A stretch of 64,000 nt of DNA, taken from positions 124,001-188,000 of the forward strand of contig NZ_FPAF01000006.1 in the NCBI RefSeq assembly GCF_900116295.1, in the 5' to 3' direction. The notes beneath the pieces are model-generated. The model did not search any database and was not told the origin of the DNA. It saw only the letters and a list, made by a program, of their open reading frames with translations. The DNA is from Bacillus sp. 103mf (GTDB lineage Bacteria > Bacillota > Bacilli > Bacillales > Bacillaceae_G). Both the position numbers and the translations under genes were made by a program. This document shows positions 1-64,000 of the stretch, piece after piece (the first letter of the stretch is position 1; the number at the start of each line of letters is the position of its first letter).

Positions 1-40
1 CTCACTCTTACAAGTCACTATATTTTTAGGAGGACTTACG

Positions 41-1480
41 ATGCAAACTAGCAAGACGTATAAATTTTATATAAATGGAGAATGGAAAGAAAGCTCCTCG
101 GGGCAAACAATCGACATTTCCTCTCCTTATCTTCATGAAGTAATCGGACAAGTACAAGCAATTACTCGCACGGAAGTAGATGAAGCGATTCAATTGGCGA
201 AAGAAGCTCAAAAAGACTGGTCCGAAGCATCTCTTCAAGATCGTGCACAATATTTATATAAATGGGCTGATGAGCTCGTGAATATGCAAGATGAAATTGC
301 CGATATCATCTTGAAAGAAGTCGGCAAAGGATATAAAGATGCACAAAAAGAAGTTGTTCGTACAGCTGATTTCATTCGTTACACAGTAGATGAAGCTATG
401 CATATGCATGGTGAAAGTATGATGGGCGATAGCTTCCCTGGCGGCGCTAAATCTAAACTTGCGATTATTCAGCGCGCTCCGCTTGGCGTCGTTCTTGCCA
501 TCTCACCATTTAACTATCCTGTCAACTTAGCAGCTGCCAAGCTTGCACCGGCCCTTATTACAGGAAACGCCGTTATCTTTAAACCGGCTACACAAGGTGC
601 AATTAGCGGTATTAAAATGATTGAAGCCTTGCATAAAGCAGGCCTTCCAAAAGGACTTGTTAACGTAGTAACAGGACGTGGTTCTGTCATTGGTGATTAT
701 TTAGTAGAGCATTCTGGCATCAATATGGTATCGTTCACAGGTGGTACACACACAGGAACGCATTTAGCGAAAAAAGCGGCAATGATCCCACTTGTCCTTG
801 AACTTGGCGGAAAAGATCCTGGTATTGTACGCGAGGACGCAGACTTACAAGAAGCTGCCAAACATATTATTAGTGGGGCATTCTCTTACTCCGGTCAACG
901 ATGCACAGCGATTAAACGCGTACTTGTACATGAACATGTAGCAGATGAACTTGTTCGCTTATTAAAAGATGAAATTGCAAAGTTATCTGTTGGTTCTCCG
1001 GAACAAGACAGCACGATCGTACCATTAATCGATGATAAATCTGCTGATTTCGTTCAAAATTTAGTAGACGATGCAGTGCAAAAAGGTGCAACTGTTGTCA
1101 TCGGCAACAAACGTGAGCGTAACTTAATCTATCCAACACTTCTTGATCATGTAACAGAAGATATGAAAGTCGCTTGGGAAGAGCCATTCGGTCCGATTCT
1201 TCCAGTCATTCGCGTTTCTTCTGATGAACAAGCAATTGAAATTGCAAACAAATCTGAGTTTGGTTTACAAGCAAGTGTATTTACAAAAGATATTAACAAA
1301 GCATTTCACATTGCAAACAAAATTGAAGCAGGCTCTGTTCAAATTAACGGACGCACTGAACGCGGCCCAGATCACTTCCCATTCATCGGTGTAAAAGGTT
1401 CTGGTATGGGCGCACAAGGTATTCGTAAAAGCCTTGAATCTATGACACGCGAGAAAGTAACCGTATTGAATTTGATGTAA
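41..1480 (+). CDS. gapN: NADP-dependent glyceraldehyde-3-phosphate dehydrogenase
   Basis: 479 aa, the usual length for non-phosphorylating GAPDH of the aldehyde dehydrogenase superfamily. It oxidises glyceraldehyde-3-phosphate directly to 3-phosphoglycerate with NADP+, giving cytosolic NADPH and bypassing the ATP-yielding steps of glycolysis. Visible family residues are Asn158 in SPFNYP, Glu254 in LELGGKDP and the catalytic Cys288 in SGQRCT; an EPFGP motif follows near residue 385. The ATG follows TTTAGGAGGACTTACG, a strong ribosome binding site. The promoter lies at or beyond the window edge. A hairpin terminator (1591-1619) follows, with a family A repeat between. A degraded second copy of the gene's 3' end lies at 2050-2155. 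Confidence 0.95.
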   Translation: MQTSKTYKFYINGEWKESSSGQTIDISSPYLHEVIGQVQAITRTEVDEAIQLAKEAQKDWSEASLQDRAQYLYKWADELVNMQDEIADIILKEVGKGYKDAQKEVVRTADFIRYTVDEAMHMHGESMMGDSFPGGAKSKLAIIQRAPLGVVLAISPFNYPVNLAAAKLAPALITGNAVIFKPATQGAISGIKMIEALHKAGLPKGLVNVVTGRGSVIGDYLVEHSGINMVSFTGGTHTGTHLAKKAAMIPLVLELGGKDPGIVREDADLQEAAKHIISGAFSYSGQRCTAIKRVLVHEHVADELVRLLKDEIAKLSVGSPEQDSTIVPLIDDKSADFVQNLVDDAVQKGATVVIGNKRERNLIYPTLLDHVTEDMKVAWEEPFGPILPVIRVSSDEQAIEIANKSEFGLQASVFTKDINKAFHIANKIEAGSVQINGRTERGPDHFPFIGVKGSGMGAQGIRKSLESMTREKVTVLNLM

Positions 1481-1590
1481 AGACAGAAAACCTCTTTTTT
1501 AGGTGGGCGAGAGCACCTGGCCATGCGTAGTAGCGGTCAGGGCTTTTTTCTGCCACTTACAAAATTTAAAACAAAAAAACAAAGTAAAAG
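1481..1590 (+). repeat. Dispersed repeat family A, copy A1
   Basis: Begins right after the gapN stop with AAGACAGAAAACCTC and holds the family core (GGGCGAGAGCACCTGGCCAT, then AGCGGTCAGGGC, then TTCTGCCAC). The duplicated unit downstream joins its gapN remnant directly to the 61-aa gene's leader and lacks this segment. A1 was therefore inserted after the duplication, or lost from the other copy. Confidence 0.85.
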
Positions 1591-1619
1591 GAAGTAGAAA
1601 ATAATTTCTACTTCTTTTT
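1591..1619 (+). terminator. gapN terminator
   Basis: GAAGTAGAAA, a short loop, TTTCTACTTC, then TTTTT: a perfect 10-bp stem with a U-tract. Confidence 0.85.
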
Positions 1620-1721
1620 ATATTTTATAAAAATGGTTGCTAGCACTATATTTCTCTCGCACACACTCTCTTTCATTTTCATATATATATATTAACTTCT
1701 GATAGAGAGGAGGCGGTTCTC

Positions 1722-1907
1722 ATGGCATTCACAACATTAAATGGATTAAGAGAAGGCGACAGAATTCGTGTATTTTCAGCAGGACGTGAAATTGATGGTC
1801 AAGGTGTTTTCATTCGCGTAGAAAACAACTTCTTAATTTGGGTTGATAACCATGCAAATATTAACATTACAAGCTTAGATGAAATTAGCGTTAGCAGAGT
1901 TGGCTAA
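1722..1907 (+). CDS. Small SH3/Sm-like barrel protein, copy 1
   Basis: 61 aa, unknown function. The ATG follows GAGAGGAGGCGGTTCTC, a strong ribosome binding site. The sequence alternates hydrophobic strands with glycines (GDRIRVF, GVFIRVENNFLIWVD, ITSLDEISV), as in small Sm/SH3-type beta barrels; it recalls DUF2642-type spore proteins of Bacillus, but I cannot assign that family firmly. It is about 90% identical to the protein at 2252-2437 and related to the C-terminal half of the convergent protein at 2497-2871. Upstream, CACACAC followed about 15 nt later by CATATATATA could be a sigma-K promoter, which would suggest mother-cell expression; this is weak. A long hairpin terminator follows. 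Confidence 0.8.
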   Translation: MAFTTLNGLREGDRIRVFSAGREIDGQGVFIRVENNFLIWVDNHANINITSLDEISVSRVG

Positions 1908-1947
1908 TTACCTATAAAATTGTTAAACTCTTTCACCAAAAAATACT

Positions 1948-2000
1948 GAGTCTATATCAAAGAGGGTTATATAAATCCTTTTCAAATAGACTCTTTTTTA
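1948..2000 (+). terminator. Terminator after 61-aa copy 1
   Basis: GAGTCTAT pairs with ATAGACTC across an inner AAAGAGG/CCTTTT stem and is followed by a T-run. Copy 2 has the same structure at 2478-2530. Confidence 0.75.
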
Positions 2001-2035
2001 TAATATGTTTTTCACTTTTCATATGACTAATGGTA
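1975..2035 (-). pseudogene. Remnant of the C-terminal end of the Sm-like protein gene
   Basis: The minus strand reads ISHMKSEKHIIKK, matching ISHIKSVKRIIKK at the C-terminus of the intact gene at 2497-2871. It marks the right edge of the duplicated unit. Confidence 0.7.
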
Positions 2036-2049
2036 GAATACAAAACATT

Positions 2050-2155
2050 CGTCACGGCAAACGGCTCTGCACAGATTAACGGAAGCAAAGGGTATTCGTA
2101 AGAACTTTGAATTTATGGCGCATGAGAAAATAACAATATTGAATGTAATGCAATT
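2050..2155 (+). pseudogene. Truncated duplicate of the gapN 3' end
   Basis: Two blocks match gapN. One covers GGCTCTGTTCAAATTAACGG. The other covers GGTATTCGTAAAAGCCTTGA through the last codons. Relative to gapN, about 60 bp between them is missing and the stop is altered (ATGTAA to ATGCAA). There is no ribosome binding site or long frame, so this is debris from the tandem duplication. Confidence 0.85.
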
Positions 2156-2251
2156 CTATAAAAATAGTTGCTATAACTACATTTCTCTTGCACACACTCT
2201 CTATCGTTTTCATATATTATATTAACTTTTGATAGAGAGGAGGCGGTTCTC

Positions 2252-2437
2252 ATGGCATTCACAACATTAAACGGATTAAGAGAAGGCGACAAAATTCGCG
2301 TATTTTCAGCAGGACGCGAAATTGATGGCCGAGGCGTTTTCGTCCGCATAGAAAACAACTTCTTAATTTGGGTTGATAACCACGCAAATATCAACATTAC
2401 AAGCTTAGATGCAATTAGCGTTAGCAAAGTTTGCTAA
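2252..2437 (+). CDS. Small SH3/Sm-like barrel protein, copy 2
   Basis: 61 aa, unknown function. It is the tandem paralogue of the gene at 1722-1907, differing at a handful of residues (for example D to K in GDKIRVF, Q to R in DGRGVF, C at the end). Ribosome binding site and leader are conserved (GAGAGGAGGCGG; CACACAC then CATATATTATA). Both copies keep an intact frame with mainly conservative or silent changes, which suggests both are under selection. The terminator hairpin at 2478-2530 overlaps the 3' end of the convergent gene. Confidence 0.8.
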   Translation: MAFTTLNGLREGDKIRVFSAGREIDGRGVFVRIENNFLIWVDNHANINITSLDAISVSKVC

Positions 2438-2477
2438 TTATTCACAAATTGTTTAACCCTCTCACAAATAAGATACT

Positions 2478-2530
2478 GAGTCTATATTAAAAAGGGCTAT
2501 ACATACCCTTTTTGAATAGACTCTTTTTTT
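2478..2530 (+). terminator. Terminator overlapping the convergent gene's 3' end
   Basis: GAGTCTAT / ATAGACTC stem with inner AAAGGG/CCCTTT and a T-run. On the minus strand the same bases encode the last residues (ESIQKGYV) of the convergent protein, whose stop is at 2497. Confidence 0.7.
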
Positions 2531-2871
2531 ATAATACGCTTTACACTTTTTATATGACTAATAGTTAAATCATAATCTACGTTAATCCAATATAACCATT
2601 CATTTATACACTCAATAAAGATCCCTTCTATACTTGTTTCCCCGTCAAATACTTCTATCTTATCTCCTAAGGAAAAAAGAGGAGGTAATGCACTCTTTTC
2701 TGTTTTTTTACTTACATTCTTTTGTATATTATAGAGTAACCTCATACATTGTTCTAAAGAAGCTGCGAGTTCTTCATTTTGTTTTTTTAACTCCTCAATT
2801 GGATCCGGTTTTTCACACCTATATATTTCCTTTCCGCATATAAAACAGTTTCTCTTTAACCAGCTCTCCAT
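2497..2871 (-). CDS. Cys-containing protein with C-terminal Sm-like domain
   Basis: 124 aa from the ATG at 2871, which is preceded by GAGAGGG; a longer frame to 3003 has no ribosome binding site. The N-terminal region has a CxxC-x6-C pattern (CFICGKEIYRC), a possible metal site. A charged helix, probably coiled coil, follows (about residues 25-55), then a barrel-like domain (about 67-111: GDKIEVFDGETSIEGIFIEC). That domain aligns with the two convergent 61-aa proteins, so the three genes are one family in different architectures. Function unknown; a spore-layer role is a guess. Divergent from the lysine riboswitch permease. Confidence 0.65.
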   Translation of the reverse strand: MESWLKRNCFICGKEIYRCEKPDPIEELKKQNEELAASLEQCMRLLYNIQKNVSKKTEKSALPPLFSLGDKIEVFDGETSIEGIFIECINEWLYWINVDYDLTISHIKSVKRIIKKESIQKGYV

Positions 2872-3089
2872 CCGTTTATCCCTCTCAAATAAAGTGCTCT
2901 TTATGATAAAAGCTGCACTTTCCCCTTCTTTTATATACATATTGTATGATGCAAATCCAGAAGTTGTTTCATTATTTAAAACATACTTTATTATCACAAT
3001 CATCTGATTATATTTATTTGCATTGACGAATAAAAATCCATTTGTTACCCTTGGTTATGTTAACTTTATATATAAATCCTCATTCGTAT

Positions 3090-3335
3090 CTCGGTGAGGT
3101 AGAGGTTGCAATTATTAATAGTATGATTTGGGAGATGTGTGGCATCGCTGAACAAATCAAAAAGGAATAATTGCCGAAGCAAGAAGTATCCACAACGCTT
3201 TCTTGCTGGGTCTGCATTGAATAAGTGCAGGACTGTCACAAGCGTTTTGCTTGTGGAGAGCTATCGAGAGGTATGTCCGTGGGTTTCTTAATAAGATTGA
3301 GAAGCGCGTGAGCATATACGCGCTTTTTTGTTTTG
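3090..3335 (+). promoter_or_regulatory. Lysine riboswitch (L box) with terminator
   Basis: Core elements appear in the L-box order: GAGGTAGAGGTTGCAA, AGTA, GCCGAAGC, TGCTGGGTCTGCAT, GCAGGACTGTCA, then GGAGAGCTATCGAGAGG. An intrinsic terminator follows at 3302-3333 (AAGCGCGT, loop, ACGCGCTT, T-run). Lysine binding is expected to favour the terminator and switch off the permease at 3404. Confidence 0.95.
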
Positions 3336-3403
3336 TTTGGAACTTCAAACACATACATATCTCCTCGCTTGACTTGGTTATACTAATTTTGGAGGTAGTT
3401 TCT

Positions 3404-4822
3404 ATGCAACAAAAAAAATGGGGTTTTTGGGTACTCACTGCATTTGTAGTTGGAAATATGGTCGGAGCTGGTATTTTCATGGTTCCGAGTACATTAGCAC
3501 AAACAGCTAGTCCTCTTGGCGTTACATTAGCTTGGTTAACGACAGGATTTGGCGTGTTAATGTTAGCTCTTGTTTTCGGTAATTTAGCAATTCGTCGTCC
3601 TGATTTAACAACAGGTCCGCAAAGTCATGCTTATGCACTCTTTTCTTCACAAAAAACGAAAAAAATGGCGGGTTTTAGTATCGTATGGGGCTACTGGGTT
3701 GCAAACTGGGCAAGTAACGTAGCGATCATTACATCATTTGCTGGTTATTTATCGCTCTTTTTCCCAATTATGAAAGATACGCATGTATTATTTTCAATCG
3801 GAACGTTTAACATTGAAGTTGGAAAACTAATTACGTTCTCTATCTGTACCTTGTTACTATGGGGAACACATATGATTTTAACGAACGGCATAAACGGTGC
3901 TGGGAAATTGAACTTCCTTGCAACAACAACGAAAGTAACAGGATTCCTTCTCTTCATTGTGGTAACGTTATTTGCCTTCCAAGCATCTAAACTTGGACAA
4001 TGGTATACACCGATCATTGATAAAGAAGGCGTTTCACACGGACTATTATCACAAGTAAACTTAGCTGCCTTAACAACACTTTGGGCCTTTATCGGCATCG
4101 AGTCAGCTGTCTTATTATCAAACCGTGCTGTTTCACCAAAAACAGTAAAACGCGCAACTGTTACTGGCTTACTATTAACAGTTGGTATCTATTTAGGAAT
4201 TACAATCTTAACAATGGGCGTTCTTCATGTCGATAAACTACAAGCATCTGAACGACCATTGGCAGATGCATTATCTGCAGCAATGGGACATGGCGGCGGA
4301 AAATTAATGGCGCTGCTTGCACTTACTTCTTTATTTGGATCCATCCTAGGTTGGGTTTTATTAAGCTCAGAAGTACCATATCAAGCAGCAAAAGAAGGAT
4401 TCTTTCCATCTTTCTTTACAAAAACAAATAAAAAAGGGAGCCCGATTTATTCGCTTCGTATAACAAACATTATGTCGCAAGTGTTCCTATTCTCAACACT
4501 ATCCGGGACAATTGCCGAGGCGTATACATTTGTTATTACCGTTTCAACACTTGCCTACTTAATTCCATATCTCGTTTCACCAATCTTCCAGCTTAAACTT
4601 GTTATGACAGGTGAAACATACGAAAATCAAAAAGGTTCTCGTATCATAGATGGAATCATTGCGGCTATTGCACTTATTTATGCACTATGGGTTATTAAAA
4701 CAGGATCTTCTGATGTGAAAACATTCCTGCTTGGCATTGGATTATTTATCGTCGGATTTGCATTCTATCCATTAATGAAACGTGATGAGAAAAAAGAGAA
4801 ACAAAACGAGCAAGTTGCCTAG
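3404..4822 (+). CDS. Lysine-riboswitch-controlled APC family amino acid permease
   Basis: 472 aa from the ATG after GGAGGTAGTTTCT; the frame extends upstream into the riboswitch but that part is leader. About 12 membrane segments are visible. It carries the APC signature near the N-terminus (VGNMVGAGIFMVPS) and resembles the basic amino acid/polyamine antiporter branch that includes ArcD and B. subtilis YvsH. The L box upstream makes lysine import the most likely role. It imports or exchanges amino acids across the cell membrane. It stands alone, with family A repeats downstream. Confidence 0.9.
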   Translation: MQQKKWGFWVLTAFVVGNMVGAGIFMVPSTLAQTASPLGVTLAWLTTGFGVLMLALVFGNLAIRRPDLTTGPQSHAYALFSSQKTKKMAGFSIVWGYWVANWASNVAIITSFAGYLSLFFPIMKDTHVLFSIGTFNIEVGKLITFSICTLLLWGTHMILTNGINGAGKLNFLATTTKVTGFLLFIVVTLFAFQASKLGQWYTPIIDKEGVSHGLLSQVNLAALTTLWAFIGIESAVLLSNRAVSPKTVKRATVTGLLLTVGIYLGITILTMGVLHVDKLQASERPLADALSAAMGHGGGKLMALLALTSLFGSILGWVLLSSEVPYQAAKEGFFPSFFTKTNKKGSPIYSLRITNIMSQVFLFSTLSGTIAEAYTFVITVSTLAYLIPYLVSPIFQLKLVMTGETYENQKGSRIIDGIIAAIALIYALWVIKTGSSDVKTFLLGIGLFIVGFAFYPLMKRDEKKEKQNEQVA

Positions 4823-4852
4823 TGAAAGGTGACTTGCTTTTTTGTGTACATG

Positions 4853-5010
4853 TAAAGACAGAAAACCTCTTTTTTAAGGTGGACGAGAGGATCTGTCCAT
4901 GTGTAGGAGCGGTCAGGGCCTTTTTCTGCCACGTGCGATGTAAAAACAAAGGGTACATTTCAAGGTGCAGATCACTTTTTCTTCTCCATAGCAGCAATTT
5001 ATAGTTTGAA
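4853..5010 (+). repeat. Dispersed repeat family A, copy A2
   Basis: Full-length copy: AAAGACAGAAAACCTC, GGACGAGAGGATCTG, GAGCGGTCAGGGCC, TTTTTCTGCCACGTGC, then a tail with AACAAAGGGT and CATAGCAGCAATTTAT. Lies directly after the permease. Confidence 0.85.
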
Positions 5011-5112
5011 AAACAAACAAAAAAGCACTTCCCTTTTAGAGGGGCAAGAGCATCTGGCCATGTGTGGTAGCGGTCAGGGCCTTTTTCTGCCACGTGCGGT
5101 GTGAAAACAAAA
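5011..5112 (+). repeat. Dispersed repeat family A, copy A3
   Basis: Second copy in tandem with A2 and in the same orientation (GGGCAAGAGCATCTGGCCAT ... GCGGTCAGGGCC ... CTGCCACGTGC). With A2 it fills the whole gap between the permease and the next gene. Confidence 0.85.
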
Positions 5113-5192
5113 GACATTTTCCAAATTCACCCATGATATCGTGATGTGCATATGATAAAATAGCAGAAAAAGGAATAAGGAGTATTTGCAAC

Positions 5193-5561
5193 ATGTTACA
5201 AGTTTTCAAAAAGAGAAGTGTTGTGCACATTATAGGATATTTATTAGGGATTCTTGGATGCGTTCTCAATTTAACTGTGTGTATTCGCAAATTTTATTTA
5301 AATATGGAAATGATAATAGCTCTTTCCTGCCTGCTCATATCGACAATTTTTGTCTTATTCGCAATTATTTTAAACCGCCCATCTCTTATGTGTTTAGCTG
5401 TCTTCCCTACTTTACCTATTATGTCTTTGCCTATAATAGTACTAATAATAGCTAATTGCATGTATATTGCAGCAAGCCTATGCATGACAACCGAACACAT
5501 ACCTAAAAAAGGAAAACAGAAAAATAAAAGACTAGAACATTTTCGAAAAAATGGGTATTGA
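5193..5561 (+). CDS. Small integral membrane protein, unknown
   Basis: 122 aa starting at an ATG preceded by AAGGAGTATTTGCAAC. Three or four hydrophobic segments (about residues 12-32, 38-60, 66-88) and a basic tail ending KGKQKNKRLEHFRKNGY. No family recognised. It lies 65 bp upstream of the EcsB-like gene on the same strand and may be co-transcribed. Confidence 0.6.
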   Translation: MLQVFKKRSVVHIIGYLLGILGCVLNLTVCIRKFYLNMEMIIALSCLLISTIFVLFAIILNRPSLMCLAVFPTLPIMSLPIIVLIIANCMYIAASLCMTTEHIPKKGKQKNKRLEHFRKNGY

Positions 5562-5626
5562 GTCGCTTCGAAGACTTGTTCATATATTTCAAATCGTAAT
5601 AATCCTACAATATAGAGGTGGCTATA

Positions 5627-6727
5627 GTGACAATCGAAACACTTTGGACGAGTCGTTTCCAGCAACATCTACAAAAAATCACGATGTACTTTGCGCGTAT
5701 TGTAAGTGGTCTAGTTTATAGCTTCCTTATTCTTCTTGGCACTGGCGGCTATTATTATGCAAAATTTCTTCGTTCCTTTCCATCTGAGTCTGTTGCATTA
5801 ACCATTGTGACGATTTTACTTACGGTTATACTCACTCGTTCTCCCATTCGAACATTTTTACAAAAGCCAGATATCCTATATCTATTGCCGATAGAAGAAA
5901 AACTAGCCTACTATGTTAAGCGTTCTCTTTTATATAGTTATATCATGCAACTCTTTCCATTATTATGCGCGGTACTCATCATTACACCTCTTGCTCAGCA
6001 ATCATTACATACAACTCCCGCTTTTTTATGCGGAGTCTTTGTCATTCTTGCTTTTATAAAGTGGTGGAATATGTACATACATTGGACATATAGAAATACA
6101 GACTTTGCTTCATACTGGTTACTCATTAGAGTATTCTGTAACGCAGCCATTACATATACAATGTTTCAATTCACTTCCATTACGGTTGTAGGAAGTATAC
6201 TCCTTGTCATAACGCTCATATTTTTATATACGATGAACAAACAAAAAAGGCACATTCATTGGGAATATTTAATAGAGCAAGAAGAACAAATGGACATGCG
6301 CTTTTATCAATTTGTACATTTCTTTACAGATGTACCGCAAATTAAACAACAAGTCAAACAAAGAAAGTGGCTCACTACCTGGATGGAACAGATACTATAT
6401 AAAAAACGATCTCCTTTTTTATATTTGTATAGTTTATCCTTTGTACGTACTAACGATTACTTTGGTATGTATATACGATTAACTTTAGTAGGAGGCTTTC
6501 TTTCCTACTACATTCCCACCTTTATTGGAAAAGGAATCACCGCGTTATGTTTCCTATACATATCGGCTTTACAACTTCGTGCTCTTTGGAATTATTTTTC
6601 GGGAAATAGTATTGTAGCATTGTATCCAGTTTCAGTTGTGGAACGAAAGCGGATTTTTATGACGTTTATCTATATAGTGAGTTTTATACAGTTTTTGTTC
6701 TTTTTCGGGGTTATTTTACTGAAATAA
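5627..6727 (+). CDS. EcsB-like ABC transporter permease
   Basis: 366 aa from the second GTG, spaced well from TAGAGGTGG; a GTG three codons earlier overlaps the ribosome binding site. Several membrane segments are seen (about residues 25-45, 50-70, 100-120, 130-150, 185-205 and 280 to the end). The central cytoplasmic part (IHWEYLIEQEEQMDMRFYQF) is typical of EcsB/YthQ proteins, which act with an EcsA-type ATPase in protein secretion and intramembrane proteolysis. No ATPase gene is adjacent, so the partner must be elsewhere. A perfect terminator follows. Confidence 0.75.
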   Translation: MTIETLWTSRFQQHLQKITMYFARIVSGLVYSFLILLGTGGYYYAKFLRSFPSESVALTIVTILLTVILTRSPIRTFLQKPDILYLLPIEEKLAYYVKRSLLYSYIMQLFPLLCAVLIITPLAQQSLHTTPAFLCGVFVILAFIKWWNMYIHWTYRNTDFASYWLLIRVFCNAAITYTMFQFTSITVVGSILLVITLIFLYTMNKQKRHIHWEYLIEQEEQMDMRFYQFVHFFTDVPQIKQQVKQRKWLTTWMEQILYKKRSPFLYLYSLSFVRTNDYFGMYIRLTLVGGFLSYYIPTFIGKGITALCFLYISALQLRALWNYFSGNSIVALYPVSVVERKRIFMTFIYIVSFIQFLFFFGVILLK

Positions 6728-6762
6728 AAAGAATCCATTTTGATCAAAATGGATTCTTTTTC
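6727..6762 (+). terminator. Bidirectional terminator
   Basis: AAAAGAATCCATTTTGATCA forms a perfect stem with the following bases and ends in TTTTT. Confidence 0.9.
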
Positions 6763-6767
6763 TGTCG

Positions 6768-6812
6768 AACATTGCCGAAGGGTCTTTATTCCCTGTCGAA
6801 TCGCCGATAAAC
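6768..6812. repeat. TCGCCGATAAA-type short repeat, copy 1
   Basis: GTCGAACATTGCCGAAGGGT and CTGTCGAATCGCCGATAAA between a terminator and the next gene. Similar units recur at 14184-14284. Confidence 0.55.
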
Positions 6813-7358
6813 TTAATTCCGAGTAGAAGCAGGAGTTGGAAGCAAGGAGTAAACGTTCGTATCATAGGCAACATTATTTTGATACATATAATTTCTAAGA
6901 ACGCCTTCTTTTTGAAAGCCTAATTTTGTTAGTAGTACATTAGATGCTTTATTTTCTGTAAAAACAACTGCTCCAATCCGAGTTAAATGTAGCTCATGAA
7001 ATCCGTATGATATAACTTTTAAAACGGCTTCAGTGGCATACCCTTTTCCCCAGTGTTCAGGTAAAAGGGCATAAGCGATTTCCGCTCTCTTATGTTCGAA
7101 AGACCAGTCATGAAATCCAATCGTTCCAATAATTCCTTCTGTTTCTTTTATTTGAATTCCCCATTTTATCCCACGTTTTTCTTTATAGTTATTTGAAAAA
7201 TTCCTAATTATATTTTCAACCTGTTCTCGATCTGTTAATGGATTTTGTCCGTAGTAACGTAATACATCCTCATTTGAAAAGCAATTCAATATTCCTTGTG
7301 CATCATCTTCTATTAGTTCTCTCAAAATTAGTCTTTCTGTTTTTAAAATAGGAAACAT
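6813..7358 (-). CDS. GNAT acetyltransferase, RimJ/RimL type
   Basis: 181 aa. It opens with FPILKTERLILREL, the usual first strand of RimJ/RimL-type N-acetyltransferases. The acetyl-CoA loop is seen as LLPEHWGKGYATEAV (about residues 98-112), with NKASNVLLTKLGF further on. It transfers acetyl from acetyl-CoA to an amine, probably a protein N-terminus or a small molecule; the substrate cannot be read from sequence. The ATG has AGGAAAGTGGGAGA upstream. The second GNAT gene lies 26 bp upstream on the same strand, so the two probably form an operon. Confidence 0.88.
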   Translation of the reverse strand: MFPILKTERLILRELIEDDAQGILNCFSNEDVLRYYGQNPLTDREQVENIIRNFSNNYKEKRGIKWGIQIKETEGIIGTIGFHDWSFEHKRAEIAYALLPEHWGKGYATEAVLKVISYGFHELHLTRIGAVVFTENKASNVLLTKLGFQKEGVLRNYMYQNNVAYDTNVYSLLPTPASTRN

Positions 7359-7384
7359 TCTCCCACTTCCTTTCCTATAACACT

Positions 7385-7930
7385 TTACCCATTAAATCTT
7401 CCCATCAAAATAGTATTATAGTAATTTCCATCCGATAAAATTTTGTCATTTTTTAAAATCCCTTCTACTTCAAAACCGTATCTTTCATAAAGACTTTTCG
7501 CTTTATCGTTCGTTTCAAGAACATTCAAAGTGATTTTCTTAATTCCATGCGAGTCTGCCCAATTGATGGATTCTGTTAAGAAGTTCTTTCCAATACCGTA
7601 TCCCCAATACTCTTGTAATACGCAGACACCAAATTCTACTTTATGAGATGTTCTTTTCAATTTGTTCCCTTCACACCTTGAAAAACCTGCAATTCTTCCA
7701 TTCACTTCAGCTACTAAAAATAGATTACTTACACTGTCTGTATCCTCTTTAATGATTTTTTTAAAACCATCTTCATCTATGTATGCTTCGCCTTTTTCTC
7801 TATCTAAATTCTCTGTTTCGCCATCTATTTGTAATCGTACTTCAGATAAATTTTTTGCATCTTCTTCCATTGCTGACCTAATCATATAACGTATATTACG
7901 AATATAAAATTCTTTTGGGCTAATTTTCAT
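7385..7930 (-). CDS. GNAT acetyltransferase
   Basis: 181 aa. The acetyl-CoA binding motif is LQEYWGYGIGKNFL (about residues 114-127), followed by NVLETNDKAKSLYERYGF, as in many small-molecule and protein acetyltransferases. The ATG is preceded by ATATAGGAGATAATTATA. First gene of a likely two-gene operon with the other GNAT at 6813-7358; the two are only distantly similar, so they are not a recent duplication. Substrate unknown. Confidence 0.85.
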   Translation of the reverse strand: MKISPKEFYIRNIRYMIRSAMEEDAKNLSEVRLQIDGETENLDREKGEAYIDEDGFKKIIKEDTDSVSNLFLVAEVNGRIAGFSRCEGNKLKRTSHKVEFGVCVLQEYWGYGIGKNFLTESINWADSHGIKKITLNVLETNDKAKSLYERYGFEVEGILKNDKILSDGNYYNTILMGRFNG

Positions 7931-7960
7931 TATAATTATCTCCTATATAAATCTGTTTTA

Positions 7961-8112
7961 ATGTTTCGACACATAATTCACCGCTATGCAGAATACAACA
8001 TGCTCGCTACCGACCCGCTCCCTTGCATGTGGCAGGAAAAGGCCCTGACCGCTCCTATGCGCGGCCAGATGCTCTTGTCCTCCCCTAAAAGAAAGGGGTT
8101 TTATGTCGTTTT
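7961..8112 (-). repeat. Dispersed repeat family A, copy A4
   Basis: Full-length inverse copy: CCGCTATGCAGAATACAACA at one end, GCATGTGGCAGGAAAAGGCC and ACCGCTCCTATGCGCGGCCA in the core, and a T-rich end. It fills the gap between the GNAT operon and the MFS gene. Confidence 0.85.
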
Positions 8113-8192
8113 TTTAGCTTATATACATATCTTCTATCTTTCACACTTACTTTAATATAATAGAAAGGTTAATAAAACAAGCAGCCTTCTCA

Positions 8193-9452
8193 TTATCCTA
8201 TCTTCTCTACCTTCTCCCCTTGACGATGATACATATCAACTGCTTTCTTAAATAAGAAGATACTACTTATTCCTATGAAGCAGTACAAGATACTCATCCC
8301 CCAAGAAGCAATAACGGAACCGATCATAATGCCGAGCGTTCCTACCATCTTCGCAATTTGAAAGACCATGCCGTTAATGGCCATATACGAACTTCTCGCA
8401 TCATCCCTTGCCATATCTGCCCGAATCGATTGGCTGACTGGCACATACATCATTTCTCCAATTGTTTGGAACAAACCTGCGAGTAATAAAATCCATAGAC
8501 TGTTACTTGCTCCAAATATCGTAAATCCAATTGTATAGATAAATAAACCTGTATACAGTACTTTCCGGTCCTCAAAGTGATTCATGATTTTTACTATAAG
8601 CGCTGAAAATAAAACGACTAGTACTGTATTTTCAGTGGAGATCCAGCTTAGCATCCGAATCCCTGTTAAGTCAAAACTATTTCCGTTCCAAAGTGAAAAT
8701 GTTATCGTTTCAAATTCCTTTTGCAGACGGACACCGATATAGTTGTTAATTTGGAATTCTAGTGATAATGCGCATATACTTCCTAAGCACAATACGATAA
8801 ACGCCCTGTCTTTCATAACAACTCGGTAATTGTTCATCATATCTTTTAATACGTTTTGCTTTTCTACTTTCTTTTGAACGACATATACTTCTTCCATGTA
8901 AACCGTAATTAAATACAGTGTTAATAAGGCAATGCCTGTCAGCAGTATAAATAATTGAAAACGATAGTGTTCAAAGAGAAGTCCGCCGAAAATCGCACCG
9001 ATTGCAATCGATAAATTGATTGCCCAATAATTAATGCTGTACATCATTTTTCGGTTTTCCGGTGTACTTACATCAATTAGCATTGCTTCTGTTGCTGGAT
9101 TCATCACGCCAGAACCGATGCTATTGATTAGTAAAAATACAAATGTAAGCCAAGCTGAATCTATATAGTCTGAGTTCACAACTCCCATGCAAGCAATAGA
9201 AATGACTTGAATCACCTGTCCGATAATCATAACCTTTTTCCGTCCTAATGTATCGGCAATATAGCCGCCATATAAACCAACAATAAGCGACGCAATTACA
9301 TTCAATAACAATAAGAACCCCGCTAATACTGCTCCTAATTTTATGGAAAAGTAAATCGCCATAAATGGAAAAATCATCGTTCCTACTGTTCGAGTTAAAA
9401 AGGATGTAATAATTCTAATTTTAATGTTGCGATGCATTGACCAAAATCCCAT
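8193..9452 (-). CDS. MFS transporter (exporter type)
   Basis: 419 aa with about 12 membrane segments. The MFS signature between the second and third segments is seen as GGYIADTLGRKKVM (about residues 59-72). The ATG follows AGAAGGAGGAGGAAACAA. It is probably a proton-driven efflux pump for drugs, sugars or peptides. It diverges from an SgrR-like regulator with 105 bp between; in E. coli the SgrR neighbourhood also includes the sugar efflux protein SetA. That context suggests the regulator controls the transporter, but this is inference. Confidence 0.88.
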   Translation of the reverse strand: MGFWSMHRNIKIRIITSFLTRTVGTMIFPFMAIYFSIKLGAVLAGFLLLLNVIASLIVGLYGGYIADTLGRKKVMIIGQVIQVISIACMGVVNSDYIDSAWLTFVFLLINSIGSGVMNPATEAMLIDVSTPENRKMMYSINYWAINLSIAIGAIFGGLLFEHYRFQLFILLTGIALLTLYLITVYMEEVYVVQKKVEKQNVLKDMMNNYRVVMKDRAFIVLCLGSICALSLEFQINNYIGVRLQKEFETITFSLWNGNSFDLTGIRMLSWISTENTVLVVLFSALIVKIMNHFEDRKVLYTGLFIYTIGFTIFGASNSLWILLLAGLFQTIGEMMYVPVSQSIRADMARDDARSSYMAINGMVFQIAKMVGTLGIMIGSVIASWGMSILYCFIGISSIFLFKKAVDMYHRQGEKVEKIG

Positions 9453-9557
9453 TTGTTTCCTCCTCCTTCTGTTTCTTCATTTTACTTTGAAAAAGAGGAA
9501 GAAAAAGGTTAAAATATTCTGAAGAGTTTCCCCTTTTAGAAAAAGGAGCTGTATAAC

Positions 9558-11291
9558 ATGAAAATTATGGACCACTATATTCGGCTAAGACTTTCCTTTC
9601 CAAATGAACAGCATATTCAAAATAGTCTCCAAGAACTGGCTGCTATTTTATTTTGTAGTACAAAAAATGTGAAGATTTTACTGAAGAAAATGAGTGAAGA
9701 AAAACTGATTGACTGGATACCAGGAAGAGGCCGGGGAAATAAAACGGAAATTCACTTTCTTCATACATTTACAGAAGCGATTTTGCCGCATGTTGAAGAA
9801 CTTTTAAAAAATGAGAAGTTAAAAGAAGTTTTCCTTCTATTGAAAGAACCGCTGCCTTTCTTACTGAAAGAAAAAATAGAAGAACGATTAAATACTTATT
9901 TTGGATATACAACTTCAGATGATCTGTATGATGTGCTAAAAATTCCATATAATCGAAAATTACTCCCCATTGATCCAGCTTTTGCAGCTGTGACAACAGA
10001 AAGTCACCTTATTAGCCAACTCGTTGATACATTAGTGAAATATAACGAGAAAACGGACGAAATTGAGCCGCATTTGGCACATACGTGGGAAGTAGGCGAT
10101 GATCAACTTACTTGGACATTCTACCTGCGTAAAGGTGTTCGTTTTCATCACGGGCAAACATTATCAGGAAAAGATGTAATCTTCTCCTTTGAAAGGTTAA
10201 AGGCCGTTCAATCTCCTTTTGACTGGTTAACAGAGGGAATTGAGAAAATAGACAATCCATCTCCTCTGCAAGTTATCTTTCATTTACGAAAACCAAATCG
10301 CTTTTTTCTACATTACGTAAGCTCTGTGCAATTATCCATTTTACCGCATGATGTAATGATCCAAAATCACCAGTATATTGGCACAGGTCCCTTTAAAATA
10401 AAAAGTCTTACCGAAGATCATATTATTTTAGAAGCATTTCCAGATTATTTTAAAGAGCGGGCACTCCTTGATCAGATTGAATTTTGGTTTGTTCCAAAGC
10501 AGTCAAAAATACGAACAAATTACGAATTACCGAACATGGGGTGTAAAGAAGAAAAGGCGGTGGAAACAGAAGAAATTGGCTGTATATACGCAGCATTTAA
10601 CTTTCAAAAAAACGGCCCGCAGCATGATATCTACTTCCGAAAAGCGTGGGCAGAAATCATGGATCCCTTATCGTTAATTCAAGATCTTGGTGATAATCGG
10701 ACAATGCCAGCTTATAGCTTCTTTCCCGATAAAAGCCGTACAATGCATAAAGAAACATCTTTATCGAAAGCGAAAGAATACCTGCAACAAAGTACATATA
10801 ACGGAGAGACGCTACACATCTATTTCTTTGCGGTTAAAGGTAGCGAGTACGATGCAATCTGGTTACAAAAACGATGTGAACCACTCGGCATATGTTTACA
10901 GCTTCATCCCTTTCCAGTCACTGATTACTTTAACAAAGAGATTGCCAAGCAAGCTGATATCATTTTAACAGGAGAAGTGCTCGACGCTAATCTTGAAATG
11001 GCTTTTCTACATATCTTTAAAAATAAAAGCTGCTTTGTTCATCGTTTTAGACATCCGCATTATCATAAGCAAATTGAAAGCATGCTTGACCGCTTTATAG
11101 CAGAGCCAAGTAAAGAAAAACGATATGATTTAATATCTAAAATCGAAAAACTTCTTAGTGACCAGTATCTTCTTATCTTTTACTACCATGTCTTAAAAAG
11201 AAGAAGTTTCCCATCCGCCTTGCAAAATGTCACCATCGATTCGTTCGGATGGACAGACTTTGCCAAACTGTGGATTCGTCCGCATGCATAA
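9558..11291 (+). CDS. SgrR-type regulator: DNA-binding domain fused to solute-binding domain
   Basis: 577 aa with no signal peptide. The N-terminal part (about 1-95) looks like a helix-turn-helix (SLQELAAILFCSTKNVKILL). The rest is a family 5 extracellular solute-binding fold (PHLAHTWEVGDDQLTWTFYL, RFHHGQTLSGKDVIFSFERL, GTGPFKI). This HTH plus peptide-binding-protein layout is that of SgrR, a cytoplasmic transcription factor that senses a small molecule. The ATG follows AAAAAGGAGCTGTATAAC. Divergent from the MFS exporter. Ligand unknown. Confidence 0.85.
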   Translation: MKIMDHYIRLRLSFPNEQHIQNSLQELAAILFCSTKNVKILLKKMSEEKLIDWIPGRGRGNKTEIHFLHTFTEAILPHVEELLKNEKLKEVFLLLKEPLPFLLKEKIEERLNTYFGYTTSDDLYDVLKIPYNRKLLPIDPAFAAVTTESHLISQLVDTLVKYNEKTDEIEPHLAHTWEVGDDQLTWTFYLRKGVRFHHGQTLSGKDVIFSFERLKAVQSPFDWLTEGIEKIDNPSPLQVIFHLRKPNRFFLHYVSSVQLSILPHDVMIQNHQYIGTGPFKIKSLTEDHIILEAFPDYFKERALLDQIEFWFVPKQSKIRTNYELPNMGCKEEKAVETEEIGCIYAAFNFQKNGPQHDIYFRKAWAEIMDPLSLIQDLGDNRTMPAYSFFPDKSRTMHKETSLSKAKEYLQQSTYNGETLHIYFFAVKGSEYDAIWLQKRCEPLGICLQLHPFPVTDYFNKEIAKQADIILTGEVLDANLEMAFLHIFKNKSCFVHRFRHPHYHKQIESMLDRFIAEPSKEKRYDLISKIEKLLSDQYLLIFYYHVLKRRSFPSALQNVTIDSFGWTDFAKLWIRPHA

Positions 11292-11292
11292 G

Positions 11293-11326
11293 AGGCGGAG
11301 CTAAACAGCTCCGCCTTCTTCTCTTT
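11293..11326 (+). terminator. Terminator of the SgrR-like gene
   Basis: AGGCGGAGCTAAACAGCTCC, then GCC and a T-rich run: a 9-bp GC-rich stem. Confidence 0.9.
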
Positions 11327-11357
11327 GTTAAAAAACAGTGATATACCTAAGATGGCA

Positions 11358-11396
11358 AAAAGCTCAAAGTCCCTATATAACTCTGAGCTTTACTTT
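11358..11396 (-). terminator. Probable terminator of the APH-like gene
   Basis: AAAGCTCA and TGAGCTTT arms around a loop between two convergent genes. The minus strand ends in a modest T-run. Confidence 0.5.
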
Positions 11397-11408
11397 TGAC
11401 TTATTTCA

Positions 11409-12206
11409 TTAAATCCACTCTTTTCCATGTTCACGAATGAATTGAAGTTCCTTTTGATAATGTTCAAAATGTCCTTCATCTATCATTTTTTGAAACGCCA
11501 TATCGCCTTCTTCAGCTTTCCTTTGCATGGTTTTACATAAGCCTTCAACTCGTAGCAATACCATCTCTAAAAAACCTTTTTCCATTCCTTCAATACCATA
11601 GGATTCAAAAAACAATTTAACCCTTTGTTTTATACGGTCGGCATCCTTTAACGGATCATAATAAACTGCCTCACCTGTTTCAGAATGATAAAGTCTGCTT
11701 AAAGGAACGCAAGTGTAAAGAGTATAGGCTATATCCCAAAGTCTTGGACCAGGAGCAGCAAGATCAAAATCAATAATCCCTACTGGCTTTTCGTGATTAA
11801 AAATAATGTTATAGATGGCAAAATCATTGTGACATAGCACCTCAAATGGCTGAGGGGTGTTATCGATTGGTTGCCAACTTTCTTCAATTGGAAAATCACT
11901 CACAGCATTATGATAGAGACGAAGCATTTTCGCTATCTCTTTTAAAGCATCATTAGACCACATATATTTTTTTAAAGGATAATTACCAGCTGCTCCTTCA
12001 ATAAATGATAATATCTCTCTATTTTTTTCATCAACACCTAAAAACTTCGGTGCGTAACTGCAACCTTTGTTCTCCAAATGCTTTAATACCTTATGAATTT
12101 TGGAACTATCTTCCTTTATGTCTCGTCGCACAGTATCTCCCGCACGATATACGTTTGAAACATTCCCACCTGATAGCATTTCTTCGTTACCGTACTGACT
12201 TTTCAT
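11409..12206 (-). CDS. APH/choline kinase family phosphotransferase
   Basis: 265 aa. The kinase-like motifs are clear: HNDFAIYNIIF (about residues 126-136, with the catalytic Asp) and IDFDLAAPGPRLWDIAY (about 145-161, metal-binding Asp). It transfers phosphate from ATP to a small hydroxyl substrate. The family includes aminoglycoside phosphotransferases and many housekeeping kinases. Nothing here points to real antibiotic resistance: no resistance neighbours and no mobile element. The ATG is preceded by GGGGGAATTTTA. Single-gene unit. Confidence 0.85.
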   Translation of the reverse strand: MKSQYGNEEMLSGGNVSNVYRAGDTVRRDIKEDSSKIHKVLKHLENKGCSYAPKFLGVDEKNREILSFIEGAAGNYPLKKYMWSNDALKEIAKMLRLYHNAVSDFPIEESWQPIDNTPQPFEVLCHNDFAIYNIIFNHEKPVGIIDFDLAAPGPRLWDIAYTLYTCVPLSRLYHSETGEAVYYDPLKDADRIKQRVKLFFESYGIEGMEKGFLEMVLLRVEGLCKTMQRKAEEGDMAFQKMIDEGHFEHYQKELQFIREHGKEWI

Positions 12207-12531
12207 TAAAATTCCCCCAATATAGGGACTCTATGATCGTGTCAATAGAGATGTAGTTTTACCCATAAATAAAAGCAGATATACAAAGGTATCTGCTTGG
12301 CAATGGGAATTTAATTGTCCACACCATGTGTCCCTTGAATGATTTAAGATAGACAAATAAACGCATCCTTAAAAATCAAGAACCGCAACTGTCTCTATCT
12401 AATTAAATAATCATTTCAAGGTATTCCACATATGTATAGATTCCCCTTTCTTTACATCTCTAAGTTAGATATTACCAAATATCACTAATTAAGTAAAGAA
12501 AGATGAAGCCATAACGCTTAGACATCTCTCC
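12207..12531. other. Intergenic region between lrp-like and APH-like genes
   Basis: No open frame of note. It holds the hairpin at 12273-12300 (separate entry) and AT-rich sequence that should contain the promoter for the APH-like gene. No repeat family recognised. Confidence 0.5.
12273..12300 (-). terminator. Terminator downstream of the Lrp-like gene
   Basis: AAGCAGATA and TATCTGCTT arms with a T-rich run on the minus strand. It would stop lrp transcription before the APH-like gene. Confidence 0.65.
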
Positions 12532-12993
12532 CTACAAAGGCAACACAGTAGAATACTTAATCTCCCTTAGCGCTAAACTCGTTTGAATTCTCGTAATGCC
12601 GAGCATATTTAATTTACGAATAAAACGTTCCAATTCATTTCGATCGCGGTGCACCACTTTTAAAATATAATCATACTCCCCTGTTAAACAATGACATTCC
12701 AATACTTCCGGCATTTCGCGCATCGCTTTCTCTAACACTTCAAGCTTCTCTGCTTGATGAATATTTGTACTAACAAAAATAAAGCATAATAAGTCAAATC
12801 CAAGTTTCTCTTGATTTAAAATAGCTACTTGCCGATTAATAAATCCCTCGTTTTCTAATCGTTTCACCCGTGCGTGCGTAGCTGGCGGTGAAAGATTAAC
12901 GCGTCTTGCAACCTCCGCATTGCTCAGCTGCCCTTCTTGTTGCAGCACATTTAAAATTTGAACATCTAAATCATCTAACCGTTCCATTTCCAA
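12532..12993 (-). CDS. Lrp/AsnC family transcriptional regulator
   Basis: 153 aa, standard for the family. The N-terminal winged helix (LDVQILNVLQQEGQLSNAEV, then NLSPPATHARVKRLENEGFI) is followed by a RAM ligand-binding domain (about 70-150, with VLECHCLTGEYDYILKV). Such proteins form dimers or octamers and regulate amino acid metabolism or export, often of the divergent gene. Here that is the EamA-type transporter at 13259. The ATG follows AAAAGGGAGATTGGAA. The 265-bp divergent region is AT-rich and suits Lrp binding. Confidence 0.92.
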   Translation of the reverse strand: MEMERLDDLDVQILNVLQQEGQLSNAEVARRVNLSPPATHARVKRLENEGFINRQVAILNQEKLGFDLLCFIFVSTNIHQAEKLEVLEKAMREMPEVLECHCLTGEYDYILKVVHRDRNELERFIRKLNMLGITRIQTSLALREIKYSTVLPL

Positions 12994-13258
12994 TCTCCCT
13001 TTTCAAAGCAAACGATTATTCGCGAAAACACATAACAACCGCACTTAAAATGAACAACATTTCGTAAAATAGCATAATCACTTTATATTATTTCGAATTT
13101 TATTAATTATACAAAATAACATATATGACAAACAAGAAAAATGCTACAATTTACATAGTTTAAAGTATATATATTACACCACCGTGCACAGTGGCTTTCT
13201 TCCATCAAACGGGCAATGCGCAAGCCCTACTTTCTTGTAAAAGGAGCTAACTCGTATT

Positions 13259-14164
13259 ATGCCTTATGTTATTTTATTACTTATCACAAGCCTATTATGG
13301 GGCGGAAATTTCGTTGTGGGAAAATCTCTTGTCGGGCACGCTTCGCCGATGACACTTACGACTCTTCGCTGGGGCATTGCAGTCATTTGCCTTTTCCCCA
13401 TTGTTTGGCTGAAAGAAAAGAAACTATTCCCGCCGAAAGAGGCAATTCTTCCCTTATTTCTAATGGGAGTTACTGGTGTTGTTTTCTTTAACATATTTCA
13501 ATTTTGGGCGTTAGAGCATACATCAGCAACAAATGTTGGACTTATTTCTACGTTAAATACGATTTCTATCGCTGCTTGTTCGGCGCTATTTATAAAAGAA
13601 AAAATAAATATATGGCAAATCACATCAATGATTATTTCCTTTTTTGGCGTTACGCTTGTTCTTTCAAAAGGAAAAATAGATGCACTGTTTTCCTTACATT
13701 TTAATATCGGTGATTGGTGGATGATGGCCGCGGTATGCGTATGGGGCATTTATTCTGTTTGCAGTAGATGGGCAACGAAAAAGACAACGCCAATGATGTC
13801 TACTTTATATTCTGGTATCTTTGGTATTATCATATTGATTCCCTTTAATATTTCTAATTTCACTATTTCAAATGTAAACGCTTCGTTCTTAGGATCTATC
13901 CTGTACACAGGTGTAATTTCAACTGTGTTATGTATGGTTTTCTGGAATATCGGCGTCCAAAAATTAGGGGGGACTACAGCTGGTATTTTCTTGAATTTCA
14001 ACCCGATTTTCACTGCTATTTTAGCGTTTCTCTTATTAGGAGAACAGATGACGTGGATTCAAATCGTCGGAAGTATGATTGTGATTGGTGGCTGTTACTT
14101 ATTTTCACACTTTAAATCTAGTACCACTTCATATACATCGACCCGCTTGGCAAAGACTCATTAA
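13259..14164 (+). CDS. EamA/DMT family transporter
   Basis: 301 aa with ten membrane segments and two EamA repeats (about residues 3-135 and 150-285). Glycine and small residues near the start (LLWGGNFVVGKSLV) and the TTAGIFLNFNPIFTAILAFL segment fit the drug/metabolite family. It probably exports amino acids or metabolites across the cell membrane. Start ATG after AAAAGGAGCTAACTCGTATT. The divergent Lrp-type regulator suggests amino-acid-responsive control. Two small hairpin-forming elements lie just upstream (CACCGTGCACAGTGG; GGGCAATGCGCAAGCCC), possibly a leader element of unknown type. Confidence 0.88.
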   Translation: MPYVILLLITSLLWGGNFVVGKSLVGHASPMTLTTLRWGIAVICLFPIVWLKEKKLFPPKEAILPLFLMGVTGVVFFNIFQFWALEHTSATNVGLISTLNTISIAACSALFIKEKINIWQITSMIISFFGVTLVLSKGKIDALFSLHFNIGDWWMMAAVCVWGIYSVCSRWATKKTTPMMSTLYSGIFGIIILIPFNISNFTISNVNASFLGSILYTGVISTVLCMVFWNIGVQKLGGTTAGIFLNFNPIFTAILAFLLLGEQMTWIQIVGSMIVIGGCYLFSHFKSSTTSYTSTRLAKTH

Positions 14165-14183
14165 GAAGTATGCCAAACATTGT

Positions 14184-14284
14184 CGAATAGTCTTTTTATC
14201 GTGTCGAATCGCCGATAAATTGTAAAAATCGCCGATATATTCTAAAGAACAGTCGATATATTGCGAAAATCGCTGATAATCGAT
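14184..14284. repeat. TCGCCGATAAA-type short repeat array
   Basis: Four imperfect units spaced about 20-25 bp: GTCGAATCGCCGATAAATTG, AAAATCGCCGATATATTC, ACAGTCGATATATTGCG, AAAATCGCTGATAATCG. They lie between two convergent genes. Related units occur at 6768-6812. Confidence 0.6.
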
Positions 14285-14329
14285 AAAAAACTTGAGCTGG
14301 CAAAGGCACATGGATGCCTTTACCAGCTC
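14285..14329 (-). terminator. Terminator of the antiporter gene
   Basis: GAGCTGG-x-AAAGGCA and TGCCTTT-x-CCAGCTC arms; the minus strand runs into TTTTTT. Confidence 0.9.
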
Positions 14330-15457
14330 TCACACAAAATACTTCTTCAACAATGGCGGCGTAATAATTGTCGTCAAAATAACAACGATGACAATGGATG
14401 TAAAACTCTCTTTCGCTAATAAATTGGCAGTCAATCCGTTTGAAGCAATAATGAGTGCTACTTCTCCTCTTGATACCATTCCTGCTCCAATACTAATGGA
14501 TGAACGTAAATCAAATCCTGTTAACCGAGCTCCAAGTCCTGAGCCGATTAATTTTGTTAATATAGCAATAACAGTCATAATGACAATGAACCATATTTGA
14601 TTCCCTAATCCGTGAAACGTAATTTCCATCCCAATACTTACGAAAAAGATCGGAACAAAAATGGCATAGGCAATCGGCTCAATTTTATGTTCTACTTCAT
14701 GCTTATATGTAGTTTGTGAAATGGCAATTCCGGCAGCAAACGCTCCGATAATCCCGGCAATCCCCATCATTTCACTGTAATAAGCAAAGGAAAAACAAAT
14801 AATGAGCGCCGCGCTAATTAATGATTCTGAAACACGAAGCGGCGACAAAATTTTCATAATGAAAGGAACAGCCTTCCAGCTAATGAGAAAAATAGTAACA
14901 AAAAAGATGATTTTCTTAGCAATTACGATCGTTATATTCACATCTTGCGCACCGAGAAAACTCATCACAAATGCTAATAATATGACAACGATAACGTCAT
15001 CAAATACAGCTGCTCCTAAAATCGTTGTGCTTTCTCTTGTATTCATTTTCCCAAGATCTCTTAATGTTTGCACGGAAATACTAACAGAAGTAGCGCAAAG
15101 AAGTAACCCTAAAAAAATGGCATGCGCCTGCACCATCCCAAATAAAAGCCCTCCAACATATCCGCCGACAAACGGAAAGATAATCCCCCCTATTGCGACA
15201 GCAAAAGATGATGTAAGATTACGGCTTAATTCCTCTAAATCTGTTTCAAGCCCGGCCATAAACATAAGAAGTAATACACCAATTTCACTTAATTCATCAA
15301 TCAGCTCAGAGCTATTGATAATGCCAAGCATTGCCGGACCAATCACAATACCGATAATTAACTTCCCTAATACAGATGGCTGTCCAAACCGAGCACTAAT
15401 ATCACCGGCCAGTTTCGTACAAAGTAAAATGACGACAAGTTCAAAATAAAATAACAT
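14330..15457 (-). CDS. CPA2 family cation/proton antiporter
   Basis: 375 aa from the ATG at 15457, preceded by GTAGGAGAAGATAGC; a longer frame lacks a ribosome binding site. About 12 membrane segments. Sequence hallmarks of the KefB/NapA/GerN group are FGQPSVLGKLIIGIVIGP near the N-terminus, FAAGIAIS in the middle and GMVSRGEVALII near residue 340. It exchanges Na+ or K+ for H+ in pH and salt homeostasis. There is no TrkA-N domain at the C-terminus, so it is the short NapA/GerN-like form. GerN works in B. cereus spore germination; whether this is GerN cannot be told here. Confidence 0.87.
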   Translation of the reverse strand: MLFYFELVVILLCTKLAGDISARFGQPSVLGKLIIGIVIGPAMLGIINSSELIDELSEIGVLLLMFMAGLETDLEELSRNLTSSFAVAIGGIIFPFVGGYVGGLLFGMVQAHAIFLGLLLCATSVSISVQTLRDLGKMNTRESTTILGAAVFDDVIVVILLAFVMSFLGAQDVNITIVIAKKIIFFVTIFLISWKAVPFIMKILSPLRVSESLISAALIICFSFAYYSEMMGIAGIIGAFAAGIAISQTTYKHEVEHKIEPIAYAIFVPIFFVSIGMEITFHGLGNQIWFIVIMTVIAILTKLIGSGLGARLTGFDLRSSISIGAGMVSRGEVALIIASNGLTANLLAKESFTSIVIVVILTTIITPPLLKKYFV

Positions 15458-15540
15458 GCTATCTTCTCCTACGTAAAAATGCATTCGTTTCTTACTGTAG
15501 TGTTTACTTAAATGTGTCGTTTTATTTGTTACAGTTTTTA

Positions 15541-15755
15541 TTGACAAAATATTCTGAAATATGATAAATTCACAAGTAAAATTACATATTTATTCCAAAA
15601 AGTACAACTGCACCATTCTCCATTGTATTTATATGTCATACAACCTCGACTCTCTACTTCGTTCTTTCAGGTGCTACGAAACCTCGCAGTTGTGTCTATC
15701 CCGTTTTCTAGCGGGAGTAAGAAAGACCACCATTTTACGGAGAGGAGATTTGAAT
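15541..15755 (+). promoter_or_regulatory. Promoter and structured leader of the APC permease
   Basis: TTGACA at 15541 and GATAAA 16 bp later form a plausible sigma-A promoter. The leader of about 190 nt can pair ACAACTGC (15603) with GCAGTTGT (15689), enclosing GGTGCTACGAAACCTC, and then form TCCCG/CGGGA. It matches no riboswitch class I know. Confidence 0.4.
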
Positions 15756-17159
15756 TTGAAAACACTTTTACGAAAGAAACCCCTTACGACCGAAGCACCA
15801 CGTCAGCTGAGTCGAACATTAAGTGCCCTTGATTTAACCTTTTTAGGCATTGGAGCTGTAATTGGAACAGGCATTTTTGTTTTAACCGGCATTGTTGCTG
15901 CAAAGCACGCTGGTCCTGCTATTATGCTATCTTTTCTCATCGCTGCCTTTACTTGTGCATGTGTTGCTTTTTGCTATGCTGAGTTTTCATCCTCTATCCC
16001 TATTTCAGGAAGCGTGTATACATATGCTTATATGACAGTTGGAGAAATTGTCGCTTTTATCGTCGGCTGGTGTTTAATGCTTGAATATTTACTCGCAGTT
16101 GCTGCAGTTGCCGTTGGTTGGTCTGGTTATTTACAATCACTACTGCTTGGGTTTGGAATCAAACTCCCGGCTACAATCGCTTCTGCCCCTGGTATAGGAA
16201 AAGGAGGCCTCATTGATTTACCAGCTGTCCTCATTATCCTTTTTATTACATCACTCTTAAGTAGAGGCGTTCGCGAAAGCGCCCGTATAAATAATATCAT
16301 GGTATTAATTAAACTAGCCGTCATTATTGCTTTTATCGTTGCCGGTGCAAAATATGTAAAACCAGAAAACTGGACACCGTTTCTACCATTTGGTTACGAC
16401 GGAATTATTGCCGGAGCCGCAACTGTATTCTTTGCCTTTTTAGGCTTTGATGCTATTGCAACTGCTGCTGAAGAAACAAAGAAACCGCAGCGCGACCTGC
16501 CAATTGGAATTATCGGTTCTCTTCTTATTTGTACCGTATTGTACATAGTTGTTTCCTTTGTATTAACAGGGATGGTTCCTTACACACAATTAGACGTATC
16601 AGATCCTGTTGCTTATGCACTTAGGTTTGTTGGTGAAGATACAGTTGCTAGTTTCCTAGCTGTAGGAGCAATGACAGGGATGACAACTGTTATTCTTGTC
16701 GTTATGTATGGACAAGTACGCGTCTCCTATGCAATGAGTCGCGATGGATTACTGCCAAAAGCACTATCTCGCGTAAATCAAAAATTTAAAATTCCTTTAG
16801 TAAACACATGGATTATGGGGATTGGCGCTGCGGTGCTTGCTGGTTTATTAGATTTACACATGCTTGCAAACCTTGTAAGTATCGGTACATTAACAGCATT
16901 CACGTTTGTTTGCTTTGCAGTATTGATTCTACGAAAAACACACCCAGACTTACCGCGAGCATTTCGAGTCCCATTTGTCCCTATTTTACCAATCATTGCA
17001 ATTTGCTGTTGTCTATACTTGATGTTCAACCTTTCAAAAGAAACGTGGATTAGCTTTGGAATATGGCTAACAATTGGTTTATGTGTATACTTTTTCTACT
17101 CAAAGCGAAACAGTCACTTAGTCCTTTCGAAGCAAAACGACGAAAAAAAAGAAGCGTAA
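15756..17159 (+). CDS. APC family amino acid permease (YhdG/YfnA type)
   Basis: 467 aa from a TTG at 15756, placed eight bases after GGAGAGGAGATT; the frame runs further upstream but that is leader. About 12 membrane segments. The APC signature is near residue 30 (LTFLGIGAVIGTGIFVLTG) and the motif FFAFLGFDAIATAAEE near residue 225. This is the cationic/branched-chain amino acid transporter branch (YfnA, YhdG/BcaP), which imports amino acids by proton symport. Substrate not decidable. A strong terminator follows. Confidence 0.9.
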   Translation: MKTLLRKKPLTTEAPRQLSRTLSALDLTFLGIGAVIGTGIFVLTGIVAAKHAGPAIMLSFLIAAFTCACVAFCYAEFSSSIPISGSVYTYAYMTVGEIVAFIVGWCLMLEYLLAVAAVAVGWSGYLQSLLLGFGIKLPATIASAPGIGKGGLIDLPAVLIILFITSLLSRGVRESARINNIMVLIKLAVIIAFIVAGAKYVKPENWTPFLPFGYDGIIAGAATVFFAFLGFDAIATAAEETKKPQRDLPIGIIGSLLICTVLYIVVSFVLTGMVPYTQLDVSDPVAYALRFVGEDTVASFLAVGAMTGMTTVILVVMYGQVRVSYAMSRDGLLPKALSRVNQKFKIPLVNTWIMGIGAAVLAGLLDLHMLANLVSIGTLTAFTFVCFAVLILRKTHPDLPRAFRVPFVPILPIIAICCCLYLMFNLSKETWISFGIWLTIGLCVYFFYSKRNSHLVLSKQNDEKKEA

Positions 17160-17162
17160 AAA

Positions 17163-17200
17163 AACAAGCTCGCTATCCTTAGCGAGCTTGTTTACGTTTT
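17163..17200 (+). terminator. Bidirectional terminator
   Basis: ACAAGCTCGCTATCCTTAGC, then GAGCTTGT and T-rich sequence: 11-bp stem. Confidence 0.9.
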
Positions 17201-17206
17201 CCACCA

Positions 17207-17407
17207 TTACTTCTGTTCTTTCTTCTTTTTCCAAGATTCCATACTATCAAAGAAAAAGTTAATAAATAATGCTCCTAGTCCTCCTAATACAAAGGTTATT
17301 AAAAAAAGCATCCACAGGCTTTTATCTCCCAAAAATTTATATCCGACTAGGAGCACGATACCAACCCATATATACTCAAGAATTTGTTTTATCTTTCGAT
17401 TCGACAC
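17207..17407 (-). CDS. Small two-helix membrane protein, unknown
   Basis: 66 aa from a GTG preceded by AAGGAGCGGATGAT. Two hydrophobic segments (about residues 12-26 and 31-50) and a lysine-rich end (WKKKKEQK) suggest a small inner-membrane protein. No family recognised. Convergent with the APC permease, sharing its terminator. Confidence 0.65.
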   Translation of the reverse strand: MSNRKIKQILEYIWVGIVLLVGYKFLGDKSLWMLFLITFVLGGLGALFINFFFDSMESWKKKKEQK

Positions 17408-17517
17408 ATCATCCGCTCCTTCTAAACAATCTCTATTCTATTGTAACATATATTCTACTTCCTCAAGTCCCGAATGATCCTCACGCAAAAGAGACTTGTC
17501 CATGACAAGCCTCTTCC

Positions 17518-17682
17518 CCGCCCTATTTGTTTATCCCGCACTAACGGGCAGTAAGACCCCCACCTCAAGATTCAGAGAAAACGAAGAAGATAGGTGGGGA
17601 TAACTGCCCGTAAGAGCCCGATTGGTTCAACTAACCATCAGTGGGGGATGAAGAACCCCCCCACCGATGGAAGTTTCACTTT
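17518..17682 (-). repeat. Dispersed repeat family B, copy B1
   Basis: Inverse copy: TATCCCGCACTAACGGGCAG, CCCACCTCAAGATTCAGAG, GGTGGGGATAACTGCCCG, AGCCCGATTGG, then CCACCGATGGAAGTTTCAC. The far end supplies the TGA stop of the phosphoesterase gene at 17676. Confidence 0.85.
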
Positions 17683-20147
17683 ATACTTTTCTCAGCAAGC
17701 CCTATGGCATCCTCTAATGCACGTTGCATACTATCTGTACGTTGATCCGTCATTTTTTGATCACGTACAACTGCTTCGGCTACTTGTATTTTTTGCTCTA
17801 ATGCTTTCACTGGTTCATGCTTGTATTGCCCTACCTCTGTTCCTACTTGTATCTTTGTTAAGAAATCTTTTGCTCCATTAATCTTTACTTGAAGCTGTTC
17901 TTTCGCCGTTTGTGGCTTTTCTTCTGCCACTTTAGAATTTAAAAAGGTTTGATGTGCCGTTTGTAATGATTGATACATTGCAACGATTTCTTCTTTTGTT
18001 ACCGTCATTCTTTCAAACGTTTCTTTTGCACCGTTATATGCTTTTTGTAATTCAGCAAACGCTTGTTGTGAATATTGACCAGGTTTCTCTCCAAATTCGT
18101 AAGTACCTGCCAATGTTTCTTTTACCTTATTTATTTCTTCATATAAGTTTTGGATCTCTTCTATTTTTATCCGATTATGAAACTCATTATAAGCTGCTTT
18201 CACTTCAGAAGGCGTTAACGCCTTACTATATAGTCTTGCAAGTGCAACTTTTCCATTTAACGGAACATTACCATTACCAGCGCTTGTTGGATCTGCTCCA
18301 ATCGCAAATGGTACGTTTGGATGATACACTTTCCCTGTTACTCGCTGACTATTTACTTTTTTCCCATCTACATATAATGCAAGTTCACTCCCATTATATG
18401 TTCCTGTTAGATGGTATGTTTTATTAGCTTCTAGCTGTACACCAATATGTTTATAACTGCCATCAATATGTGCCCATAATTCTACATAACCAGAACCTGT
18501 TGACTCAAATCCAATTCCACCGCTTTCGGTATTTTCCATAATTGCTTGATTACGAATTTGATTCATAGAAAACGCTGCTTCAAGTGTAAAGGAATCCTTT
18601 ACCTTTTCTTTTTGCTCATTTGAAAATGGAATATATCCATATGTATTATCCTGCCCACTTAATTTCATTACGTGTTTCTTTAAAGGTTTCTCATACTCAA
18701 TTGCTACATTTCCTTTTACACTTCCATTTGCACCAAACGATGAATAGTCTTTAAAAGTACCATCTAAAAAGTTCACATCGAATACATCTGCTTTCGGTAC
18801 TTTCGCATTCGGATCGATTACTTCTGTATTCGTTTCAAATTCTTCACGCAAAGGAGCACTACTTTCATTTCCAAATGAATCTAATGGTGTTACTTCTATG
18901 TTATATTCCGTATTAATATCTAGTCCACCTAATGTAAATGTCAACTCTTTAGGCACCGGATCCCGGTAAAACTCAGAAAAGACTAAAAGCTGATTTTTCA
19001 CCTTTCCTGTTGCTTTCTCTTTTGCTTGCAAACGGTATGAGTGAACGAGTAAATTATCTACAGCTTGTGGAAATGTCGCTGTCACCGATGTCTCTGTTAT
19101 ATTCGAAAGTTTCAGCTTTACATCCTGTAAAAATGCCGGCTTTTCCTTATCGCGATCTTCTGTATACTTGAAAGATTCTTTCTTTGCTGGAAGTTCAACT
19201 ACCCACGGCTCACCTGTCCAAGAGTTATTATGAAAATCACGGCGATGAATCGTCACTTTTTGATCGTCAACTTCTACCAATAAGCCTTGGCTTAATGTTT
19301 CAGCTCCCGGCGGAATATTTCCTTGTACTTTTCCCTTTTCTATTTCCATATAACTAACTGATGATGTCCCAACAGACGTAAAATCTTTTTGGTGAATTGA
19401 CCTTGGATCATCAAGTGGATAATGAGAATGACCAGAAAACGTTACAGCTTGTGGATACTCTTTTAAGACTTCATTAATTTTGGCACTATCATTTGTCCCC
19501 CATTCATGACTCCCGTACACTGTTCCTTTAATATGCTGATGTAAAAAGACAAAGATTGGCTTACTTGGATCAGCTTGCTTCGCTTTTACTAATTCCTGTT
19601 TCAACCAATTAATTTGTGTATCTGAATAATATCCATGTGTCACTCCATTTTCCGGACTCATCACAAGAAAATGATAGCCCTTTACAACTTTGTGATAATA
19701 GATAGATTCCATTCCTGTTTTTTTCAGAAAACGTTTTTGCGCATCATGTGCAGCTAATCCGTTCCAATAATCATGGTTACCTAAAGCATACATAGCAGTT
19801 GCATTTTGGTTTCCATATTGCTTATAAGTTTGGAAGAAACGATCATACTGCTGCGTCGAGCCACTGTCTGTAAAATCACCAACAACTACAAAGGCATCTT
19901 GGTTTGGAGCTACTGCGTTTAATTGCTGCAGCGCTCTTTGAAAACGAAACGTATCATCCGTTCCACTATTTTTAATGTGCACATCACTTAACACTGGAAA
20001 AACAAGCTTCTTCTCTGACGATTCTTTCTCTGTTTTTTCTTCTTTTGTTTCCGCGAAACTAGTCCAAGAAAAAGATGTAAATACTAAAAAGAAAACTGCT
20101 AAAAAACCAATAAGACCTTTCACTTTACACAACGTTCTTTTGATCAC
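17676..20147 (-). CDS. Secreted multidomain metallophosphoesterase
   Basis: 823 aa from a GTG at 20147, preceded by GAGGAGGATTTTT. Domains in order: signal peptide (about 1-32); calcineurin-like phosphoesterase with DVHIKN, GDFTDSG, GNHDYW, HQH and SGHSHYP metal-binding motifs (about 45-290); a fibronectin-III-like stretch (about 320-430); a LamG/concanavalin-like domain (about 455-620, with DNTYGYIPF and LYVDGKKV); and two FIVAR-like helical repeats (about 640-820, each with a GQY motif). The layout suggests an exported enzyme with carbohydrate-binding modules. No sortase motif is seen. Substrate unknown. The last codons and stop lie in repeat B1. Confidence 0.87.
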   Translation of the reverse strand: MIKRTLCKVKGLIGFLAVFFLVFTSFSWTSFAETKEEKTEKESSEKKLVFPVLSDVHIKNSGTDDTFRFQRALQQLNAVAPNQDAFVVVGDFTDSGSTQQYDRFFQTYKQYGNQNATAMYALGNHDYWNGLAAHDAQKRFLKKTGMESIYYHKVVKGYHFLVMSPENGVTHGYYSDTQINWLKQELVKAKQADPSKPIFVFLHQHIKGTVYGSHEWGTNDSAKINEVLKEYPQAVTFSGHSHYPLDDPRSIHQKDFTSVGTSSVSYMEIEKGKVQGNIPPGAETLSQGLLVEVDDQKVTIHRRDFHNNSWTGEPWVVELPAKKESFKYTEDRDKEKPAFLQDVKLKLSNITETSVTATFPQAVDNLLVHSYRLQAKEKATGKVKNQLLVFSEFYRDPVPKELTFTLGGLDINTEYNIEVTPLDSFGNESSAPLREEFETNTEVIDPNAKVPKADVFDVNFLDGTFKDYSSFGANGSVKGNVAIEYEKPLKKHVMKLSGQDNTYGYIPFSNEQKEKVKDSFTLEAAFSMNQIRNQAIMENTESGGIGFESTGSGYVELWAHIDGSYKHIGVQLEANKTYHLTGTYNGSELALYVDGKKVNSQRVTGKVYHPNVPFAIGADPTSAGNGNVPLNGKVALARLYSKALTPSEVKAAYNEFHNRIKIEEIQNLYEEINKVKETLAGTYEFGEKPGQYSQQAFAELQKAYNGAKETFERMTVTKEEIVAMYQSLQTAHQTFLNSKVAEEKPQTAKEQLQVKINGAKDFLTKIQVGTEVGQYKHEPVKALEQKIQVAEAVVRDQKMTDQRTDSMQRALEDAIGLAEKSIK

Positions 20148-20254
20148 AAAAATCCTCCTCGCATATATTGTAAAATACAAGAATATTTTAGCGAAACGTT
20201 ATTAAACTAGTATAAATTAAAGGTAAAAAATGTTAAAAAATTGTAAAACAAAGT

Positions 20255-20284
20255 AAAAAAACCGCCAAAATAAGGCGGTTTTCT
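20255..20284 (-). terminator. Terminator after the DedA gene
   Basis: AAAACCGCC AAAATAA GGCGGTTTT: 9-bp stem, symmetric T/A tracts. Confidence 0.85.
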
Positions 20285-20286
20285 TA

Positions 20287-20889
20287 TCAACATTCTCTTC
20301 GACTTTTCTTCTTAATCAACTTGTACATCACAAACCCAATTAAGAAAACAGCGATAACCCCTAACATCGGCAGCATATACTGCTCCACCATAGCACCAGC
20401 CTTGTGCCAATGCGGGCCCAGTTTCATTCCGACATAAATATAAAGTGCCGTTAATGGGAACATCGCAACAAATGTGTAGATCATAAACTGCCAAATATTC
20501 ATTTTCGCCATACCGCACGGAATCGAAACCAGTGTACGTACACCTGGAACAAATCGCCCTGTAAATGCCACCACTGGACCATATTTCGCAAAGAAATGAT
20601 CTGCTTTTTGAATTTGTTCTTCTTTAATAAAGAAATACTTTCCATATTTTATTAATAGAGGACGGCCTCCGTAATATCCTAAAGCATACAATGTTAACGG
20701 TCCTGTCGTTCCTCCAATTGTACCCGCTAAAACGGCAATCCAAAAATTCATATCACCTTCATATACCCAATAGCCAACGAGCGGCAATACAACTTCAGCT
20801 GGGACAAACTCAAACGTTAAAGCTAAAACAACACCTAAATAAGAAAATTGTTTTAAGTAATTAATAAAATCTAAAATCAGTTGTTCCAT
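20287..20889 (-). CDS. DedA family membrane protein
   Basis: 200 aa. The family signature is clear: FVPAEVVLPLVGYWV near the N-terminus, AGTIGGTTGPLTLYALGYYGG (about 55-75), and FTGRFVPGVRTLVSIPCGMA (about 108-127). DedA/SNARE-associated proteins are scramblase-like membrane proteins. Some members, such as UptA, recycle undecaprenyl phosphate or move phosphatidylethanolamine. It lies 11 bp after the YkvA-like gene, so the two are one operon under the yybP-ykoY element upstream. ATG preceded by GTAGGAGAAAGATAG. Confidence 0.9.
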   Translation of the reverse strand: MEQLILDFINYLKQFSYLGVVLALTFEFVPAEVVLPLVGYWVYEGDMNFWIAVLAGTIGGTTGPLTLYALGYYGGRPLLIKYGKYFFIKEEQIQKADHFFAKYGPVVAFTGRFVPGVRTLVSIPCGMAKMNIWQFMIYTFVAMFPLTALYIYVGMKLGPHWHKAGAMVEQYMLPMLGVIAVFLIGFVMYKLIKKKSRREC

Positions 20890-20900
20890 CTATCTTTCTC

Positions 20901-21179
20901 CTACTCTATTAGTCCATACTTATCCTGTAAATGAACAGGAGCCATCTTCACAATGCGTTGCAAAATAAACAAAATTACCGCTACATCATCTAGCACACCA
21001 AAAAACAATAAAAAATCTGGAATGATGTCAAACGGAAACATGACATATCCACATAAGAATAAGATAGAAAGCATTTTCTTCTTCAATTCAACATCCTTCG
21101 ATATAAAGAATTCACCTAAAAACGGAATGAATTTACGTACTTGAAAGATTAGACGTACTCTTTTCCACAATTTTCTCAT
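20901..21179 (-). CDS. YkvA-type DUF1232 membrane protein
   Basis: 92 aa from the ATG at 21179, directly after GAGAGGAGAAGGAAT; the frame runs 13 codons further up without a better signal. DUF1232 is seen in GYVMFPFDIIPDFLLFFGVLDD (about residues 43-64), the typical short amphipathic/membrane motif of YkvA proteins. Function of the family is unknown. First gene of an operon with DedA, under the Mn2+-type riboswitch at 21216-21374. Confidence 0.85.
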   Translation of the reverse strand: MRKLWKRVRLIFQVRKFIPFLGEFFISKDVELKKKMLSILFLCGYVMFPFDIIPDFLLFFGVLDDVAVILFILQRIVKMAPVHLQDKYGLIE

Positions 21180-21215
21180 ATTCCTTCTCCTCTCTCGTTC
21201 TCCTATTCCTGCATA

Positions 21216-21374
21216 CAAAAAGGACCTTTACCGAAATGATAAAGGTCCTAAAAAGACAATAAGGGGCCCTTACCATGATTGGTAAAGGTCTCACTAACAA
21301 CACGATTGTTGCCAACAAAGCCGAGGGTTTCTCCCTGTAATGACGACTTTGCTGCAAGAGCTACTCCCCTTTAT
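21216..21374 (-). promoter_or_regulatory. yybP-ykoY (Mn2+) riboswitch with terminator
   Basis: The minus strand reads AAAGGGGAGTAGCTC, AAAGTCGTCATTACAGGGAG, AACCCTCGGCTTTGTTGGCA, then GTTAGTGAGACCTTTACC. These are the ordered core elements of the yybP-ykoY class (GGGGAGUAGC ... CGUC ... CGGCUUUGUUG ... GAGACC). Two hairpins follow: GACCTTTACC with GGTAAGGG, and a terminator at 21216-21252 (AGGACCTTT / AAAGGTCCT, T-run). This class binds Mn2+ and turns genes on. It lies 37 bp from the YkvA start. Confidence 0.92.
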
Positions 21375-21471
21375 ATACATGTTTTATACCGCTATGTTAA
21401 AAGATTTCATATAAAAAGTCAACGTTTCATGCATTAACTAATAGCCCTAACAGCTCATAACAAGAAGTCTC

Positions 21472-21502
21472 TGTATAGGAACCCCTCATTACTAACATAC
21501 TA
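21472..21502 (+). promoter_or_regulatory. Sigma-G-like promoter of ku
   Basis: TGTATA at 21472 and CATACTA at 21496 with an 18-bp spacer. The sigma-G consensus is TGmATA-N17/18-CATACTA, so only one position differs. It sits 50 bp before the ku start. Confidence 0.6.
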
Positions 21503-21552
21503 AACATATTCATTTTCTTTATAAATGATTTTGTGTAAAGGAGGATATTCTT

Positions 21553-22362
21553 TTGTATACAATTTGGAAAGGCTCTCTCTCATTTGGATTACTCAAAATT
21601 GGGATTAAATTGTATAGTGCAGTAGAAGAAAAAGATATTAAGTTATTACATCTTCATAAAGATTGTCTTACTCCTATTAAATATAAAAAAATCGCCCCCA
21701 ATTGTTTAGATGAAGAAGTAGAGGAAACGGATATTGTGAAAGCTTACGAATACGAACCTCATAAATACATTATTTTAGATGAGAAAGAATTAGAGAACTT
21801 AAAACGAACCCACGAATTACGAGCAATACACTTTCTTTCCTTTATTCAAAGTGACGAAATAGATCCTATTTTTTTCGATCGTTCCTACTTTGTTGGTCCT
21901 ACTACTGGGTCAGAAAAAGCATATTTATTATTAAAAGAGGCTCTTGATCGAACGAATAAGTTAGGTCTTGTACATATATCTCTTCGTAAAAAGCAGCATT
22001 TAGCAATTGTCCGCAATTTTGGTCAAGGTCTACTGCTACAAACCGTTCACTATTCCGATGAAATCCGAAAAGTTGAAAACATTCCAAATCTACCGAAACA
22101 CGAAGAAATCCCCATCCAAAAACAAGAACTTGTTGCAGCAATGAACCTGATTCATCATCTTACCACTCCGTTTACACCAGAAGAATATACAGACGAATAT
22201 CGAGAAGCTCTCCTTGATCTCATTGAAGAAAAAATAGAACATGATGAAAAAACAGAAACAATTTTCCCTTCCAAAAACATTGTAGACATTATGGAAACAT
22301 TAAACGCCAGTATTGAACAAACCAAACAAAAAACGAAACTACAAAAACGAAAGGCCAAATAA
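21553..22362 (+). CDS. ku: Non-homologous end joining protein Ku
   Basis: 269 aa, standard for bacterial Ku. It starts at a TTG after AAAGGAGGATATTCT. Visible family features are WKGSLSFGLLKIGIKLYSAV at the start, DIVKAYEYEP (about 60), FFDRSYFVGP (about 107) and LALVHISLRKK-type core (about 140-150). Ku forms a dimeric ring on broken DNA ends and recruits LigD. No ligD is adjacent. The sigma-G-like promoter upstream fits the known forespore expression of B. subtilis ku (ykoV), where it repairs spore DNA. The TAA stop is the first triplet of repeat B2. Confidence 0.95.
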   Translation: MYTIWKGSLSFGLLKIGIKLYSAVEEKDIKLLHLHKDCLTPIKYKKIAPNCLDEEVEETDIVKAYEYEPHKYIILDEKELENLKRTHELRAIHFLSFIQSDEIDPIFFDRSYFVGPTTGSEKAYLLLKEALDRTNKLGLVHISLRKKQHLAIVRNFGQGLLLQTVHYSDEIRKVENIPNLPKHEEIPIQKQELVAAMNLIHHLTTPFTPEEYTDEYREALLDLIEEKIEHDEKTETIFPSKNIVDIMETLNASIEQTKQKTKLQKRKAK

Positions 22363-22513
22363 AGTGAAACTTCCATCAGTGGGGGGCTTCATACCCCACT
22401 GATGGAAAGCCTGCCCAATCGGGCTTTTACGGACAGTTGTCCCCCACCTATCTTCTTCGCTTCTCTCTAAATCTTGAGGTGGGGGTCTTACTGCCCACGA
22501 ATAGTGGGATAAA
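22360..22513 (+). repeat. Dispersed repeat family B, copy B2
   Basis: Complete copy in plus orientation: TAAAGTGAAACTTCCATCAG, CCCCACTGATGGAAAG, CCAATCGGGC, CCCCCACCTATCTTCTTCG, TCTTGAGGTGGGGG, TTACTGCCC and a GGGATAAA end. It contains nested hairpins. Its first bases are the ku stop codon. Confidence 0.87.
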
Positions 22514-22529
22514 CTGGCCTTTCATTTCC

Positions 22530-23312
22530 CTAAAAGGGTTTGCAATTTGGAATCTTAATTCCTGAAGATTGTGCAAGCTTTAATAAATAATAGCACTCTT
22601 CCCTTGCCATATGATCTGGCATTCTCCCCGAAAGCGAGCTTAGCATTTGTCCCGATAACTCTAATTCTTCTAGTTCCTGAAGAAAACGCGAAAATAAAGT
22701 AATTTCCAGCGAAACATCTTTTGTGAACTTCTTTAAAGCAGGGAAAGATACTAATTCTGTCCGTAAATAACCAGCCATTTCAACAGCTTTTAAATATAAT
22801 TGTTCAAAATGCTTTTCATATTCTTCACTTTTTTCTTTTAAACGTTTTTCGACAGAATCTAATCCGGTAGACATGGCTTCTGCATGACCGGCTGCATCTA
22901 TTAACCAAAGAAGATGATGGTGTAATTCGTGAAAAAGAGGGGGCTCTTTCCCTTCCATTAAATATTTCAGTATCGTTATGTATTCTTCGACTTCATTAAC
23001 CATGTGATTAAGAAATGTCGGTGTTAAATGAATAGAAATTTTCCCTTCTAATTGTTTATGTAAAATATGCAATTTAAACTTTCTTATTTCATTTGCCGCT
23101 TCATTTGCCTCTTTTGCAAGTGCAATTAAGTCAGTAGTTCCAATTTTCTTTTTCAATTCATCAAACTTTTGTATAAAATACATTGCTCGCTCGATTTCTT
23201 CTTTTTCTTTAGGAGCTAAAGCATCCGTTATAAAATGAGCATGATCTTCCAAAATCCTTAACCAAAACCGATGCTCGAATAATGCATTTTCTTCATAAGC
23301 TCGATCCATCAT
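22530..23312 (-). CDS. DUF2935 domain protein
   Basis: 260 aa, all-helical. It carries two similar helical halves with conserved His/Glu residues (EHRFWLRILEDHAHFI near the start; EVEEYITILKYL, HELHHHLLWLIDAAGHAEAM in the middle; DHMAREECYYL near the end). This is typical of DUF2935, a Firmicute family with ferritin-like helical bundles and probable metal ligands. Function unknown. ATG preceded by GAGGAGGGAAATATG. Lies upstream of, and antiparallel to, repeat B2. Confidence 0.82.
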   Translation of the reverse strand: MMDRAYEENALFEHRFWLRILEDHAHFITDALAPKEKEEIERAMYFIQKFDELKKKIGTTDLIALAKEANEAANEIRKFKLHILHKQLEGKISIHLTPTFLNHMVNEVEEYITILKYLMEGKEPPLFHELHHHLLWLIDAAGHAEAMSTGLDSVEKRLKEKSEEYEKHFEQLYLKAVEMAGYLRTELVSFPALKKFTKDVSLEITLFSRFLQELEELELSGQMLSSLSGRMPDHMAREECYYLLKLAQSSGIKIPNCKPF

Positions 23313-23366
23313 ATTTCCCTCCTCACAATGGACGTTTCTTGTTATATATATTCATACACCTTTTGC

Positions 23367-23750
23367 CTATGATAAGGAATCCCCACTCTCATATTGTGAT
23401 TGCAACTGAATTATATGCCCGTCAGGATCATATATAGATATCACTTTTTTCTTCTCTATATAATCTTCTAGTTCTGTGTATATGACTTGATAGTAACCTA
23501 ACTTTTTCAGTAACTTCTCCGCATCATGCGATTGTATATTTACTTCGATTTCCGGAAAAATTTTCTCACACTGAGTAGCTTCTTTGTCCCTATTTAGAAC
23601 ACAGCAAATCCGCATTTCCCCTGCATCGTACCACACCCCAGGTACATCTAATTGGGGCCTTTCTCTACTTGGCCGAAAACCTAATATACCTTCATAAAAG
23701 TATAATGTTTTCTTTAAATCTCTCACCTCTAACACAACAGAATGTCCCAT
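23367..23750 (-). CDS. VOC (glyoxalase/dioxygenase) superfamily protein
   Basis: 127 aa from the ATG at 23750, directly after AGAAGGAGGATAAG; eight upstream codons are probably untranslated. It has the paired beta-alpha-beta-beta-beta modules of the VOC fold: VVLEVRDLKKTLYFYEGILG at the start and ISIYDPDGHIIQLQS at the end, with possible metal ligands His3 and Glu/Gln near the end. Members include glyoxalase, fosfomycin-type and dioxygenase proteins; substrate unknown. Confidence 0.8.
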   Translation of the reverse strand: MGHSVVLEVRDLKKTLYFYEGILGFRPSRERPQLDVPGVWYDAGEMRICCVLNRDKEATQCEKIFPEIEVNIQSHDAEKLLKKLGYYQVIYTELEDYIEKKKVISIYDPDGHIIQLQSQYESGDSLS

Positions 23751-23794
23751 CTTATCCTCCTTCTCTTCTCTCACCCATTAGTTTTTGTATATGA

Positions 23795-23826
23795 GTCATA
23801 AACGATAATTATGTTTGAATACAATA
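23795..23826 (+). promoter_or_regulatory. Sigma-E-like promoter of cotJ
   Basis: GTCATAAA, a 14-bp spacer, then GAATACAATA. This matches the sigma-E pattern (TCATAtt-N14-CATACAat) well and suits the mother-cell cotJ operon. Confidence 0.6.
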
Positions 23827-23861
23827 CATAATAGCGATGTTTTCCAAAGGAGGTGTCTAGG

Positions 23862-24077
23862 TTGGATAAATCTGTGAAGTCATACACACCGTATCACAGT
23901 CCGCAAGACCCATGTCCACCAATTGGAAAGAAATACTATTTCACCCCGCCGCATTTATATATGGGATTTCAGCCGCCAAACTTACCGCAATTTTCTCCAA
24001 GTGAAGCACTAAAGAAAGGGACACTGTGGCCTGCTTTATATGACTATTATGAAAATCCTTACAAAAAAGGACGGTGA
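23862..24077 (+). CDS. cotJA: Spore coat-associated protein CotJA
   Basis: 71 aa, rich in Pro and Tyr (YTPYHSPQDPCPPIGKKYYF). Start taken at a TTG after AAAGGAGGTGTCTAGG. It is the first gene of cotJABC. In B. subtilis CotJA is needed to assemble CotJC into the inner spore coat under sigma-E. The next gene follows after 7 bp. Confidence 0.93.
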   Translation: MDKSVKSYTPYHSPQDPCPPIGKKYYFTPPHLYMGFQPPNLPQFSPSEALKKGTLWPALYDYYENPYKKGR

Positions 24078-24084
24078 GGCTATT

Positions 24085-24348
24085 ATGACGCAACCACTTC
24101 CTAATGAATTTTATAAATGGATGGAAGAAATGCAGGAACTCGATTTTGTACTCGTAGAACTCACCCTCTATTTAGATACCCATCCTGATGACGTTGCATC
24201 CATTAAACAATTTAATGATTTTTCCTATAAACGCAGACTATTAAAACAGCAAATTGAAGAAAAATACGGACCGCTTCAACAGTTTGGAAATAGTTATTCA
24301 AAAGCTCCTTGGGAATGGAATAAAGGACCTTGGCCATGGCAAATGTAA
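24085..24348 (+). CDS. cotJB: Spore coat protein CotJB
   Basis: 87 aa starting at the ATG after GGTGAGGCTATT. A helical small protein (FYKWMEEMQELDFVLVELTL, then LDTHPDD) and a Trp/Pro-rich tail (PWEWNKGPWPWQM), as in CotJB. Component of the CotJ inner coat complex; second gene of cotJABC. Confidence 0.93.
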   Translation: MTQPLPNEFYKWMEEMQELDFVLVELTLYLDTHPDDVASIKQFNDFSYKRRLLKQQIEEKYGPLQQFGNSYSKAPWEWNKGPWPWQM

Positions 24349-24361
24349 AGGTGGGGAAAAT

Positions 24362-24931
24362 ATGTGGATATATGAAAAAAAATTACAATATCCTGTAAAA
24401 GTAAGTACTTGCAACCCAAAACTCGCAAAATTTTTAATTGAACAATACGGCGGTGCCGACGGCGAATTAGCTGCTGCACTGCGCTACTTAAATCAGCGCT
24501 ACACCATTCCAGACACAGTTATTGGTTTATTAACAGACATCGGAACGGAAGAGTTTGCACATCTTGAGATGATTGCGACAATGGTATATAAATTAACAAA
24601 AGATGCCACACCTGACCAAATGGTAGCCGCTGGTCTTGATGCTCACTACGCTGATCACGATAGCGCCATTTTCTATCACAATGCTGCAGGCGTCCCTTTC
24701 ACAGCAACCTACATACAAGCAAAAGGAGACCCAATTGCAGATTTATACGAAGACATCGCGGCAGAAGAAAAAGCAAGAGCAACATACCAATGGCTCATTA
24801 ATATGTCCGACGATCCCGATTTAAACGATGGGTTACGTTTTCTACGAGAACGCGAAATTGTTCACTCCCAGCGCTTTCGAGAAGCGGTCGAAATATTAAA
24901 AGAAGAACGAGATCGGCAAATATACTTTTAA
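24362..24931 (+). CDS. cotJC: Spore coat protein CotJC, Mn-catalase family
   Basis: 189 aa starting at ATGTGGATATATG after AAAGGTGGGGAAAAT. It has the di-manganese catalase (ferritin-like) fold with metal ligands in GELAAALRYLNQRY, GTEEFAHLEMIATMV and EDIAAEEKARATYQW, and a final REIVHSQRF. In the spore coat it may remove peroxide. Third gene of the operon; a long perfect terminator follows. Confidence 0.95.
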   Translation: MWIYEKKLQYPVKVSTCNPKLAKFLIEQYGGADGELAAALRYLNQRYTIPDTVIGLLTDIGTEEFAHLEMIATMVYKLTKDATPDQMVAAGLDAHYADHDSAIFYHNAAGVPFTATYIQAKGDPIADLYEDIAAEEKARATYQWLINMSDDPDLNDGLRFLREREIVHSQRFREAVEILKEERDRQIYF

Positions 24932-24973
24932 AATATAATGCACATACTGTAATCAGTATGTGCATTATATTTT
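24932..24973 (+). terminator. cotJ operon terminator
   Basis: AATATAATGCACATACTG, TAAT loop, perfect complement, then TTTT: 18-bp stem. Confidence 0.95.
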
Positions 24974-25014
24974 GCTATTCGCTTTAAATAATTTATCAAA
25001 TTACACTTCTTCAT

Positions 25015-25120
25015 TCTTCAGCTCTGCTTGTTTTCCCCTCATCGCACGCAGCAGAAAAAGGCACCGACTTCTATGCATGGCCAGTTGCTCTCGCCCTCCT
25101 AAAAAGAAAAGGGTTTTTAT
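25015..25120 (-). repeat. Dispersed repeat family A, copy A5
   Basis: Inverse copy with core GCAGCAGAAAAAGGCACCGA, CTTCTATGCATGGCCAGTTG and CTCTCGCCCTCCTAAAAAG. The left part is shorter than in full copies. Confidence 0.8.
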
Positions 25121-25337
25121 TTCATTGTTTCAATTTCTACTTATATAGTTGATCTTCCAATAAACAATCCCAAAATCTTCTTCCTTTCCTTAGAATGATT
25201 ATTCAACTTAGTGAGTCAATTATTAATTTTTTAATAATTACCTGTTGCTTTCTAATCATCAGACCATTAAAATAAAAACATCAATTCGACAAATTATTTG
25301 AATTTTCGACAAAAAAATCTAGGAGGACTTCTATAGA
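25121..25337 (+). promoter_or_regulatory. Upstream region of brnQ
   Basis: AT-rich, non-coding. AATTATTTGAATTTT at about 25290 is a loose (four-mismatch) match to the CodY box AATTTTCWGAAAATT, which would suit brnQ. Weak. Confidence 0.3.
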
Positions 25338-26657
25338 ATGCGTACAACTTTAAAACCATCCCAAATCCTCTCGATTAGCTTACTGCTATTTGCGATTTTC
25401 TTTGGTGCTGGTAATATGATTTTTCCGCCCCTGCTTGGCCTTTCATCCGGTGAGAATATGTGGGTGTCTATCGCAGGATTTGTAATTACCGATGTTGGTT
25501 TATCACTATTAGCAATTGTTGCAGTTGCATTAGCAGGAGGTAGCTTCAAAACCCTTGCAAGCCGTGTTCATCCAAAATTCGCAACGATTTTTGCCATCAT
25601 TATTTACCTTTCGATTGGACCGCTTTTCGTTATCCCGCGTACAGGATCTGTTTCATACGAAATCGGAATTGCACCGCTTTTTCAAGATCACTGGTATTCT
25701 ATGTTGCTCTTTACAGGAATTTTCTTTACGATTACCTACTTCCTATCGTTAAATCCTTCCAAACTAGTGGATCACATCGGAAAAATTTTAACACCTATTT
25801 TACTCATTATTATTGCGGTTATGGCAACAAAAGCAATTCTTTCACCAACAAGCTCGTTCGCTACTCCTGTTGGTGACTACAAAGAAATTCCATTTTTCAA
25901 AGGTTTCTTAGAAGGCTTTTTAACATTAGATGCGATTGGAGCACTTGTATTATCTAACATTGTTGTAAATGCGATTCGTCAAAATGGAGTAAATGATAAA
26001 AAGGCAATTACAAAATATACGATTATATGCGGAAGTATTGCAGCTTTATTTTTAACAGTCATTTATTTTGCATTAGGTTATATTGGCGCATCAAACGGGC
26101 ACCTTGGACAATTCGAAAACGGTGGCCAACTATTAGCGACGATTATGTACCAATTATTTGGGACAAGCGGCAACATACTATTAAGCCTAGCCATTATTTT
26201 CGCTTGTTTAACGACAGCAATTGGTGTTGTTAGTGCATTTGCAAACTACTTTTCAAACGTATTAACAAATGTCTCATACAAAAAACTTGTATTGTGGGTT
26301 TGTATTTTTAGCTTTATCATTTCTAACTTAGGATTAAGCATATTAATTAAACTGACACTACCGGTATTAATCATCCTTTATCCGATTACAATTATCTTAA
26401 TTTTCGTATCGTTTATTGATAAATATACGAAAAGAAAACCTAGTGTGTATATCGGCGCAATGATTGCGGCCTTTATTATAAGCTGCATTCATGCACTTGA
26501 TAACATCGGCATGATACCATCTGCCATTACATCCCTTGCAAGTGCAATTCCATTTTACAAACTAGGAATTGGCTGGATCGTTCCAGCGATTATCGGCGGT
26601 ATTGTCGGTTACTTTATTCCGCAATCACAAGCTGAAGGTGAAGTTTCTGCAAAATAA
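25338..26657 (+). CDS. brnQ: Branched-chain amino acid transporter BrnQ
   Basis: 439 aa, about 12 membrane segments, standard LIV-II length. It opens with FAIFFGAGNMIFPPLLGLSSG, the family signature, and later has YFALGYIGASNGHLG. It imports Leu, Ile and Val by cation symport. Start ATG follows AGGAGGACTTCTATAGA. Single gene; a possible CodY site lies upstream. Confidence 0.95.
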   Translation: MRTTLKPSQILSISLLLFAIFFGAGNMIFPPLLGLSSGENMWVSIAGFVITDVGLSLLAIVAVALAGGSFKTLASRVHPKFATIFAIIIYLSIGPLFVIPRTGSVSYEIGIAPLFQDHWYSMLLFTGIFFTITYFLSLNPSKLVDHIGKILTPILLIIIAVMATKAILSPTSSFATPVGDYKEIPFFKGFLEGFLTLDAIGALVLSNIVVNAIRQNGVNDKKAITKYTIICGSIAALFLTVIYFALGYIGASNGHLGQFENGGQLLATIMYQLFGTSGNILLSLAIIFACLTTAIGVVSAFANYFSNVLTNVSYKKLVLWVCIFSFIISNLGLSILIKLTLPVLIILYPITIILIFVSFIDKYTKRKPSVYIGAMIAAFIISCIHALDNIGMIPSAITSLASAIPFYKLGIGWIVPAIIGGIVGYFIPQSQAEGEVSAK

Positions 26658-26739
26658 GAAGACTAGGGGGCCCTAGTATAGCTTTAAATTAAGGGTTGCT
26701 CTAATAACACCTCGCAAATCCGAATTTTACGTTAAATTA

Positions 26740-26785
26740 AAAGAACCCACTTTGAAAAAGATTGTTCAAAATGGGTTCTTTCTTT
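26740..26785 (+). terminator. brnQ terminator
   Basis: AAGAACCCA and TGGGTTCTT arms around an inner stem (TTTGAAAAAG/TTGTTCAAA), then T-rich. Confidence 0.8.
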
Positions 26786-26953
26786 GTAAAGTATTGTTCA
26801 ACTTTCATAAAAAAGTTTGATCATTTTCTACTATTGATCCTCAACAATCGCTCATAAGTTATTGTTTTTCAAGCCCCTTACTTCTCTTTTTCCGTCAATA
26901 ATAATAACGGACCCTATCCCCACAATAATTACACCGGTATTCATATTCTCAAA

Positions 26954-27154
26954 CTATGATTTCTCTTTCTTGCTATAAATTCCAAAAGCAATAACTCCAA
27001 ATAAATAGCCTATTCCAGTTCCTAAACTAACTGTAAATACTAGAAAGATTGGTTTGAAAAACATGCCAAAAATTACACCGATAGCACAACCAAAAATTAT
27101 TCCCATTGGTATTAAACTATCTATTAAACCTTTAGCTTCTCCTGACTTTTTCAT
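26954..27154 (-). CDS. Small membrane protein, unknown
   Basis: 66 aa from an ATG after AGAAAGGAACATTAGGT. Two glycine-rich membrane segments (about residues 15-33 and 38-58, with GIIFGCAIGVIFGMF and GTGIGYLFGVIAFGIY) and a charged end. No family recognised. Confidence 0.6.
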   Translation of the reverse strand: MKKSGEAKGLIDSLIPMGIIFGCAIGVIFGMFFKPIFLVFTVSLGTGIGYLFGVIAFGIYSKKEKS

Positions 27155-27239
27155 ACCTAATGTTCCTTTCTGTGTAAATAAAGTATCAAACTTTATTCCA
27201 AATCAACACCTAGTCTTTTTATTTTACCTTTAACATATA

Positions 27240-27378
27240 AGTCACTGCTACGCAAAACAAAACATCTCCTGCTCTCATTTCCTACATTTGTTTTAAAGCC
27301 ATGTACGTGGCAAAAATAGGCCCTGACCGCTTCTACGCACGGCCAGTCTCTCTCGCCCACCTAAAAAAGGTTTTTTAG
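27240..27378 (-). repeat. Dispersed repeat family A, copy A6
   Basis: Full-length inverse copy (CACTGCTACGCAAAACAAAA, GTACGTGGCAAAAATAGGCC, CGCTTCTACGCACGGCCAGT, TCTCGCCCACCTAAAAAAGG). It ends 14 bp from the stop of the permease gene at 27392. Confidence 0.85.
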
Positions 27379-27391
27379 AGTTTTAAGTTCT

Positions 27392-28393
27392 TCACATCGT
27401 ATGCTTAAACACAAACAATTCTTCCTTCGTTTGCGTTATAGATTGTGTCGTCTCTATTTCTTCCAGTTCTCTTCTCTCTCCTAGCTTTGCTTTCGCCACC
27501 GCATCCTGTATACATTTTACAATCACATTCCCTGAAAAAATGGTTAATCCAAAACAGGTAATCGGTACAAGCGGAATCCATGGATGCACTGATAAAGAAC
27601 GAAAGTATACCCCAATTAATCCTGACCATTCATGAGTAAAAGAATCAGTCTCTCCTCCATAAAACTTTACCGTTCCCCCAAAGAATAAATCTAATAAACC
27701 GAGGTGCAATAAGATGATAAGTGTCTGGACAAATTGCTGCATAAATACAATGACGAAAGTTGGGTACAAATGCGGAAACACGTGTTTTATAAGAAGATGT
27801 CGTTTACTTCCTCCTAAAATTTTAGCAGCATCAATAAATTCTTCTGTTAATACCTTACGTATTTCATTAGCAACGTACAAAGAAAGGGTCGGAACTGCGA
27901 GCGCCGTTAATAAAATGATTTCAAACGAAGCTCGTTCAAAAAAAGTTGACATTTCTTCGCCATTCTCAAATTTAATCGCATGTTTTAATAAAAAAGCTGC
28001 AATCATAACCATCGGAATAATTGTGAAACTATCAAAAAAAGCTTCTAATTTTGGAAATCCTCTCTTTACGTACATACCGAGACAAACACCGAAACAAACT
28101 CCAAATACAATACGTAACAATGCGATCAGTATCGAAACTCCAATTGTCCATTTTGCCCCTTCAATTACTAAGTTTAGTAAATCAAATCCCTTTCCATCTG
28201 TTCCAAGTAAAAACTGAAACGAGGGTGGAAATGGGGGTACTTCTGGTATTCCATCTTTATTAAACTGAATGGACACCTTCCGAATATGCCCATCATTAAA
28301 AATTGTATTTCCAATGCTTAACAAAAGAAATATAGTAATGAATGCACTACTAATCCAAAAGCGCTTATCACGTTTCAAATGTTGCCACATCAT
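27392..28393 (-). CDS. OppC-like ABC permease, orphan pair 1
   Basis: 333 aa. N-terminal membrane anchor (about 11-28), then five more membrane segments. The binding-protein-dependent permease motif is EFIDAAKILGGSKRHLLIKH (about residues 191-210). It resembles the DppC/OppC peptide permease branch (PPFPPSFQFLLGTDGKGFD). It pairs with the OppB-like gene immediately upstream (28393), overlapping by one base. No ATPase or binding protein is nearby. A close paralogue pair is at 45358-47202. Confidence 0.85.
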   Translation of the reverse strand: MMWQHLKRDKRFWISSAFITIFLLLSIGNTIFNDGHIRKVSIQFNKDGIPEVPPFPPSFQFLLGTDGKGFDLLNLVIEGAKWTIGVSILIALLRIVFGVCFGVCLGMYVKRGFPKLEAFFDSFTIIPMVMIAAFLLKHAIKFENGEEMSTFFERASFEIILLTALAVPTLSLYVANEIRKVLTEEFIDAAKILGGSKRHLLIKHVFPHLYPTFVIVFMQQFVQTLIILLHLGLLDLFFGGTVKFYGGETDSFTHEWSGLIGVYFRSLSVHPWIPLVPITCFGLTIFSGNVIVKCIQDAVAKAKLGERRELEEIETTQSITQTKEELFVFKHTM

Positions 28394-29295
28394 TAAACCC
28401 TCTCTTTCATTGCATTTGGAACAAAATAATGAAACAGCTTAAAAATAATAAAAATAGGTACATAAAGCAGCAGCAAACTCACTGTAAACAGAGGAATACC
28501 TGTTGCAAAATGCGTATCAGCAGCTACTCTTACAAATACAAACATGCCGTATGTATTAAACATCCATTCAATAATGTACAAATTGGATAACATAAACCAA
28601 ATGTTTGTTTTTGTAAAAAAGAGCGTACTTAATAACACATTACGTAAAACATGATGATTTAAAATATAAAGCTTATCCAGCCCTTTTGCCTTTGCAAATA
28701 GAACATAATCTTTTTCAAGTTCTGTTTCAAAACGCAATAAGACTAGTTTCACAAACATAATCGTTGTCGGTACACTTAAACAAATAATGGGTAATCCTCG
28801 AACGGATTGCTCCCCTACCCCTGAAATACTTACAGCTAAAATACCTGTTTGTTTAAAAATCCAAATGACGAAAAGCTGTGAGCCAATAATAAGAAGAATA
28901 TCTGGAATAGATTCAAGAAAGAGTAAAAATGATTTAATTTTCTTCTGAACATTAGCATTACTTCGTAAAACGATATAGACAATTAAAAAGGCAATCAAAA
29001 GTGAAATAAAAAAAGCTGCTAAAAAAATAATCATCGTTTCTTTATAGTGGATAAATAGTTGTGGAAATAGTGGTTTTGGTGTTGGTCTTGCACTATTACT
29101 AACTGGCATATACGTCATCGATGATAGATGCAGTAGACTATTGCATACCATCTTAATCGTTTCTATATATTTATGAAAATCTACTTTTAGGCCTTGAAAC
29201 AAACCAGGTAATGCTCCTACACAAATAATTCCGATCACCGATAAGAAAAATTGCACAATGACTTCCGAACTATTTATAAACACCCTCTTTGCCAT
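28393..29295 (-). CDS. OppB-like ABC permease, orphan pair 1
   Basis: 300 aa from the ATG at 29295. This start aligns with the start of its paralogue at 47202; a longer frame to 29325 has no better signal, and the ribosome binding site is weak. Six membrane segments. The permease loop is seen as ELEKDYVLFAKAKGLDKLYI (about 196-215), followed by LNHHVLRNVLLS. It would form the membrane channel with the OppC-like partner downstream. Confidence 0.83.
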   Translation of the reverse strand: MAKRVFINSSEVIVQFFLSVIGIICVGALPGLFQGLKVDFHKYIETIKMVCNSLLHLSSMTYMPVSNSARPTPKPLFPQLFIHYKETMIIFLAAFFISLLIAFLIVYIVLRSNANVQKKIKSFLLFLESIPDILLIIGSQLFVIWIFKQTGILAVSISGVGEQSVRGLPIICLSVPTTIMFVKLVLLRFETELEKDYVLFAKAKGLDKLYILNHHVLRNVLLSTLFFTKTNIWFMLSNLYIIEWMFNTYGMFVFVRVAADTHFATGIPLFTVSLLLLYVPIFIIFKLFHYFVPNAMKERV

Positions 29296-29404
29296 ATTTT
29301 TCCGACCCCAATCCTTTTTCCCCATTTTATAAAACGTTTTCTAAATTGTAAATATTTTCTGTTAATTATTAATTTATTTTGTTTCTCTATGAAGAACCCT
29401 CACT

Positions 29405-29556
29405 ATAATTCGCTGCTATGCAGAACGAAACATGCCCCGCTCTTGTTTTCTCTCTTTGTTTTAAATCTTGCACGTGGCAGAAGAAGGCCCTGACCGCTTC
29501 TATGCATGGCCGGTTGCTCTCACCCACGTAAAAAAAGAGGCCTTGGCTTTTTTTAT
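29405..29556 (-). repeat. Dispersed repeat family A, copy A7
   Basis: Full-length inverse copy (CGCTGCTATGCAGAACGAAA, GCACGTGGCAGAAGAAGGCC, CGCTTCTATGCATGGCCGGT, TCTCACCCACG). With A6 it brackets permease pair 1 as direct repeats. Confidence 0.87.
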
Positions 29557-29589
29557 TTCACGCTTAATCCTACATCTCTTAATTTAAAC

Positions 29590-29654
29590 CTTACAAAAAT
29601 GTAATACTATTGTAAGATAAAACACTTTGTCAGATTTAGTCTCCCCCTTATACT
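29590..29654 (+). promoter_or_regulatory. Promoter and candidate operator of the yknXYZ-like operon
   Basis: Sigma-A-like TTGTCA (29627-29632), 16 bp, TATACT (29649-29654). Ten bases upstream of the -35 is an inverted repeat, CTTACAA (29590) with TTGTAAG (29610), overlapping a smaller palindrome TTACA-aaaa-TGTAA. The position suits an activator binding site. Confidence 0.5.
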
Positions 29655-29697
29655 AAGAGTTACAGAGACAAAAACGACACGAAAAGGTGAAAATACA

Positions 29698-30798
29698 ATG
29701 AAAAAGAAAACAAAATTATTAATTGTCGGTTTAGCAACAATCGGAATTGGTGCTGGTTCTTATTTTGCGTTAGCTGGCGGATCTGACACGGCTATGGCGT
29801 ACAGCGGTTATAAGGTAACAGAAAAGAAAATTGAAAATGCGCAAAAATTTGGCGGTGAAGTCATCCCGAACGGTATCGAAACAATTGCATTTGATCCAAC
29901 GAAAGGTAACTATGAGCTTGCCGTTAAAAAAGGAGATCAAGTAAAAAAAGGGCAGTTATTATTTAAATATAACAATCCATCTATTAAACTAGAAAAAAAC
30001 GAAGCGGAAATGCAAAAGAAACTAGCCGAGAAAGAAGTTGCACTCCTACAAAAACAACTGGATGCAGCAAAACAAAAGCTACAAACAGCAAAACAATCTG
30101 GTGCTACGAGTGAAATGTTAAAAGCTGCTGAGCAAGAAGTTCAAGGACAAGAAGCGCAGCTTGAAACAAAAAAGTTTGAAGTCGAAAAAGCGAATCAAAT
30201 GATTGAAAATAATAAAGAAAAAGAAAATGCACTATCAGTAACAAGTCCTGTAGATGGCACAATCGAAGATATTAACAAAGGTACAGACGAAAAAGCTGCT
30301 ATGAGCGGTATTACGATTCGCACTGCTGGCCCATTAAAAGTAAAAGGACAATTATCTGAATATGAACTCTCTCAAATGAAAGTTGGCCAAGAGGTTTCTG
30401 TTACATCTAAAACAGTGCCAGGAAAAACATGGACAGGAAAAGTAACAGAAATTGGAACAACACCATTGAAAAATCTGGATGAAAACAAAACAGTTTCTAA
30501 TTACCCTTTCATTATTACATTGGATAATAATGATGACTTGCAACCTGGCTTCCATGTTTATGTAACAGCAAAATCAGGTGAAGCAAACGGTATGGTTGTT
30601 CCAAAAAGCAGTATCGTGAAAAAAGGTGATAAAAATGTCGTATTCGTTGTAAAAGATGGAAAAGCAAAAGAACAAGCCATTGCCATTGAGTTTGAAACAG
30701 ACAGCGAAGCAAAAATTTCCGGTTTAAAAACAGGTGAGCAAGTAATCTCAAAACCAGAAAAAGATTTAAAAGATGGTATGGAGGTTGTCATTAAATGA
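29698..30798 (+). CDS. yknX: MacA/YknX-like efflux adaptor protein
   Basis: 366 aa. N-terminal membrane anchor/signal (about 5-25), then biotinyl-lipoyl half (GNYELAVKKGDQVKKGQLLF, about 77-96), a long coiled coil (about 100-175, rich in K/E/Q), the second lipoyl half (SPVDGTIEDINKGT) and a beta-barrel end. It links an ABC exporter to the envelope and is the first gene of an operon with the ATPase (4-bp overlap) and permease. In B. subtilis YknWXYZ protects against the SdpC toxin; no yknW-like gene is seen here. ATG after AAAAGGTGAAAATACA. Confidence 0.88.
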   Translation: MKKKTKLLIVGLATIGIGAGSYFALAGGSDTAMAYSGYKVTEKKIENAQKFGGEVIPNGIETIAFDPTKGNYELAVKKGDQVKKGQLLFKYNNPSIKLEKNEAEMQKKLAEKEVALLQKQLDAAKQKLQTAKQSGATSEMLKAAEQEVQGQEAQLETKKFEVEKANQMIENNKEKENALSVTSPVDGTIEDINKGTDEKAAMSGITIRTAGPLKVKGQLSEYELSQMKVGQEVSVTSKTVPGKTWTGKVTEIGTTPLKNLDENKTVSNYPFIITLDNNDDLQPGFHVYVTAKSGEANGMVVPKSSIVKKGDKNVVFVVKDGKAKEQAIAIEFETDSEAKISGLKTGEQVISKPEKDLKDGMEVVIK

Positions 30799-31469
30799 TT
30801 GAACTAAAAGGCATCACGAAGTCTTTTCAAAACGGAGAAGAAGTTGTTCAAGTTCTACATGGAATTGATGTGAAACTAAATCAAGGTGAATTTACTTCCA
30901 TTATGGGACCATCTGGTTCCGGGAAATCAACATTAATGAATATCATCGGTTGCTTAGATCGACCTACACTAGGCACATACACGTTAGCTGGGCAAAATAT
31001 TTCAAACATGTCCGAAACAGAACTAGCGCACATTCGTAATAAAGAAATTGGATTTATATTCCAAAACTTTATGCTGCTCCCTCGCCTAAATGCAATGCAA
31101 AATGTCGAACTACCCCTTATCTATGCTGGCGTAGATAAAAAAGAGCGACGTGAACGTGCGTTAGCTGCATTAACAAAAGTAGGGCTAGCTGACCGAGCAA
31201 CTCACTTACCAAATGAATTATCAGGCGGACAAAAACAACGTGTCGCTGTCGCCCGTGCAATTGTGAATAACCCGAAATTCATTTTAGCTGATGAGCCGAC
31301 TGGTGCACTTGATACGAAAACAAGTACACAAATTATGGATCTCTTTTACGAATTAAATAAACAAGGCTCTACCATTATTATGATCACCCATGACCGGGAA
31401 ATTGGGGAAGCGGCATCACGCCAAATTGTAATTCGTGACGGAAAGATCGTCCAAGATTGGAGAGGTTAA
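30795..31469 (+). CDS. yknY: MacB/YknY-like ABC ATPase
   Basis: 224 aa, a stand-alone nucleotide-binding domain. Walker [10 protein letters not shown] (about 38-46), Q-loop GFIFQNF, signature LSGGQKQRVAVA, Walker B FILADEPTGALD and H-loop ITHD are all present. Lol/MacB-type exporter ATPase (the insert region IYAGVDKKERRERA fits). It powers the YknZ-like permease downstream. Overlaps the adaptor gene by 4 bp and the permease by 13 bp. Confidence 0.93.
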   Translation: MIELKGITKSFQNGEEVVQVLHGIDVKLNQGEFTSIMGPSGSGKSTLMNIIGCLDRPTLGTYTLAGQNISNMSETELAHIRNKEIGFIFQNFMLLPRLNAMQNVELPLIYAGVDKKERRERALAALTKVGLADRATHLPNELSGGQKQRVAVARAIVNNPKFILADEPTGALDTKTSTQIMDLFYELNKQGSTIIMITHDREIGEAASRQIVIRDGKIVQDWRG

Positions 31470-32656
31470 ACTTGAACATGAATGAAAATATACGTATGGC
31501 CCTTTCCTCCATCTTCGCTCATAAAATGCGTTCTATTTTAACAATGCTTGGAATTATTATTGGAGTAAGTGCGATTATTACCATTATCTCTATTGGTGAT
31601 GGAACAAATGCTAAATTCCGTGAACAAATCGGGAAAGAAAAGAAAGATCAGTTTACAGTAAACTATAGCACAGAAGATATTGCAGATATGGACGGTAAAA
31701 TTTCAGCGAGCATGTATGACAATGTCTTAAAAATTCCTGGTGTTCAAGATGTTTATCCTGATGTTGGAAGCAAAGCGAAAGTATATGCAGGAAAAAAAGA
31801 CTTAGATATTGATGTAACTGGTGCTAAAGGTGATTATTTTGATGATCCTTCTAAATTTCGACTTGAACACGGCAAATTCTTAACAAGTGCTGATTTAGAT
31901 AAGCCTGGACATACAATTGTATTAAGTAAAGATGCCTTTAATAAATTATTCTCTTCCTGGGAATCAAATTTATATGTAGATATAAAAGGTACCCCTTATA
32001 AAGTAGTCGGCGTATATTCTAAGAAAGGAATGGGGGGTGGTATCACCGAATTAAAAGAAGGTATCATCTCTGCTGAAAATTGGCCTGTTTTATTTGGAAA
32101 AAATAAGTATGATGGTATCACAGTAAAAATCGCTCCTGGTCAAGATAAGCAAGCTGTACAAGATGCAGTTGTAAAATCATTAAACGATGCTAAAAAACCA
32201 GAGCAAACAGGAAAATTCAAAGTACCGGATCCACAAGAAGTGCTAAAAGAAATTGATAACTTCACAGGTATCTTAAAAAGTGTATTCGGTGGTATTGCAG
32301 CCATTTCATTATTAGTTGGTGGTATCGGTGTTATGAACATCATGCTTGTATCCGTCACAGAGCGTACACGTGAAATCGGAGTCCGTAAAGCACTCGGTGC
32401 AACGCGCGGAAAAGTATTAATGCAATTTCTCATTGAATCTTGTATCTTAACAGCATTAGGCGGCTTGATCGGATTTGTACTCGGTATCTTCTTTGCATGG
32501 GTCGTATCAATATTTGCTGAATGGCCACTCGTTGTCTCAGTGAAATTAGGCTTAATCTCGGTCGGACTATCCATGTTAATCGGTATTGCATTCGGCTTAC
32601 TTCCAGCAAACAAAGCGGCGAAGCTAGATCCGATTGAATGCTTGCGATATGAATAA
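31457..32656 (+). CDS. yknZ: MacB/YknZ-like ABC permease
   Basis: 399 aa as given from 31457; a GTT/TTG region and ATG (MNENIR) follow a few codons in, at AACATGAATG, so the true start may be 31470 or later, just after GGAGAGG. Four membrane segments: one near the start (MRSILTMLGIIIGVSAIITI) and three at the end. MacB-PCD periplasm-side domain between (about 45-250). The FtsX domain carries TERTREIGVRKALGATRGKV. Third gene of the efflux operon. Confidence 0.9.
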   Translation: MERLNLNMNENIRMALSSIFAHKMRSILTMLGIIIGVSAIITIISIGDGTNAKFREQIGKEKKDQFTVNYSTEDIADMDGKISASMYDNVLKIPGVQDVYPDVGSKAKVYAGKKDLDIDVTGAKGDYFDDPSKFRLEHGKFLTSADLDKPGHTIVLSKDAFNKLFSSWESNLYVDIKGTPYKVVGVYSKKGMGGGITELKEGIISAENWPVLFGKNKYDGITVKIAPGQDKQAVQDAVVKSLNDAKKPEQTGKFKVPDPQEVLKEIDNFTGILKSVFGGIAAISLLVGGIGVMNIMLVSVTERTREIGVRKALGATRGKVLMQFLIESCILTALGGLIGFVLGIFFAWVVSIFAEWPLVVSVKLGLISVGLSMLIGIAFGLLPANKAAKLDPIECLRYE

Positions 32657-32691
32657 TAAAAAAGGTTGCTAAATATGGCAACCTTTTTTTC
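32657..32691 (+). terminator. yknXYZ operon terminator
   Basis: AAAAAAGGTTGC TAAATAT GGCAACCTTTTTTT: 12-bp stem with T-run. Confidence 0.93.
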
Positions 32692-32849
32692 TACAGATAT
32701 ATGAAAAACAAAACCTAACTTACTATTAAGAAAGAAAGAAAATTTTAAAAATGTAAATAACTTGTAATATTCTTTTTAATAACAAAGAATTATAATTAAT
32801 TGATGCAGGGGCTAAATTAGCTCCCATTATTGATGAAGGAGCATATAAA

Positions 32850-34016
32850 ATGGATGAAAAAACGGATTTACGTGAAAATAAGCATAAAAAAAGCTATAAA
32901 AAGCTAAAAATTACAATGTTCATTATTGTCTTGTTTTTAATGTGCGGCGGCGGTTACGCTTGGTTTTTAGTAAATAAAGCTTCTTCCGCTGTTCAAAATG
33001 CCTCTCAAAATTTAGAACGTGGTGAAAAGTCTGAATTACGCGAACAAGCGGTTAAACCCGTTTCCAATAACGTATCTGTGTTAATTATGGGAATTGATGA
33101 AAATCAAGGGCGTGAAAAAGAGTATTCTGGTGCATTTCATCCAGACGCACTGCTACTTGCAACGTTTAATAAAGATAATAAAACAGTAAAACTAGTAAGT
33201 ATTCCGCGTGATACATACACATACATTCCAGTAGAGAAGAAAAAAGATAAAATTACAAACTCATATTCACTCGGGGTTGCAAAAAACGGAAAAGACAGTG
33301 GGCCTCAATCTACGATCGAATCAGTAGAAAAACTCTTCAACGTTCCGGTCGATTATTTTGTGAGGTTTAATTTTAAATCTTTCATAAAAGTTGTCAACGA
33401 TTTAGATGGAATTGACTTAGATGTACCTGTTACATTTACAGAACAAGATAGTAACGATACAGCTGATGCGATTCATCTCAATAAGGGGTATCAACATCTA
33501 AATGGAGAACAAGCTCTTGCGCTAGCAAGAACGCGTAAAATTGATAGCGATGCGATGCGCGGCCAACGTCAACAACTTGTCATTGAAGCGATTGTTAAAA
33601 AACTAGCAAGTGCTGGATCCATCACAAAAGTAGGAAAAATTATTGATGATATTAATGGGGAATTTAAAACAAACTTCTCATTTGACGATATGTTATCATT
33701 CTACAAATATGGTATAAATTCTTCAATTGGAAAACTTCAACTAGCCGGGGAAGACTGCTATATGGCGGAGGATAAAGTTTGTAAGCCTACTTCCGCTCCG
33801 AAACACACGTATTACTACATGCCTGATCAAAAAAACATAGCTGACATATCAAAGCAGCTCCGCGAACATCTTGGGCTCCCTGCTGATACAAAACCTGTAA
33901 TGCAAGATAAAGATACTGATGCAGATAAAAATACCGATACAGATAAAAAACAAAACCAAGAGCATAAACAACAAGCGCCAAAGAAGACAACTACTAACGA
34001 AACCAATGACAATTAA
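32850..34016 (+). CDS. LCP family wall-polymer transferase (LytR-CpsA-Psr)
   Basis: 388 aa. Cytoplasmic basic N-terminus, one membrane anchor (about 21-43), then the LCP domain: VSVLIMGIDENQG (about 73), HPDALLLATFN, VSIPRDTYTYI (with the conserved Arg and Asp) and GEQALALARTRKIDSDAMRG (about 221-240). LCP enzymes attach teichoic acids or other glycopolymers to peptidoglycan from undecaprenyl carriers. The C-terminal tail (about 340-388) is a low-complexity Asp/Lys/Thr/Gln stretch. ATG after GATGAAGGAGCATATAAA. Single gene. Confidence 0.93.
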   Translation: MDEKTDLRENKHKKSYKKLKITMFIIVLFLMCGGGYAWFLVNKASSAVQNASQNLERGEKSELREQAVKPVSNNVSVLIMGIDENQGREKEYSGAFHPDALLLATFNKDNKTVKLVSIPRDTYTYIPVEKKKDKITNSYSLGVAKNGKDSGPQSTIESVEKLFNVPVDYFVRFNFKSFIKVVNDLDGIDLDVPVTFTEQDSNDTADAIHLNKGYQHLNGEQALALARTRKIDSDAMRGQRQQLVIEAIVKKLASAGSITKVGKIIDDINGEFKTNFSFDDMLSFYKYGINSSIGKLQLAGEDCYMAEDKVCKPTSAPKHTYYYMPDQKNIADISKQLREHLGLPADTKPVMQDKDTDADKNTDTDKKQNQEHKQQAPKKTTTNETNDN

Positions 34017-34019
34017 TGC

Positions 34020-34058
34020 AAAAAGATAAGTCCTATGAAAATAGGGCTTATCTTTTTA
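34020..34058 (+). terminator. LCP gene terminator
   Basis: AAAAGATAAGTCCTATGAAA, then ATAGGGCTTATCTTTTT: 13-bp stem with one mismatch. Confidence 0.9.
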
Positions 34059-34067
34059 TAAATGCAT

Positions 34068-34425
34068 AAAGTGAAACTTCCGTCACCAATCGGGCTTTTA
34101 CAGACAGTTATCCCTCACCTATCTTCTTTAGAAAAGCGGAAGCGGCTCGCTCAGAAGCGCAGACGCCCACGTCCCCTCCGCCGAGGCGCTTTTTGCCTCG
34201 GCGGAGGGGGCGAAACGACCGGAGATTCTAGCCGCTAGAGCTGGACAATGAAGAAAAGTGGAAGTGGCTCGTCCAGAATGTGAGGGGGATGGAGCTTCTG
34301 ACGTAGAGGTGTATTTTACCTCGTAGGAAGAAGCGAAGTCACCGAACATTCTAGCCACTGGAACTGGACAATATTCTCTCTGAGTCTTGAGGCGGGGGTC
34401 TTACTGCCCGCAAATAGCTGTATAA
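34068..34425 (+). repeat. Dispersed repeat family B, copy B3, interrupted by family C
   Basis: Left part AAAGTGAAACTTCCGTCACC ... CCTCACCTATCTTCTTTAG; right part ATTCTCTCTGAGTCTTGAGG ... TTACTGCCC. The first hairpin is partly deleted. Between the parts lie two family C units (34133-34372). Confidence 0.8.
34133..34372 (+). repeat. Family C: two tandem diverged units nested in B3
   Basis: Unit 1 (34133-34253) and unit 2 (34254-34372) share AAAGCGGAAGCGGCTCG, a central inverted repeat (CCTCCGCCGAGGCG / CGCCTCGGCGGAGG-like in unit 1) and GATTCTAGCCGCTAGAGCTG. Unit 1 is much more GC-rich than its surroundings. The look is that of the bcr1-type repeat of Bacillus. Confidence 0.75.
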
Positions 34426-34479
34426 AATGTCGCTATTTTATACATATGTTTTCTCTAGTAAAACATTTAATCGTTTGAA

Positions 34480-34514
34480 AATAAGAAGACTACCTCAGCT
34501 TTCAAGGTAGTCTC
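34480..34514 (-). terminator. ugp operon terminator
   Basis: AGACTACCT / AGGTAGTCT stem; minus strand ends TCTTCTTATTTTC. Confidence 0.8.
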
Positions 34515-34550
34515 TGTGTATTTTATGAATTTTTCTCTTTACAACATCTA

Positions 34551-35954
34551 TTATTTTTTACCATTTGTTCTGTTTGCAATTTCAATAGCACGGTCTGTTG
34601 CTTTCGCTGCATCATCTAATGCTTGTTTACTATCTGTTCCACCATACATTGCTTCTAGTGATTTTACAACCGCATCACGTGATTCAGGAAATACACTAAT
34701 TAATGCTCCTTGTGTCGCTGGTAATGCTTTTGTAGACTGAAGTTGATTAACTGTTACTTTCAACTGTGGATATTTCTCATATTGTTCTTTTACTAATGGT
34801 TCATTATACGCAGCTGGTGTAATAGCGAAATACCCTGTTTGTGTATGCCATTTCGCTTGTACATCTGGCTTAGTTAAATACTTCATGAAATCCCATGCGC
34901 CTTGTTGTGTCTCTTTTCCAACCATATTTGTCATCCATAATGATGCCCCGCCAATTACAACACCTTTTGAATCTACGCCATCTGGATGAGGAATATATGC
35001 AACACCTACATTAAATTTGGATGTATCAATGATATTACGAACACCAGCAGAAGAATCTAAATACATCGCCACTTGTCCAGATTGAAATGCTGCCCGCATA
35101 CCATCCCAATCGTTACCGTATTTTCCAAGTTCCCCACTTTTATTTAAGTTATTAAGCATTGTAAACACTTTTTGTCCTTCTTTACTATTAAATAATGCTT
35201 TTTCAGCCGAACCTTTACGGCCATTCTCATTGTCCACATACAAGCCGCCTTGCGTTGCCAATAATTCTTCAAAGAACCAACCATAGTTTAACATAGAGAA
35301 GCCGTATTGCTTAGTTGTATTCCCTTCTTTTATTGTCAATTTCTTCGCAGCTTCTTCTAGTTCCGAATATGTGCTAGGTGCTGTTTCAGGATCTAAACCT
35401 GCTTTCTTAAATGCATCCTTGTTATAGATTAATACAGGTGTAGATGAGTTAAATGGCATAGAATACATTTTGCCATTTACTGAATAATAGTTTGTAATAG
35501 CTTTTTCTAATTTCGATGTATCATACTTATCTTTGTCAATCCACTCTTGTACAGGCGTAATTTTTTTACTATCAATCATATATTTAGTTGTAATTTCACT
35601 GGATTGTACTACCGCTGGCACCTCTTTAGATGTAGCTGTACTACGGAATTTTGTTAATAATTCCTCGTATGTGCCTTCAAATTCAGGTTTAATTTCATAC
35701 TTATCTTGTGACTGATTATATTCTGCTGCAAGTGCATCTAATTTCTTTTGTAGATCTCCGCTCATTGCGTGCCAAAAACGTATAACAACTTTATTTCCAT
35801 TTTTTTCAACGTGTGCTGTTTCAGCTTTTTCTTGTGAAGAATTTTTAACTGAAGTTTGCGAACTTGAACATGCTGCTACTGACATTGCCATTGCCATTGC
35901 CACTGCTGTAAGTAATAAAGAGCCTTTTTTTACTAACTTCATGTTTTTATCCAC
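34551..35954 (-). CDS. ugpB: UgpB-like extracellular solute-binding lipoprotein
   Basis: 467 aa. Signal peptide with lipobox VAACSSS (Cys about 29), so a membrane-anchored lipoprotein. Family 1 solute-binding fold: VVIRFWHAMSGDLQKKLDAL (about 54-73), EGTYEELLTKFRST, and a Trp-rich ligand region (GAWDFMKYLT). The neighbour genes and the FWHAMSG motif fit the sn-glycerol-3-phosphate (Ugp) importer, although other sugars are possible. Last of four genes transcribed leftwards (C-A-E-B order). Confidence 0.88.
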   Translation of the reverse strand: MDKNMKLVKKGSLLLTAVAMAMAMSVAACSSSQTSVKNSSQEKAETAHVEKNGNKVVIRFWHAMSGDLQKKLDALAAEYNQSQDKYEIKPEFEGTYEELLTKFRSTATSKEVPAVVQSSEITTKYMIDSKKITPVQEWIDKDKYDTSKLEKAITNYYSVNGKMYSMPFNSSTPVLIYNKDAFKKAGLDPETAPSTYSELEEAAKKLTIKEGNTTKQYGFSMLNYGWFFEELLATQGGLYVDNENGRKGSAEKALFNSKEGQKVFTMLNNLNKSGELGKYGNDWDGMRAAFQSGQVAMYLDSSAGVRNIIDTSKFNVGVAYIPHPDGVDSKGVVIGGASLWMTNMVGKETQQGAWDFMKYLTKPDVQAKWHTQTGYFAITPAAYNEPLVKEQYEKYPQLKVTVNQLQSTKALPATQGALISVFPESRDAVVKSLEAMYGGTDSKQALDDAAKATDRAIEIANRTNGKK

Positions 35955-35974
35955 CTTTTCTCATTTTTTTAACA

Positions 35975-36793
35975 TTATTTAATCGCACCTTTTGTCAATC
36001 CTTGTTGTAATTGTTTTTGACCTAAAAATAACAATATCAATGTTGGAAGAATCACAATTGTAATGCCAGCCATAACACCTCCCCAATCATTTGCTACTTC
36101 TTGTGTCTGCAATTGTTTAATCCCAATTTGTACTGTACGAGCTGTTGCATCATTCGTTACGAGAAGTGGCCACAAATACATGTTCCAAGTTGTTAAAAAT
36201 CCGTACACCCCTAACGTAATAAAGCTCGTTTTACAATACGGAACGACTACTTTAAAAAGGAATCCAAAATGACCAACACCTTCAATTAATGACGCTTCCC
36301 GAAGCTCATGCGGAATTGTAAGGAAATGTTGTCTTAATAAGAAAATTCCAAAAGCCATTGCAAAAAATGGTACTGTTAATCCCATCAAAGTATTTGTCCA
36401 TCCAAATTGCTGAACCAATAAGAAATTTGGAATCATTGTTGCTTCCCATGGAATAAGCATCGTTGAGATAAATAAGAAAAAAATTGCATTCCTTCCTTTA
36501 AATCGTAAAAACACAAACGCGTATGCTGCTAAACTAGATACAATAAGTTGTCCGATCATAACAGTTGTTGAAACGATAAAACTATTTCTCAAATATAAAA
36601 GCAATGGTACTTTCTCAAAAATATGAACAAAATTATTAAAAGTGAAATTCGTTGGAAAAAGATGCCGCATTTGGATATCATCAGGTGTCATAAATCCGAT
36701 TGAAACTGCATATAGCACTGGAAAGAATACAAGTATTGCACTAAGAAAAAGTAATATGTATAACAATACTTTCCGTCTCCATGTGTAACTCAT
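35975..36793 (-). CDS. ugpE: UgpE-like ABC permease
   Basis: 272 aa, six membrane segments. The sugar-permease EAA motif is EASLIEGVGHFGFLFKVVVP (about 174-193). Carbohydrate uptake transporter-1 (MalG) branch. Overlaps the upstream UgpA-like gene by 4 bp and lies 20 bp before ugpB. Confidence 0.9.
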   Translation of the reverse strand: MSYTWRRKVLLYILLFLSAILVFFPVLYAVSIGFMTPDDIQMRHLFPTNFTFNNFVHIFEKVPLLLYLRNSFIVSTTVMIGQLIVSSLAAYAFVFLRFKGRNAIFFLFISTMLIPWEATMIPNFLLVQQFGWTNTLMGLTVPFFAMAFGIFLLRQHFLTIPHELREASLIEGVGHFGFLFKVVVPYCKTSFITLGVYGFLTTWNMYLWPLLVTNDATARTVQIGIKQLQTQEVANDWGGVMAGITIVILPTLILLFLGQKQLQQGLTKGAIK

Positions 36794-37722
36794 TGGTAAT
36801 GCACCTTTCTTTCCGCAAATTTAAACTGAAGTATTGTTGCAATAAAGATAAAAGTAAACAACACTATAGCTTGAGCGCTTGCCGTACCAAACTGGTAATT
36901 CACAAATGCTTCTTTATAAATTGAATAAACAATTAAATTCGTTGCATTGTTTGGACCACCCTTTGTTAAAATATCGATTTGTCCAAAGCTTTGAACTGCA
37001 TTGATAAGCGTAACAGTTGCTATAAAGAATAAAGTTGGTGATAACATGGGCAATGTCACTTTACGAAGCTTATAAAAGTAAGATGCACCATCAATTGATG
37101 CACTTTCATAAAGTGTCGTATCAATATTTTGCAAGCCTCCTAGAATTACTAAAAATGAAAAACCAATATTCATCCAAATAGTTGGAATAGATACCGAGAT
37201 TAATGCCCATTTTTGGCTTGTTAACCATTCAATTGTAGGTAGATGAAGAATGCCTAGTATATTATTAAATACACCAACACTTGGATGAAATAAAAATAAC
37301 CAAATCACCGCACTCGCGGCCACAGAAATTCCCATTGTGGAAGAAAAAAGTACACGGAAAACGCCAATCCCTCGTAACTTTTCATTCGCTAGCAATGCTA
37401 GAAATAAAGAAATGCATATGCTAGCCGGAACAGTATATAAAGTAAATAAACACGTCGATTTTATACTTTGATAAAAAGAAGGATCCGTTAATAAATATTG
37501 ATAGTTTTCTAGACCTACAAAGACACTTGCTTCACCCTGGGCGTTCGTTAAATGAAAACTATAAAATAGCGTTTTAATCAACGGGTAAAACAAAAATACC
37601 GAAAATAAAATAAGTGATGGAGCCAAAAATAGAAAAGCTATACGTAAATCTGATGTTCGGTTCCATACATTCAGTTTTCTTACACTTTGCTGCTTTGTTA
37701 AAGATTTCGTCGCATCTATCAT
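36790..37722 (-). CDS. ugpA: UgpA-like ABC permease
   Basis: 310 aa, six membrane segments, with a cytoplasmic N-terminus. EAA motif ESASIDGASYFYKLRKVTLP (about 206-225). MalF-branch sugar permease and partner of the UgpE-like protein. Overlaps both neighbours by 4 bp. Confidence 0.9.
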   Translation of the reverse strand: MIDATKSLTKQQSVRKLNVWNRTSDLRIAFLFLAPSLILFSVFLFYPLIKTLFYSFHLTNAQGEASVFVGLENYQYLLTDPSFYQSIKSTCLFTLYTVPASICISLFLALLANEKLRGIGVFRVLFSSTMGISVAASAVIWLFLFHPSVGVFNNILGILHLPTIEWLTSQKWALISVSIPTIWMNIGFSFLVILGGLQNIDTTLYESASIDGASYFYKLRKVTLPMLSPTLFFIATVTLINAVQSFGQIDILTKGGPNNATNLIVYSIYKEAFVNYQFGTASAQAIVLFTFIFIATILQFKFAERKVHYQ

Positions 37723-38810
37723 GTTATAGCCACCCCTTGCTCACTATATAACAATAATGATTTTAATGTAGATTGTTCAAAGAAGTGCAGCTTATCTACT
37801 TGAAACTGTACATGTACAATTTCATCTCGTTTACACTTCAATTGTCCGGTCACCTTAGCACGCCACATGTGATTGTCTACTAGAAAGTTAACAATTGATT
37901 CATTTCCTAATACTTCAACAGATTGTACAATAACAGGCTGCCCCTGCTCGCCAATACTAATATATTCGGGCCTTATACCGATACGTACATCTGTATGCTG
38001 CAATTGACTTACTAACGAATCTATAAGCGGAATACGTAAAGATCCTACATGAGCAGTATTTTGCGTCATATCAATTTGACAATTAGCAACATTCATAGAG
38101 GGAGAACCAATAAAAGTAGCAACAAACTCATTTTTTGGCTCGTTATATATATCAAGCGGTGTTCCTACTTGTTGGATTTCGCCATTATTTAATACCATCA
38201 TACGATCTCCCATCGTCATCGCTTCAATTTGATCATGTGTTACATAAATCATTGTAATGCCAAGACGCTGTTGAATATCTCGAATTTCCATGCGCATTTG
38301 TGCCCTCAGTTTTGCATCAAGGTTAGATAACGGTTCATCCATAAGACAGATCGGCGCTTGACTGACAATTGCCCGCGCGAGTGCTACACGCTGACGCTGT
38401 CCTCCTGATAATTCTCTCGGTTTCGCCTTTAAATATGAAGTTAATCCAATTAGTTCAGCCGCTTCAATTAAACGTTTTCTCTGTTCCGTTTTCTCTATTT
38501 TTCGTACCTTTAAACCAAATAAAATATTTTCTTCTACTGTAAGATGCGGATATAAAGCATAGTTTTGAAACACCATTGATAAGTGACGCTCTTTCGACTG
38601 CAAGTCATTTGAAACAATTTCATCGATTAAAAGATGGCCTGATGAAATATTTTCTAACCCAGCAATCATTCGAAGTAATGTACTTTTCCCACATCCTGAA
38701 GGGCCTACTAGAACAAAAAACTCTCCTTTTTGAATCTGAACAGAAACATCTTGTACTGCTTTTTGATTTGAGTTTTCATATGTTTTACATACGTTTCGCA
38801 AAGTAATCAT
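37719..38810 (-). CDS. ugpC: UgpC/MsmK-like ABC ATPase
   Basis: 363 aa from the ATG at 38810, preceded by AGAGAGGGTTATAAC. ATPase domain with Walker A GPSGCGKST, LSGGQRQRVALA, Walker B ICLMDEPLSNLDA and THDQIEA; then a TOBE domain (about 240-363, FIGSPSMN and GIRPEYI). First gene of the operon. Members of this group sometimes serve several sugar importers. Confidence 0.92.
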   Translation of the reverse strand: MITLRNVCKTYENSNQKAVQDVSVQIQKGEFFVLVGPSGCGKSTLLRMIAGLENISSGHLLIDEIVSNDLQSKERHLSMVFQNYALYPHLTVEENILFGLKVRKIEKTEQRKRLIEAAELIGLTSYLKAKPRELSGGQRQRVALARAIVSQAPICLMDEPLSNLDAKLRAQMRMEIRDIQQRLGITMIYVTHDQIEAMTMGDRMMVLNNGEIQQVGTPLDIYNEPKNEFVATFIGSPSMNVANCQIDMTQNTAHVGSLRIPLIDSLVSQLQHTDVRIGIRPEYISIGEQGQPVIVQSVEVLGNESIVNFLVDNHMWRAKVTGQLKCKRDEIVHVQFQVDKLHFFEQSTLKSLLLYSEQGVAIT

Positions 38811-38877
38811 GTTATAACCCTCTCTTATTCTCAAATATTAAAGAACGAAAAATCAGTCTATTCTCACAAAAATAAAT

Positions 38878-38981
38878 AACACCTACTTGCATATATAGGC
38901 CATCATTCACGCACAATACATAGACACCTTTTATGATCTCTTATTGATTGTGAATGGCACTATTCTATGCAAGCGGGTGTT
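38878..38981. repeat. Long imperfect inverted repeat
   Basis: Arms of about 39 nt: 38878-38917 (AACACCTACTTGCATATATA...) and 38943-38981 (...TCTATGCAAGCGGGTGTT) with a 25-nt loop. Lies between the divergent ugpC and MMPL genes. No T-run, so not a clear terminator. Confidence 0.75.
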
Positions 38982-39130
38982 CTCAAAGTATCTCTGCCCA
39001 TACATTCTCACAAGTATTATTTTTTTATCGAAGTTTGTTCCTTTTGATATTTTTACTATAACCTTTAATTATTAAGGGATTTTTAACCATATGTGAAGTT
39101 AAAGTAAAAATCTAAATTTTCGTAACATTC

Positions 39131-39152
39131 CGTTCATATTCCGTTCATATTC
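39131..39152 (+). promoter_or_regulatory. HssR-type operator of the MMPL gene
   Basis: Two perfect 11-bp direct repeats, CGTTCATATTC twice, ending 44 bp before the start codon. Matches the GTTCATATT-N2-GTTCATATT form known for HssR. Confidence 0.7.
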
Positions 39153-39196
39153 TTATTTTAAAATCTTCTTGAAGATAATAAGAGGAGGTTATAGAT

Positions 39197-41398
39197 GTGA
39201 TTCATAAACTTGCTCGCTTCATCAGTAGTCCAAAAGGTGCTAAAATCGTGTTAATCGCTTGGATTCTTGCTATTGGCGTTTTAAGTTTCATCGCACCATC
39301 AGCCAAAAAGTACGCAACAAGCAGTGGTGAAGGAAGCATACATGAGGATACGCCGTCTGCTGTAGCCCAAAAGATATTAGACGATCAATTTCCATCCAAA
39401 GATGGAGCAGTCGCCTTACTTGTTTTTCATGGAAAAGACGCAATCACTGAGGCCGAGCGCGCAAAAATTTCAGAAATTAGCAAATGGCTTTCCTCAGATG
39501 ATAAACCGAAAAATGTCGCAAGTGCCTTACCATTTCACCAACTCCCCAAAGCCACACAAGATAAAATGTTCTCCAAAGATAACACAACTATTCTGTTAAA
39601 TGTTGCCCTAACAAAAGATTTAGAATCAGATCAAATTTATGACACATTACAGCAAATCCGAAAACATGTAAAACAAATGGATATCGGAGACTTAAAGCTT
39701 GAGATTACAGGTCCAGCTGGAATTGCAGCGGATACAATTACGCTGTTCAAAAATGCTGACTTCGTATTAATGTTTGCAACAATAGGATTAATTCTCATTA
39801 TATTAATCATCATTTATCGCTCCCCATTGCTGGCTGTCATTCCCTTAATCATTGCCGGTATCGTATATCAAGTAGTCGATCGCATTTTAGGATTAGCAGG
39901 CCAAAATGGATGGTTCGTTGTCGAGAAACAAGCTCTTTCCATTATGATGATTCTACTCTTTGCAGTTTTGACGGATTATTGTTTATTCATCTTAGCTCGT
40001 TATAAAGAAGAGTTAAAAAAGGTGAATTCGAAGTACGATGCGATGCAAACCGCATTAACGCAAGTAATGGAACCTATTCTATTCAGCGGCGGAACAGTGC
40101 TGGTCGCGATGCTTACATTGTTCTTTGCTGTTTTTAAACCGTATCATCACTTTGCCCCAGTATTTTCAGTTGCCATGGTGTTCATTCTTCTTGGAGGCAT
40201 TACACTCATTCCAGCTCTATTTGCACTAGTAGGCCGAAAAGCATTTTGGCCGTTCATTCCAAAACTAGCTGAAAAAGAAGAGAAGCTGGGCGGCTTCTGG
40301 ACAAATGTAGGCACTTTTGTAAAGAAAAAACCTTCCATCACAGCAGTTATACTGTTCATTATGCTCATTCTTGCCTCGCTGAACGTTGGATCTATGAAAT
40401 ATTCATTTAATTTAATGAAGTCATTTCCGAATGACATTTCATCGCGGCAAGGTTTTGAAATTTTAGAGAAAAACTTTCCACCAGGACAACTAGCACCTGT
40501 AACTGTCATTTTAAAATCAGACAAGGAAATTGCATTAGACCAATCCTTTCTTGATAAATTAGCTTCATTATCAAACGCAATGAAAAAACTAGATGGGGTA
40601 AACACCGTCACACCGGAAATCACTTCCGCATTAGCGAATGCGAACTTGCCAAAAAATTTCTTATCGGAAGAAAAACATGCGATCAAACTGCAATTAACTT
40701 TACAAGCTAACCCTTACGACCAGGAAGCTTTAAATACAATCAATACACTCCGAGAAAACAGTAACAGTTTATTAACAAAGAGCGGCTTTGATTCCCAGCA
40801 ATATTCCTTACATTATAGCGGGCAAACCCCGCAGCAATTAGATGTGCTATCTTTAAACCAAAAAGATACAATCGTGACGTTCTCACTCATTTCCCTGTTC
40901 ATTCTCATTATGCTGACATACCAATCACGCTCGATCATTATCGCGTTAACAATGATGATCACAATGCTACTTTCTTATTCAGCAACGCTAGGGCTAGGTT
41001 GGATGATCTTTCATTATATTTTAGGTTACCACTCAATTAGTTATCGCCTACCTGTCTACACCTTTGTGTTTCTCATTGCATTAGGGGTCGACTATAATAT
41101 TATGCTCGTATCCCGAATCAAAGAAGAAGCGCAAAAATATGAATGGAAAGAAGCTGTAGCACGCGGGATTGCTTTAACGGGGGGCGTCATTTCATCAGCT
41201 GGTATTATACTCGCAGCTACATTCGGCGTACTCATTACACAACCACTTCAAGAACTCTTTCTGTTCGGTTTAACAATGACAATGGGGATTTTAATCGATA
41301 CATTTCTTGTTCGTGGTATGCTGCTCCCTTCAATTTTGATTTTTTTCAAACCAAGCCGTTCCAAGCATATTTCTTCACTTCCAACGGATTTAAAATAA
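39197..41398 (+). CDS. MMPL/YdfJ-type RND superfamily transporter
   Basis: 733 aa with 11-12 membrane segments in two halves; each half has one segment, a large outside loop and a five-to-six segment block. Proton-relay-type motifs are seen in LTDYCLFILARYKEELKK (about 273-290) and GVDYNIMLVSRIKEE (about 632-646), as in YdfJ/MmpL. It exports lipids or hydrophobic toxic compounds by proton motive force. Start annotated GTG at 39197 after AAGAGGAGGTTATAGAT. It has the same operator as hrtBA and the HsmA operon, so a role in haem or envelope stress is likely; substrate unknown. Confidence 0.88.
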   Translation: MIHKLARFISSPKGAKIVLIAWILAIGVLSFIAPSAKKYATSSGEGSIHEDTPSAVAQKILDDQFPSKDGAVALLVFHGKDAITEAERAKISEISKWLSSDDKPKNVASALPFHQLPKATQDKMFSKDNTTILLNVALTKDLESDQIYDTLQQIRKHVKQMDIGDLKLEITGPAGIAADTITLFKNADFVLMFATIGLILIILIIIYRSPLLAVIPLIIAGIVYQVVDRILGLAGQNGWFVVEKQALSIMMILLFAVLTDYCLFILARYKEELKKVNSKYDAMQTALTQVMEPILFSGGTVLVAMLTLFFAVFKPYHHFAPVFSVAMVFILLGGITLIPALFALVGRKAFWPFIPKLAEKEEKLGGFWTNVGTFVKKKPSITAVILFIMLILASLNVGSMKYSFNLMKSFPNDISSRQGFEILEKNFPPGQLAPVTVILKSDKEIALDQSFLDKLASLSNAMKKLDGVNTVTPEITSALANANLPKNFLSEEKHAIKLQLTLQANPYDQEALNTINTLRENSNSLLTKSGFDSQQYSLHYSGQTPQQLDVLSLNQKDTIVTFSLISLFILIMLTYQSRSIIIALTMMITMLLSYSATLGLGWMIFHYILGYHSISYRLPVYTFVFLIALGVDYNIMLVSRIKEEAQKYEWKEAVARGIALTGGVISSAGIILAATFGVLITQPLQELFLFGLTMTMGILIDTFLVRGMLLPSILIFFKPSRSKHISSLPTDLK

Positions 41399-41409
41399 TT
41401 GTTCAAAAT

Positions 41410-41446
41410 GAAAAGTGTGCGATCCAGCACACTTTTCGTTTTCTTT
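41410..41446 (+). terminator. MMPL gene terminator
   Basis: GAAAAGTGTGC GATCC AGCACACTTTTC then T-rich: 11-bp stem. Confidence 0.87.
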
Positions 41447-41587
41447 CCAATTATAATAACGTGTTCATAAACATTTCTTATTCTACAAAAGTAAAACCCC
41501 ATCAGTTTTTTCTTCCTCCCCATTGCTCTTCTTTATTTTTTCAAAATGTTAAGGGGAAGGATTACCATATATATCTATTTTAATTTT

Positions 41588-41745
41588 CCGACACATAAGC
41601 CGCTGCTATGCAGAATAAAACATGATCGCTACTTGCTTGCTCCATTTGTTTGAAACCTCGTATGTGGCAGGAGCAGTCCCTGACCGCTTCTATGCATGGC
41701 CAGATGCTCTCGTCTCCCTAAAAAAGAAGGAAGGTTTTAAGCCTT
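41588..41745 (-). repeat. Dispersed repeat family A, copy A8
   Basis: Full-length inverse copy (CCGCTGCTATGCAGAATAAA, CGTATGTGGCAGGAGCAGTC, CGCTTCTATGCATGGCCAGA, CTCGTCTCCC). Confidence 0.87.
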
Positions 41746-41795
41746 TTTTCATTTGTATTTATCTATAAACTATAGACTCGTCTTTTGTAATCTTC

Positions 41796-41817
41796 TGTTC
41801 ATATTCCGTTCATATTT
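41796..41817 (+). promoter_or_regulatory. HssR-type operator of hrtBA
   Basis: TGTTCATATTC CGTTCATATTT: 11-bp direct repeat ending 47 bp before the hrtB start. This is the form I know for the HssR site upstream of hrtAB in Staphylococcus and B. anthracis. Confidence 0.8.
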
Positions 41818-41864
41818 CCTCTTTATGATAAGAACATAGAACGAAACAAGGAGGAACGAGCCTA

Positions 41865-42929
41865 ATGTTTTTAGCACTTAAAGAATTAAAACAATCGAAA
41901 TTACGTTACGGATTAATCGGTACAATCATGATGTTATTATCATTTCTTGTACTTATCATATCAGGTCTAGCAAATGGTTTATCTCATGATAATGCCTCTT
42001 CTATTATCGAGATGAAAGCAAACAAATTTATATTATCAGATGATGCAGATGGTAAATTGCTACGCTCTCAAATTAAGAAAGAAGATGTAGATAAAGTATT
42101 AGCACAAGTTGATGCAAAAGATGCAGTTCCAATGCACATTAAAGTGTCAACATTTGAAAAAGAAGGAACTTCAAATAAAGTTGATGTTGCGATTTTCTCA
42201 AGTAAACAAGATTCATTCATTGCACCAAAAGTAATCGAAGGAAAAAATGGTACGTTAGCAGATAATGAAGTTGTCGCTGATGAATCAATTAAAGAAAAAG
42301 GAATTAAGCTTAACGATGTACTAGTAGATCCTATTTCTAAAAAAGCTTTCAAAGTTGTCGGATTCTCGCAAAATCAAATGTTTAGTCATACACCTGTTAT
42401 TCACATGAATGAAAATGTATGGGACGCTATTGCCTTGCCAAATCAAAAAGATTACAGTGTAATCGCTCTAAATACTGATAAGAAAATCGATAATGCAAAA
42501 GTTGTTGATAAAAAAGAAGTACTACAAAGTATTCCAGGTTATAAAGAAGAACAAGGAACATTAACGATGATTATTGCGTTCTTACTTGTCATTTCAGCAT
42601 TGTTAATTGGTGTTTTCTTCTATGTCATTACATTACAAAAAACACATCAATTAGGTGTATTAAAAGCAATCGGAACGAAAAACTCATATTTAGCAAATAC
42701 TTTAGTTGTACAATCTATATTCTTATCTGGCGTTGCTCTTATTATCGGCATTGGTTTAATCTTTGCGGTGGAGGCTATTTTACCAGCTAGTATGCCGTTC
42801 TTATTAACAACAACAACAATCCTGCAATACACAGGTATCTTTATCTTAATTAGTATATTCGGTACACTCATTTCTCTATATCAAGTATTAAAAGTAGATG
42901 CATTAGAAGCAATCGGAGGTGGCATGTAA
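41865..42929 (+). CDS. hrtB: HrtB-like haem exporter permease
   Basis: 354 aa with four membrane segments: one near the start (about 17-37) and three at the end (FtsX domain). The large outside domain lies between (about 45-225). It resembles HrtB by length, topology, position next to HrtA and the HssR-type operator. Start ATG after CAAGGAGGAACGAGCCTA. HrtAB expels or detoxifies excess haem in the membrane. Overlaps the ATPase gene by one base; here the permease comes first. Confidence 0.87.
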   Translation: MFLALKELKQSKLRYGLIGTIMMLLSFLVLIISGLANGLSHDNASSIIEMKANKFILSDDADGKLLRSQIKKEDVDKVLAQVDAKDAVPMHIKVSTFEKEGTSNKVDVAIFSSKQDSFIAPKVIEGKNGTLADNEVVADESIKEKGIKLNDVLVDPISKKAFKVVGFSQNQMFSHTPVIHMNENVWDAIALPNQKDYSVIALNTDKKIDNAKVVDKKEVLQSIPGYKEEQGTLTMIIAFLLVISALLIGVFFYVITLQKTHQLGVLKAIGTKNSYLANTLVVQSIFLSGVALIIGIGLIFAVEAILPASMPFLLTTTTILQYTGIFILISIFGTLISLYQVLKVDALEAIGGGM

Positions 42930-43642
42930 TGGTAACGGAAGTAAAATGGGATAACCCAGCGTCATTATTGAAGCTCGATCAAGTAAGCAAAGTATATGGC
43001 GAAGGAGAAACGGAAGTAACTGCCCTGCACCCTATTACGTTAGATATAAAAGAGGGCGAATTTATCGGTATTGTTGGCCCATCTGGTTCAGGAAAAAGTA
43101 CATTGCTTTCCATTGCAGGTGCACTTCTCTCTCCTTCAAAAGGAAACATTTATATTTCTGATCAAAACATAACAAGCTTATCAGAAAGGGAAATGACAGA
43201 TATTCGCTTACGAAAAATCGGATTTATATTTCAATTCGCAAATCTCGTACCTTTCTTAACGGTAAAAGAACAACTTCTGTATATCGCTAAGTTAAAGGGA
43301 GAAGATAAAAAAGAAGCTAGTAAGTTTGCGGAACAATTACTGAAAACATTTGGATTAGGACATCGAATGAATCATTATCCAAATCAACTTTCAGGCGGAG
43401 AAAAACAACGTGTAGCTATCGCTCGTGCGTTTATGAATGATCCAGACTTAATTTTAGCAGACGAACCGACTGCTAGCCTTGATTCAAAACGTGCAAGAGA
43501 AGTCGTTGAATTAATGAAACAAGAAGTAAAGAAAAATAAAAAAGCAGCGATTATGATTACACACGATGAAAAAATGCTTGATGTATGCGATCGAATTTTA
43601 ACACTTCGCGACGGAAAATTATTACGAGAAAACGAAGTGTAA
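42929..43642 (+). CDS. hrtA: HrtA-like haem exporter ATPase
   Basis: 237 aa. Walker [12 protein letters not shown] (about 50-60), Q-loop [10 protein letters not shown], signature [12 protein letters not shown], Walker [13 protein letters not shown] and H-loop ITHD. FtsX-permease-associated ATPase group. Second gene of hrtBA; it powers the HrtB-like permease. The ATG overlaps the hrtB stop (GCATGTAATGG). Confidence 0.9.
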
Positions 43643-43655
43643 ACAACAGTAGTCT

Positions 43656-43707
43656 AAAAAAACTTTCTTATCCCTATTTACATAGGGAATAAGAAAGTTT
43701 TTTCTTT
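43656..43707 (+). terminator. hrtBA terminator
   Basis: AAAAAACTTTCTTATCCCTA, loop, complement, TTTTTTCTTT: about 18-bp stem. Confidence 0.95.
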
Positions 43708-43790
43708 ATTCACAAGTACCTCTTCATTTTTCGTTTACAACATAATACAATTTAAATATAATAATTACGCCAATTTCATATGTAATATTG

Positions 43791-43812
43791 CGTTCATATT
43801 CTATTCATAATT
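43791..43812 (+). promoter_or_regulatory. HssR-type operator of the hsmA operon
   Basis: CGTTCATATTC TATTCATAATT: first half perfect, second half with two changes. It ends 54 bp before the preferred GTG start, the same placement as at the MMPL and hrtB genes. Confidence 0.6.
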
Positions 43813-43866
43813 CCCATGTAACATGATTTATATAAGGAACATGACAGTTAGAAAGGAATGATGAAC

Positions 43867-44238
43867 GTGTTGGCATCTGCTATTACATGTATTACAGCTG
43901 CACTCATTTTTTATACAATTGGTGTATGGAGTGAAAAATTCCAAAAGACATTAAAACCTTGGCATGTCGTCATTTTTTGGCTCGGCCTCGTCTGTGATAC
44001 ACTCGGAACGACATTAATGGAAAAAATGGCAGAAGCAGGTTCCCTGTTCAGTTTCCACGGAATCACAGGTCTAGCAGCCATTTTACTCATGTTATTCCAT
44101 GCTGTTTGGGCAACAATTGTGTTAATCAAAAAAGATACAAAAATGATGACAACATTCCACAAGCTAAGTGTTATCGTCTGGTTCATTTGGCTGATCCCAT
44201 ATATTTCTGGTCTTATATACGGAATGACAAACCACTAA
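43867..44238 (+). CDS. hsmA: HsmA family membrane protein
   Basis: 123 aa from the GTG at 43867, nine bases after AAAGGA; in-frame ATGs at 43858 and 43861 are too close to the ribosome binding site. Four membrane segments with conserved His residues (PWHVVIFWLG, GITGLAAILLMLFHAVWAT, FHKLSVIVWFIW), as in TIGR03987/HsmA. In Clostridioides difficile, HsmA binds haem and protects against oxidative stress. The HssR-type operator and hrtBA next door support a haem role here. First gene of a three-gene operon. Confidence 0.8.
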   Translation: MLASAITCITAALIFYTIGVWSEKFQKTLKPWHVVIFWLGLVCDTLGTTLMEKMAEAGSLFSFHGITGLAAILLMLFHAVWATIVLIKKDTKMMTTFHKLSVIVWFIWLIPYISGLIYGMTNH

Positions 44239-44295
44239 TAATCGCAGCCTACTATCCAAAAATAAACATTGCTAATGCTACCTAGGAGGTATATG

Positions 44296-44694
44296 ATGAA
44301 AAAGTTATATAATGCAGCATTCACTTATTTAATTATTGGCCTATTATCAGGTGTATTCGCGAGAGAATATTCAAAAGCGCAAGGAATTCAAGGTACGACT
44401 TCGCTATACAAGTTGCACACACATGTGCTAGTTCTTGGATTTATATTCTTCTTACTTGCCTTAGCTCTATCGAAATTATTTGCAGTCCATGAGGCAAAAA
44501 GTTTTAACATGTGGTTCATCGTCTATAATTTAGGATTAGTTTTAACAGTTGGTTCAATGGCGACCCGCGGACTTCTTCAACTCAATGGAGCTGATTTTAA
44601 AGGATTAAGTCATATTGCTGGAATGTCTCATACGATCATTGGTATCGCTCTCGTTTGGTTTATGATTCTATTAAAAAAATCGTTTAAAGGATAA
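44296..44694 (+). CDS. DUF2871 membrane protein
   Basis: 132 aa from the ATG after CCTAGGAGGTATATG (the frame extends nine codons upstream). Four membrane segments with conserved His residues (LYKLHTHVLVLGF, GLSHIAGMSHTIIGIALV), as in DUF2871. The histidines look suited to bind haem or metal, but this is inference. It lies between HsmA and CcdC-like genes. Function unknown. Confidence 0.82.
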   Translation: MKKLYNAAFTYLIIGLLSGVFAREYSKAQGIQGTTSLYKLHTHVLVLGFIFFLLALALSKLFAVHEAKSFNMWFIVYNLGLVLTVGSMATRGLLQLNGADFKGLSHIAGMSHTIIGIALVWFMILLKKSFKG

Positions 44695-44707
44695 AAGGAG
44701 GTCAAAC

Positions 44708-45190
44708 ATGAACTTAGCTGTTCTATCGAGTATTGTTGCTCTTTGTATGGCTGTTGGAATGATGTTCCTTCGCTTAAAATCAGCAAAGAAACCTGTAACA
44801 CTGAAAAAAATTATACTCCCGCCATTTTTTATGAGTACGGGAGCATGCATGTACATCTTGCCAGAATTTCGCTTAACATCAACTGAAATTATAGAAGCAG
44901 TTATCGTTGGTTTATTTTTCTCTATTTTTCTTATTAAAACATCAAAATTTGAAATACGCGGAAAAGACATCTTTTTAATACCTTCTAAAGCGTTTATCTT
45001 TATTTTAGTCGGTTTACTTGCTGTCCGCATCGGTATGAAAGAATATTTAAGTCAATCAATTGATTTAGGACAATTAAGCGGTATGTTCTTCTTACTTGCC
45101 TTTGCGATGATCGTCTCTTGGAGAATTGGCATGTACCGTTCGTTTATGAAATTACAAAAAGAAATGAACTTTGTAAGCAAGAGTGTTTAA
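44708..45190 (+). CDS. CcdC-like membrane protein (DUF1453)
   Basis: 160 aa, four to five membrane segments. Family features are VGMMFLRLKSAKKPVTLKKI and KIILPPFFMSTGACMYILPEFR (about 32-55), typical of CcdC/DUF1453 proteins of Bacillus. CcdC is next to ccdA in B. subtilis but its function is unclear. ATG after AAAAGGAGGTCAAAC. Third gene of the HsmA operon; links haem stress to cytochrome-c or thiol-type membrane chemistry only by name. Confidence 0.83.
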   Translation: MNLAVLSSIVALCMAVGMMFLRLKSAKKPVTLKKIILPPFFMSTGACMYILPEFRLTSTEIIEAVIVGLFFSIFLIKTSKFEIRGKDIFLIPSKAFIFILVGLLAVRIGMKEYLSQSIDLGQLSGMFFLLAFAMIVSWRIGMYRSFMKLQKEMNFVSKSV

Positions 45191-45196
45191 TCATAT

Positions 45197-45229
45197 AAAA
45201 AAGCCCGATATTGTATCGGGCTTTTTTTA
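45197..45229 (+). terminator. hsmA operon terminator
   Basis: AAAAAAGCCCGATATTGTAT, then CGGGCTTTTTTT. Confidence 0.93.
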
Positions 45230-45347
45230 TTAAAAACCTTTCTTTTTTAGATGGGCGAGAGCAGCTGGCCTTGCATAGAAGCGATCAGGGCCTTTTTCTG
45301 CCACGTGCAAAGTTTAAAACAAAGGGAGAAAGCGAGTAGCAACGACT
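45230..45347 (+). repeat. Dispersed repeat family A, copy A9
   Basis: Plus orientation (GATGGGCGAGAGCAGCTGGC, AGAAGCGATCAGGGCC, CTGCCACGTGCAAAG). Ends 11 bp from the stop of the permease at 45358. Confidence 0.85.
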
Positions 45348-45357
45348 TATATCAGTC

Positions 45358-46335
45358 TCAAAAATTAGAAGTCTGTTTTTCTTCCACTAGATCATATGCT
45401 ACTTTCTGCACTTTTGAAGCACTTGATTTTTCAAGTGCATTTTGTAATCCTACTAACATCAAATTAGCAGCAACGACTGTTAAAGAGAAAAAGACAATTG
45501 GAACGAGAGCAATCCAAGGGTGAACAGAAAGCATATGAAACGTATCTCCAATTAACCCAGACCATTCAAATGATAACGTTCGCGGTGGTTCTTTTGCAGG
45601 ACTGTGATCAATAACTGTTCCGCCAAAGAACATCTTCAATACTCCTAAATGCGCCAAAACGAGAAGAACTTTATTGAATTGCTGAACTAATAAGATGACT
45701 AACGTAGAGCGAAGCTGCGGGAATATATGTTTACGTAAAATATGAAACTTTGATCCGCCTAATACAGAAGCAGCTTCCACAAACTCTGTTGTGAATAGTT
45801 TTTTTACTTCGTTCGCTACATAAAAAGACGTTGTAGGAAGTGCAAGAATGGTAAGAATAAACATTTCAAAAAGAGCACGTTGATAAAACGGCTGCTGAAA
45901 TCCATCTATCGGCATCGACATCACATTTACTAGCAAGAAGTACGCTATAATCGTCAGCGGCATAATCGTAAAACTATCAAAAAACGCTTCAATCTTACTG
46001 CTCCAGCTTTTCAGAAACGTACCGATTCCGACGCCAAACACAATTGCAAATCCGACCTGAAGCATGGCAATACAAGCCGATAAACCAATGGTAAACTTTG
46101 CACCTTGTATAATGACATGAAGTAAATCATATCCATGCATATCAGTACCTAGCAAAAAATGAGTAGATGGGGGAAATGGCGGCGCTTCAATCAGGTTCCC
46201 GTTCTCATAAAGGGCCGTCACTTGCCTAATTTGCCCATCATTGAAGATCGTATTCGCAATACTAGCAAGTAACAGTATGACTAAAAACAAAAAACTAAAC
46301 AGAAATTGCTTCTCCCGTACAAGATGTTTCATCAT
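45358..46335 (-). CDS. OppC-like ABC permease, orphan pair 2
   Basis: 325 aa, six membrane segments, paralogous along its whole length to the protein at 27392-28393: both have SIANTIFNDG-type (residues 25-34 here), PPFPPS-x-x-FLLGTD and the permease loop EFVEAASVLGGSKFHILRKH (about 186-205). Peptide-type permease. Abuts its OppB-like partner. No ATPase or binding protein nearby. Confidence 0.85.
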   Translation of the reverse strand: MMKHLVREKQFLFSFLFLVILLLASIANTIFNDGQIRQVTALYENGNLIEAPPFPPSTHFLLGTDMHGYDLLHVIIQGAKFTIGLSACIAMLQVGFAIVFGVGIGTFLKSWSSKIEAFFDSFTIMPLTIIAYFLLVNVMSMPIDGFQQPFYQRALFEMFILTILALPTTSFYVANEVKKLFTTEFVEAASVLGGSKFHILRKHIFPQLRSTLVILLVQQFNKVLLVLAHLGVLKMFFGGTVIDHSPAKEPPRTLSFEWSGLIGDTFHMLSVHPWIALVPIVFFSLTVVAANLMLVGLQNALEKSSASKVQKVAYDLVEEKQTSNF

Positions 46336-47202
46336 CTACACTCCCTCCCCTCTCATAACAGCAGGTACAAATAAATCGTACGCTTTGTAAATAATGAAAA
46401 ACGGAATGTATAACAATAAAAGTGTCACAACAAACACTTCTGGAAACGGATATTTCAAAACAAAATACACAATACCAGGAACATTAAACAAAGATTCAAT
46501 CATCAATAGATTAGAAAACATAAACCATACAATCGTCTTGGAGTAATGAAACATCGTAAACAACACATTGCGGAGCACATGATGACGAAATATGTGGTAG
46601 AAATTCAAACCTTTCGCATGAGCATACGCAATATAATCTTTTTGCAACTCTGCTTCTACTTGCAGCAGGAAAATACGAGTTAACATAATCGTGGGGGGAA
46701 TACTTAAACAAACAACAGGCATCAAAATGGACTTCTCCTGCCATGTAGTAGCGATATTGAATACCATAATATTCGTCTTTTGAAATAACCAAAGCACCAA
46801 AATTTGAAAACACATAATGATGAACAAGTCTGGTACTGATTCTAATATAACTAACACAAACTTCATTCTTTTCAATTTCTCATAGAAAAAGCGAATAATC
46901 AGATAGGTAAAACAAAAAGCACATACAACCGAAATGAAAAGTGCCAACATAAATAACCACAAAGACTGCCAATAAAACTCAAAAATTTGCGGAAATATCG
47001 GCCGTAACCCTTTCCCATACGTCAAATGTGAAAAATCTAATAGCTTTTTACATAAGTCCCCAAGAGCTTTGAAATAATTATTTATATCAATTTCCATTCC
47101 TTTAAACAAACTCGGTAGTGAACTTAAACAAAGAATACCAGCTACAGCTAAAATGAGTTGCATGATCGCTGTGGTTATTTTTTGGATTGTGATTGTTTTC
47201 AT
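46336..47202 (-). CDS. OppB-like ABC permease, orphan pair 2
   Basis: 288 aa, six membrane segments, paralogue of 28393-29295. Shared features: SLPSLFKGMEIDINNYF near residue 26 and the loop ELQKDYIAYAHAKGLNFYHI (about 182-201) followed by RHHVLRNVLF. ATG follows TAGGAGGATAGGGAAGT. First gene of the second orphan permease pair. Confidence 0.85.
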   Translation of the reverse strand: MKTITIQKITTAIMQLILAVAGILCLSSLPSLFKGMEIDINNYFKALGDLCKKLLDFSHLTYGKGLRPIFPQIFEFYWQSLWLFMLALFISVVCAFCFTYLIIRFFYEKLKRMKFVLVILESVPDLFIIMCFQILVLWLFQKTNIMVFNIATTWQEKSILMPVVCLSIPPTIMLTRIFLLQVEAELQKDYIAYAHAKGLNFYHIFRHHVLRNVLFTMFHYSKTIVWFMFSNLLMIESLFNVPGIVYFVLKYPFPEVFVVTLLLLYIPFFIIYKAYDLFVPAVMRGEGV

Positions 47203-47334
47203 ACTTCCCTATCCTCCTATATATCTCTTAACCTTCCAAAAATTACTATATAAATTCTATCAATATTTAACTGAATATTCAATAAAATTAAGATACACAA
47301 AATTAAATATACCGTAACTACTCAGTCACTCTAT

Positions 47335-47440
47335 GAAAAAACGATAGAAAAGCATTTTTTTAAGTGGTCGAGAGGGACTGGCTATGTATATTCCTGCCAC
47401 GCGCAAAGTTTTAAAACAAAGAAAGGCAGCGAGGTGTAGG
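47335..47440 (+). repeat. Dispersed repeat family A, copy A10 (internally deleted)
   Basis: AGTGGTCGAGAGGGACTGGC and TTCCTGCCACGCGCAAAGTT are retained; the AGAAGCGGTCAGGGCC block between them is missing. Confidence 0.75.
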
Positions 47441-47444
47441 TTCA

Positions 47445-47625
47445 TTTTTATCCCGCTATTCGTGGGCAGTAATACTCCCACCTCAAAATTTGGCGAAAGC
47501 ATTTTCCAGCTCCAGTGGCTAGAATGTTCGGTGGGAGATAAACTGCCCGTAAAAGCCCGATTGGGAGGGCTGATAATCAGTGGGGGATGAAGCCCCCCCA
47601 CTGATTAAAGTTTCACTTTATCTTC
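47445..47625 (-). repeat. Dispersed repeat family B, copy B4, with family C remnant
   Basis: Inverse copy (TATCCCGCTATTCGTGGGCA, CCACCTCAAAATTTGG, GATAAACTGCCCGTAAAAG, TTAAAGTTTCACTTTA). In the middle, 47496-47535 holds CCAGCTCCAGTGGCTAGAAT plus GTTCGG, the inverse of the end of family C. It sits at the same place in family B as the C units in B3. Confidence 0.8.
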
Positions 47626-47806
47626 ATGGCGGCAATTATAGGTAAGCGTATTTTCGCTGGAATTATACTCCTTACCAAACTTCTAAATGAAATGTATGGC
47701 TGAGTAGTTACAATATACCTTTATTTGTTTTAAGTGACTATAAGGTCCAATACCAGCGTAGCTACGATTAAGGGCAAAGTAATTTGTTTTGTAACAAAAT
47801 ACCGTA

Positions 47807-47902
47807 TCAAAAATAATTCGTAACATTATTAATTAAACCCCTTTTTGTTACTGAAAAAACACGTATCTCGGCTGTACCCCTAAATAACTGTTCTTTTTCC
47901 AT
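47807..47902 (-). pseudogene. Possible 31-codon truncated gene
   Basis: ATG after AAAAGGTGTGTGATTAGT; reads MEKEQLFRGTAEIRVFSVTK and ends at a TGA. Its leader is the left arm of the 44-bp inverted repeat. No family recognised; may be the start of a truncated gene. Confidence 0.3.
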
Positions 47903-47904
47903 AC

Positions 47905-48467
47905 TAATCACACACCTTTTGTAAAGTAATACTATCAGTATGTCCAAGATTTATAAAAAAGAAGTTCCTTTTTTCTGAAAAATGTATATAAACTCAAGAT
48001 AAATAATAAAAATTCAAAAAGGATCTTATATTTCCTTAATTCATTCCTTTCCATCTACATTAATCATTTATTATAACAGCTTTCACGTCTAAAATAAGAT
48101 GTTTCAACAAAGCAAAATATAAGTATCTTCATAATAATTTTCCAATATAATCAATGTGTTAATCAAAGGAACTCTGTATTATTTTTGCTTTTCGACTAAC
48201 TAATACAGCTTCAAACAATGGACACAATTGCTACATGCCAAGTGTAATTTATTATCTATTCAAGATTCTGTTTATTCAATCTTTCTAAAAACAAAAAAAT
48301 ATTAAATTCATAAATATACAAGTTATAATGAGGACGTCGAGAGATAATCTATTACCTCCGGAGAAAATATCAAACCTGGTTCTGGCGCAAAAATTCTAAA
48401 GACCTTGCAAGTAATCTTCTAAAATTGGACATACTGATACGATTACTTTACAAAAGGTGTGCGATCA
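47905..48467. repeat. 44-bp inverted repeat pair
   Basis: Arms at 47905-47950 and 48422-48467 share CACACCTTTTGTAAAGTAAT and ATCAGTATGTCCAA in opposite orientation with about five mismatches. Each arm reads outward as leader plus ribosome binding site (AAAAGGTGTG). Confidence 0.7.
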
Positions 48468-48588
48468 GAAGAAAAATTTATTTCACATAAAAATGAAAGC
48501 GCTATCAGCTGGAACGTATGTTAAATTGGTTATTCTAATAACTTAGATTCAACTGTAATTAAAAATAATAAATTATGGGGGTGCTTAT

Positions 48589-49287
48589 ATGAACATGAAT
48601 GTAGCATCTATTAAAGAAAAAAAGGTTGTTAAATACAAAAGTTGTTTTGATGTGATTGGACCGGTAATGATAGGTCCTTCAAGTTCACATACTGCGGGTG
48701 CTTTAGCTATTGGAGCAGTTGCCAATAAATTATTTCAAGGTCTTCCAAAAAAAGTCGTGGTAAAGTATTATGAATCATTTGCTGAAACCCATAAAGGACA
48801 CGGAACTGATTTTGCAATTATTGCTGGGATATTAGGATTTGCTACCGATGACAGCAAAGTGCCAGATGCTATTAAAATAGCAGAATCTAAAGGAATGGAC
48901 ATTACCTTTATTGAAAAAGCAGGTGATAGTCCTGCTGGTCATCCAAATACGGCAGATGTATATTTAGAGGATGAAAAACGAAGTATTAGAACGATGGGTA
49001 TTTCGGTCGGCGGCGGATTAATTGAAGTCAAACATGTTGAAATTGACGGATTTAGCTTAGATCTGCAGGGGCCATTGCCAGTTATTATTGCGATTTCCGA
49101 AAGAGCTGACTTTGAATTTGTCTTACGCAGGATCTTTAAACAATATGATGTAGAAATTAACAACTTTCATAGTTTAGAAGAAAACGGAAAATATTTATAC
49201 GCATTCGCTTTGGATTCGCTATTGCCTGGTGATGCTCATAAGGAACTTAGAAGTTTAAGCAGTATAGCTAATATCATTATTCTTTAG
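48589..49287 (+). CDS. sdaAB: L-serine dehydratase, beta subunit
   Basis: 232 aa. N-terminal SDH beta domain (SCFDVIGPVMIGPSSSHTAG, about 19-38, and KGHGTDFAII about 69) and a C-terminal ACT-like end. With the alpha subunit it forms the iron-sulfur enzyme that deaminates L-serine to pyruvate and ammonia. ATG after ATGGGGGTGCTTAT. First gene of sdaAB-sdaAA-permease; 22 bp before sdaAA. Confidence 0.93.
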   Translation: MNMNVASIKEKKVVKYKSCFDVIGPVMIGPSSSHTAGALAIGAVANKLFQGLPKKVVVKYYESFAETHKGHGTDFAIIAGILGFATDDSKVPDAIKIAESKGMDITFIEKAGDSPAGHPNTADVYLEDEKRSIRTMGISVGGGLIEVKHVEIDGFSLDLQGPLPVIIAISERADFEFVLRRIFKQYDVEINNFHSLEENGKYLYAFALDSLLPGDAHKELRSLSSIANIIIL

Positions 49288-49309
49288 TTACATTAAGGGG
49301 TGAAAAAAT

Positions 49310-50200
49310 ATGTATATGACTATAAAAGAGATTGTAGATGCAGCTAATAAAAGGCAAAAGCCAATTTATGAATTAGCAATCGAACAGGAAATCGAACAAA
49401 CTAAAACTTCTTATAAAGAAGTTTGGAGCAAAATGAAAAAAAATTTAGCGACTATGGAAAGTTCCGCAAATAAAGGTATCGAGGGCGACGGGGTATTTTC
49501 TCCGACCGGTTTAACCGGAGGCGATGCTGTTAAAATAAAAAAATATCGAGAAAAAGGAAAAACTCTTTCTGGAGATTTGATGGTGTTAGGGATTCAAAGT
49601 GCTATCGGTGTTAATGAAGTAAATGCTTCATTAGGGGCTATTTGTGCAACTCCAACAGCAGGTGCGAGTGGGACGATCCCGGGAGTCCTATTTAGTATTA
49701 AAGATACGTTGCAGTTAAGTCATGAAGACATGATCCATTTTCTATTCACTTCAGCGTTATTTGGAACGATAGTCGCAAATAACGCTTGTATTTCCGGAGC
49801 GTACGGAGGATGTCAAGCTGAAGTAGGCAGTGCCTCAGCAATGGCGGCTGCAGCGGCGGTAGAAGCTGCCGGAGGAACAGCGCAGCAATCTTCTGAAGCT
49901 TTCTCAACCGCATTACAAAATTTACTCGGTTTAGTTTGTGACCCGGTTGCTGGTTTGGTAGAAATTCCTTGTGTAAAGAGAAACGCCATTGGAACGGCAA
50001 ATGCTTTAGCAGCAGCGGACATCGCATTAGCCGGCGTAAACAATATCATCAATGCTGACGAAGTTATTGAAGCGATGTATAGAGTTGGAAGACAGATGCC
50101 TCGCGAATTAAGAGAGACAGGTTTAGGCGGAGTTGCGGCCACACCTACAGGGATTGCCATTAAAAGTAAAATTTTTGGAGAGAAACAATCAAAACATTAA
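49310..50200 (+). CDS. sdaAA: L-serine dehydratase, alpha subunit
   Basis: 296 aa. Family motifs are SPTGLTGGDAVKIKKY (about 64-79), ATPTAGASGTIPG, NNACISGAYGGCQAEVGSAS and CDPVAGLVEIPCVKRNAIG; the Cys residues in the last two bind the 4Fe-4S cluster. Catalytic partner of SdaAB. ATG after TTAAGGGGTGAAAAAAT. The cluster is oxygen-sensitive, so it probably acts under low oxygen. Confidence 0.95.
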   Translation: MYMTIKEIVDAANKRQKPIYELAIEQEIEQTKTSYKEVWSKMKKNLATMESSANKGIEGDGVFSPTGLTGGDAVKIKKYREKGKTLSGDLMVLGIQSAIGVNEVNASLGAICATPTAGASGTIPGVLFSIKDTLQLSHEDMIHFLFTSALFGTIVANNACISGAYGGCQAEVGSASAMAAAAAVEAAGGTAQQSSEAFSTALQNLLGLVCDPVAGLVEIPCVKRNAIGTANALAAADIALAGVNNIINADEVIEAMYRVGRQMPRELRETGLGGVAATPTGIAIKSKIFGEKQSKH

Positions 50201-50232
50201 ACAGTTATTGGAAATATTGTGAAATACTTAAC

Positions 50233-50352
50233 AATCCTATTCTCTATTGTTCTCCTAAGGATGCCTGTGTATTGAGAGCCATTATCACTAAAATATACTA
50301 CTATGCAATTAAAATGTTTTGTGAACGCTAACAAATCTATCAGGTTGATGAC
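50233..50352 (-). mobile_element. IS3-family-like transposase remnant
   Basis: On the minus strand VYFSDNGSQYTGILRR matches the conserved SDxGSQYTS core of IS3/IS150 integrase-type transposases (the second Asp of DDE). The surrounding frame is only 61 codons and no ends are seen. A short fossil between sdaAA and the permease. Confidence 0.6.
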
Positions 50353-50458
50353 TAGCGAATATGTGGCACACCTTGGAAGCAATTCATTTTCAAGAATAGT
50401 CTATATTCCTAAGCCTTAAAAAGAGACGTAAGAATAAGATACAAGGAGGAATTATTAT

Positions 50459-51778
50459 ATGAATGGAAATACTGCAAAAAAAATAGAATTTCAAGCTGAA
50501 AATACTGCAGCAAAAAATGAGAAATATCCAGACCCTAAAAAGTGGCATAAACAGGATACTACCTGGGCATTGAGCCTTTTTGGAACAGCAATTGGAGCCG
50601 GAGTACTCTTTTTACCTATTAATGCAGGTTCAGGTGGTTTATTATCATTACTGTTAATTACCATACTTGCATATCCTGTTATGTATTACTCACATAGGGC
50701 GCTTGCTAAAATGATATACGCTTCTAATTCTGCTGATGAGGGGATTACAGGTACAATAAGAGAGTATTTCGGAAATAAGGCAAGTAGCATTTTTAACATA
50801 GTATATTTCGTCTCAATTTATACGATCGTGCTGATGTATTCGGTTGCACTTACAAATACCGCAAGTAGTTTTATCGTGCATCAATTGCACATGCCGGAGC
50901 CTCCAAGGGCCATTTTATCGCTTGTATTAGTACTCGGTCTTATAGCTATACTAAATTTTGGTCAAGATATCACTGTAAAGATAATGAGCATGCTAGTATA
51001 TCCTTTCATAGCTTCGCTACTTTTTATCGCAATATCTTTGATTCCACAGTGGAATACGTCAATGCTTAGTTTTTCAAGTGTCTCTACCGCTTCAACAGGA
51101 ACAGGATATTTCGGAACGATATGGATGATACTACCAATCATAGTATTCTCGTTTAATCATTCTCCTATGATTTCGTCATTTGTTATGAAACAGAGAGCTA
51201 CCTATGGAATAGAAGCTACTGATGCCAAATGTGCTCAAATACAAAAAGTTTGTTATATCATGACATTCGCTGTTGTTATGTTCTTTGTTTGGAGCAGTAC
51301 CTTGAGTTTGACTCCAGATGATCTTATAATGGCAAAAAAAGAGAACTTGTCAATCCTATCATATCTTGCGAATGAGCTTAATTCGCCTATAATCACTATT
51401 GCAGCTCCAATCATTGCTTTTGTGGCCATAACAAAGTCCTTCCTTGGCCATTATATAGGAGCATATGAGGTAATGCGTGACATGATTATCAAGTCCAGTA
51501 AAACACGCGGAAAAGATATAGGAGAAAAAACGGTTAAGACAATGATCCTTACTTTTGTCGTATTAACATGCTGGTATGTTGCTTATGCAAATCCAAGTAT
51601 TCTTGGACTCATTGATGCCCTTAGCGGTCCGTTAGTTGCTGCTATCTTATGTCTATTACCAATGTATGCGATCCATAAAGTACCAGTACTAACTAAATAC
51701 AAAGGGAAAGCGAGCAATGTATTTGTCATTATTATAGGTATACTTACTGTCCTAGCAAGTATTAAGTCATTATTCTAA
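50459..51778 (+). CDS. Serine/threonine permease (HAAAP/SdaC family)
   Basis: 439 aa, 11 membrane segments. Start after ACAAGGAGGAATTATTAT. Motifs of the hydroxy/aromatic amino acid permease group: WALSLFGTAIGAGVLFLPIN (about 35-54) and IIVFSFNHSPMISSFV (about 221-236). This group imports L-serine or L-threonine by proton symport; SdaC pairs with serine dehydratase in enterobacteria. The linked sdaAB-sdaAA genes make serine the likely substrate. Confidence 0.9.
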   Translation: MNGNTAKKIEFQAENTAAKNEKYPDPKKWHKQDTTWALSLFGTAIGAGVLFLPINAGSGGLLSLLLITILAYPVMYYSHRALAKMIYASNSADEGITGTIREYFGNKASSIFNIVYFVSIYTIVLMYSVALTNTASSFIVHQLHMPEPPRAILSLVLVLGLIAILNFGQDITVKIMSMLVYPFIASLLFIAISLIPQWNTSMLSFSSVSTASTGTGYFGTIWMILPIIVFSFNHSPMISSFVMKQRATYGIEATDAKCAQIQKVCYIMTFAVVMFFVWSSTLSLTPDDLIMAKKENLSILSYLANELNSPIITIAAPIIAFVAITKSFLGHYIGAYEVMRDMIIKSSKTRGKDIGEKTVKTMILTFVVLTCWYVAYANPSILGLIDALSGPLVAAILCLLPMYAIHKVPVLTKYKGKASNVFVIIIGILTVLASIKSLF

Positions 51779-51837
51779 TTCACTATTGAAAGATTCCTAG
51801 TGGATAAGATATATAGATGCAAATTGAAAAACTAACA

Positions 51838-51990
51838 TAAAAACCCTTTTCTTTTTCGGTGGGCGAGAGCAACTGGCCATGCATAGAATCGCTCAGGGCC
51901 TAATTCTGCCACATGCGCAGCGAAAACCAAAAAGAGCAAACAAGTGCAGGTTCCTTTTTTTCATAGTAGCAATCTATATGTAAAAAAAAA
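51838..51990 (+). repeat. Dispersed repeat family A, copy A11
   Basis: Full-length plus copy (CGGTGGGCGAGAGCAACTGG, CATGCATAGAATCGCTCAGG, CTGCCACATGCGCAGCG, CATAGTAGCAATC). Confidence 0.85.
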
Positions 51991-51999
51991 CAAATTGGA

Positions 52000-52121
52000 T
52001 TTATATATATCTGTTTTTGGACAGACTCCTCACCTTGGGGAGTTTGTTCTTTTTTAATCATATGCATAACTTCTATTCCAGCAATCACTTTTTTAGCTGT
52101 TTGCAATGATTTTAATCCAAG
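52000..52121 (-). mobile_element. IS6/IS240-family transposase C-terminal remnant
   Basis: The minus strand reads LKSLQTAKKVIAGIEVMHMI and continues KKEQTPQGEESVQKQI. The AKxxIxGIEVMHMIKK pattern is the C-terminus of IS6-family (IS240-like) transposases. The rest of the gene is gone. Confidence 0.7.
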
Positions 52122-52277
52122 CATATTTGGGTGCTGCCCCACATCCATCAACTTAAGGATTTAGACTATTTTTGAAGTTAAAAGCACGTTACTATTCTCT
52201 TATGTTAATGAGAAAGGGTGAGGTGCTTTTTATGAATATGAACCAAAAACAAGAATTATCTTTATTGGGCCTATAAA

Positions 52278-52308
52278 CAAAGAGCTTGGATTATTTCCAA
52301 GCTCTTAA
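52278..52308 (-). terminator. Terminator of the ceramidase-like gene
   Basis: AAGAGCTTGGA TTATT TCCAAGCTCTT with a T-rich minus-strand tail. Confidence 0.87.
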
Positions 52309-52335
52309 TCTATAAACTGCTTCATTATAAAAGTT

Positions 52336-53592
52336 TTAAGAATTATATAGTTCCAAAACTTTGTCCATTACAAGCTCAGCAGTATTCTCTTCTGGAGGCA
52401 TCCACAAATTTGTAACCGGTCCATATACCACAGGATTTAGTTCTACTTCATACCCTCCGTATCTATATTCTTCTTTTGTAGGTAAATAACCAAGATAACC
52501 GTTCGTATAACCACCCAAAAAAGCGAGTTCGTTATTCAGTTGTTCTTTAATCTCTAGAGCTGTTTCTGAAAATGGCTCCATCGGTATCCCAGAAAATGAA
52601 CCTTCATTGATTTGAAGTAACTGAATTTCTAAATCAATTGTTAACTGTCTCATATTTTGTTTGTATTTATCTAACATGCTAGTCAGCCATTCGTCAGTAT
52701 TTATGCCCCAATGTTTTTCAGCTAATAGCGCCATCTTCTTTATTTCATCAGGTTCAGGAATATCCTTTAATTTCATTGGTAATGTGCTTGAAATAGTTTT
52801 CAACTTTGAAATTGAGTTGTAAGTAATTGTTGGCAACATCGTTAAAACATTTCGACTTACTATGTAAGCCATTTGTTTTAATGCTTCCATTGAACCACGA
52901 TATTTTGCATTTACATTTCCCGAGGCTCCCTGAACAATTGTTACCGGACAATTAAGTGTTTGTTCGAGAATTCCCCTTGTTAAGCCTGGGTAATCGGCTG
53001 ATAATCTATCACTATCTCCCTTTAAAACATTTGGATGTGCCGTACAAAATACAATGATTCCAATTAAATCCTTTGTTTGGTCGTTTCTGATTGCTAAAAC
53101 ACCGATTCGTTTATCTACAACTCCATTTTCATTTACACCCATTTTTGCTTTACCATCAGGTGTTTTTTCTCTTCGATTTACTCCTATTTCACCAATTGTT
53201 ACGTTCCAACCAACTTCAGATGGTTGCATATTGTCATTTGCAATAACAGCAGCTCTTACCACATTGTTAATTAGAATCGTTTTATAAGACTTTATTAATT
53301 TATCATCACCAACTGTTTCCGGACCAGAATGGGTATGAGTAACCATTATGTTTTCAAATGGAACATTTAACTCATTTGCAATTTGTTCCCGAATTGTTAC
53401 GGTATCTTCTATTAGCATTCCTATGTTATCAATGCTAATAAATATGGTCTTTGTTTGATTGCTTTCAAACACGTATACTGTTGCATAAATGTGTTCATCA
53501 ATATTACAGACCCCTGTTTCTCTATGGTATCCAATAAAATCAATACCTAAAGGAGGTGTAATATCTACCTTATGTATTCCTACTTTACTCAT
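52336..53592 (-). CDS. Neutral ceramidase-like protein
   Basis: 418 aa without a signal peptide. It has the neutral/alkaline ceramidase N-terminal fold: IHKVDITPPLGIDFIGYHRE (about 6-25), SIDNIGM, MVTHTHSGPETVG (about 83-95; metal-binding His) and HPNVLKGDSDRLSADYPG (about 181-198). True ceramidases are longer (about 650 aa), so this is a shorter relative acting on an unknown amide or ester, probably inside the cell. ATG after CTGGAGAGGTCCAA. The accessory hotspot lies downstream. Confidence 0.8.
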   Translation of the reverse strand: MSKVGIHKVDITPPLGIDFIGYHRETGVCNIDEHIYATVYVFESNQTKTIFISIDNIGMLIEDTVTIREQIANELNVPFENIMVTHTHSGPETVGDDKLIKSYKTILINNVVRAAVIANDNMQPSEVGWNVTIGEIGVNRREKTPDGKAKMGVNENGVVDKRIGVLAIRNDQTKDLIGIIVFCTAHPNVLKGDSDRLSADYPGLTRGILEQTLNCPVTIVQGASGNVNAKYRGSMEALKQMAYIVSRNVLTMLPTITYNSISKLKTISSTLPMKLKDIPEPDEIKKMALLAEKHWGINTDEWLTSMLDKYKQNMRQLTIDLEIQLLQINEGSFSGIPMEPFSETALEIKEQLNNELAFLGGYTNGYLGYLPTKEEYRYGGYEVELNPVVYGPVTNLWMPPEENTAELVMDKVLELYNS

Positions 53593-53676
53593 TTGGACCT
53601 CTCCAGTTATCTTTGTAGTTTGTTATTTCATTCAACTAAATTGCCCGGAATTCGCTTCTGCTTCTTGGAATTTCTT

Positions 53677-54246
53677 TTAAATTTTAGTCCCTAATTCCTT
53701 TTTAATTCTACTATAATATTCATCTTTAGAAATATTATAGAACCAACTGCTCACTACTTTATCTTCTAATTGCTTTAAAGTGATATCATGACTAAACTTA
53801 TAATTAAAGCCACATTTTTCAACCACTCTTTTGGATTTTAAGTTAAAATCGTAATGTCCACACCAAATTATAGCCAATTTCATCTCTTCAAATCCGTATT
53901 TAATTACGGTATTAACAACTTCAGGAACATATCCTTTTCCCCAGTATTTTGGATTTAAAACATAGCCAATTTCTCTTTGTTTTAAGTCTTTAAGTGATTC
54001 GTCAGGGATCCTATCATGCAATCCAAGTCCACCAATTACTTTGTTTTCAGATTTCAGAACAATCGCATAGGAATCACCATTTTCGATAAACATGTTTATA
54101 ATAGATTTGCTTTCTTCTATATTTTTATGAGGAGCCCAACCTGCATTCGGACCAACTCTTCCATCACTTGCATACTCGTACAAGTCCAAATAATCGCTTT
54201 CTTGCCAATTCCTTAACATTAACCGCTCAGTTTCTAACATTTTCAT
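53677..54246 (-). CDS. GNAT acetyltransferase, RimJ/RimL type
   Basis: 189 aa. First strand MLETERLMLRNWQESDYLDL and acetyl-CoA loop LNPKYWGKGYVPEVVNTVIK (about 102-121), then NLKSKRVVEKCGF. Start ATG follows AAGGTGGAGGGATTTTT. Only loosely similar to the two GNAT genes at 6.8-7.9 kb. Substrate unknown. Confidence 0.87.
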   Translation of the reverse strand: MKMLETERLMLRNWQESDYLDLYEYASDGRVGPNAGWAPHKNIEESKSIINMFIENGDSYAIVLKSENKVIGGLGLHDRIPDESLKDLKQREIGYVLNPKYWGKGYVPEVVNTVIKYGFEEMKLAIIWCGHYDFNLKSKRVVEKCGFNYKFSHDITLKQLEDKVVSSWFYNISKDEYYSRIKKELGTKI

Positions 54247-54437
54247 AAAAATCCCTCCACCTTACTCTTGATTCAATAACGTTTCAAGTATTATACAACC
54301 TACCGGAATATTCAGAATAGTCTAAACATAAAAGAAACTAACATAGAATTCCATAATCATTTTGATTGCTAATAAAGGTGAAGAAGTAATTCCTTATGAA
54401 AACACCGCCATCCCTAGAACCAAATCTCCATTCACTA

Positions 54438-54463
54438 TAAAAAAGCCGCTAATTCCAGCGGCC
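54438..54463 (-). terminator. spoVR terminator
   Basis: GCCGCTAATTCCAGCGGC with TTTTTT on the minus strand. Confidence 0.88.
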
Positions 54464-54464
54464 C

Positions 54465-55883
54465 TCACACATACTTCCGATGCACCATCTTCCCATCATA
54501 TGAAAACACAACACTCTTATTTTCTACGGTAGACTCCATATGCACCGTTCTTCCCCATACTTGATAAACATATGGCAATACTTTCTCTAAATATTTTAAA
54601 TCCAGTTCAATTCCTTCATAACAATGCTTAATGTACAATTCGCCATTCTTTAAATAGTCCCCATCTTCGACAACTAAATACGGAAATCCACCGTTTGTTC
54701 TCATATTGACTAGCTGATCACGAACATTTTCCCAATTTTTATCAATGACTTTATAATCTTTTCCTTGGCGCTGGAATAAATACATATCTTCGCGCATGAC
54801 AAGTTCTTTGTTTAAGTAATTTCGCAGGAATGATACGTCCCATTCAATTTCGCGCACTTCAAAGATTTTTTCTCTTCCTGAGTTTGGTTTTACGCCTTGG
54901 CGTATCATTTCTTTTGTCGGATTGTTATAGCGTTCTTCGATGTCTTCAAAAATTTTGATACCGAGGTAGTACGGGTTAATGCTCGTTTTTGACGGCTGCA
55001 CGACTCCTGCGTTTAGCTTCGCGAATTCAATGGCTTCATCCGAGCTTAAGTCCATTTCGCGGAGGATGCGTTGGTGCCAATACGAAGCCCAGCCTTCATT
55101 CATGATTTTTGTTTCAAGCTGCGGCCAGAAGTACAGCATTTCCTCACGCATCATCGTTAAAATATCGCGCTGCCACTCTTCTAGTTCGCGGCTGTATTTT
55201 TCAATAAAGAGAAGTAAATCTTTTTCTGGTTGCGGCGGAATTTTTCTTTTCTTCCGTGCATTAGGTAATTCACGTTTCTTATTTCGATTCTCTAAGTTCC
55301 ATAAATCATCATATGGCGTAGGAGCCTTTCTTGTTTGTTTTTCCTCTTCTTGATTATCTGCACTCCACGAAAACTTTGGTCTCATAAGTGAAGGATCAAT
55401 GTGCTCTTGAATAGCCAACACTGCATCTAAAAACGTTTCGACTTCTGCTTTTCCGTATTTATGTTCATAAATTTTTACTCTCTCTGCAGTTGCTGCCATA
55501 CTTTCCACCATATCCCGTTTTGTGTTAGAAAACCGAATATTATTTTTAAAGAAGTCACAATGCGCCAATACGTGAGCAACAATAAGTTTATTTTGAATGA
55601 GTGAGTTTGTATCTAATAAAAATGCATAGCACGGATTAGAGTTAATTACGAGCTCATATATTTTACTCAGTCCTAAATCATAATGAAGTTTCATCTTATA
55701 AAATTGTTTTCCAAAACTCCAGTGTGAAAAGCGTGTTGGCATCCCGTAGGCACCGAATGTATAAATAATATCGGCTGGACAAATTTCATAACGCATCGGA
55801 TAAAAATCTAACCCAAATCCTGTCGCGATTTCCGTAATTTCCGCAATTGCATATTGCAATGCTTGCTCCTCACTGCTTCTCAT
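54465..55883 (-). CDS. spoVR: Stage V sporulation protein R
   Basis: 472 aa from the ATG at 55883, directly after AAGGAGGGAAAAGAG; the frame extends 17 codons further without need. The SpoVR family is seen in [20 protein letters not shown], the repeated helix region, and [16 protein letters not shown] (about 263-278). In B. subtilis SpoVR acts in spore cortex formation; its homologue YcgB is regulated by kinase signalling in enterics. Single gene with a sigma-E-like promoter. Confidence 0.95.
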
Positions 55884-55914
55884 CTCTTTTCCCTCCTTAC
55901 ACCTTCCCTTATGA

Positions 55915-55945
55915 AAGTGTATGAATAGAAGCAAGCTTTCATGAA
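55915..55945 (-). promoter_or_regulatory. Sigma-E-like promoter of spoVR
   Basis: On the minus strand TTCATGAA, 14 bp, CATACACTT. The -10 matches sigma-E (CATACAnTT); the -35 is partial. Confidence 0.5.
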
Positions 55946-56050
55946 GATTAAAGAAACTACCTCTATTTATTTTATCTTTTAGATGCGATTAACTTGAAAA
56001 ACATGTAAAATTTTCTTTAGGAAAACAGTCATTACAAAGGGGACAATACT

Positions 56051-56392
56051 ATGAAAACAATCATGAAAGTTATGACAGTACAAGCGTGGGAGAACGCAAA
56101 GGAAACAGGAGCAATTGTCGAACCTTCTTTACACGATGAAGGCTTCATTCACTGCTCATTTCTTCATCAATCATTACGAGTTGCTCATAAACATTTTGCA
56201 TCAAAACCTTCTCTTGTATTGTTAGCGATTGATGCCGAACGTGTACAAGCAGAAATTAAGTACGAATTAGCTGCAAACGGTGAACGATATCCGCACATTT
56301 ACGGTGCCATACATACAAGTGCGATTACACACGTCTACACATTACATCAACATAACGATGGAACATTCACTCTTCCAGCAGAACTCGCATAA
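56051..56392 (+). CDS. DUF952 family protein
   Basis: 113 aa. It has DUF952 features: an N-terminal Trp (QAWENAKETG), DEGFIHCSFLHQSL (about 29-42) and a YPHIYGAI segment (about 79-86), with conserved His/Cys residues. The fold resembles ADP-ribosyltransferase-like proteins but no activity is known. ATG after CAAAGGGGACAATACT. Confidence 0.83.
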   Translation: MKTIMKVMTVQAWENAKETGAIVEPSLHDEGFIHCSFLHQSLRVAHKHFASKPSLVLLAIDAERVQAEIKYELAANGERYPHIYGAIHTSAITHVYTLHQHNDGTFTLPAELA

Positions 56393-56423
56393 CAAAAAAA
56401 GGATGCTCATGCATCCTTCTTTG
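56393..56423 (+). terminator. Bidirectional terminator
   Basis: AAAGGATGC TCAT GCATCCTT between two convergent genes. Confidence 0.85.
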
Positions 56424-56984
56424 TTATCCTTCAATAATCTCCAGCTTCTCCATAATCGGCGTACGCTCTTTTCCTTCTGGTACTTTATCAAAATATCCAA
56501 CATGTAAAACACCAACAATTCTGTGTCCTTTCGTTAAACCAATTGCTTTCATAAAATCAGGATTGTAAATGAGTCCGCCCGTTTTCCAAACAGTTCCTAA
56601 TTGATGTTCCCAAGCTAGAAGCTGAAAGTTTTGTATAAATGCACATACAGCAGCATAGTCTTCATCACGCTGTACTTGGCGCGGGTCTTCATCCATATAA
56701 ACAACGATTTGAGCTGGTGTATTCATAAACCGTTCTGTTAGCATTTTTCCGCGTTTTTCTCTTTCCTCTGCTGAAAATGAGCTTAAAACAGCGTTTACAA
56801 ATGTTTTGCGGCCGTCTCCCATAAATAATTTACATTGCCACGGCTCGCGGTGTTTATGATTCGGTGCCCACGTTGCATCATTTAATAATTCAATCAATAA
56901 TTCTTTTTCTACTACTTTATTTATAAATGTCCGAATTGATCTTCTTTCTTTCACAACAGTTGCGATGGAAGTATAAGTTGTCAT
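56424..56984 (-). CDS. Nitroreductase family protein
   Basis: 186 aa. FMN-binding nitroreductase fold: VVKERRSIRTFINKVVEKEL at the start (Arg-Ser-Arg FMN contact), ATWAPNHKHREPWQCKLF (about 38-55) and the LGTVWKTGGLIY region (about 134-145). It resembles the YdjA/YfhC-type small nitroreductases that reduce quinones or nitro compounds with NAD(P)H. ATG after GGAGAGGAAAAG. Single gene. Confidence 0.9.
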   Translation of the reverse strand: MTTYTSIATVVKERRSIRTFINKVVEKELLIELLNDATWAPNHKHREPWQCKLFMGDGRKTFVNAVLSSFSAEEREKRGKMLTERFMNTPAQIVVYMDEDPRQVQRDEDYAAVCAFIQNFQLLAWEHQLGTVWKTGGLIYNPDFMKAIGLTKGHRIVGVLHVGYFDKVPEGKERTPIMEKLEIIEG

Positions 56985-57109
56985 CTTTTCCTCTCCTTCA
57001 TCATTTTATATCTATATGTATACTCTTTTAGTTGATAAAGATTATCAATTTCAATTATAAGTTAGTTTCCTTATATAAATCAATATTTAATACAAAAAAA
57101 CTCTTTTCT

Positions 57110-57220
57110 TTTTATCCCGCTATTCGTGGGCAGTAAGACTCCCACCTCAAGATTCAGAGAGAAGCAAAGAAGATAGGTGGGGGATGAAGAAAACCCCCAC
57201 TGACGGAAGTTTCACTTTCT
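57110..57220 (-). repeat. Dispersed repeat family B, copy B5 (shortened)
   Basis: Inverse copy (TATCCCGCTATTCGTGGGCA, CCCACCTCAAGATTCAGAG, AAGATAGGTGGGGGATGAAG, GACGGAAGTTTCACTTT). The middle part with the CCAATCGGGC hairpin is missing. Confidence 0.8.
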
Positions 57221-57221
57221 G

Positions 57222-57262
57222 GACATGTATAGAAGCGATTAAATCCTTTTCCTGACGTAACA
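57222..57262 (+). repeat. Dispersed repeat family A, fragment A12
   Basis: CTGGACATGTATAGAAGCGA, then TTTTCCTGACG: degenerate core of family A fused to the end of B5. Confidence 0.6.
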
Positions 57263-57296
57263 AAAAATCGCCTTACTTTATGTAAGACGATTTTTA
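57262..57296 (-). terminator. Terminator of the two-component operon
   Basis: AAAATCG-cc-TTAC / GTAA-ga-CGATTTT stem; the minus strand ends in T-run. Confidence 0.75.
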
Positions 57297-58703
57297 TGAC
57301 CTGAGAAAACGTATGATAAACGTTGTTCCTTTATCTTGTTCACTCGTTACTTCAATCGTTCCATCGTGCAGTTTCACAAGTTCCTTGACAATCGATAACC
57401 CTAATCCAAATTCACCATAGCTATTCGTTCTAGAAGCATCCGCTTTATAAAAACGCGACCATATGACAGCGACTTCTTCTTGCTTCATTCCTATTCCTGT
57501 ATCTGTAATTTCAATACTTATTGTTTGTCCTTCTTTTTTTCCTCGTAATAGAATCGTTCCGTTCTCTGTAAATTGCAGACTATTTTTGGTGATGTTCAGT
57601 AAAATTTGAAGCAACCGGTCATAATCAGCGTAAACAAATAAACGAGCCGGGACATCGATTTCAATTTTATTTCCTTTTTCTTCTGCTTGCAGTTCTAATT
57701 GTTCACTAATGACTTCAAAGATTTCCTTTACGTCAATTTCTTCTTTTTGAAGTGTAATTTCATTTGAAAGAATTTTTTCATAGTCTAACGTTTCATTAAC
57801 GAGGCGAATCAATCGCTTCGTTTCTTGTTCCATCATTTCATAGCAGCGCTGCTTTTTCTCCTCTGGAATGAGATCATTCTTCATCCCTTCTACTAAACCA
57901 TTCATTGTTGTAAGCGGTGTTTTTAATTCATGGGAAACATCAGCAATAAATTGACGTTTTCGCTTTTCTAAACGATTGATTTCTGTCTGTGCTTTCTGAA
58001 GTTGCTGTGCCATATTATTAAAATCGTTTCCGAGCAAACCAATTTCATCATATTGTCCAATAGGAATATGTACATCATACTGACCTTTTGCAATCATTGC
58101 GGTTGCCTTGCGAAGGCGCTGCACCCGTTTTACTAAAGAGCGCGAGAAAAAAATACTGACTACGAGTACAATTAGAAACGTAACACCTGCTGCAATTAAT
58201 AAATAACGATTTAATTCCGTAATAATTTCAAGTGTACTGTGAATGGGAGACGTTAACATCACACCTCCTTGCAGTTCACCATTTCTCATATATGGAATCG
58301 CAACAATTGATACAGGCTGTTCAAATCTGTTCACGTCTCGTTTTATTTTCAATGTTTCACCATGTTGAATTTTCTTCCATTCCGCCTCGCTTAACAATGG
58401 ATTTTTCTTTACATGAACGGGTGATTGCGTAATTTCTCCCTTTTCATTAAAGATGAAAAACTTTGTGTCACGTGCACGTAATAGACTAGAAAAATGTTTC
58501 AATTTCACAACATGAACATCCATTTCTTTTTTCTCAAGCTCATCAATAATTTTAGTCCCATAAGAAGTAAGCTCTTCTACCTTTGTTTCATAAGCAAGAT
58601 TTTCAGCTAAACTTAAAAACATGACGCTTAATAGAATAAAGGCAACAAGTAAAACAAAAATGTAACTAAACAATAACTTATAAAAATATTTAATCCTTTT
58701 CAC
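57294..58703 (-). CDS. Membrane sensor histidine kinase
   Basis: 469 aa. First membrane segment (about 9-31), an outside sensing region (about 32-166), a second segment (about 167-188), HAMP (about 189-240), dimerisation domain with phospho-acceptor His258 in SHELKTPL, and ATPase domain with NSLQF N-box, DTGIGM and GEFGLGLS. It phosphorylates the response regulator encoded just upstream (genes overlap by 14 bp). The signal is unknown. It could be the haem sensor for the operators at 39-44 kb but the sequence does not show that. Confidence 0.92.
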   Translation of the reverse strand: MKRIKYFYKLLFSYIFVLLVAFILLSVMFLSLAENLAYETKVEELTSYGTKIIDELEKKEMDVHVVKLKHFSSLLRARDTKFFIFNEKGEITQSPVHVKKNPLLSEAEWKKIQHGETLKIKRDVNRFEQPVSIVAIPYMRNGELQGGVMLTSPIHSTLEIITELNRYLLIAAGVTFLIVLVVSIFFSRSLVKRVQRLRKATAMIAKGQYDVHIPIGQYDEIGLLGNDFNNMAQQLQKAQTEINRLEKRKRQFIADVSHELKTPLTTMNGLVEGMKNDLIPEEKKQRCYEMMEQETKRLIRLVNETLDYEKILSNEITLQKEEIDVKEIFEVISEQLELQAEEKGNKIEIDVPARLFVYADYDRLLQILLNITKNSLQFTENGTILLRGKKEGQTISIEITDTGIGMKQEEVAVIWSRFYKADASRTNSYGEFGLGLSIVKELVKLHDGTIEVTSEQDKGTTFIIRFLRS

Positions 58704-59376
58704 AGACAGCTACCACTTCATCAAATTTGTAACCGATGCCCCATACAGTATGAATCCATATATGCGAGTCAGTCCTAATTTTTTTACGAAGCCGTTTAAT
58801 ATGTACATCCACCGTTCGTTCATCTCCGTAAAATTGATATCCCCAAATGCGTTCTAAGAGCTGCTCTCTTCGAAATACTTGGCGTGGGTGCTTCGTAAAA
58901 AAGAGGAGTAATTCAAATTCTTTTGGCGTTAAATTATTCACTTTCACGCCGTCTAAAAATACTTCTCTCGTTTCTTCATTAATATGAAAATGATTCGTTT
59001 CACTTTTTACCTGTTTTTTGGATAAACGACGAACAACTGCCTTCATCCTTGCGATTAATGCAAGCGGGCTAAACGGCTTTGTAACATAATCATCTGCCCC
59101 AATTTCTAACCCTAGCACTTGATCTGCTTCGCTATCTTTTGCTGTTAACATAATGATAGGAACGTCACTGCTTTCTCTTATTTTTTTACATAGTTTTATA
59201 CCATCCATCCCTGGAATCATCCAATCTATAATAAGCAAATCCCATTCTTTCTTTTGAACCAATGCATATGCTTCTAAGCCATCTGCGACAAATGTTACTT
59301 GAAAGTTTTCTTTCAAAAAAAACATTTCAAGCATGGAACACACACTCTCATTATCCTCTACAATTAATACATGCAT
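58690..59376 (-). CDS. OmpR-family response regulator
   Basis: 228 aa from the ATG at 59376, ten bases after GGAGA; the frame runs 38 codons up into a family B repeat, which is not coding. Receiver domain with Asp51 in IIDWMIPGMDG and Lys in VTKPF; winged-helix DNA-binding end with LTPKEFELLLFF and DERTVDVHIKRLRKKI. Pairs with the kinase downstream. OmpR-type regulators bind 10-11-bp-phased direct repeats such as those found in this window. Confidence 0.93.
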   Translation of the reverse strand: MHVLIVEDNESVCSMLEMFFLKENFQVTFVADGLEAYALVQKKEWDLLIIDWMIPGMDGIKLCKKIRESSDVPIIMLTAKDSEADQVLGLEIGADDYVTKPFSPLALIARMKAVVRRLSKKQVKSETNHFHINEETREVFLDGVKVNNLTPKEFELLLFFTKHPRQVFRREQLLERIWGYQFYGDERTVDVHIKRLRKKIRTDSHIWIHTVWGIGYKFDEVVAVCEKD

Positions 59377-59472
59377 CGCAGCATCTTCTCCATTCATTGA
59401 AATCTTTTTCTTCATTTTAAAACTCTTATCATATAGAAACAACTTGCTACCTCTCTTTTTTCGTACATACAT

Positions 59473-59632
59473 ATAAAGTGAAACTTCCATCAGCGGGGGT
59501 TTTCTTCATCCCCACTGATGGAAAGCCCGCCCAATCGGGCTTTTACGGGCAGTTATCCTCCACCTATCTTCTTCGATTCTCTCTCAATCTTGAGGTGGGG
59601 GTTTTACTGCCCGTTAATGCGGGATAAATCTA
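59473..59632 (+). repeat. Dispersed repeat family B, copy B6
   Basis: Complete plus copy (AAAGTGAAACTTCCATCAGC, CCCCACTGATGGAAAGCC, GCCCAATCGGGC, CACCTATCTTCTTCGATTC, TTGAGGTGGGGG, TTACTGCCCGTTAATGCGGG). Confidence 0.87.
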
Positions 59633-59649
59633 TTTTAAATTTTTAACAT

Positions 59650-59715
59650 ATAAGTTGCTTCTATGCATGGCCAGATGATCTCGCCTACCTAAAAAGAAAG
59701 AGGGTTTTTATGTCG
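59650..59715 (-). repeat. Dispersed repeat family A, fragment A13
   Basis: TTGCTTCTATGCATGGCCAG, ATGATCTCGCC and AGGGTTTTTATG; only the half next to the T-rich end remains, directly beside B6. Confidence 0.7.
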
Positions 59716-59748
59716 ATTTTTTAATTTGTACCTATTTAAAACATAATT

Positions 59749-59770
59749 TGTTCATAGTTTTGTCATACTT
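59749..59770 (+). promoter_or_regulatory. Weak 11-bp direct repeat before the secreted-protein gene
   Basis: TGTTCATAGTT TTGTCATACTT. Same phase and position (52 bp before the start) as the HssR-type sites, but poorer. TTGTCA with TATAAC 16 bp on makes a sigma-A promoter. Confidence 0.4.
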
Positions 59771-59821
59771 TTTGGATAAGCTATAACAAAAGCAATCAAC
59801 TACATATAGGAGTGATAGAAC

Positions 59822-60421
59822 ATGAAGAAAAAGCTAGTAACAGGAATGTTAGCGGTATCATTATTATGCGGAGCAACATCGCTAACTGCATACGCTTCTA
59901 CGGATAACTCACGAGCAGAAACGAAACACCACAAATTTATTTCTGAAGAGCAATACAAATCATTAACAGAAAAAGGCTATCAAAAGCATGAAATTTGGAA
60001 AGCGGCTCGTATCGCAAAGTTAAGCGGCAAAGATATTAACACTGTATTAGACTACTATAAACAAAAACGAGTATGGAAAGAAACTGCGCAGCACTTCGGC
60101 GTTGATGCGAAGAAACTACATAAACATCATATGAGTAAAGAGATGAAAGCAAAATTGTTTCAAAAAGTAGCAGACATGCAAAAATCAACGCCAGACCAAG
60201 TGAAACAAACAATGCGTGACTATGAAGTATCTTTATTCCAGCTTGCTGCGCTCAACATTATTTCACAAAAGAGTAACACACCTTTAAATGACGTTTTAAA
60301 AATGAAGAAAGACGGTATGAATGTAAAACAAATTGCTGAAAAATTAAATGTGAAAAAAGAGGATATAAAAGCTGAAATGAAGAAATTAAAAGCTGAAATA
60401 AAAGTGAAAAAAGCAAAATAA
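59822..60421 (+). CDS. Secreted helical protein, unknown
   Basis: 199 aa with a clear signal peptide (about 1-26, cleavage near TAYASTD). The mature part is helical and rich in Lys, with possible helix-turn-helix-like units (YKQKRVWKETAQHFGVDAKK; KDGMNVKQIAEKLNVKKEDI). No known enzyme motif. ATG after TATAGGAGTGATAGAAC. Divergent from the response regulator, with B6/A13 between, so it could be a target of that system. Confidence 0.65.
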   Translation: MKKKLVTGMLAVSLLCGATSLTAYASTDNSRAETKHHKFISEEQYKSLTEKGYQKHEIWKAARIAKLSGKDINTVLDYYKQKRVWKETAQHFGVDAKKLHKHHMSKEMKAKLFQKVADMQKSTPDQVKQTMRDYEVSLFQLAALNIISQKSNTPLNDVLKMKKDGMNVKQIAEKLNVKKEDIKAEMKKLKAEIKVKKAK

Positions 60422-60452
60422 GGAAGGAGTGTATATTCGCTCCTTCTTTTTT
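60422..60452 (+). terminator. Terminator
   Basis: GAAGGAG-tg / -g-CTCCTTC stem and TTTTTT. Confidence 0.8.
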
Positions 60453-60565
60453 ACTTCTAAAAGTGAGCTACGCTTAATATATGTTTAATACCTGTCCATT
60501 TCTCGTAGGAAACAACTGAGGAGACTGTTACAATTTCAGTAAAGTGAAAATAAAGGGGGATGCCA

Positions 60566-61075
60566 ATGAAAAAGCCGCTTTTGTTATGTTGTATGACGGG
60601 AATACTTACATTTACAATGATAGGCTGCAACAATACGGAACAAAAACAACCAGCAAAAGAAACGAGCTCATCACATAAACATCATACAGAAGAGCAAAGA
60701 GATATTGCCGAAACAACAAAAGGAATCGATACACTTCCTTCTTTCTTATCTGAACATGATGCACAAATTAAAAAAGTTTACGATGTGGCAGGACAGCACG
60801 CTGAATTACTTCAATGGATTCCATGCTACTGCGGATGCGGTGAGAGCGCGGGACATAAAAGCAATAAAAACTGCTTTATTCGTGAAATCAAAAAAGATGG
60901 TCAAGTTGTTTGGGATTCTCACGCAACAACTTGTGTAAATTGCTTAGAGATTGCACTAGAATCAGCAAGATTACAAGAAAAAGGTAAATCGCCGCTTGAA
61001 ATTCGAAAATACATTGATAATAAATATAAAGAAGGATATGCAAAACCAACACCTACTCCAATGCCAAAATCGTAA
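60566..61075 (+). CDS. PCYCGC-motif lipoprotein
   Basis: 169 aa from the ATG at 60566, six bases after AAAGGGGG. Signal peptide with lipobox TMIGC (Cys about 21), then a His-rich segment (SSHKHHTEE), then IPCYCGCGESAGHKSNKNCF (about 85-104) and TCVNC (about 121-125). This is the PCYCGC family: exported lipoproteins with conserved Cys/His, possibly binding a metal. Function unknown. A terminator follows. Confidence 0.87.
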   Translation: MKKPLLLCCMTGILTFTMIGCNNTEQKQPAKETSSSHKHHTEEQRDIAETTKGIDTLPSFLSEHDAQIKKVYDVAGQHAELLQWIPCYCGCGESAGHKSNKNCFIREIKKDGQVVWDSHATTCVNCLEIALESARLQEKGKSPLEIRKYIDNKYKEGYAKPTPTPMPKS

Positions 61076-61122
61076 AATAAAATTTTTTGATGTATTAAAA
61101 TATTCCCCATTTAAACGAAAGA

Positions 61123-61154
61123 AAAACGAGGAATTATCTCCCTCGTTTTTTTAT
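61123..61154 (+). terminator. Terminator
   Basis: AACGAGG AATTATCTC CCTCGTT then T-run. Confidence 0.8.
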
Positions 61155-61258
61155 GTAAAGCCTCATTAATTCCATCGCACTGTTAACAAATTCTTTCAAG
61201 TGTATTTCTTTTTTTCTGTCACACACTATATATAACTCCTCATTAAAGGAGGCACACA

Positions 61259-61498
61259 ATGCACACATACACCGACTACGATAAGGCCCTTTATTACACA
61301 TATTGCTGTAATTGGGAGAAACTGCTTGTACTTATGGTACAAACAGAAGATCAGTTGTTTTCGAAACGAATTGAACACTTCCTACATGCGTATCAATACG
61401 GCAAAGATTTATCAGAAATTGACAAACAGCTTCAACTTTTGTTTCAATATATTGATCATGCTACGCAGAAAACATATACAGAACAAGTCCATATGTAA
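61259..61498 (+). CDS. YhdB-like small protein
   Basis: 79 aa starting at the ATG after AAAGGAGGCACACA. Sequence DYDKALYYTYCCNWEKLLVL and KRIEHFLHAYQYGKDLSEID is helical. It recalls the YhdB-like family of Bacillus, known only as a small conserved protein; this assignment is from memory of length and start. Single gene with a terminator. Confidence 0.6.
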   Translation: MHTYTDYDKALYYTYCCNWEKLLVLMVQTEDQLFSKRIEHFLHAYQYGKDLSEIDKQLQLLFQYIDHATQKTYTEQVHM

Positions 61499-61539
61499 AT
61501 CACAACATATAAAACGAATTGAGCTCCTACTATGATAAG

Positions 61540-61571
61540 ACGCTATCCCTATGCACCGGGGTAGCGTTTTT
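61540..61571 (+). terminator. Terminator
   Basis: ACGCTATCCC TATGCACC GGGGTAGCGT then T-run. Confidence 0.85.
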
Positions 61572-61636
61572 GTATATTTTGCCAAGCTATTGTTCATAAT
61601 GCATATTATGAACATTAAGCAAACGGACGTGATGGT

Positions 61637-62524
61637 ATGAAAAAACACATTTACTTACTTTTACTTATCGTACTATTGATAATTGGTTGTCAAAAATCAC
61701 CAAAACAAACACCGCCTAAGTTTCAAGGAGTGAAAAACGAACAAGGATTACTTAATGTACTCCTAATTGGAAGCGATTCACGCGGGGAAGCACAAGCTAG
61801 AGCTGATACGATTATGATTGCACAATATAATAAACAAGAAAAAACGGTCAAGCTTGCTTCTATTATGCGCGATAGCTACGTAGAGATTCCTACATACGAT
61901 AAAAAGTATAATAAAATTAATGCCGCCTACTATTATGGCGGTCCTGAATTATTACGAAAAACCATCCAACATAATTTTGGAATCGATGTATCCCATTACG
62001 TTACCATCGACTTTGCCGCATTTGAAAAAATTGTAGATACCGTTGCTCCAGAAGGAATTGCCGTAAATGTAACACAGACAATCATCAACGATATGGGATT
62101 ACATGTACAACCTGGTTCTCAGCGATTACACGGAAAAGAATTATTAAAATATGCACGCTTCCGTCATGATGCTGAAAGCGACTTTGGACGTGTACAGCGC
62201 CAGCAAGAAGTACTACAAGCATTGCAAAAAGCCTTTACTGAAAAAGTGCAATCCGTAGACGGAGTCTTCCAATTACCTATGATGGTACAAGACCTTCTCC
62301 CTTATATTCAAACTAGTATGGATACTCAAATGCTATTCTCACTTGGCAGTAACGTTCTCGTTCATCCTATCGAAAAAGTGAAAACGATGCGAATTCCAGT
62401 AGCAAATGGATATGAACCAAAAACATACGAACATGCCGGGGCAGTATTAGAACTTGATCCACACAAAAATAAAGAAGCAATTTACGACTTTTTTATGAAT
62501 TCAACGAAAGCTGTAAACCATTAA
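61637..62524 (+). CDS. LCP family protein with lipobox
   Basis: 295 aa. LCP domain motifs: LLNVLLIGSDSRG (about 36-48), ARADTIMIAQYN, LASIMRDSYVEI and GKELLKYARFRHDAESDFGRVQ (about 170-191). It attaches wall polymers to peptidoglycan. Odd point: the N-terminus ends LLLIVLLIIGCQKS, which fits a lipobox (Cys about 19). It may be a lipoprotein instead of the usual uncleaved membrane anchor. Start ATG after GGACGTGATGGT (weak). Confidence 0.9.
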   Translation: MKKHIYLLLLIVLLIIGCQKSPKQTPPKFQGVKNEQGLLNVLLIGSDSRGEAQARADTIMIAQYNKQEKTVKLASIMRDSYVEIPTYDKKYNKINAAYYYGGPELLRKTIQHNFGIDVSHYVTIDFAAFEKIVDTVAPEGIAVNVTQTIINDMGLHVQPGSQRLHGKELLKYARFRHDAESDFGRVQRQQEVLQALQKAFTEKVQSVDGVFQLPMMVQDLLPYIQTSMDTQMLFSLGSNVLVHPIEKVKTMRIPVANGYEPKTYEHAGAVLELDPHKNKEAIYDFFMNSTKAVNH

Positions 62525-62535
62525 AATCCAATGAA

Positions 62536-62565
62536 AAACAAGGTGTATATCACCTTGTTTTTTTA
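62536..62565 (+). terminator. Terminator
   Basis: AAACAAGGTG TATAT CACCTTGTTTTTTT. Confidence 0.9.
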
Positions 62566-62677
62566 TTCCCGAGTTTTCAGCGTAAAAAACTTTTATTTTG
62601 TCGAATATTTTGCTTTCTTTTTCCCTCCTCCTCATACTATAATTTTGTATGTAACTATTATAAGAGAGGTATAAAAA

Positions 62678-63109
62678 ATGGACCGCGAAAAAAAACAAGA
62701 AGCTCTGTTATTTACCGCTTGGGGAACTTCATTTATTGCTACACTCGGAAGCTTATATTTTTCCGAAATTATGAAATTTGAACCTTGTGCATTATGTTGG
62801 TACCAACGTATTTTTATGTATCCATTTGTGTTACTGCTTGGAATTGCAGTGGCACGCAAAGATTACCGCATTGCCACATATTCTTTTCCAATCGCAAGCA
62901 TCGGCGCTTGTATATCGCTATACCATTATGCCATTCAAAAAATTCCTGCTTTCTCAGAAGCTGGTACAATATGCGGACGAGTTCCTTGTACAGGACAGTA
63001 TATTAATTGGTTCGGCTTCGTCACAATTCCATTTTTAGCACTAATTGCGTTTGTAACGATTTCAATTTGTAGTTTTCTTTTACTAAAGACAAATAAGGAG
63101 ATGAAATAA
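62678..63109 (+). CDS. bdbC: Disulfide bond formation protein BdbC (DsbB family)
   Basis: 143 aa, four membrane segments. DsbB-type Cys pairs are CALC (about 37-40, EPCALCWYQRI) and C-x4-C (about 98-104, TICGRVPCTGQ). It reoxidises a partner thiol oxidase using quinone. ATG after AAGAGAGGTATAAAAA. Overlaps the next gene's start by one base, and the thioredoxin-like product is its likely partner. Confidence 0.92.
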   Translation: MDREKKQEALLFTAWGTSFIATLGSLYFSEIMKFEPCALCWYQRIFMYPFVLLLGIAVARKDYRIATYSFPIASIGACISLYHYAIQKIPAFSEAGTICGRVPCTGQYINWFGFVTIPFLALIAFVTISICSFLLLKTNKEMK

Positions 63110-63525
63110 TGAAGAAAATGTTTCTTTTCGGCGGTATTGTCATCGCTTTATTAATCGCTATTTTTGCTGTATCAAACATAGAACAAAAAGAAGAAGCCAA
63201 AACAGATTACTACACAAATAAAATTTCTCTAGACGATATTCGAAAAAACATACAAGAAAAGAAAGATCAAACGATATACTTCTACCAAACAAGCTGTCCA
63301 CACTGCCATAAAGTATCACCAATTATCGTTCCAATGGCAAAAGATATGAACATCGATGTGAAAGTTATCGACTTAGAAAATGAACCAAAGGCTGTGTGGG
63401 ATGAACTTAAAATTACAGGTACACCAACTATCATCCACTTTAAAGAAGGTAAAGAAGTAAGTCGTATTGAAGGAGAACAACCGAAAGACGAATTTAAAAA
63501 GTGGTTTACACAAAATAAAAAGTAA
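63109..63525 (+). CDS. Membrane-anchored thioredoxin-like protein
   Basis: 138 aa. N-terminal anchor (about 4-24), then thioredoxin fold with the CPHC active site (TSCPHCHKV, about 63-71) and the cis-proline GTPTIIHF (about 105-112). An outside thiol-disulfide oxidoreductase, probably the substrate of the BdbC-type partner. ATG after AAATAAGGAGATGAAATA. Confidence 0.9.
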   Translation: MKKMFLFGGIVIALLIAIFAVSNIEQKEEAKTDYYTNKISLDDIRKNIQEKKDQTIYFYQTSCPHCHKVSPIIVPMAKDMNIDVKVIDLENEPKAVWDELKITGTPTIIHFKEGKEVSRIEGEQPKDEFKKWFTQNKK

Positions 63526-63600
63526 CAAGAAAAGGAAACTTCCTGTATACATGAAGTGTGCTCAAAAACCTCACACTATTTGTATAAGGAGGGGGATCCT

Positions 63601-63816
63601 ATGCCAGAAGTACGATGCTCTGTCTCTAACTGCTCATTTTGGGGACAGGGTAACTTTTGTCAAGCAAATGCCATCTTCGTACAACCTGACTCTCAAGAGT
63701 CTATACATTCAGAGGACGAGTCATTTACAAATTCAATCTTATCTGGACAGATGATAGAAAGTTCGGCAACAACAAGTGTAGAAACATGTTGCCATACATT
63801 TCAGCCAAAATATTAA
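63601..63816 (+). CDS. DUF1540 protein
   Basis: 71 aa from the ATG after AAGGAGGGGGATCCT. Cys-rich (RCSVSNCSFWGQGNFCQA and a late CCHTF), as in DUF1540. A small protein, probably metal-binding; function unknown, common in spore formers. Confidence 0.83.
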   Translation: MPEVRCSVSNCSFWGQGNFCQANAIFVQPDSQESIHSEDESFTNSILSGQMIESSATTSVETCCHTFQPKY

Positions 63817-63821
63817 ACCGC

Positions 63822-63861
63822 TGCCCATCTCATCACACTACATGAGATGGGCTTTCTTTTT
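63822..63861 (+). terminator. Bidirectional terminator
   Basis: GCCCATCTCAT / ATGAGATGGGC stem then TTTCTTTTT. Confidence 0.92.
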
Positions 63862-63882
63862 CGCCTTTATCATCGTACGCTC

Positions 63883-64000
63883 TTATATCCAAATAAACCC
63901 TTGCTTCCAAACATCATGCATCATTGCAATATATACAATAAGAATAAAAGCCGTTCCGCCCAATGTAATCCGGCGATATATACTATCTTCACACTCTCTC
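63883..64000 (-). CDS. Partial membrane protein, C-terminal end
   Basis: Minus-strand frame running off the window end. The last 38 residues can be read: a charged stretch (ECEDSIYRRITLGG), one hydrophobic segment (TAFILIVYIAMMHD) and VWKQGFIWI before TAA at 63883. Product not recognisable from this part. Confidence 0.6.
   Translation of the reverse strand, partial: RECEDSIYRRITLGGTAFILIVYIAMMHDVWKQGFIWI

Follow-up and report, generated by a model that had tools for sequence, protein, structure and literature searches.

An MMPL exporter, HrtBA and an HsmA-DUF2871-CcdC operon as a candidate HssR-type haem-responsive regulon in Bacillus sp. 103mf

Three adjacent transcription units of Bacillus sp. 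103mf probably form one HssR-type, haem-responsive regulon, in which an ABC exporter (HrtBA) and an MMPL exporter would be expressed together with small haem-type membrane proteins. The 64-kb stretch of DNA that we analysed, hereafter the window, contains three strong operators, a single one 5' of each unit (MMPL, hrtBA and hsmA-DUF2871-ccdC), and comparison across related bacteria suggests that the three units bear one activator-dependent promoter type that is tied to the HssRS two-component system.

Results

The three units share an operator and a promoter geometry

The direct repeat GTTCATATT-N2-GTTCATATT lies upstream of all three units, with two mismatches at the hsmA site (Table 1). An exact copy of GTTCATATTNNGTTCATATT lies at 39132, another at 41797, and a copy with two mismatches at 43792. 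A search of the window at up to three mismatches returned four matches (one of which, at 43781, overlaps that at 43792) against 0.25 expected, and four matches were reached in 0 of 100 shuffles. A 20-position operator matrix, trained solely on hrtB promoters of other Bacilli (28 of 30 used), scores the sites at 29.5 (MMPL), 29.5 (hrtB) and 19.6 (hsmA), and the next-best non-overlapping site in the window reaches 13.5. The 20-mer cores of the MMPL and hrtB operators do not differ from one another, and the hsmA core departs from the hrt core at 3 of 20 bases. The mismatch search, the shuffles and the matrix scores bear out the 11-bp-phased direct repeat that the first-pass annotation had described as common to the three units. 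The distances from operator to start that it gave for MMPL (44 bp) and hrtBA (47 bp) are correct, and the 54 bp given for the third unit holds if hsmA begins at GTG 43867, which is the start of the aligned hsmA homologues, and becomes 45 bp if it begins at ATG 43858.

Two further elements, absent from that annotation, belong to each promoter: an additional (C/T)GTAA half-site, 11-bp-phased, 5' of the repeat (39121, 41786 and 43781), and a -10 element of the form TANNNT that begins exactly 7 bp past the core in 3 of 3 units. The same offset was found in other genomes at 28/28 hrtB, 17/18 MMPL, 15/15 hsmA and 4/4 DUF2871 sites, where the 18 MMPL sites are those that passed the geometry check and include L077, which has no -10 element and is probably false. 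The shuffles, matrix scan and geometry led us to reject chance as the origin of the repeats. The flanks of the three window promoters are dissimilar (25-47% identity in the pairs compared), and recent copying of one promoter is therefore unlikely.

Table 1. Features of the three transcription units, with coordinates counted from the first base of the window.
Feature	Coordinates	Strand	Details
MMPL operator	39121..39151	+	half-site CGTAAC (39121) + GTTCATATT-CC-GTTCATATT (39132-39151)
-10 of MMPL unit	39159..39164	+	TAAAAT; 7 bp past operator core
MMPL/RND-family exporter	39197..41398	+	733 aa, GTG start; PF03176 E=3.5e-108, 361.9 bits (cut-off 20.5)
hrtBA operator	41786..41816	+	half-site TGTAAT + GTTCATATT-CC-GTTCATATT (41797-41816)
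-10 of hrtBA	41824..41829	+	TATGAT; 7 bp past operator core
hrtB-type FtsX permease	41865..42929	+	PF02687
hrtA-type ABC ATPase	42929..43642	+	PF00005
hsmA operon operator	43781..43811	+	half-site TGTAAT + GTTCATATT-CT-ATTCATAAT (43792-43811)
-10 of hsmA operon	43819..43824	+	TAACAT; 7 bp past operator core
hsmA, four-helix membrane protein	43858..44238	+	start 43858 or 43867; TIGR03987 180 bits (cut-off 78.2)
DUF2871, four-helix membrane protein	44296..44694	+	invariant HxH; PF11070
CcdC-family (DUF1453) membrane protein	44708..45190	+	PF07301; co-directional, 13 bp past DUF2871

Gene products

Pfam and NCBIfam profile matches agree with the earlier naming of the MMPL, hrtBA, HsmA, DUF2871 and CcdC genes. 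The MMPL protein scores under the cut-off of TIGR00833. The pair beneath the second repeat encodes an FtsX permease and an ABC ATPase, the composition by which an HrtBA exporter is recognized, and its HrtB shares 81% identity with a protein of Heyndrickxia sporothermodurans whose gene carries the operator with one mismatch. Histidines H36, H67, H81 and H101 of HsmA are invariant in 19 of 19 aligned sequences, and its predicted model matches mainly general four-helix proteins. In DUF2871 the invariant histidines are H41, H43 and H112 (31/31 in one alignment and 28/28 in another), and the predicted model (pLDDT 92.9) may resemble a set of four helices in subunit I of haem-copper oxidase; the Pfam families of oxidase subunit I matched none of 28 DUF2871 members at E up to 5, nor did a PDB sequence search with DUF2871 match this subunit. 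When the profile of DUF2871 is compared with that of the four-helix protein encoded before MMPL, the HxH motifs line up, at a probability of just 14%.

The operator in other Bacilli

We sampled 30 MMPL loci (76 genomes had a match), 30 of 135 for hrtB, 30 of 230 for CcdC, 30 from 30 genomes for DUF2871, and 17 of 17 for HsmA, from genomes that are not phylogenetically independent and none of which is recognisable as B. cereus group. The control set comprised 445 ORFs called by a simple ORF finder in 42 regions, with the target genes removed and with some ORFs that are not genes, and 2 of the 445 had the operator. Within 200 bp upstream, it precedes 14/17 hsmA genes (Fisher P 4e-22 versus control), 9/30 MMPL genes (P 2e-10) and 4/30 DUF2871 genes (P 2e-4). 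Extending the distance to 700 bp brings the MMPL count to 16/30, including L094 (score 14.3), which failed the separate geometry check. The operator is absent within 700 bp of 14 of the 30 MMPL homologues, and 7 of the 12 operator-negative homologues examined come after TetR-like genes, as judged by eye and not by a family scan. Among 15 hrtB relatives, an operator at up to three mismatches was found in the Heyndrickxia locus only. Six records place hsmA on a plasmid, and in the three examined the operator is present in that of Bacillus badius and absent from the plasmid loci L047 and L048. TIGR03987 matched nothing in three genomes searched with it, and nothing in 14 control genomes.

Across 299 genomes the pattern GTTCATNTTNNGTTCATNTT was found at 78 places, spread over 59 of them, and the reversed control gave 4 (both hand-counted from tables); in the order of genome G069, 4 of 15 genomes have the pattern. 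Among the 75 places examined, a -10 element at offset 7 is present before hrtB (30/30), AcrB-type genes (4/4, with two of the four Pfam-scanned), hsmA (3/3), four-helix genes (2/2) and others (1/6). The remaining 30 lie 5' of alpha/beta-hydrolase-like genes, a label that rests on a sequence motif and, for one of the 30, a Pfam scan, and 1 of these 30 has the -10 element at offset 7. Because the hydrolase-linked places nearly all lack it, we rejected the idea that a GTTCATNTTNNGTTCATNTT match is enough to mark an HssR site.

Association with HssRS

An HssS-like sensor is encoded in 14/14 operator-positive versus 0/3 operator-negative hsmA genomes, and in 16/16 operator-positive versus 4/14 operator-negative MMPL genomes. 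Several relatives have the order hssRS-operator-MMPL, hsmA and hssRS are divergent at locus L164, and response regulators adjoining MMPL or hsmA share 50-68% identity with those adjoining hrtBA (17 compared). In three genomes (G054, G143 and G039) the sole HssS-like match adjoins hrtB and the operator-bearing hsmA is at least 230 kb away or on another contig, and in G112 the single HssS-like match is on a different contig from both MMPL and hsmA. In relatives, MMPL is often adjoined by an HssRS paralogue of its own, which by analogy with HitRS might sense another signal. Of the 16 operator-positive MMPL genomes, 13 gave no hrtB match at an E value of 1e-30 (P 0.04). There is no HssRS within the 64-kb window, and the only two-component pair found there with HssRS queries, at 57294-59490, was rejected as the regulator; it has an H-box of a different type and does not retain the HssS pocket.

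Discussion

In the regulon that we propose, the sensor kinase HssS would be activated by haem in the membrane, S. aureus HssS being reported, in the part of the literature available, to bind haem at the membrane surface. Phosphorylated HssR, an OmpR-type regulator, would then bind the 11-bp-phased GTTCAT repeats with the aid of the upstream (C/T)GTAA half-site and recruit RNA polymerase to the -10 element 7 bp downstream; in B. anthracis, HssR is reported to act on the hrt repeat. Induced HrtBA would extrude haem, the MMPL exporter would probably clear haem or membrane amphiphiles tied to haem damage, and HsmA and DUF2871 may serve as membrane haem-binding, buffering or redox proteins. The proposal of the first-pass annotation that the MMPL and hsmA units take part in the hrtBA response is strengthened by phylogenetic footprinting, by the fixed geometry and by co-occurrence with HssS-like sensors. 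CcdC is included solely for its place as third gene of the operon, because the hrtB-trained matrix found the operator before 0 of 30 ccdC homologues. One study reports hrtAB and hssRS in every B. cereus strain that it covered (PMC4896950). In the portion available of another report, hrtA/hrtB of B. cereus ATCC 14579 are BC3222/BC3223 and its four RND proteins are BC0714, BC1291, BC4405 and BC5435 (PMC5417439), a numbering by which this strain seems to have no MMPL gene beside hrtBA, and this lowers our confidence in the regulon.

That the shared repeats arose by chance, or as copies of one promoter under no common control, is very improbable given the excess of matches over expectation, the dissimilar flanks and the equal geometry in other genomes, even though just two 9-bp words are involved. 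It is less improbable, but still unlikely, that the MMPL promoter, and perhaps that of hsmA, is driven mainly by an HssR paralogue such as HitR in response to envelope or amphiphile stress, with haem secondary through cross-regulation. The window MMPL core is identical to the hrtB core, and among the eight main-branch MMPL-linked kinases F128 and R163 are retained in all, K/R at 94 in seven and F25 in six, all of which speaks for HssR, whereas the window hsmA core departs from the hrt core, most MMPL-linked HssS-like kinases fall on their own branches, and F at position 165 is found in 0 of the 14 examined. Four bases set the HitR repeat apart from the hrt repeat, and the accessible part of the report on it describes these as sufficient to switch a promoter's stimulus and HitR as cross-regulating hrt (PMC3968170).

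A stronger contender, to which we give nearly even chances, is that the MMPL protein exports a fatty acid, lipid or siderophore under whichever envelope sensor a lineage owns, and does not transport haem. MMPL genes elsewhere often come after TetR-like genes, and the substrate may therefore be another amphiphile; in the excerpts available, FarR is the partner regulator of FarE in S. aureus (PMC10019231), and B. anthracis exports petrobactin through the RND-type ApeX, which a search with MmpL4 had brought up (PMC5596346). Such an exporter fits less well with the co-occurrence of operator and HssS-like sensor, with the many operator-positive MMPL genomes in which hrtB was not found, as if MMPL had replaced it, and with mycobacterial MmpL3/11, which are reported as haem carriers in the section available (PMC7516205). 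A haem-responsive regulon of all three units remains the reading that we prefer. An extension of it, which is possible but on balance doubtful, is a modular membrane-haem defence under HssR-type regulators throughout Bacilli, in which an exchangeable exporter (HrtBA, MMPL or AcrB-type RND) would be combined with exchangeable four-helix histidine-bearing proteins (HsmA, DUF2871 and the HxH protein before MMPL), MMPL would be able to take the place of HrtBA in exporting haem, and DUF2871 would be a part of the haem-copper oxidase fold that exists as a protein of its own, holding haem via its HxH motif.

Most descriptions of HssRS have it turn on a single exporter. Were an MMPL pump and membrane haem proteins also part of the regulon, the haem tolerance of mutants in hrtBA alone would understate the defence, there would be a role for HsmA and DUF2871 to test in organisms other than Clostridioides, and HssR targets could be listed across sequenced Bacilli by means of the promoter rule (operator, 7 bp, -10). 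A further HssR target may exist in Listeria, where haem has been studied together with lmo1634, and the targets proposed here may already be among the operators that de Been predicted in 2008 for response regulators of B. cereus.

One of the closest known systems is HssRS-HrtBA of Staphylococcus, B. anthracis and Listeria, which has the operator and the hrtBA target seen in the window, and a two-component system of that family adjoins hrtBA, MMPL or hsmA in relatives; unlike in that system, the window hrtBA does not adjoin hssRS. The HssRS promoters described in the available parts of the literature are those of hrtAB and hssRS and, by cross-regulation, Phit in B. anthracis, to which the window would add two more units. 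The paralogous HitRS-HitPQ of B. anthracis has a closely similar repeat, with four bases changed, and answers another stimulus. FarE (under FarR, of the TetR family) and YdfJ (under YdfHI) are likewise Gram-positive exporters of the MMPL superfamily with dedicated regulators, though other ones than here, and the accessible parts of the reports describe no haem link for them. Compared with subunit I of haem-copper oxidase and NO reductase, DUF2871 is a stand-alone protein of 132 residues with 13-19% identity. Finally, the HsmRA system of Clostridioides difficile includes a membrane protein of the HsmA family, which is also encoded here, above the NCBIfam cut-off; C. difficile hsmA is induced by way of the MarR-type HsmR in the part of the report available (PMC12670364), whereas the window gene and 14/17 of those in other Bacilli have an HssR-type promoter.

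The three units and their promoters

The MMPL exporter, hrtBA and the hsmA-DUF2871-ccdC unit had been proposed in the first-pass annotation to share one operator at similar distances from their starts, and this is what we find: the direct repeat GTTCATATTCCGTTCATATT, phased at 11 bp, is exact at 39132 and 41797, the copy at 43792 departs from the consensus by two bases, and all three stand 44-54 bp upstream of gene starts. Repeat matches with three mismatches or fewer number four in the 64-kb window against 0.25 expected, and a matrix trained on other genomes scores the three sites at 29.5, 29.5 and 19.6, with no non-overlapping site above 13.5 elsewhere in the 64 kb. Two elements that the annotation lacked accompany every operator: (C/T)GTAA, set back upstream by another 11 bp, forms a third half-site, and a -10 hexamer, TANNNT, follows at a spacing of exactly 7 bp. 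TANNNT has a frequency of 0.023 at a random window position.

HssRS itself was not found in the window; one two-component system there matched HssRS queries and was ruled out, its H-box being different and the HssS haem pocket missing. Inverted 101-nt repeats, 81% complementary, lie on both sides of the hrtBA-hsmA block and are part of a dispersed repeat with about ten more copies or fragments in the window, which may be one of the intergenic repeats of the B. cereus group. A manganese catalase homologue of 225 aa may be short, its profile match covering only the first 199 of 284 positions.

Coordinates of features in the window and in loci (L-numbers) fetched from relatives
Feature	Sequence	Coordinates
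MMPL-family exporter	window	39197-41398
FtsX-type permease with ABC ATPase	window	41865-43642
HsmA, DUF2871, CcdC	window	43858-45190
Inverted 101-nt repeats	window	41628-41728; 45240-45340
Dispersed-repeat copies (examples)	window	7945-8113; 27220-27369; 29405-29535; 51841-51945
Manganese catalase homologue	window	24254-24931
Extra operator before response regulator gene	L126	12538
Extra operator before response regulator gene	L148	5149
HAHIL protein	L137	4097-4492
HAHIL protein	L136	6262-6714
FLHL protein	L126	7482-7922
FLHL protein	L129	5730-6194
FLHL protein	L131	8588-9046
FLHL protein	L134	8870-9319

Footprinting across other Bacilli

Among 299 genomes sampled from the class in a single draw, none recognised as B. 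cereus group, homologues of hrtB occurred in 135, MMPL in 76, HsmA in 17, DUF2871 in 30 and CcdC in 230, the E-value limit being set separately for each search. With a matrix trained on hrtB promoters only (28 of 30 fetched; a site scores at least 12), an operator lies no more than 200 bp from 14/17 hsmA, 9/30 fetched MMPL and 4/30 DUF2871 genes, and at 2/445 other ORFs as a control; within 700 bp the MMPL count is 16/30, several of these sites being upstream of the gene that precedes MMPL. The sampled genomes are related to one another, and P values for such counts overstate independence. No operator was found within 200 bp of the 30 fetched CcdC genes, and CcdC would belong to the response by operon position only; the proposal that the hsmA unit belongs to it is supported for hsmA and, at some loci, for DUF2871. 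Of three plasmid-borne hsmA genes, that of Bacillus badius has the operator, and none was found before those of a Paraclostridium and an Enterococcus plasmid. The -10 hexamer recurs at the same offset at 28/28 hrtB, 17/18 MMPL, 15/15 hsmA (including B. badius) and 4/4 DUF2871 sites; the upstream TGTAA box accompanies most hrtB (26/28) and MMPL (15/18) sites and few hsmA sites (2/15).

HrtB of Heyndrickxia sporothermodurans (L001) is 81% identical to that of the window, with an operator at one mismatch. Identity within the 299 drawn genomes peaks at 48%, a possible sign of transfer.

Sensor, signal and regulator

In several relatives MMPL is preceded by response regulator, kinase and operator in that order, an arrangement also seen for hrtBA, and at L164 an HssRS-type pair and hsmA are divergently oriented, the operator lying in front of hsmA. 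Response regulators encoded at MMPL and hsmA loci share 50-68% identity with their counterparts at hrtBA loci (17 compared). With the sensor portion of one of these kinases as query, an HssS-like match was present in 14/14 operator-positive and 0/3 operator-negative hsmA genomes, in 16/16 and 4/14 MMPL genomes, respectively, and in all four genomes with an operator-bearing DUF2871 (G191, G006, G169, G204). Together with the footprinting, this co-occurrence supports the proposed placement of the MMPL unit in the same response as hrtBA. A regulon rather than a local pair is indicated because the sensor can be far from its putative targets: in G054, G143 and G039 the sole HssS-like match adjoins hrtB and the operator-bearing hsmA is at least 230 kb off or on another contig, and in G112 it is on a different contig from MMPL and from hsmA. 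Excerpts of one study report hrtAB and hssRS in all its B. cereus strains (PMC4896950). At L126 and L148 the response regulator gene, which adjoins MMPL or hrtBA, is itself preceded by an extra operator, suggesting autoregulation.

As to haem as the signal, the S. aureus HssS residues F25, R94, F128 and R163, named in the accessible portion of PMC11237747, occur at identical numbering in one kinase of the draw (L269), and main-branch MMPL-linked kinases have F128 and R163 in 8/8, K/R at 94 in 7/8 and F25 in 6/8. Position 163 is H in five more kinases, whose neighbouring MMPL genes are separated from the operator by an additional gene, and also in a sixth (L281), the hsmA-linked kinase and five hrtBA-linked kinases. 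The kept residues are compatible with haem sensing, although residues of this kind may be conserved in a family for reasons other than haem sensing. The choice between HssR and HitR, of the paralogous HitRS, bears on the window itself: according to available sections of PMC3968170, the two cross-regulate in B. anthracis and four repeat bases suffice to switch the stimulus. Given this switch, the identical MMPL and hrtB cores favour HssR as regulator of the MMPL unit, and the hsmA core, which differs at three bases, could answer both.

Other genes under similar sites

AcrB-type RND pumps (Pfam-confirmed for two of four) directly follow an operator at L177, L185, L230 and L267 with the -10 at offset 7 in 4/4, and would be another kind of exporter under the same promoter. 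Thirty alpha/beta-hydrolase-like genes, some tandem, follow the exact repeat (L178, L239-L262) with the -10 at that offset in 1/30, and here the repeat is probably a similar site of another regulator. At L136, L137, L180 and L181 the operator is followed by a small membrane protein that carries a HAHIL motif and weakly resembles DUF2871; in the first two of these loci it stands before an MMPL gene of a second type. Another small membrane protein, with an invariant FLHL, is downstream of MMPL in HssRS-MMPL loci, and one such protein weakly matches UPF0093, a family containing HemJ.

Relation to known HssRS systems

The MMPL unit may be strain-dependent, since B. cereus ATCC 14579 seems, from the gene lists seen in PMC5417439, to be without an MMPL gene beside hrtBA. 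Our literature search, made on partial texts and with de Been 2008 outside its coverage, found no paper tying MMPL, HsmA or DUF2871 to HssR. In the accessible part of a 2025 review (PMC12670364), the HssRS targets are hrtAB and hssRS itself, and HsmA is under HsmR. The HssRS haem response is thus already known, and what would be new is its additional outputs: judged from sequence, it appears to have a wider, partly exchangeable output set, for which binding, induction and transport are predicted.
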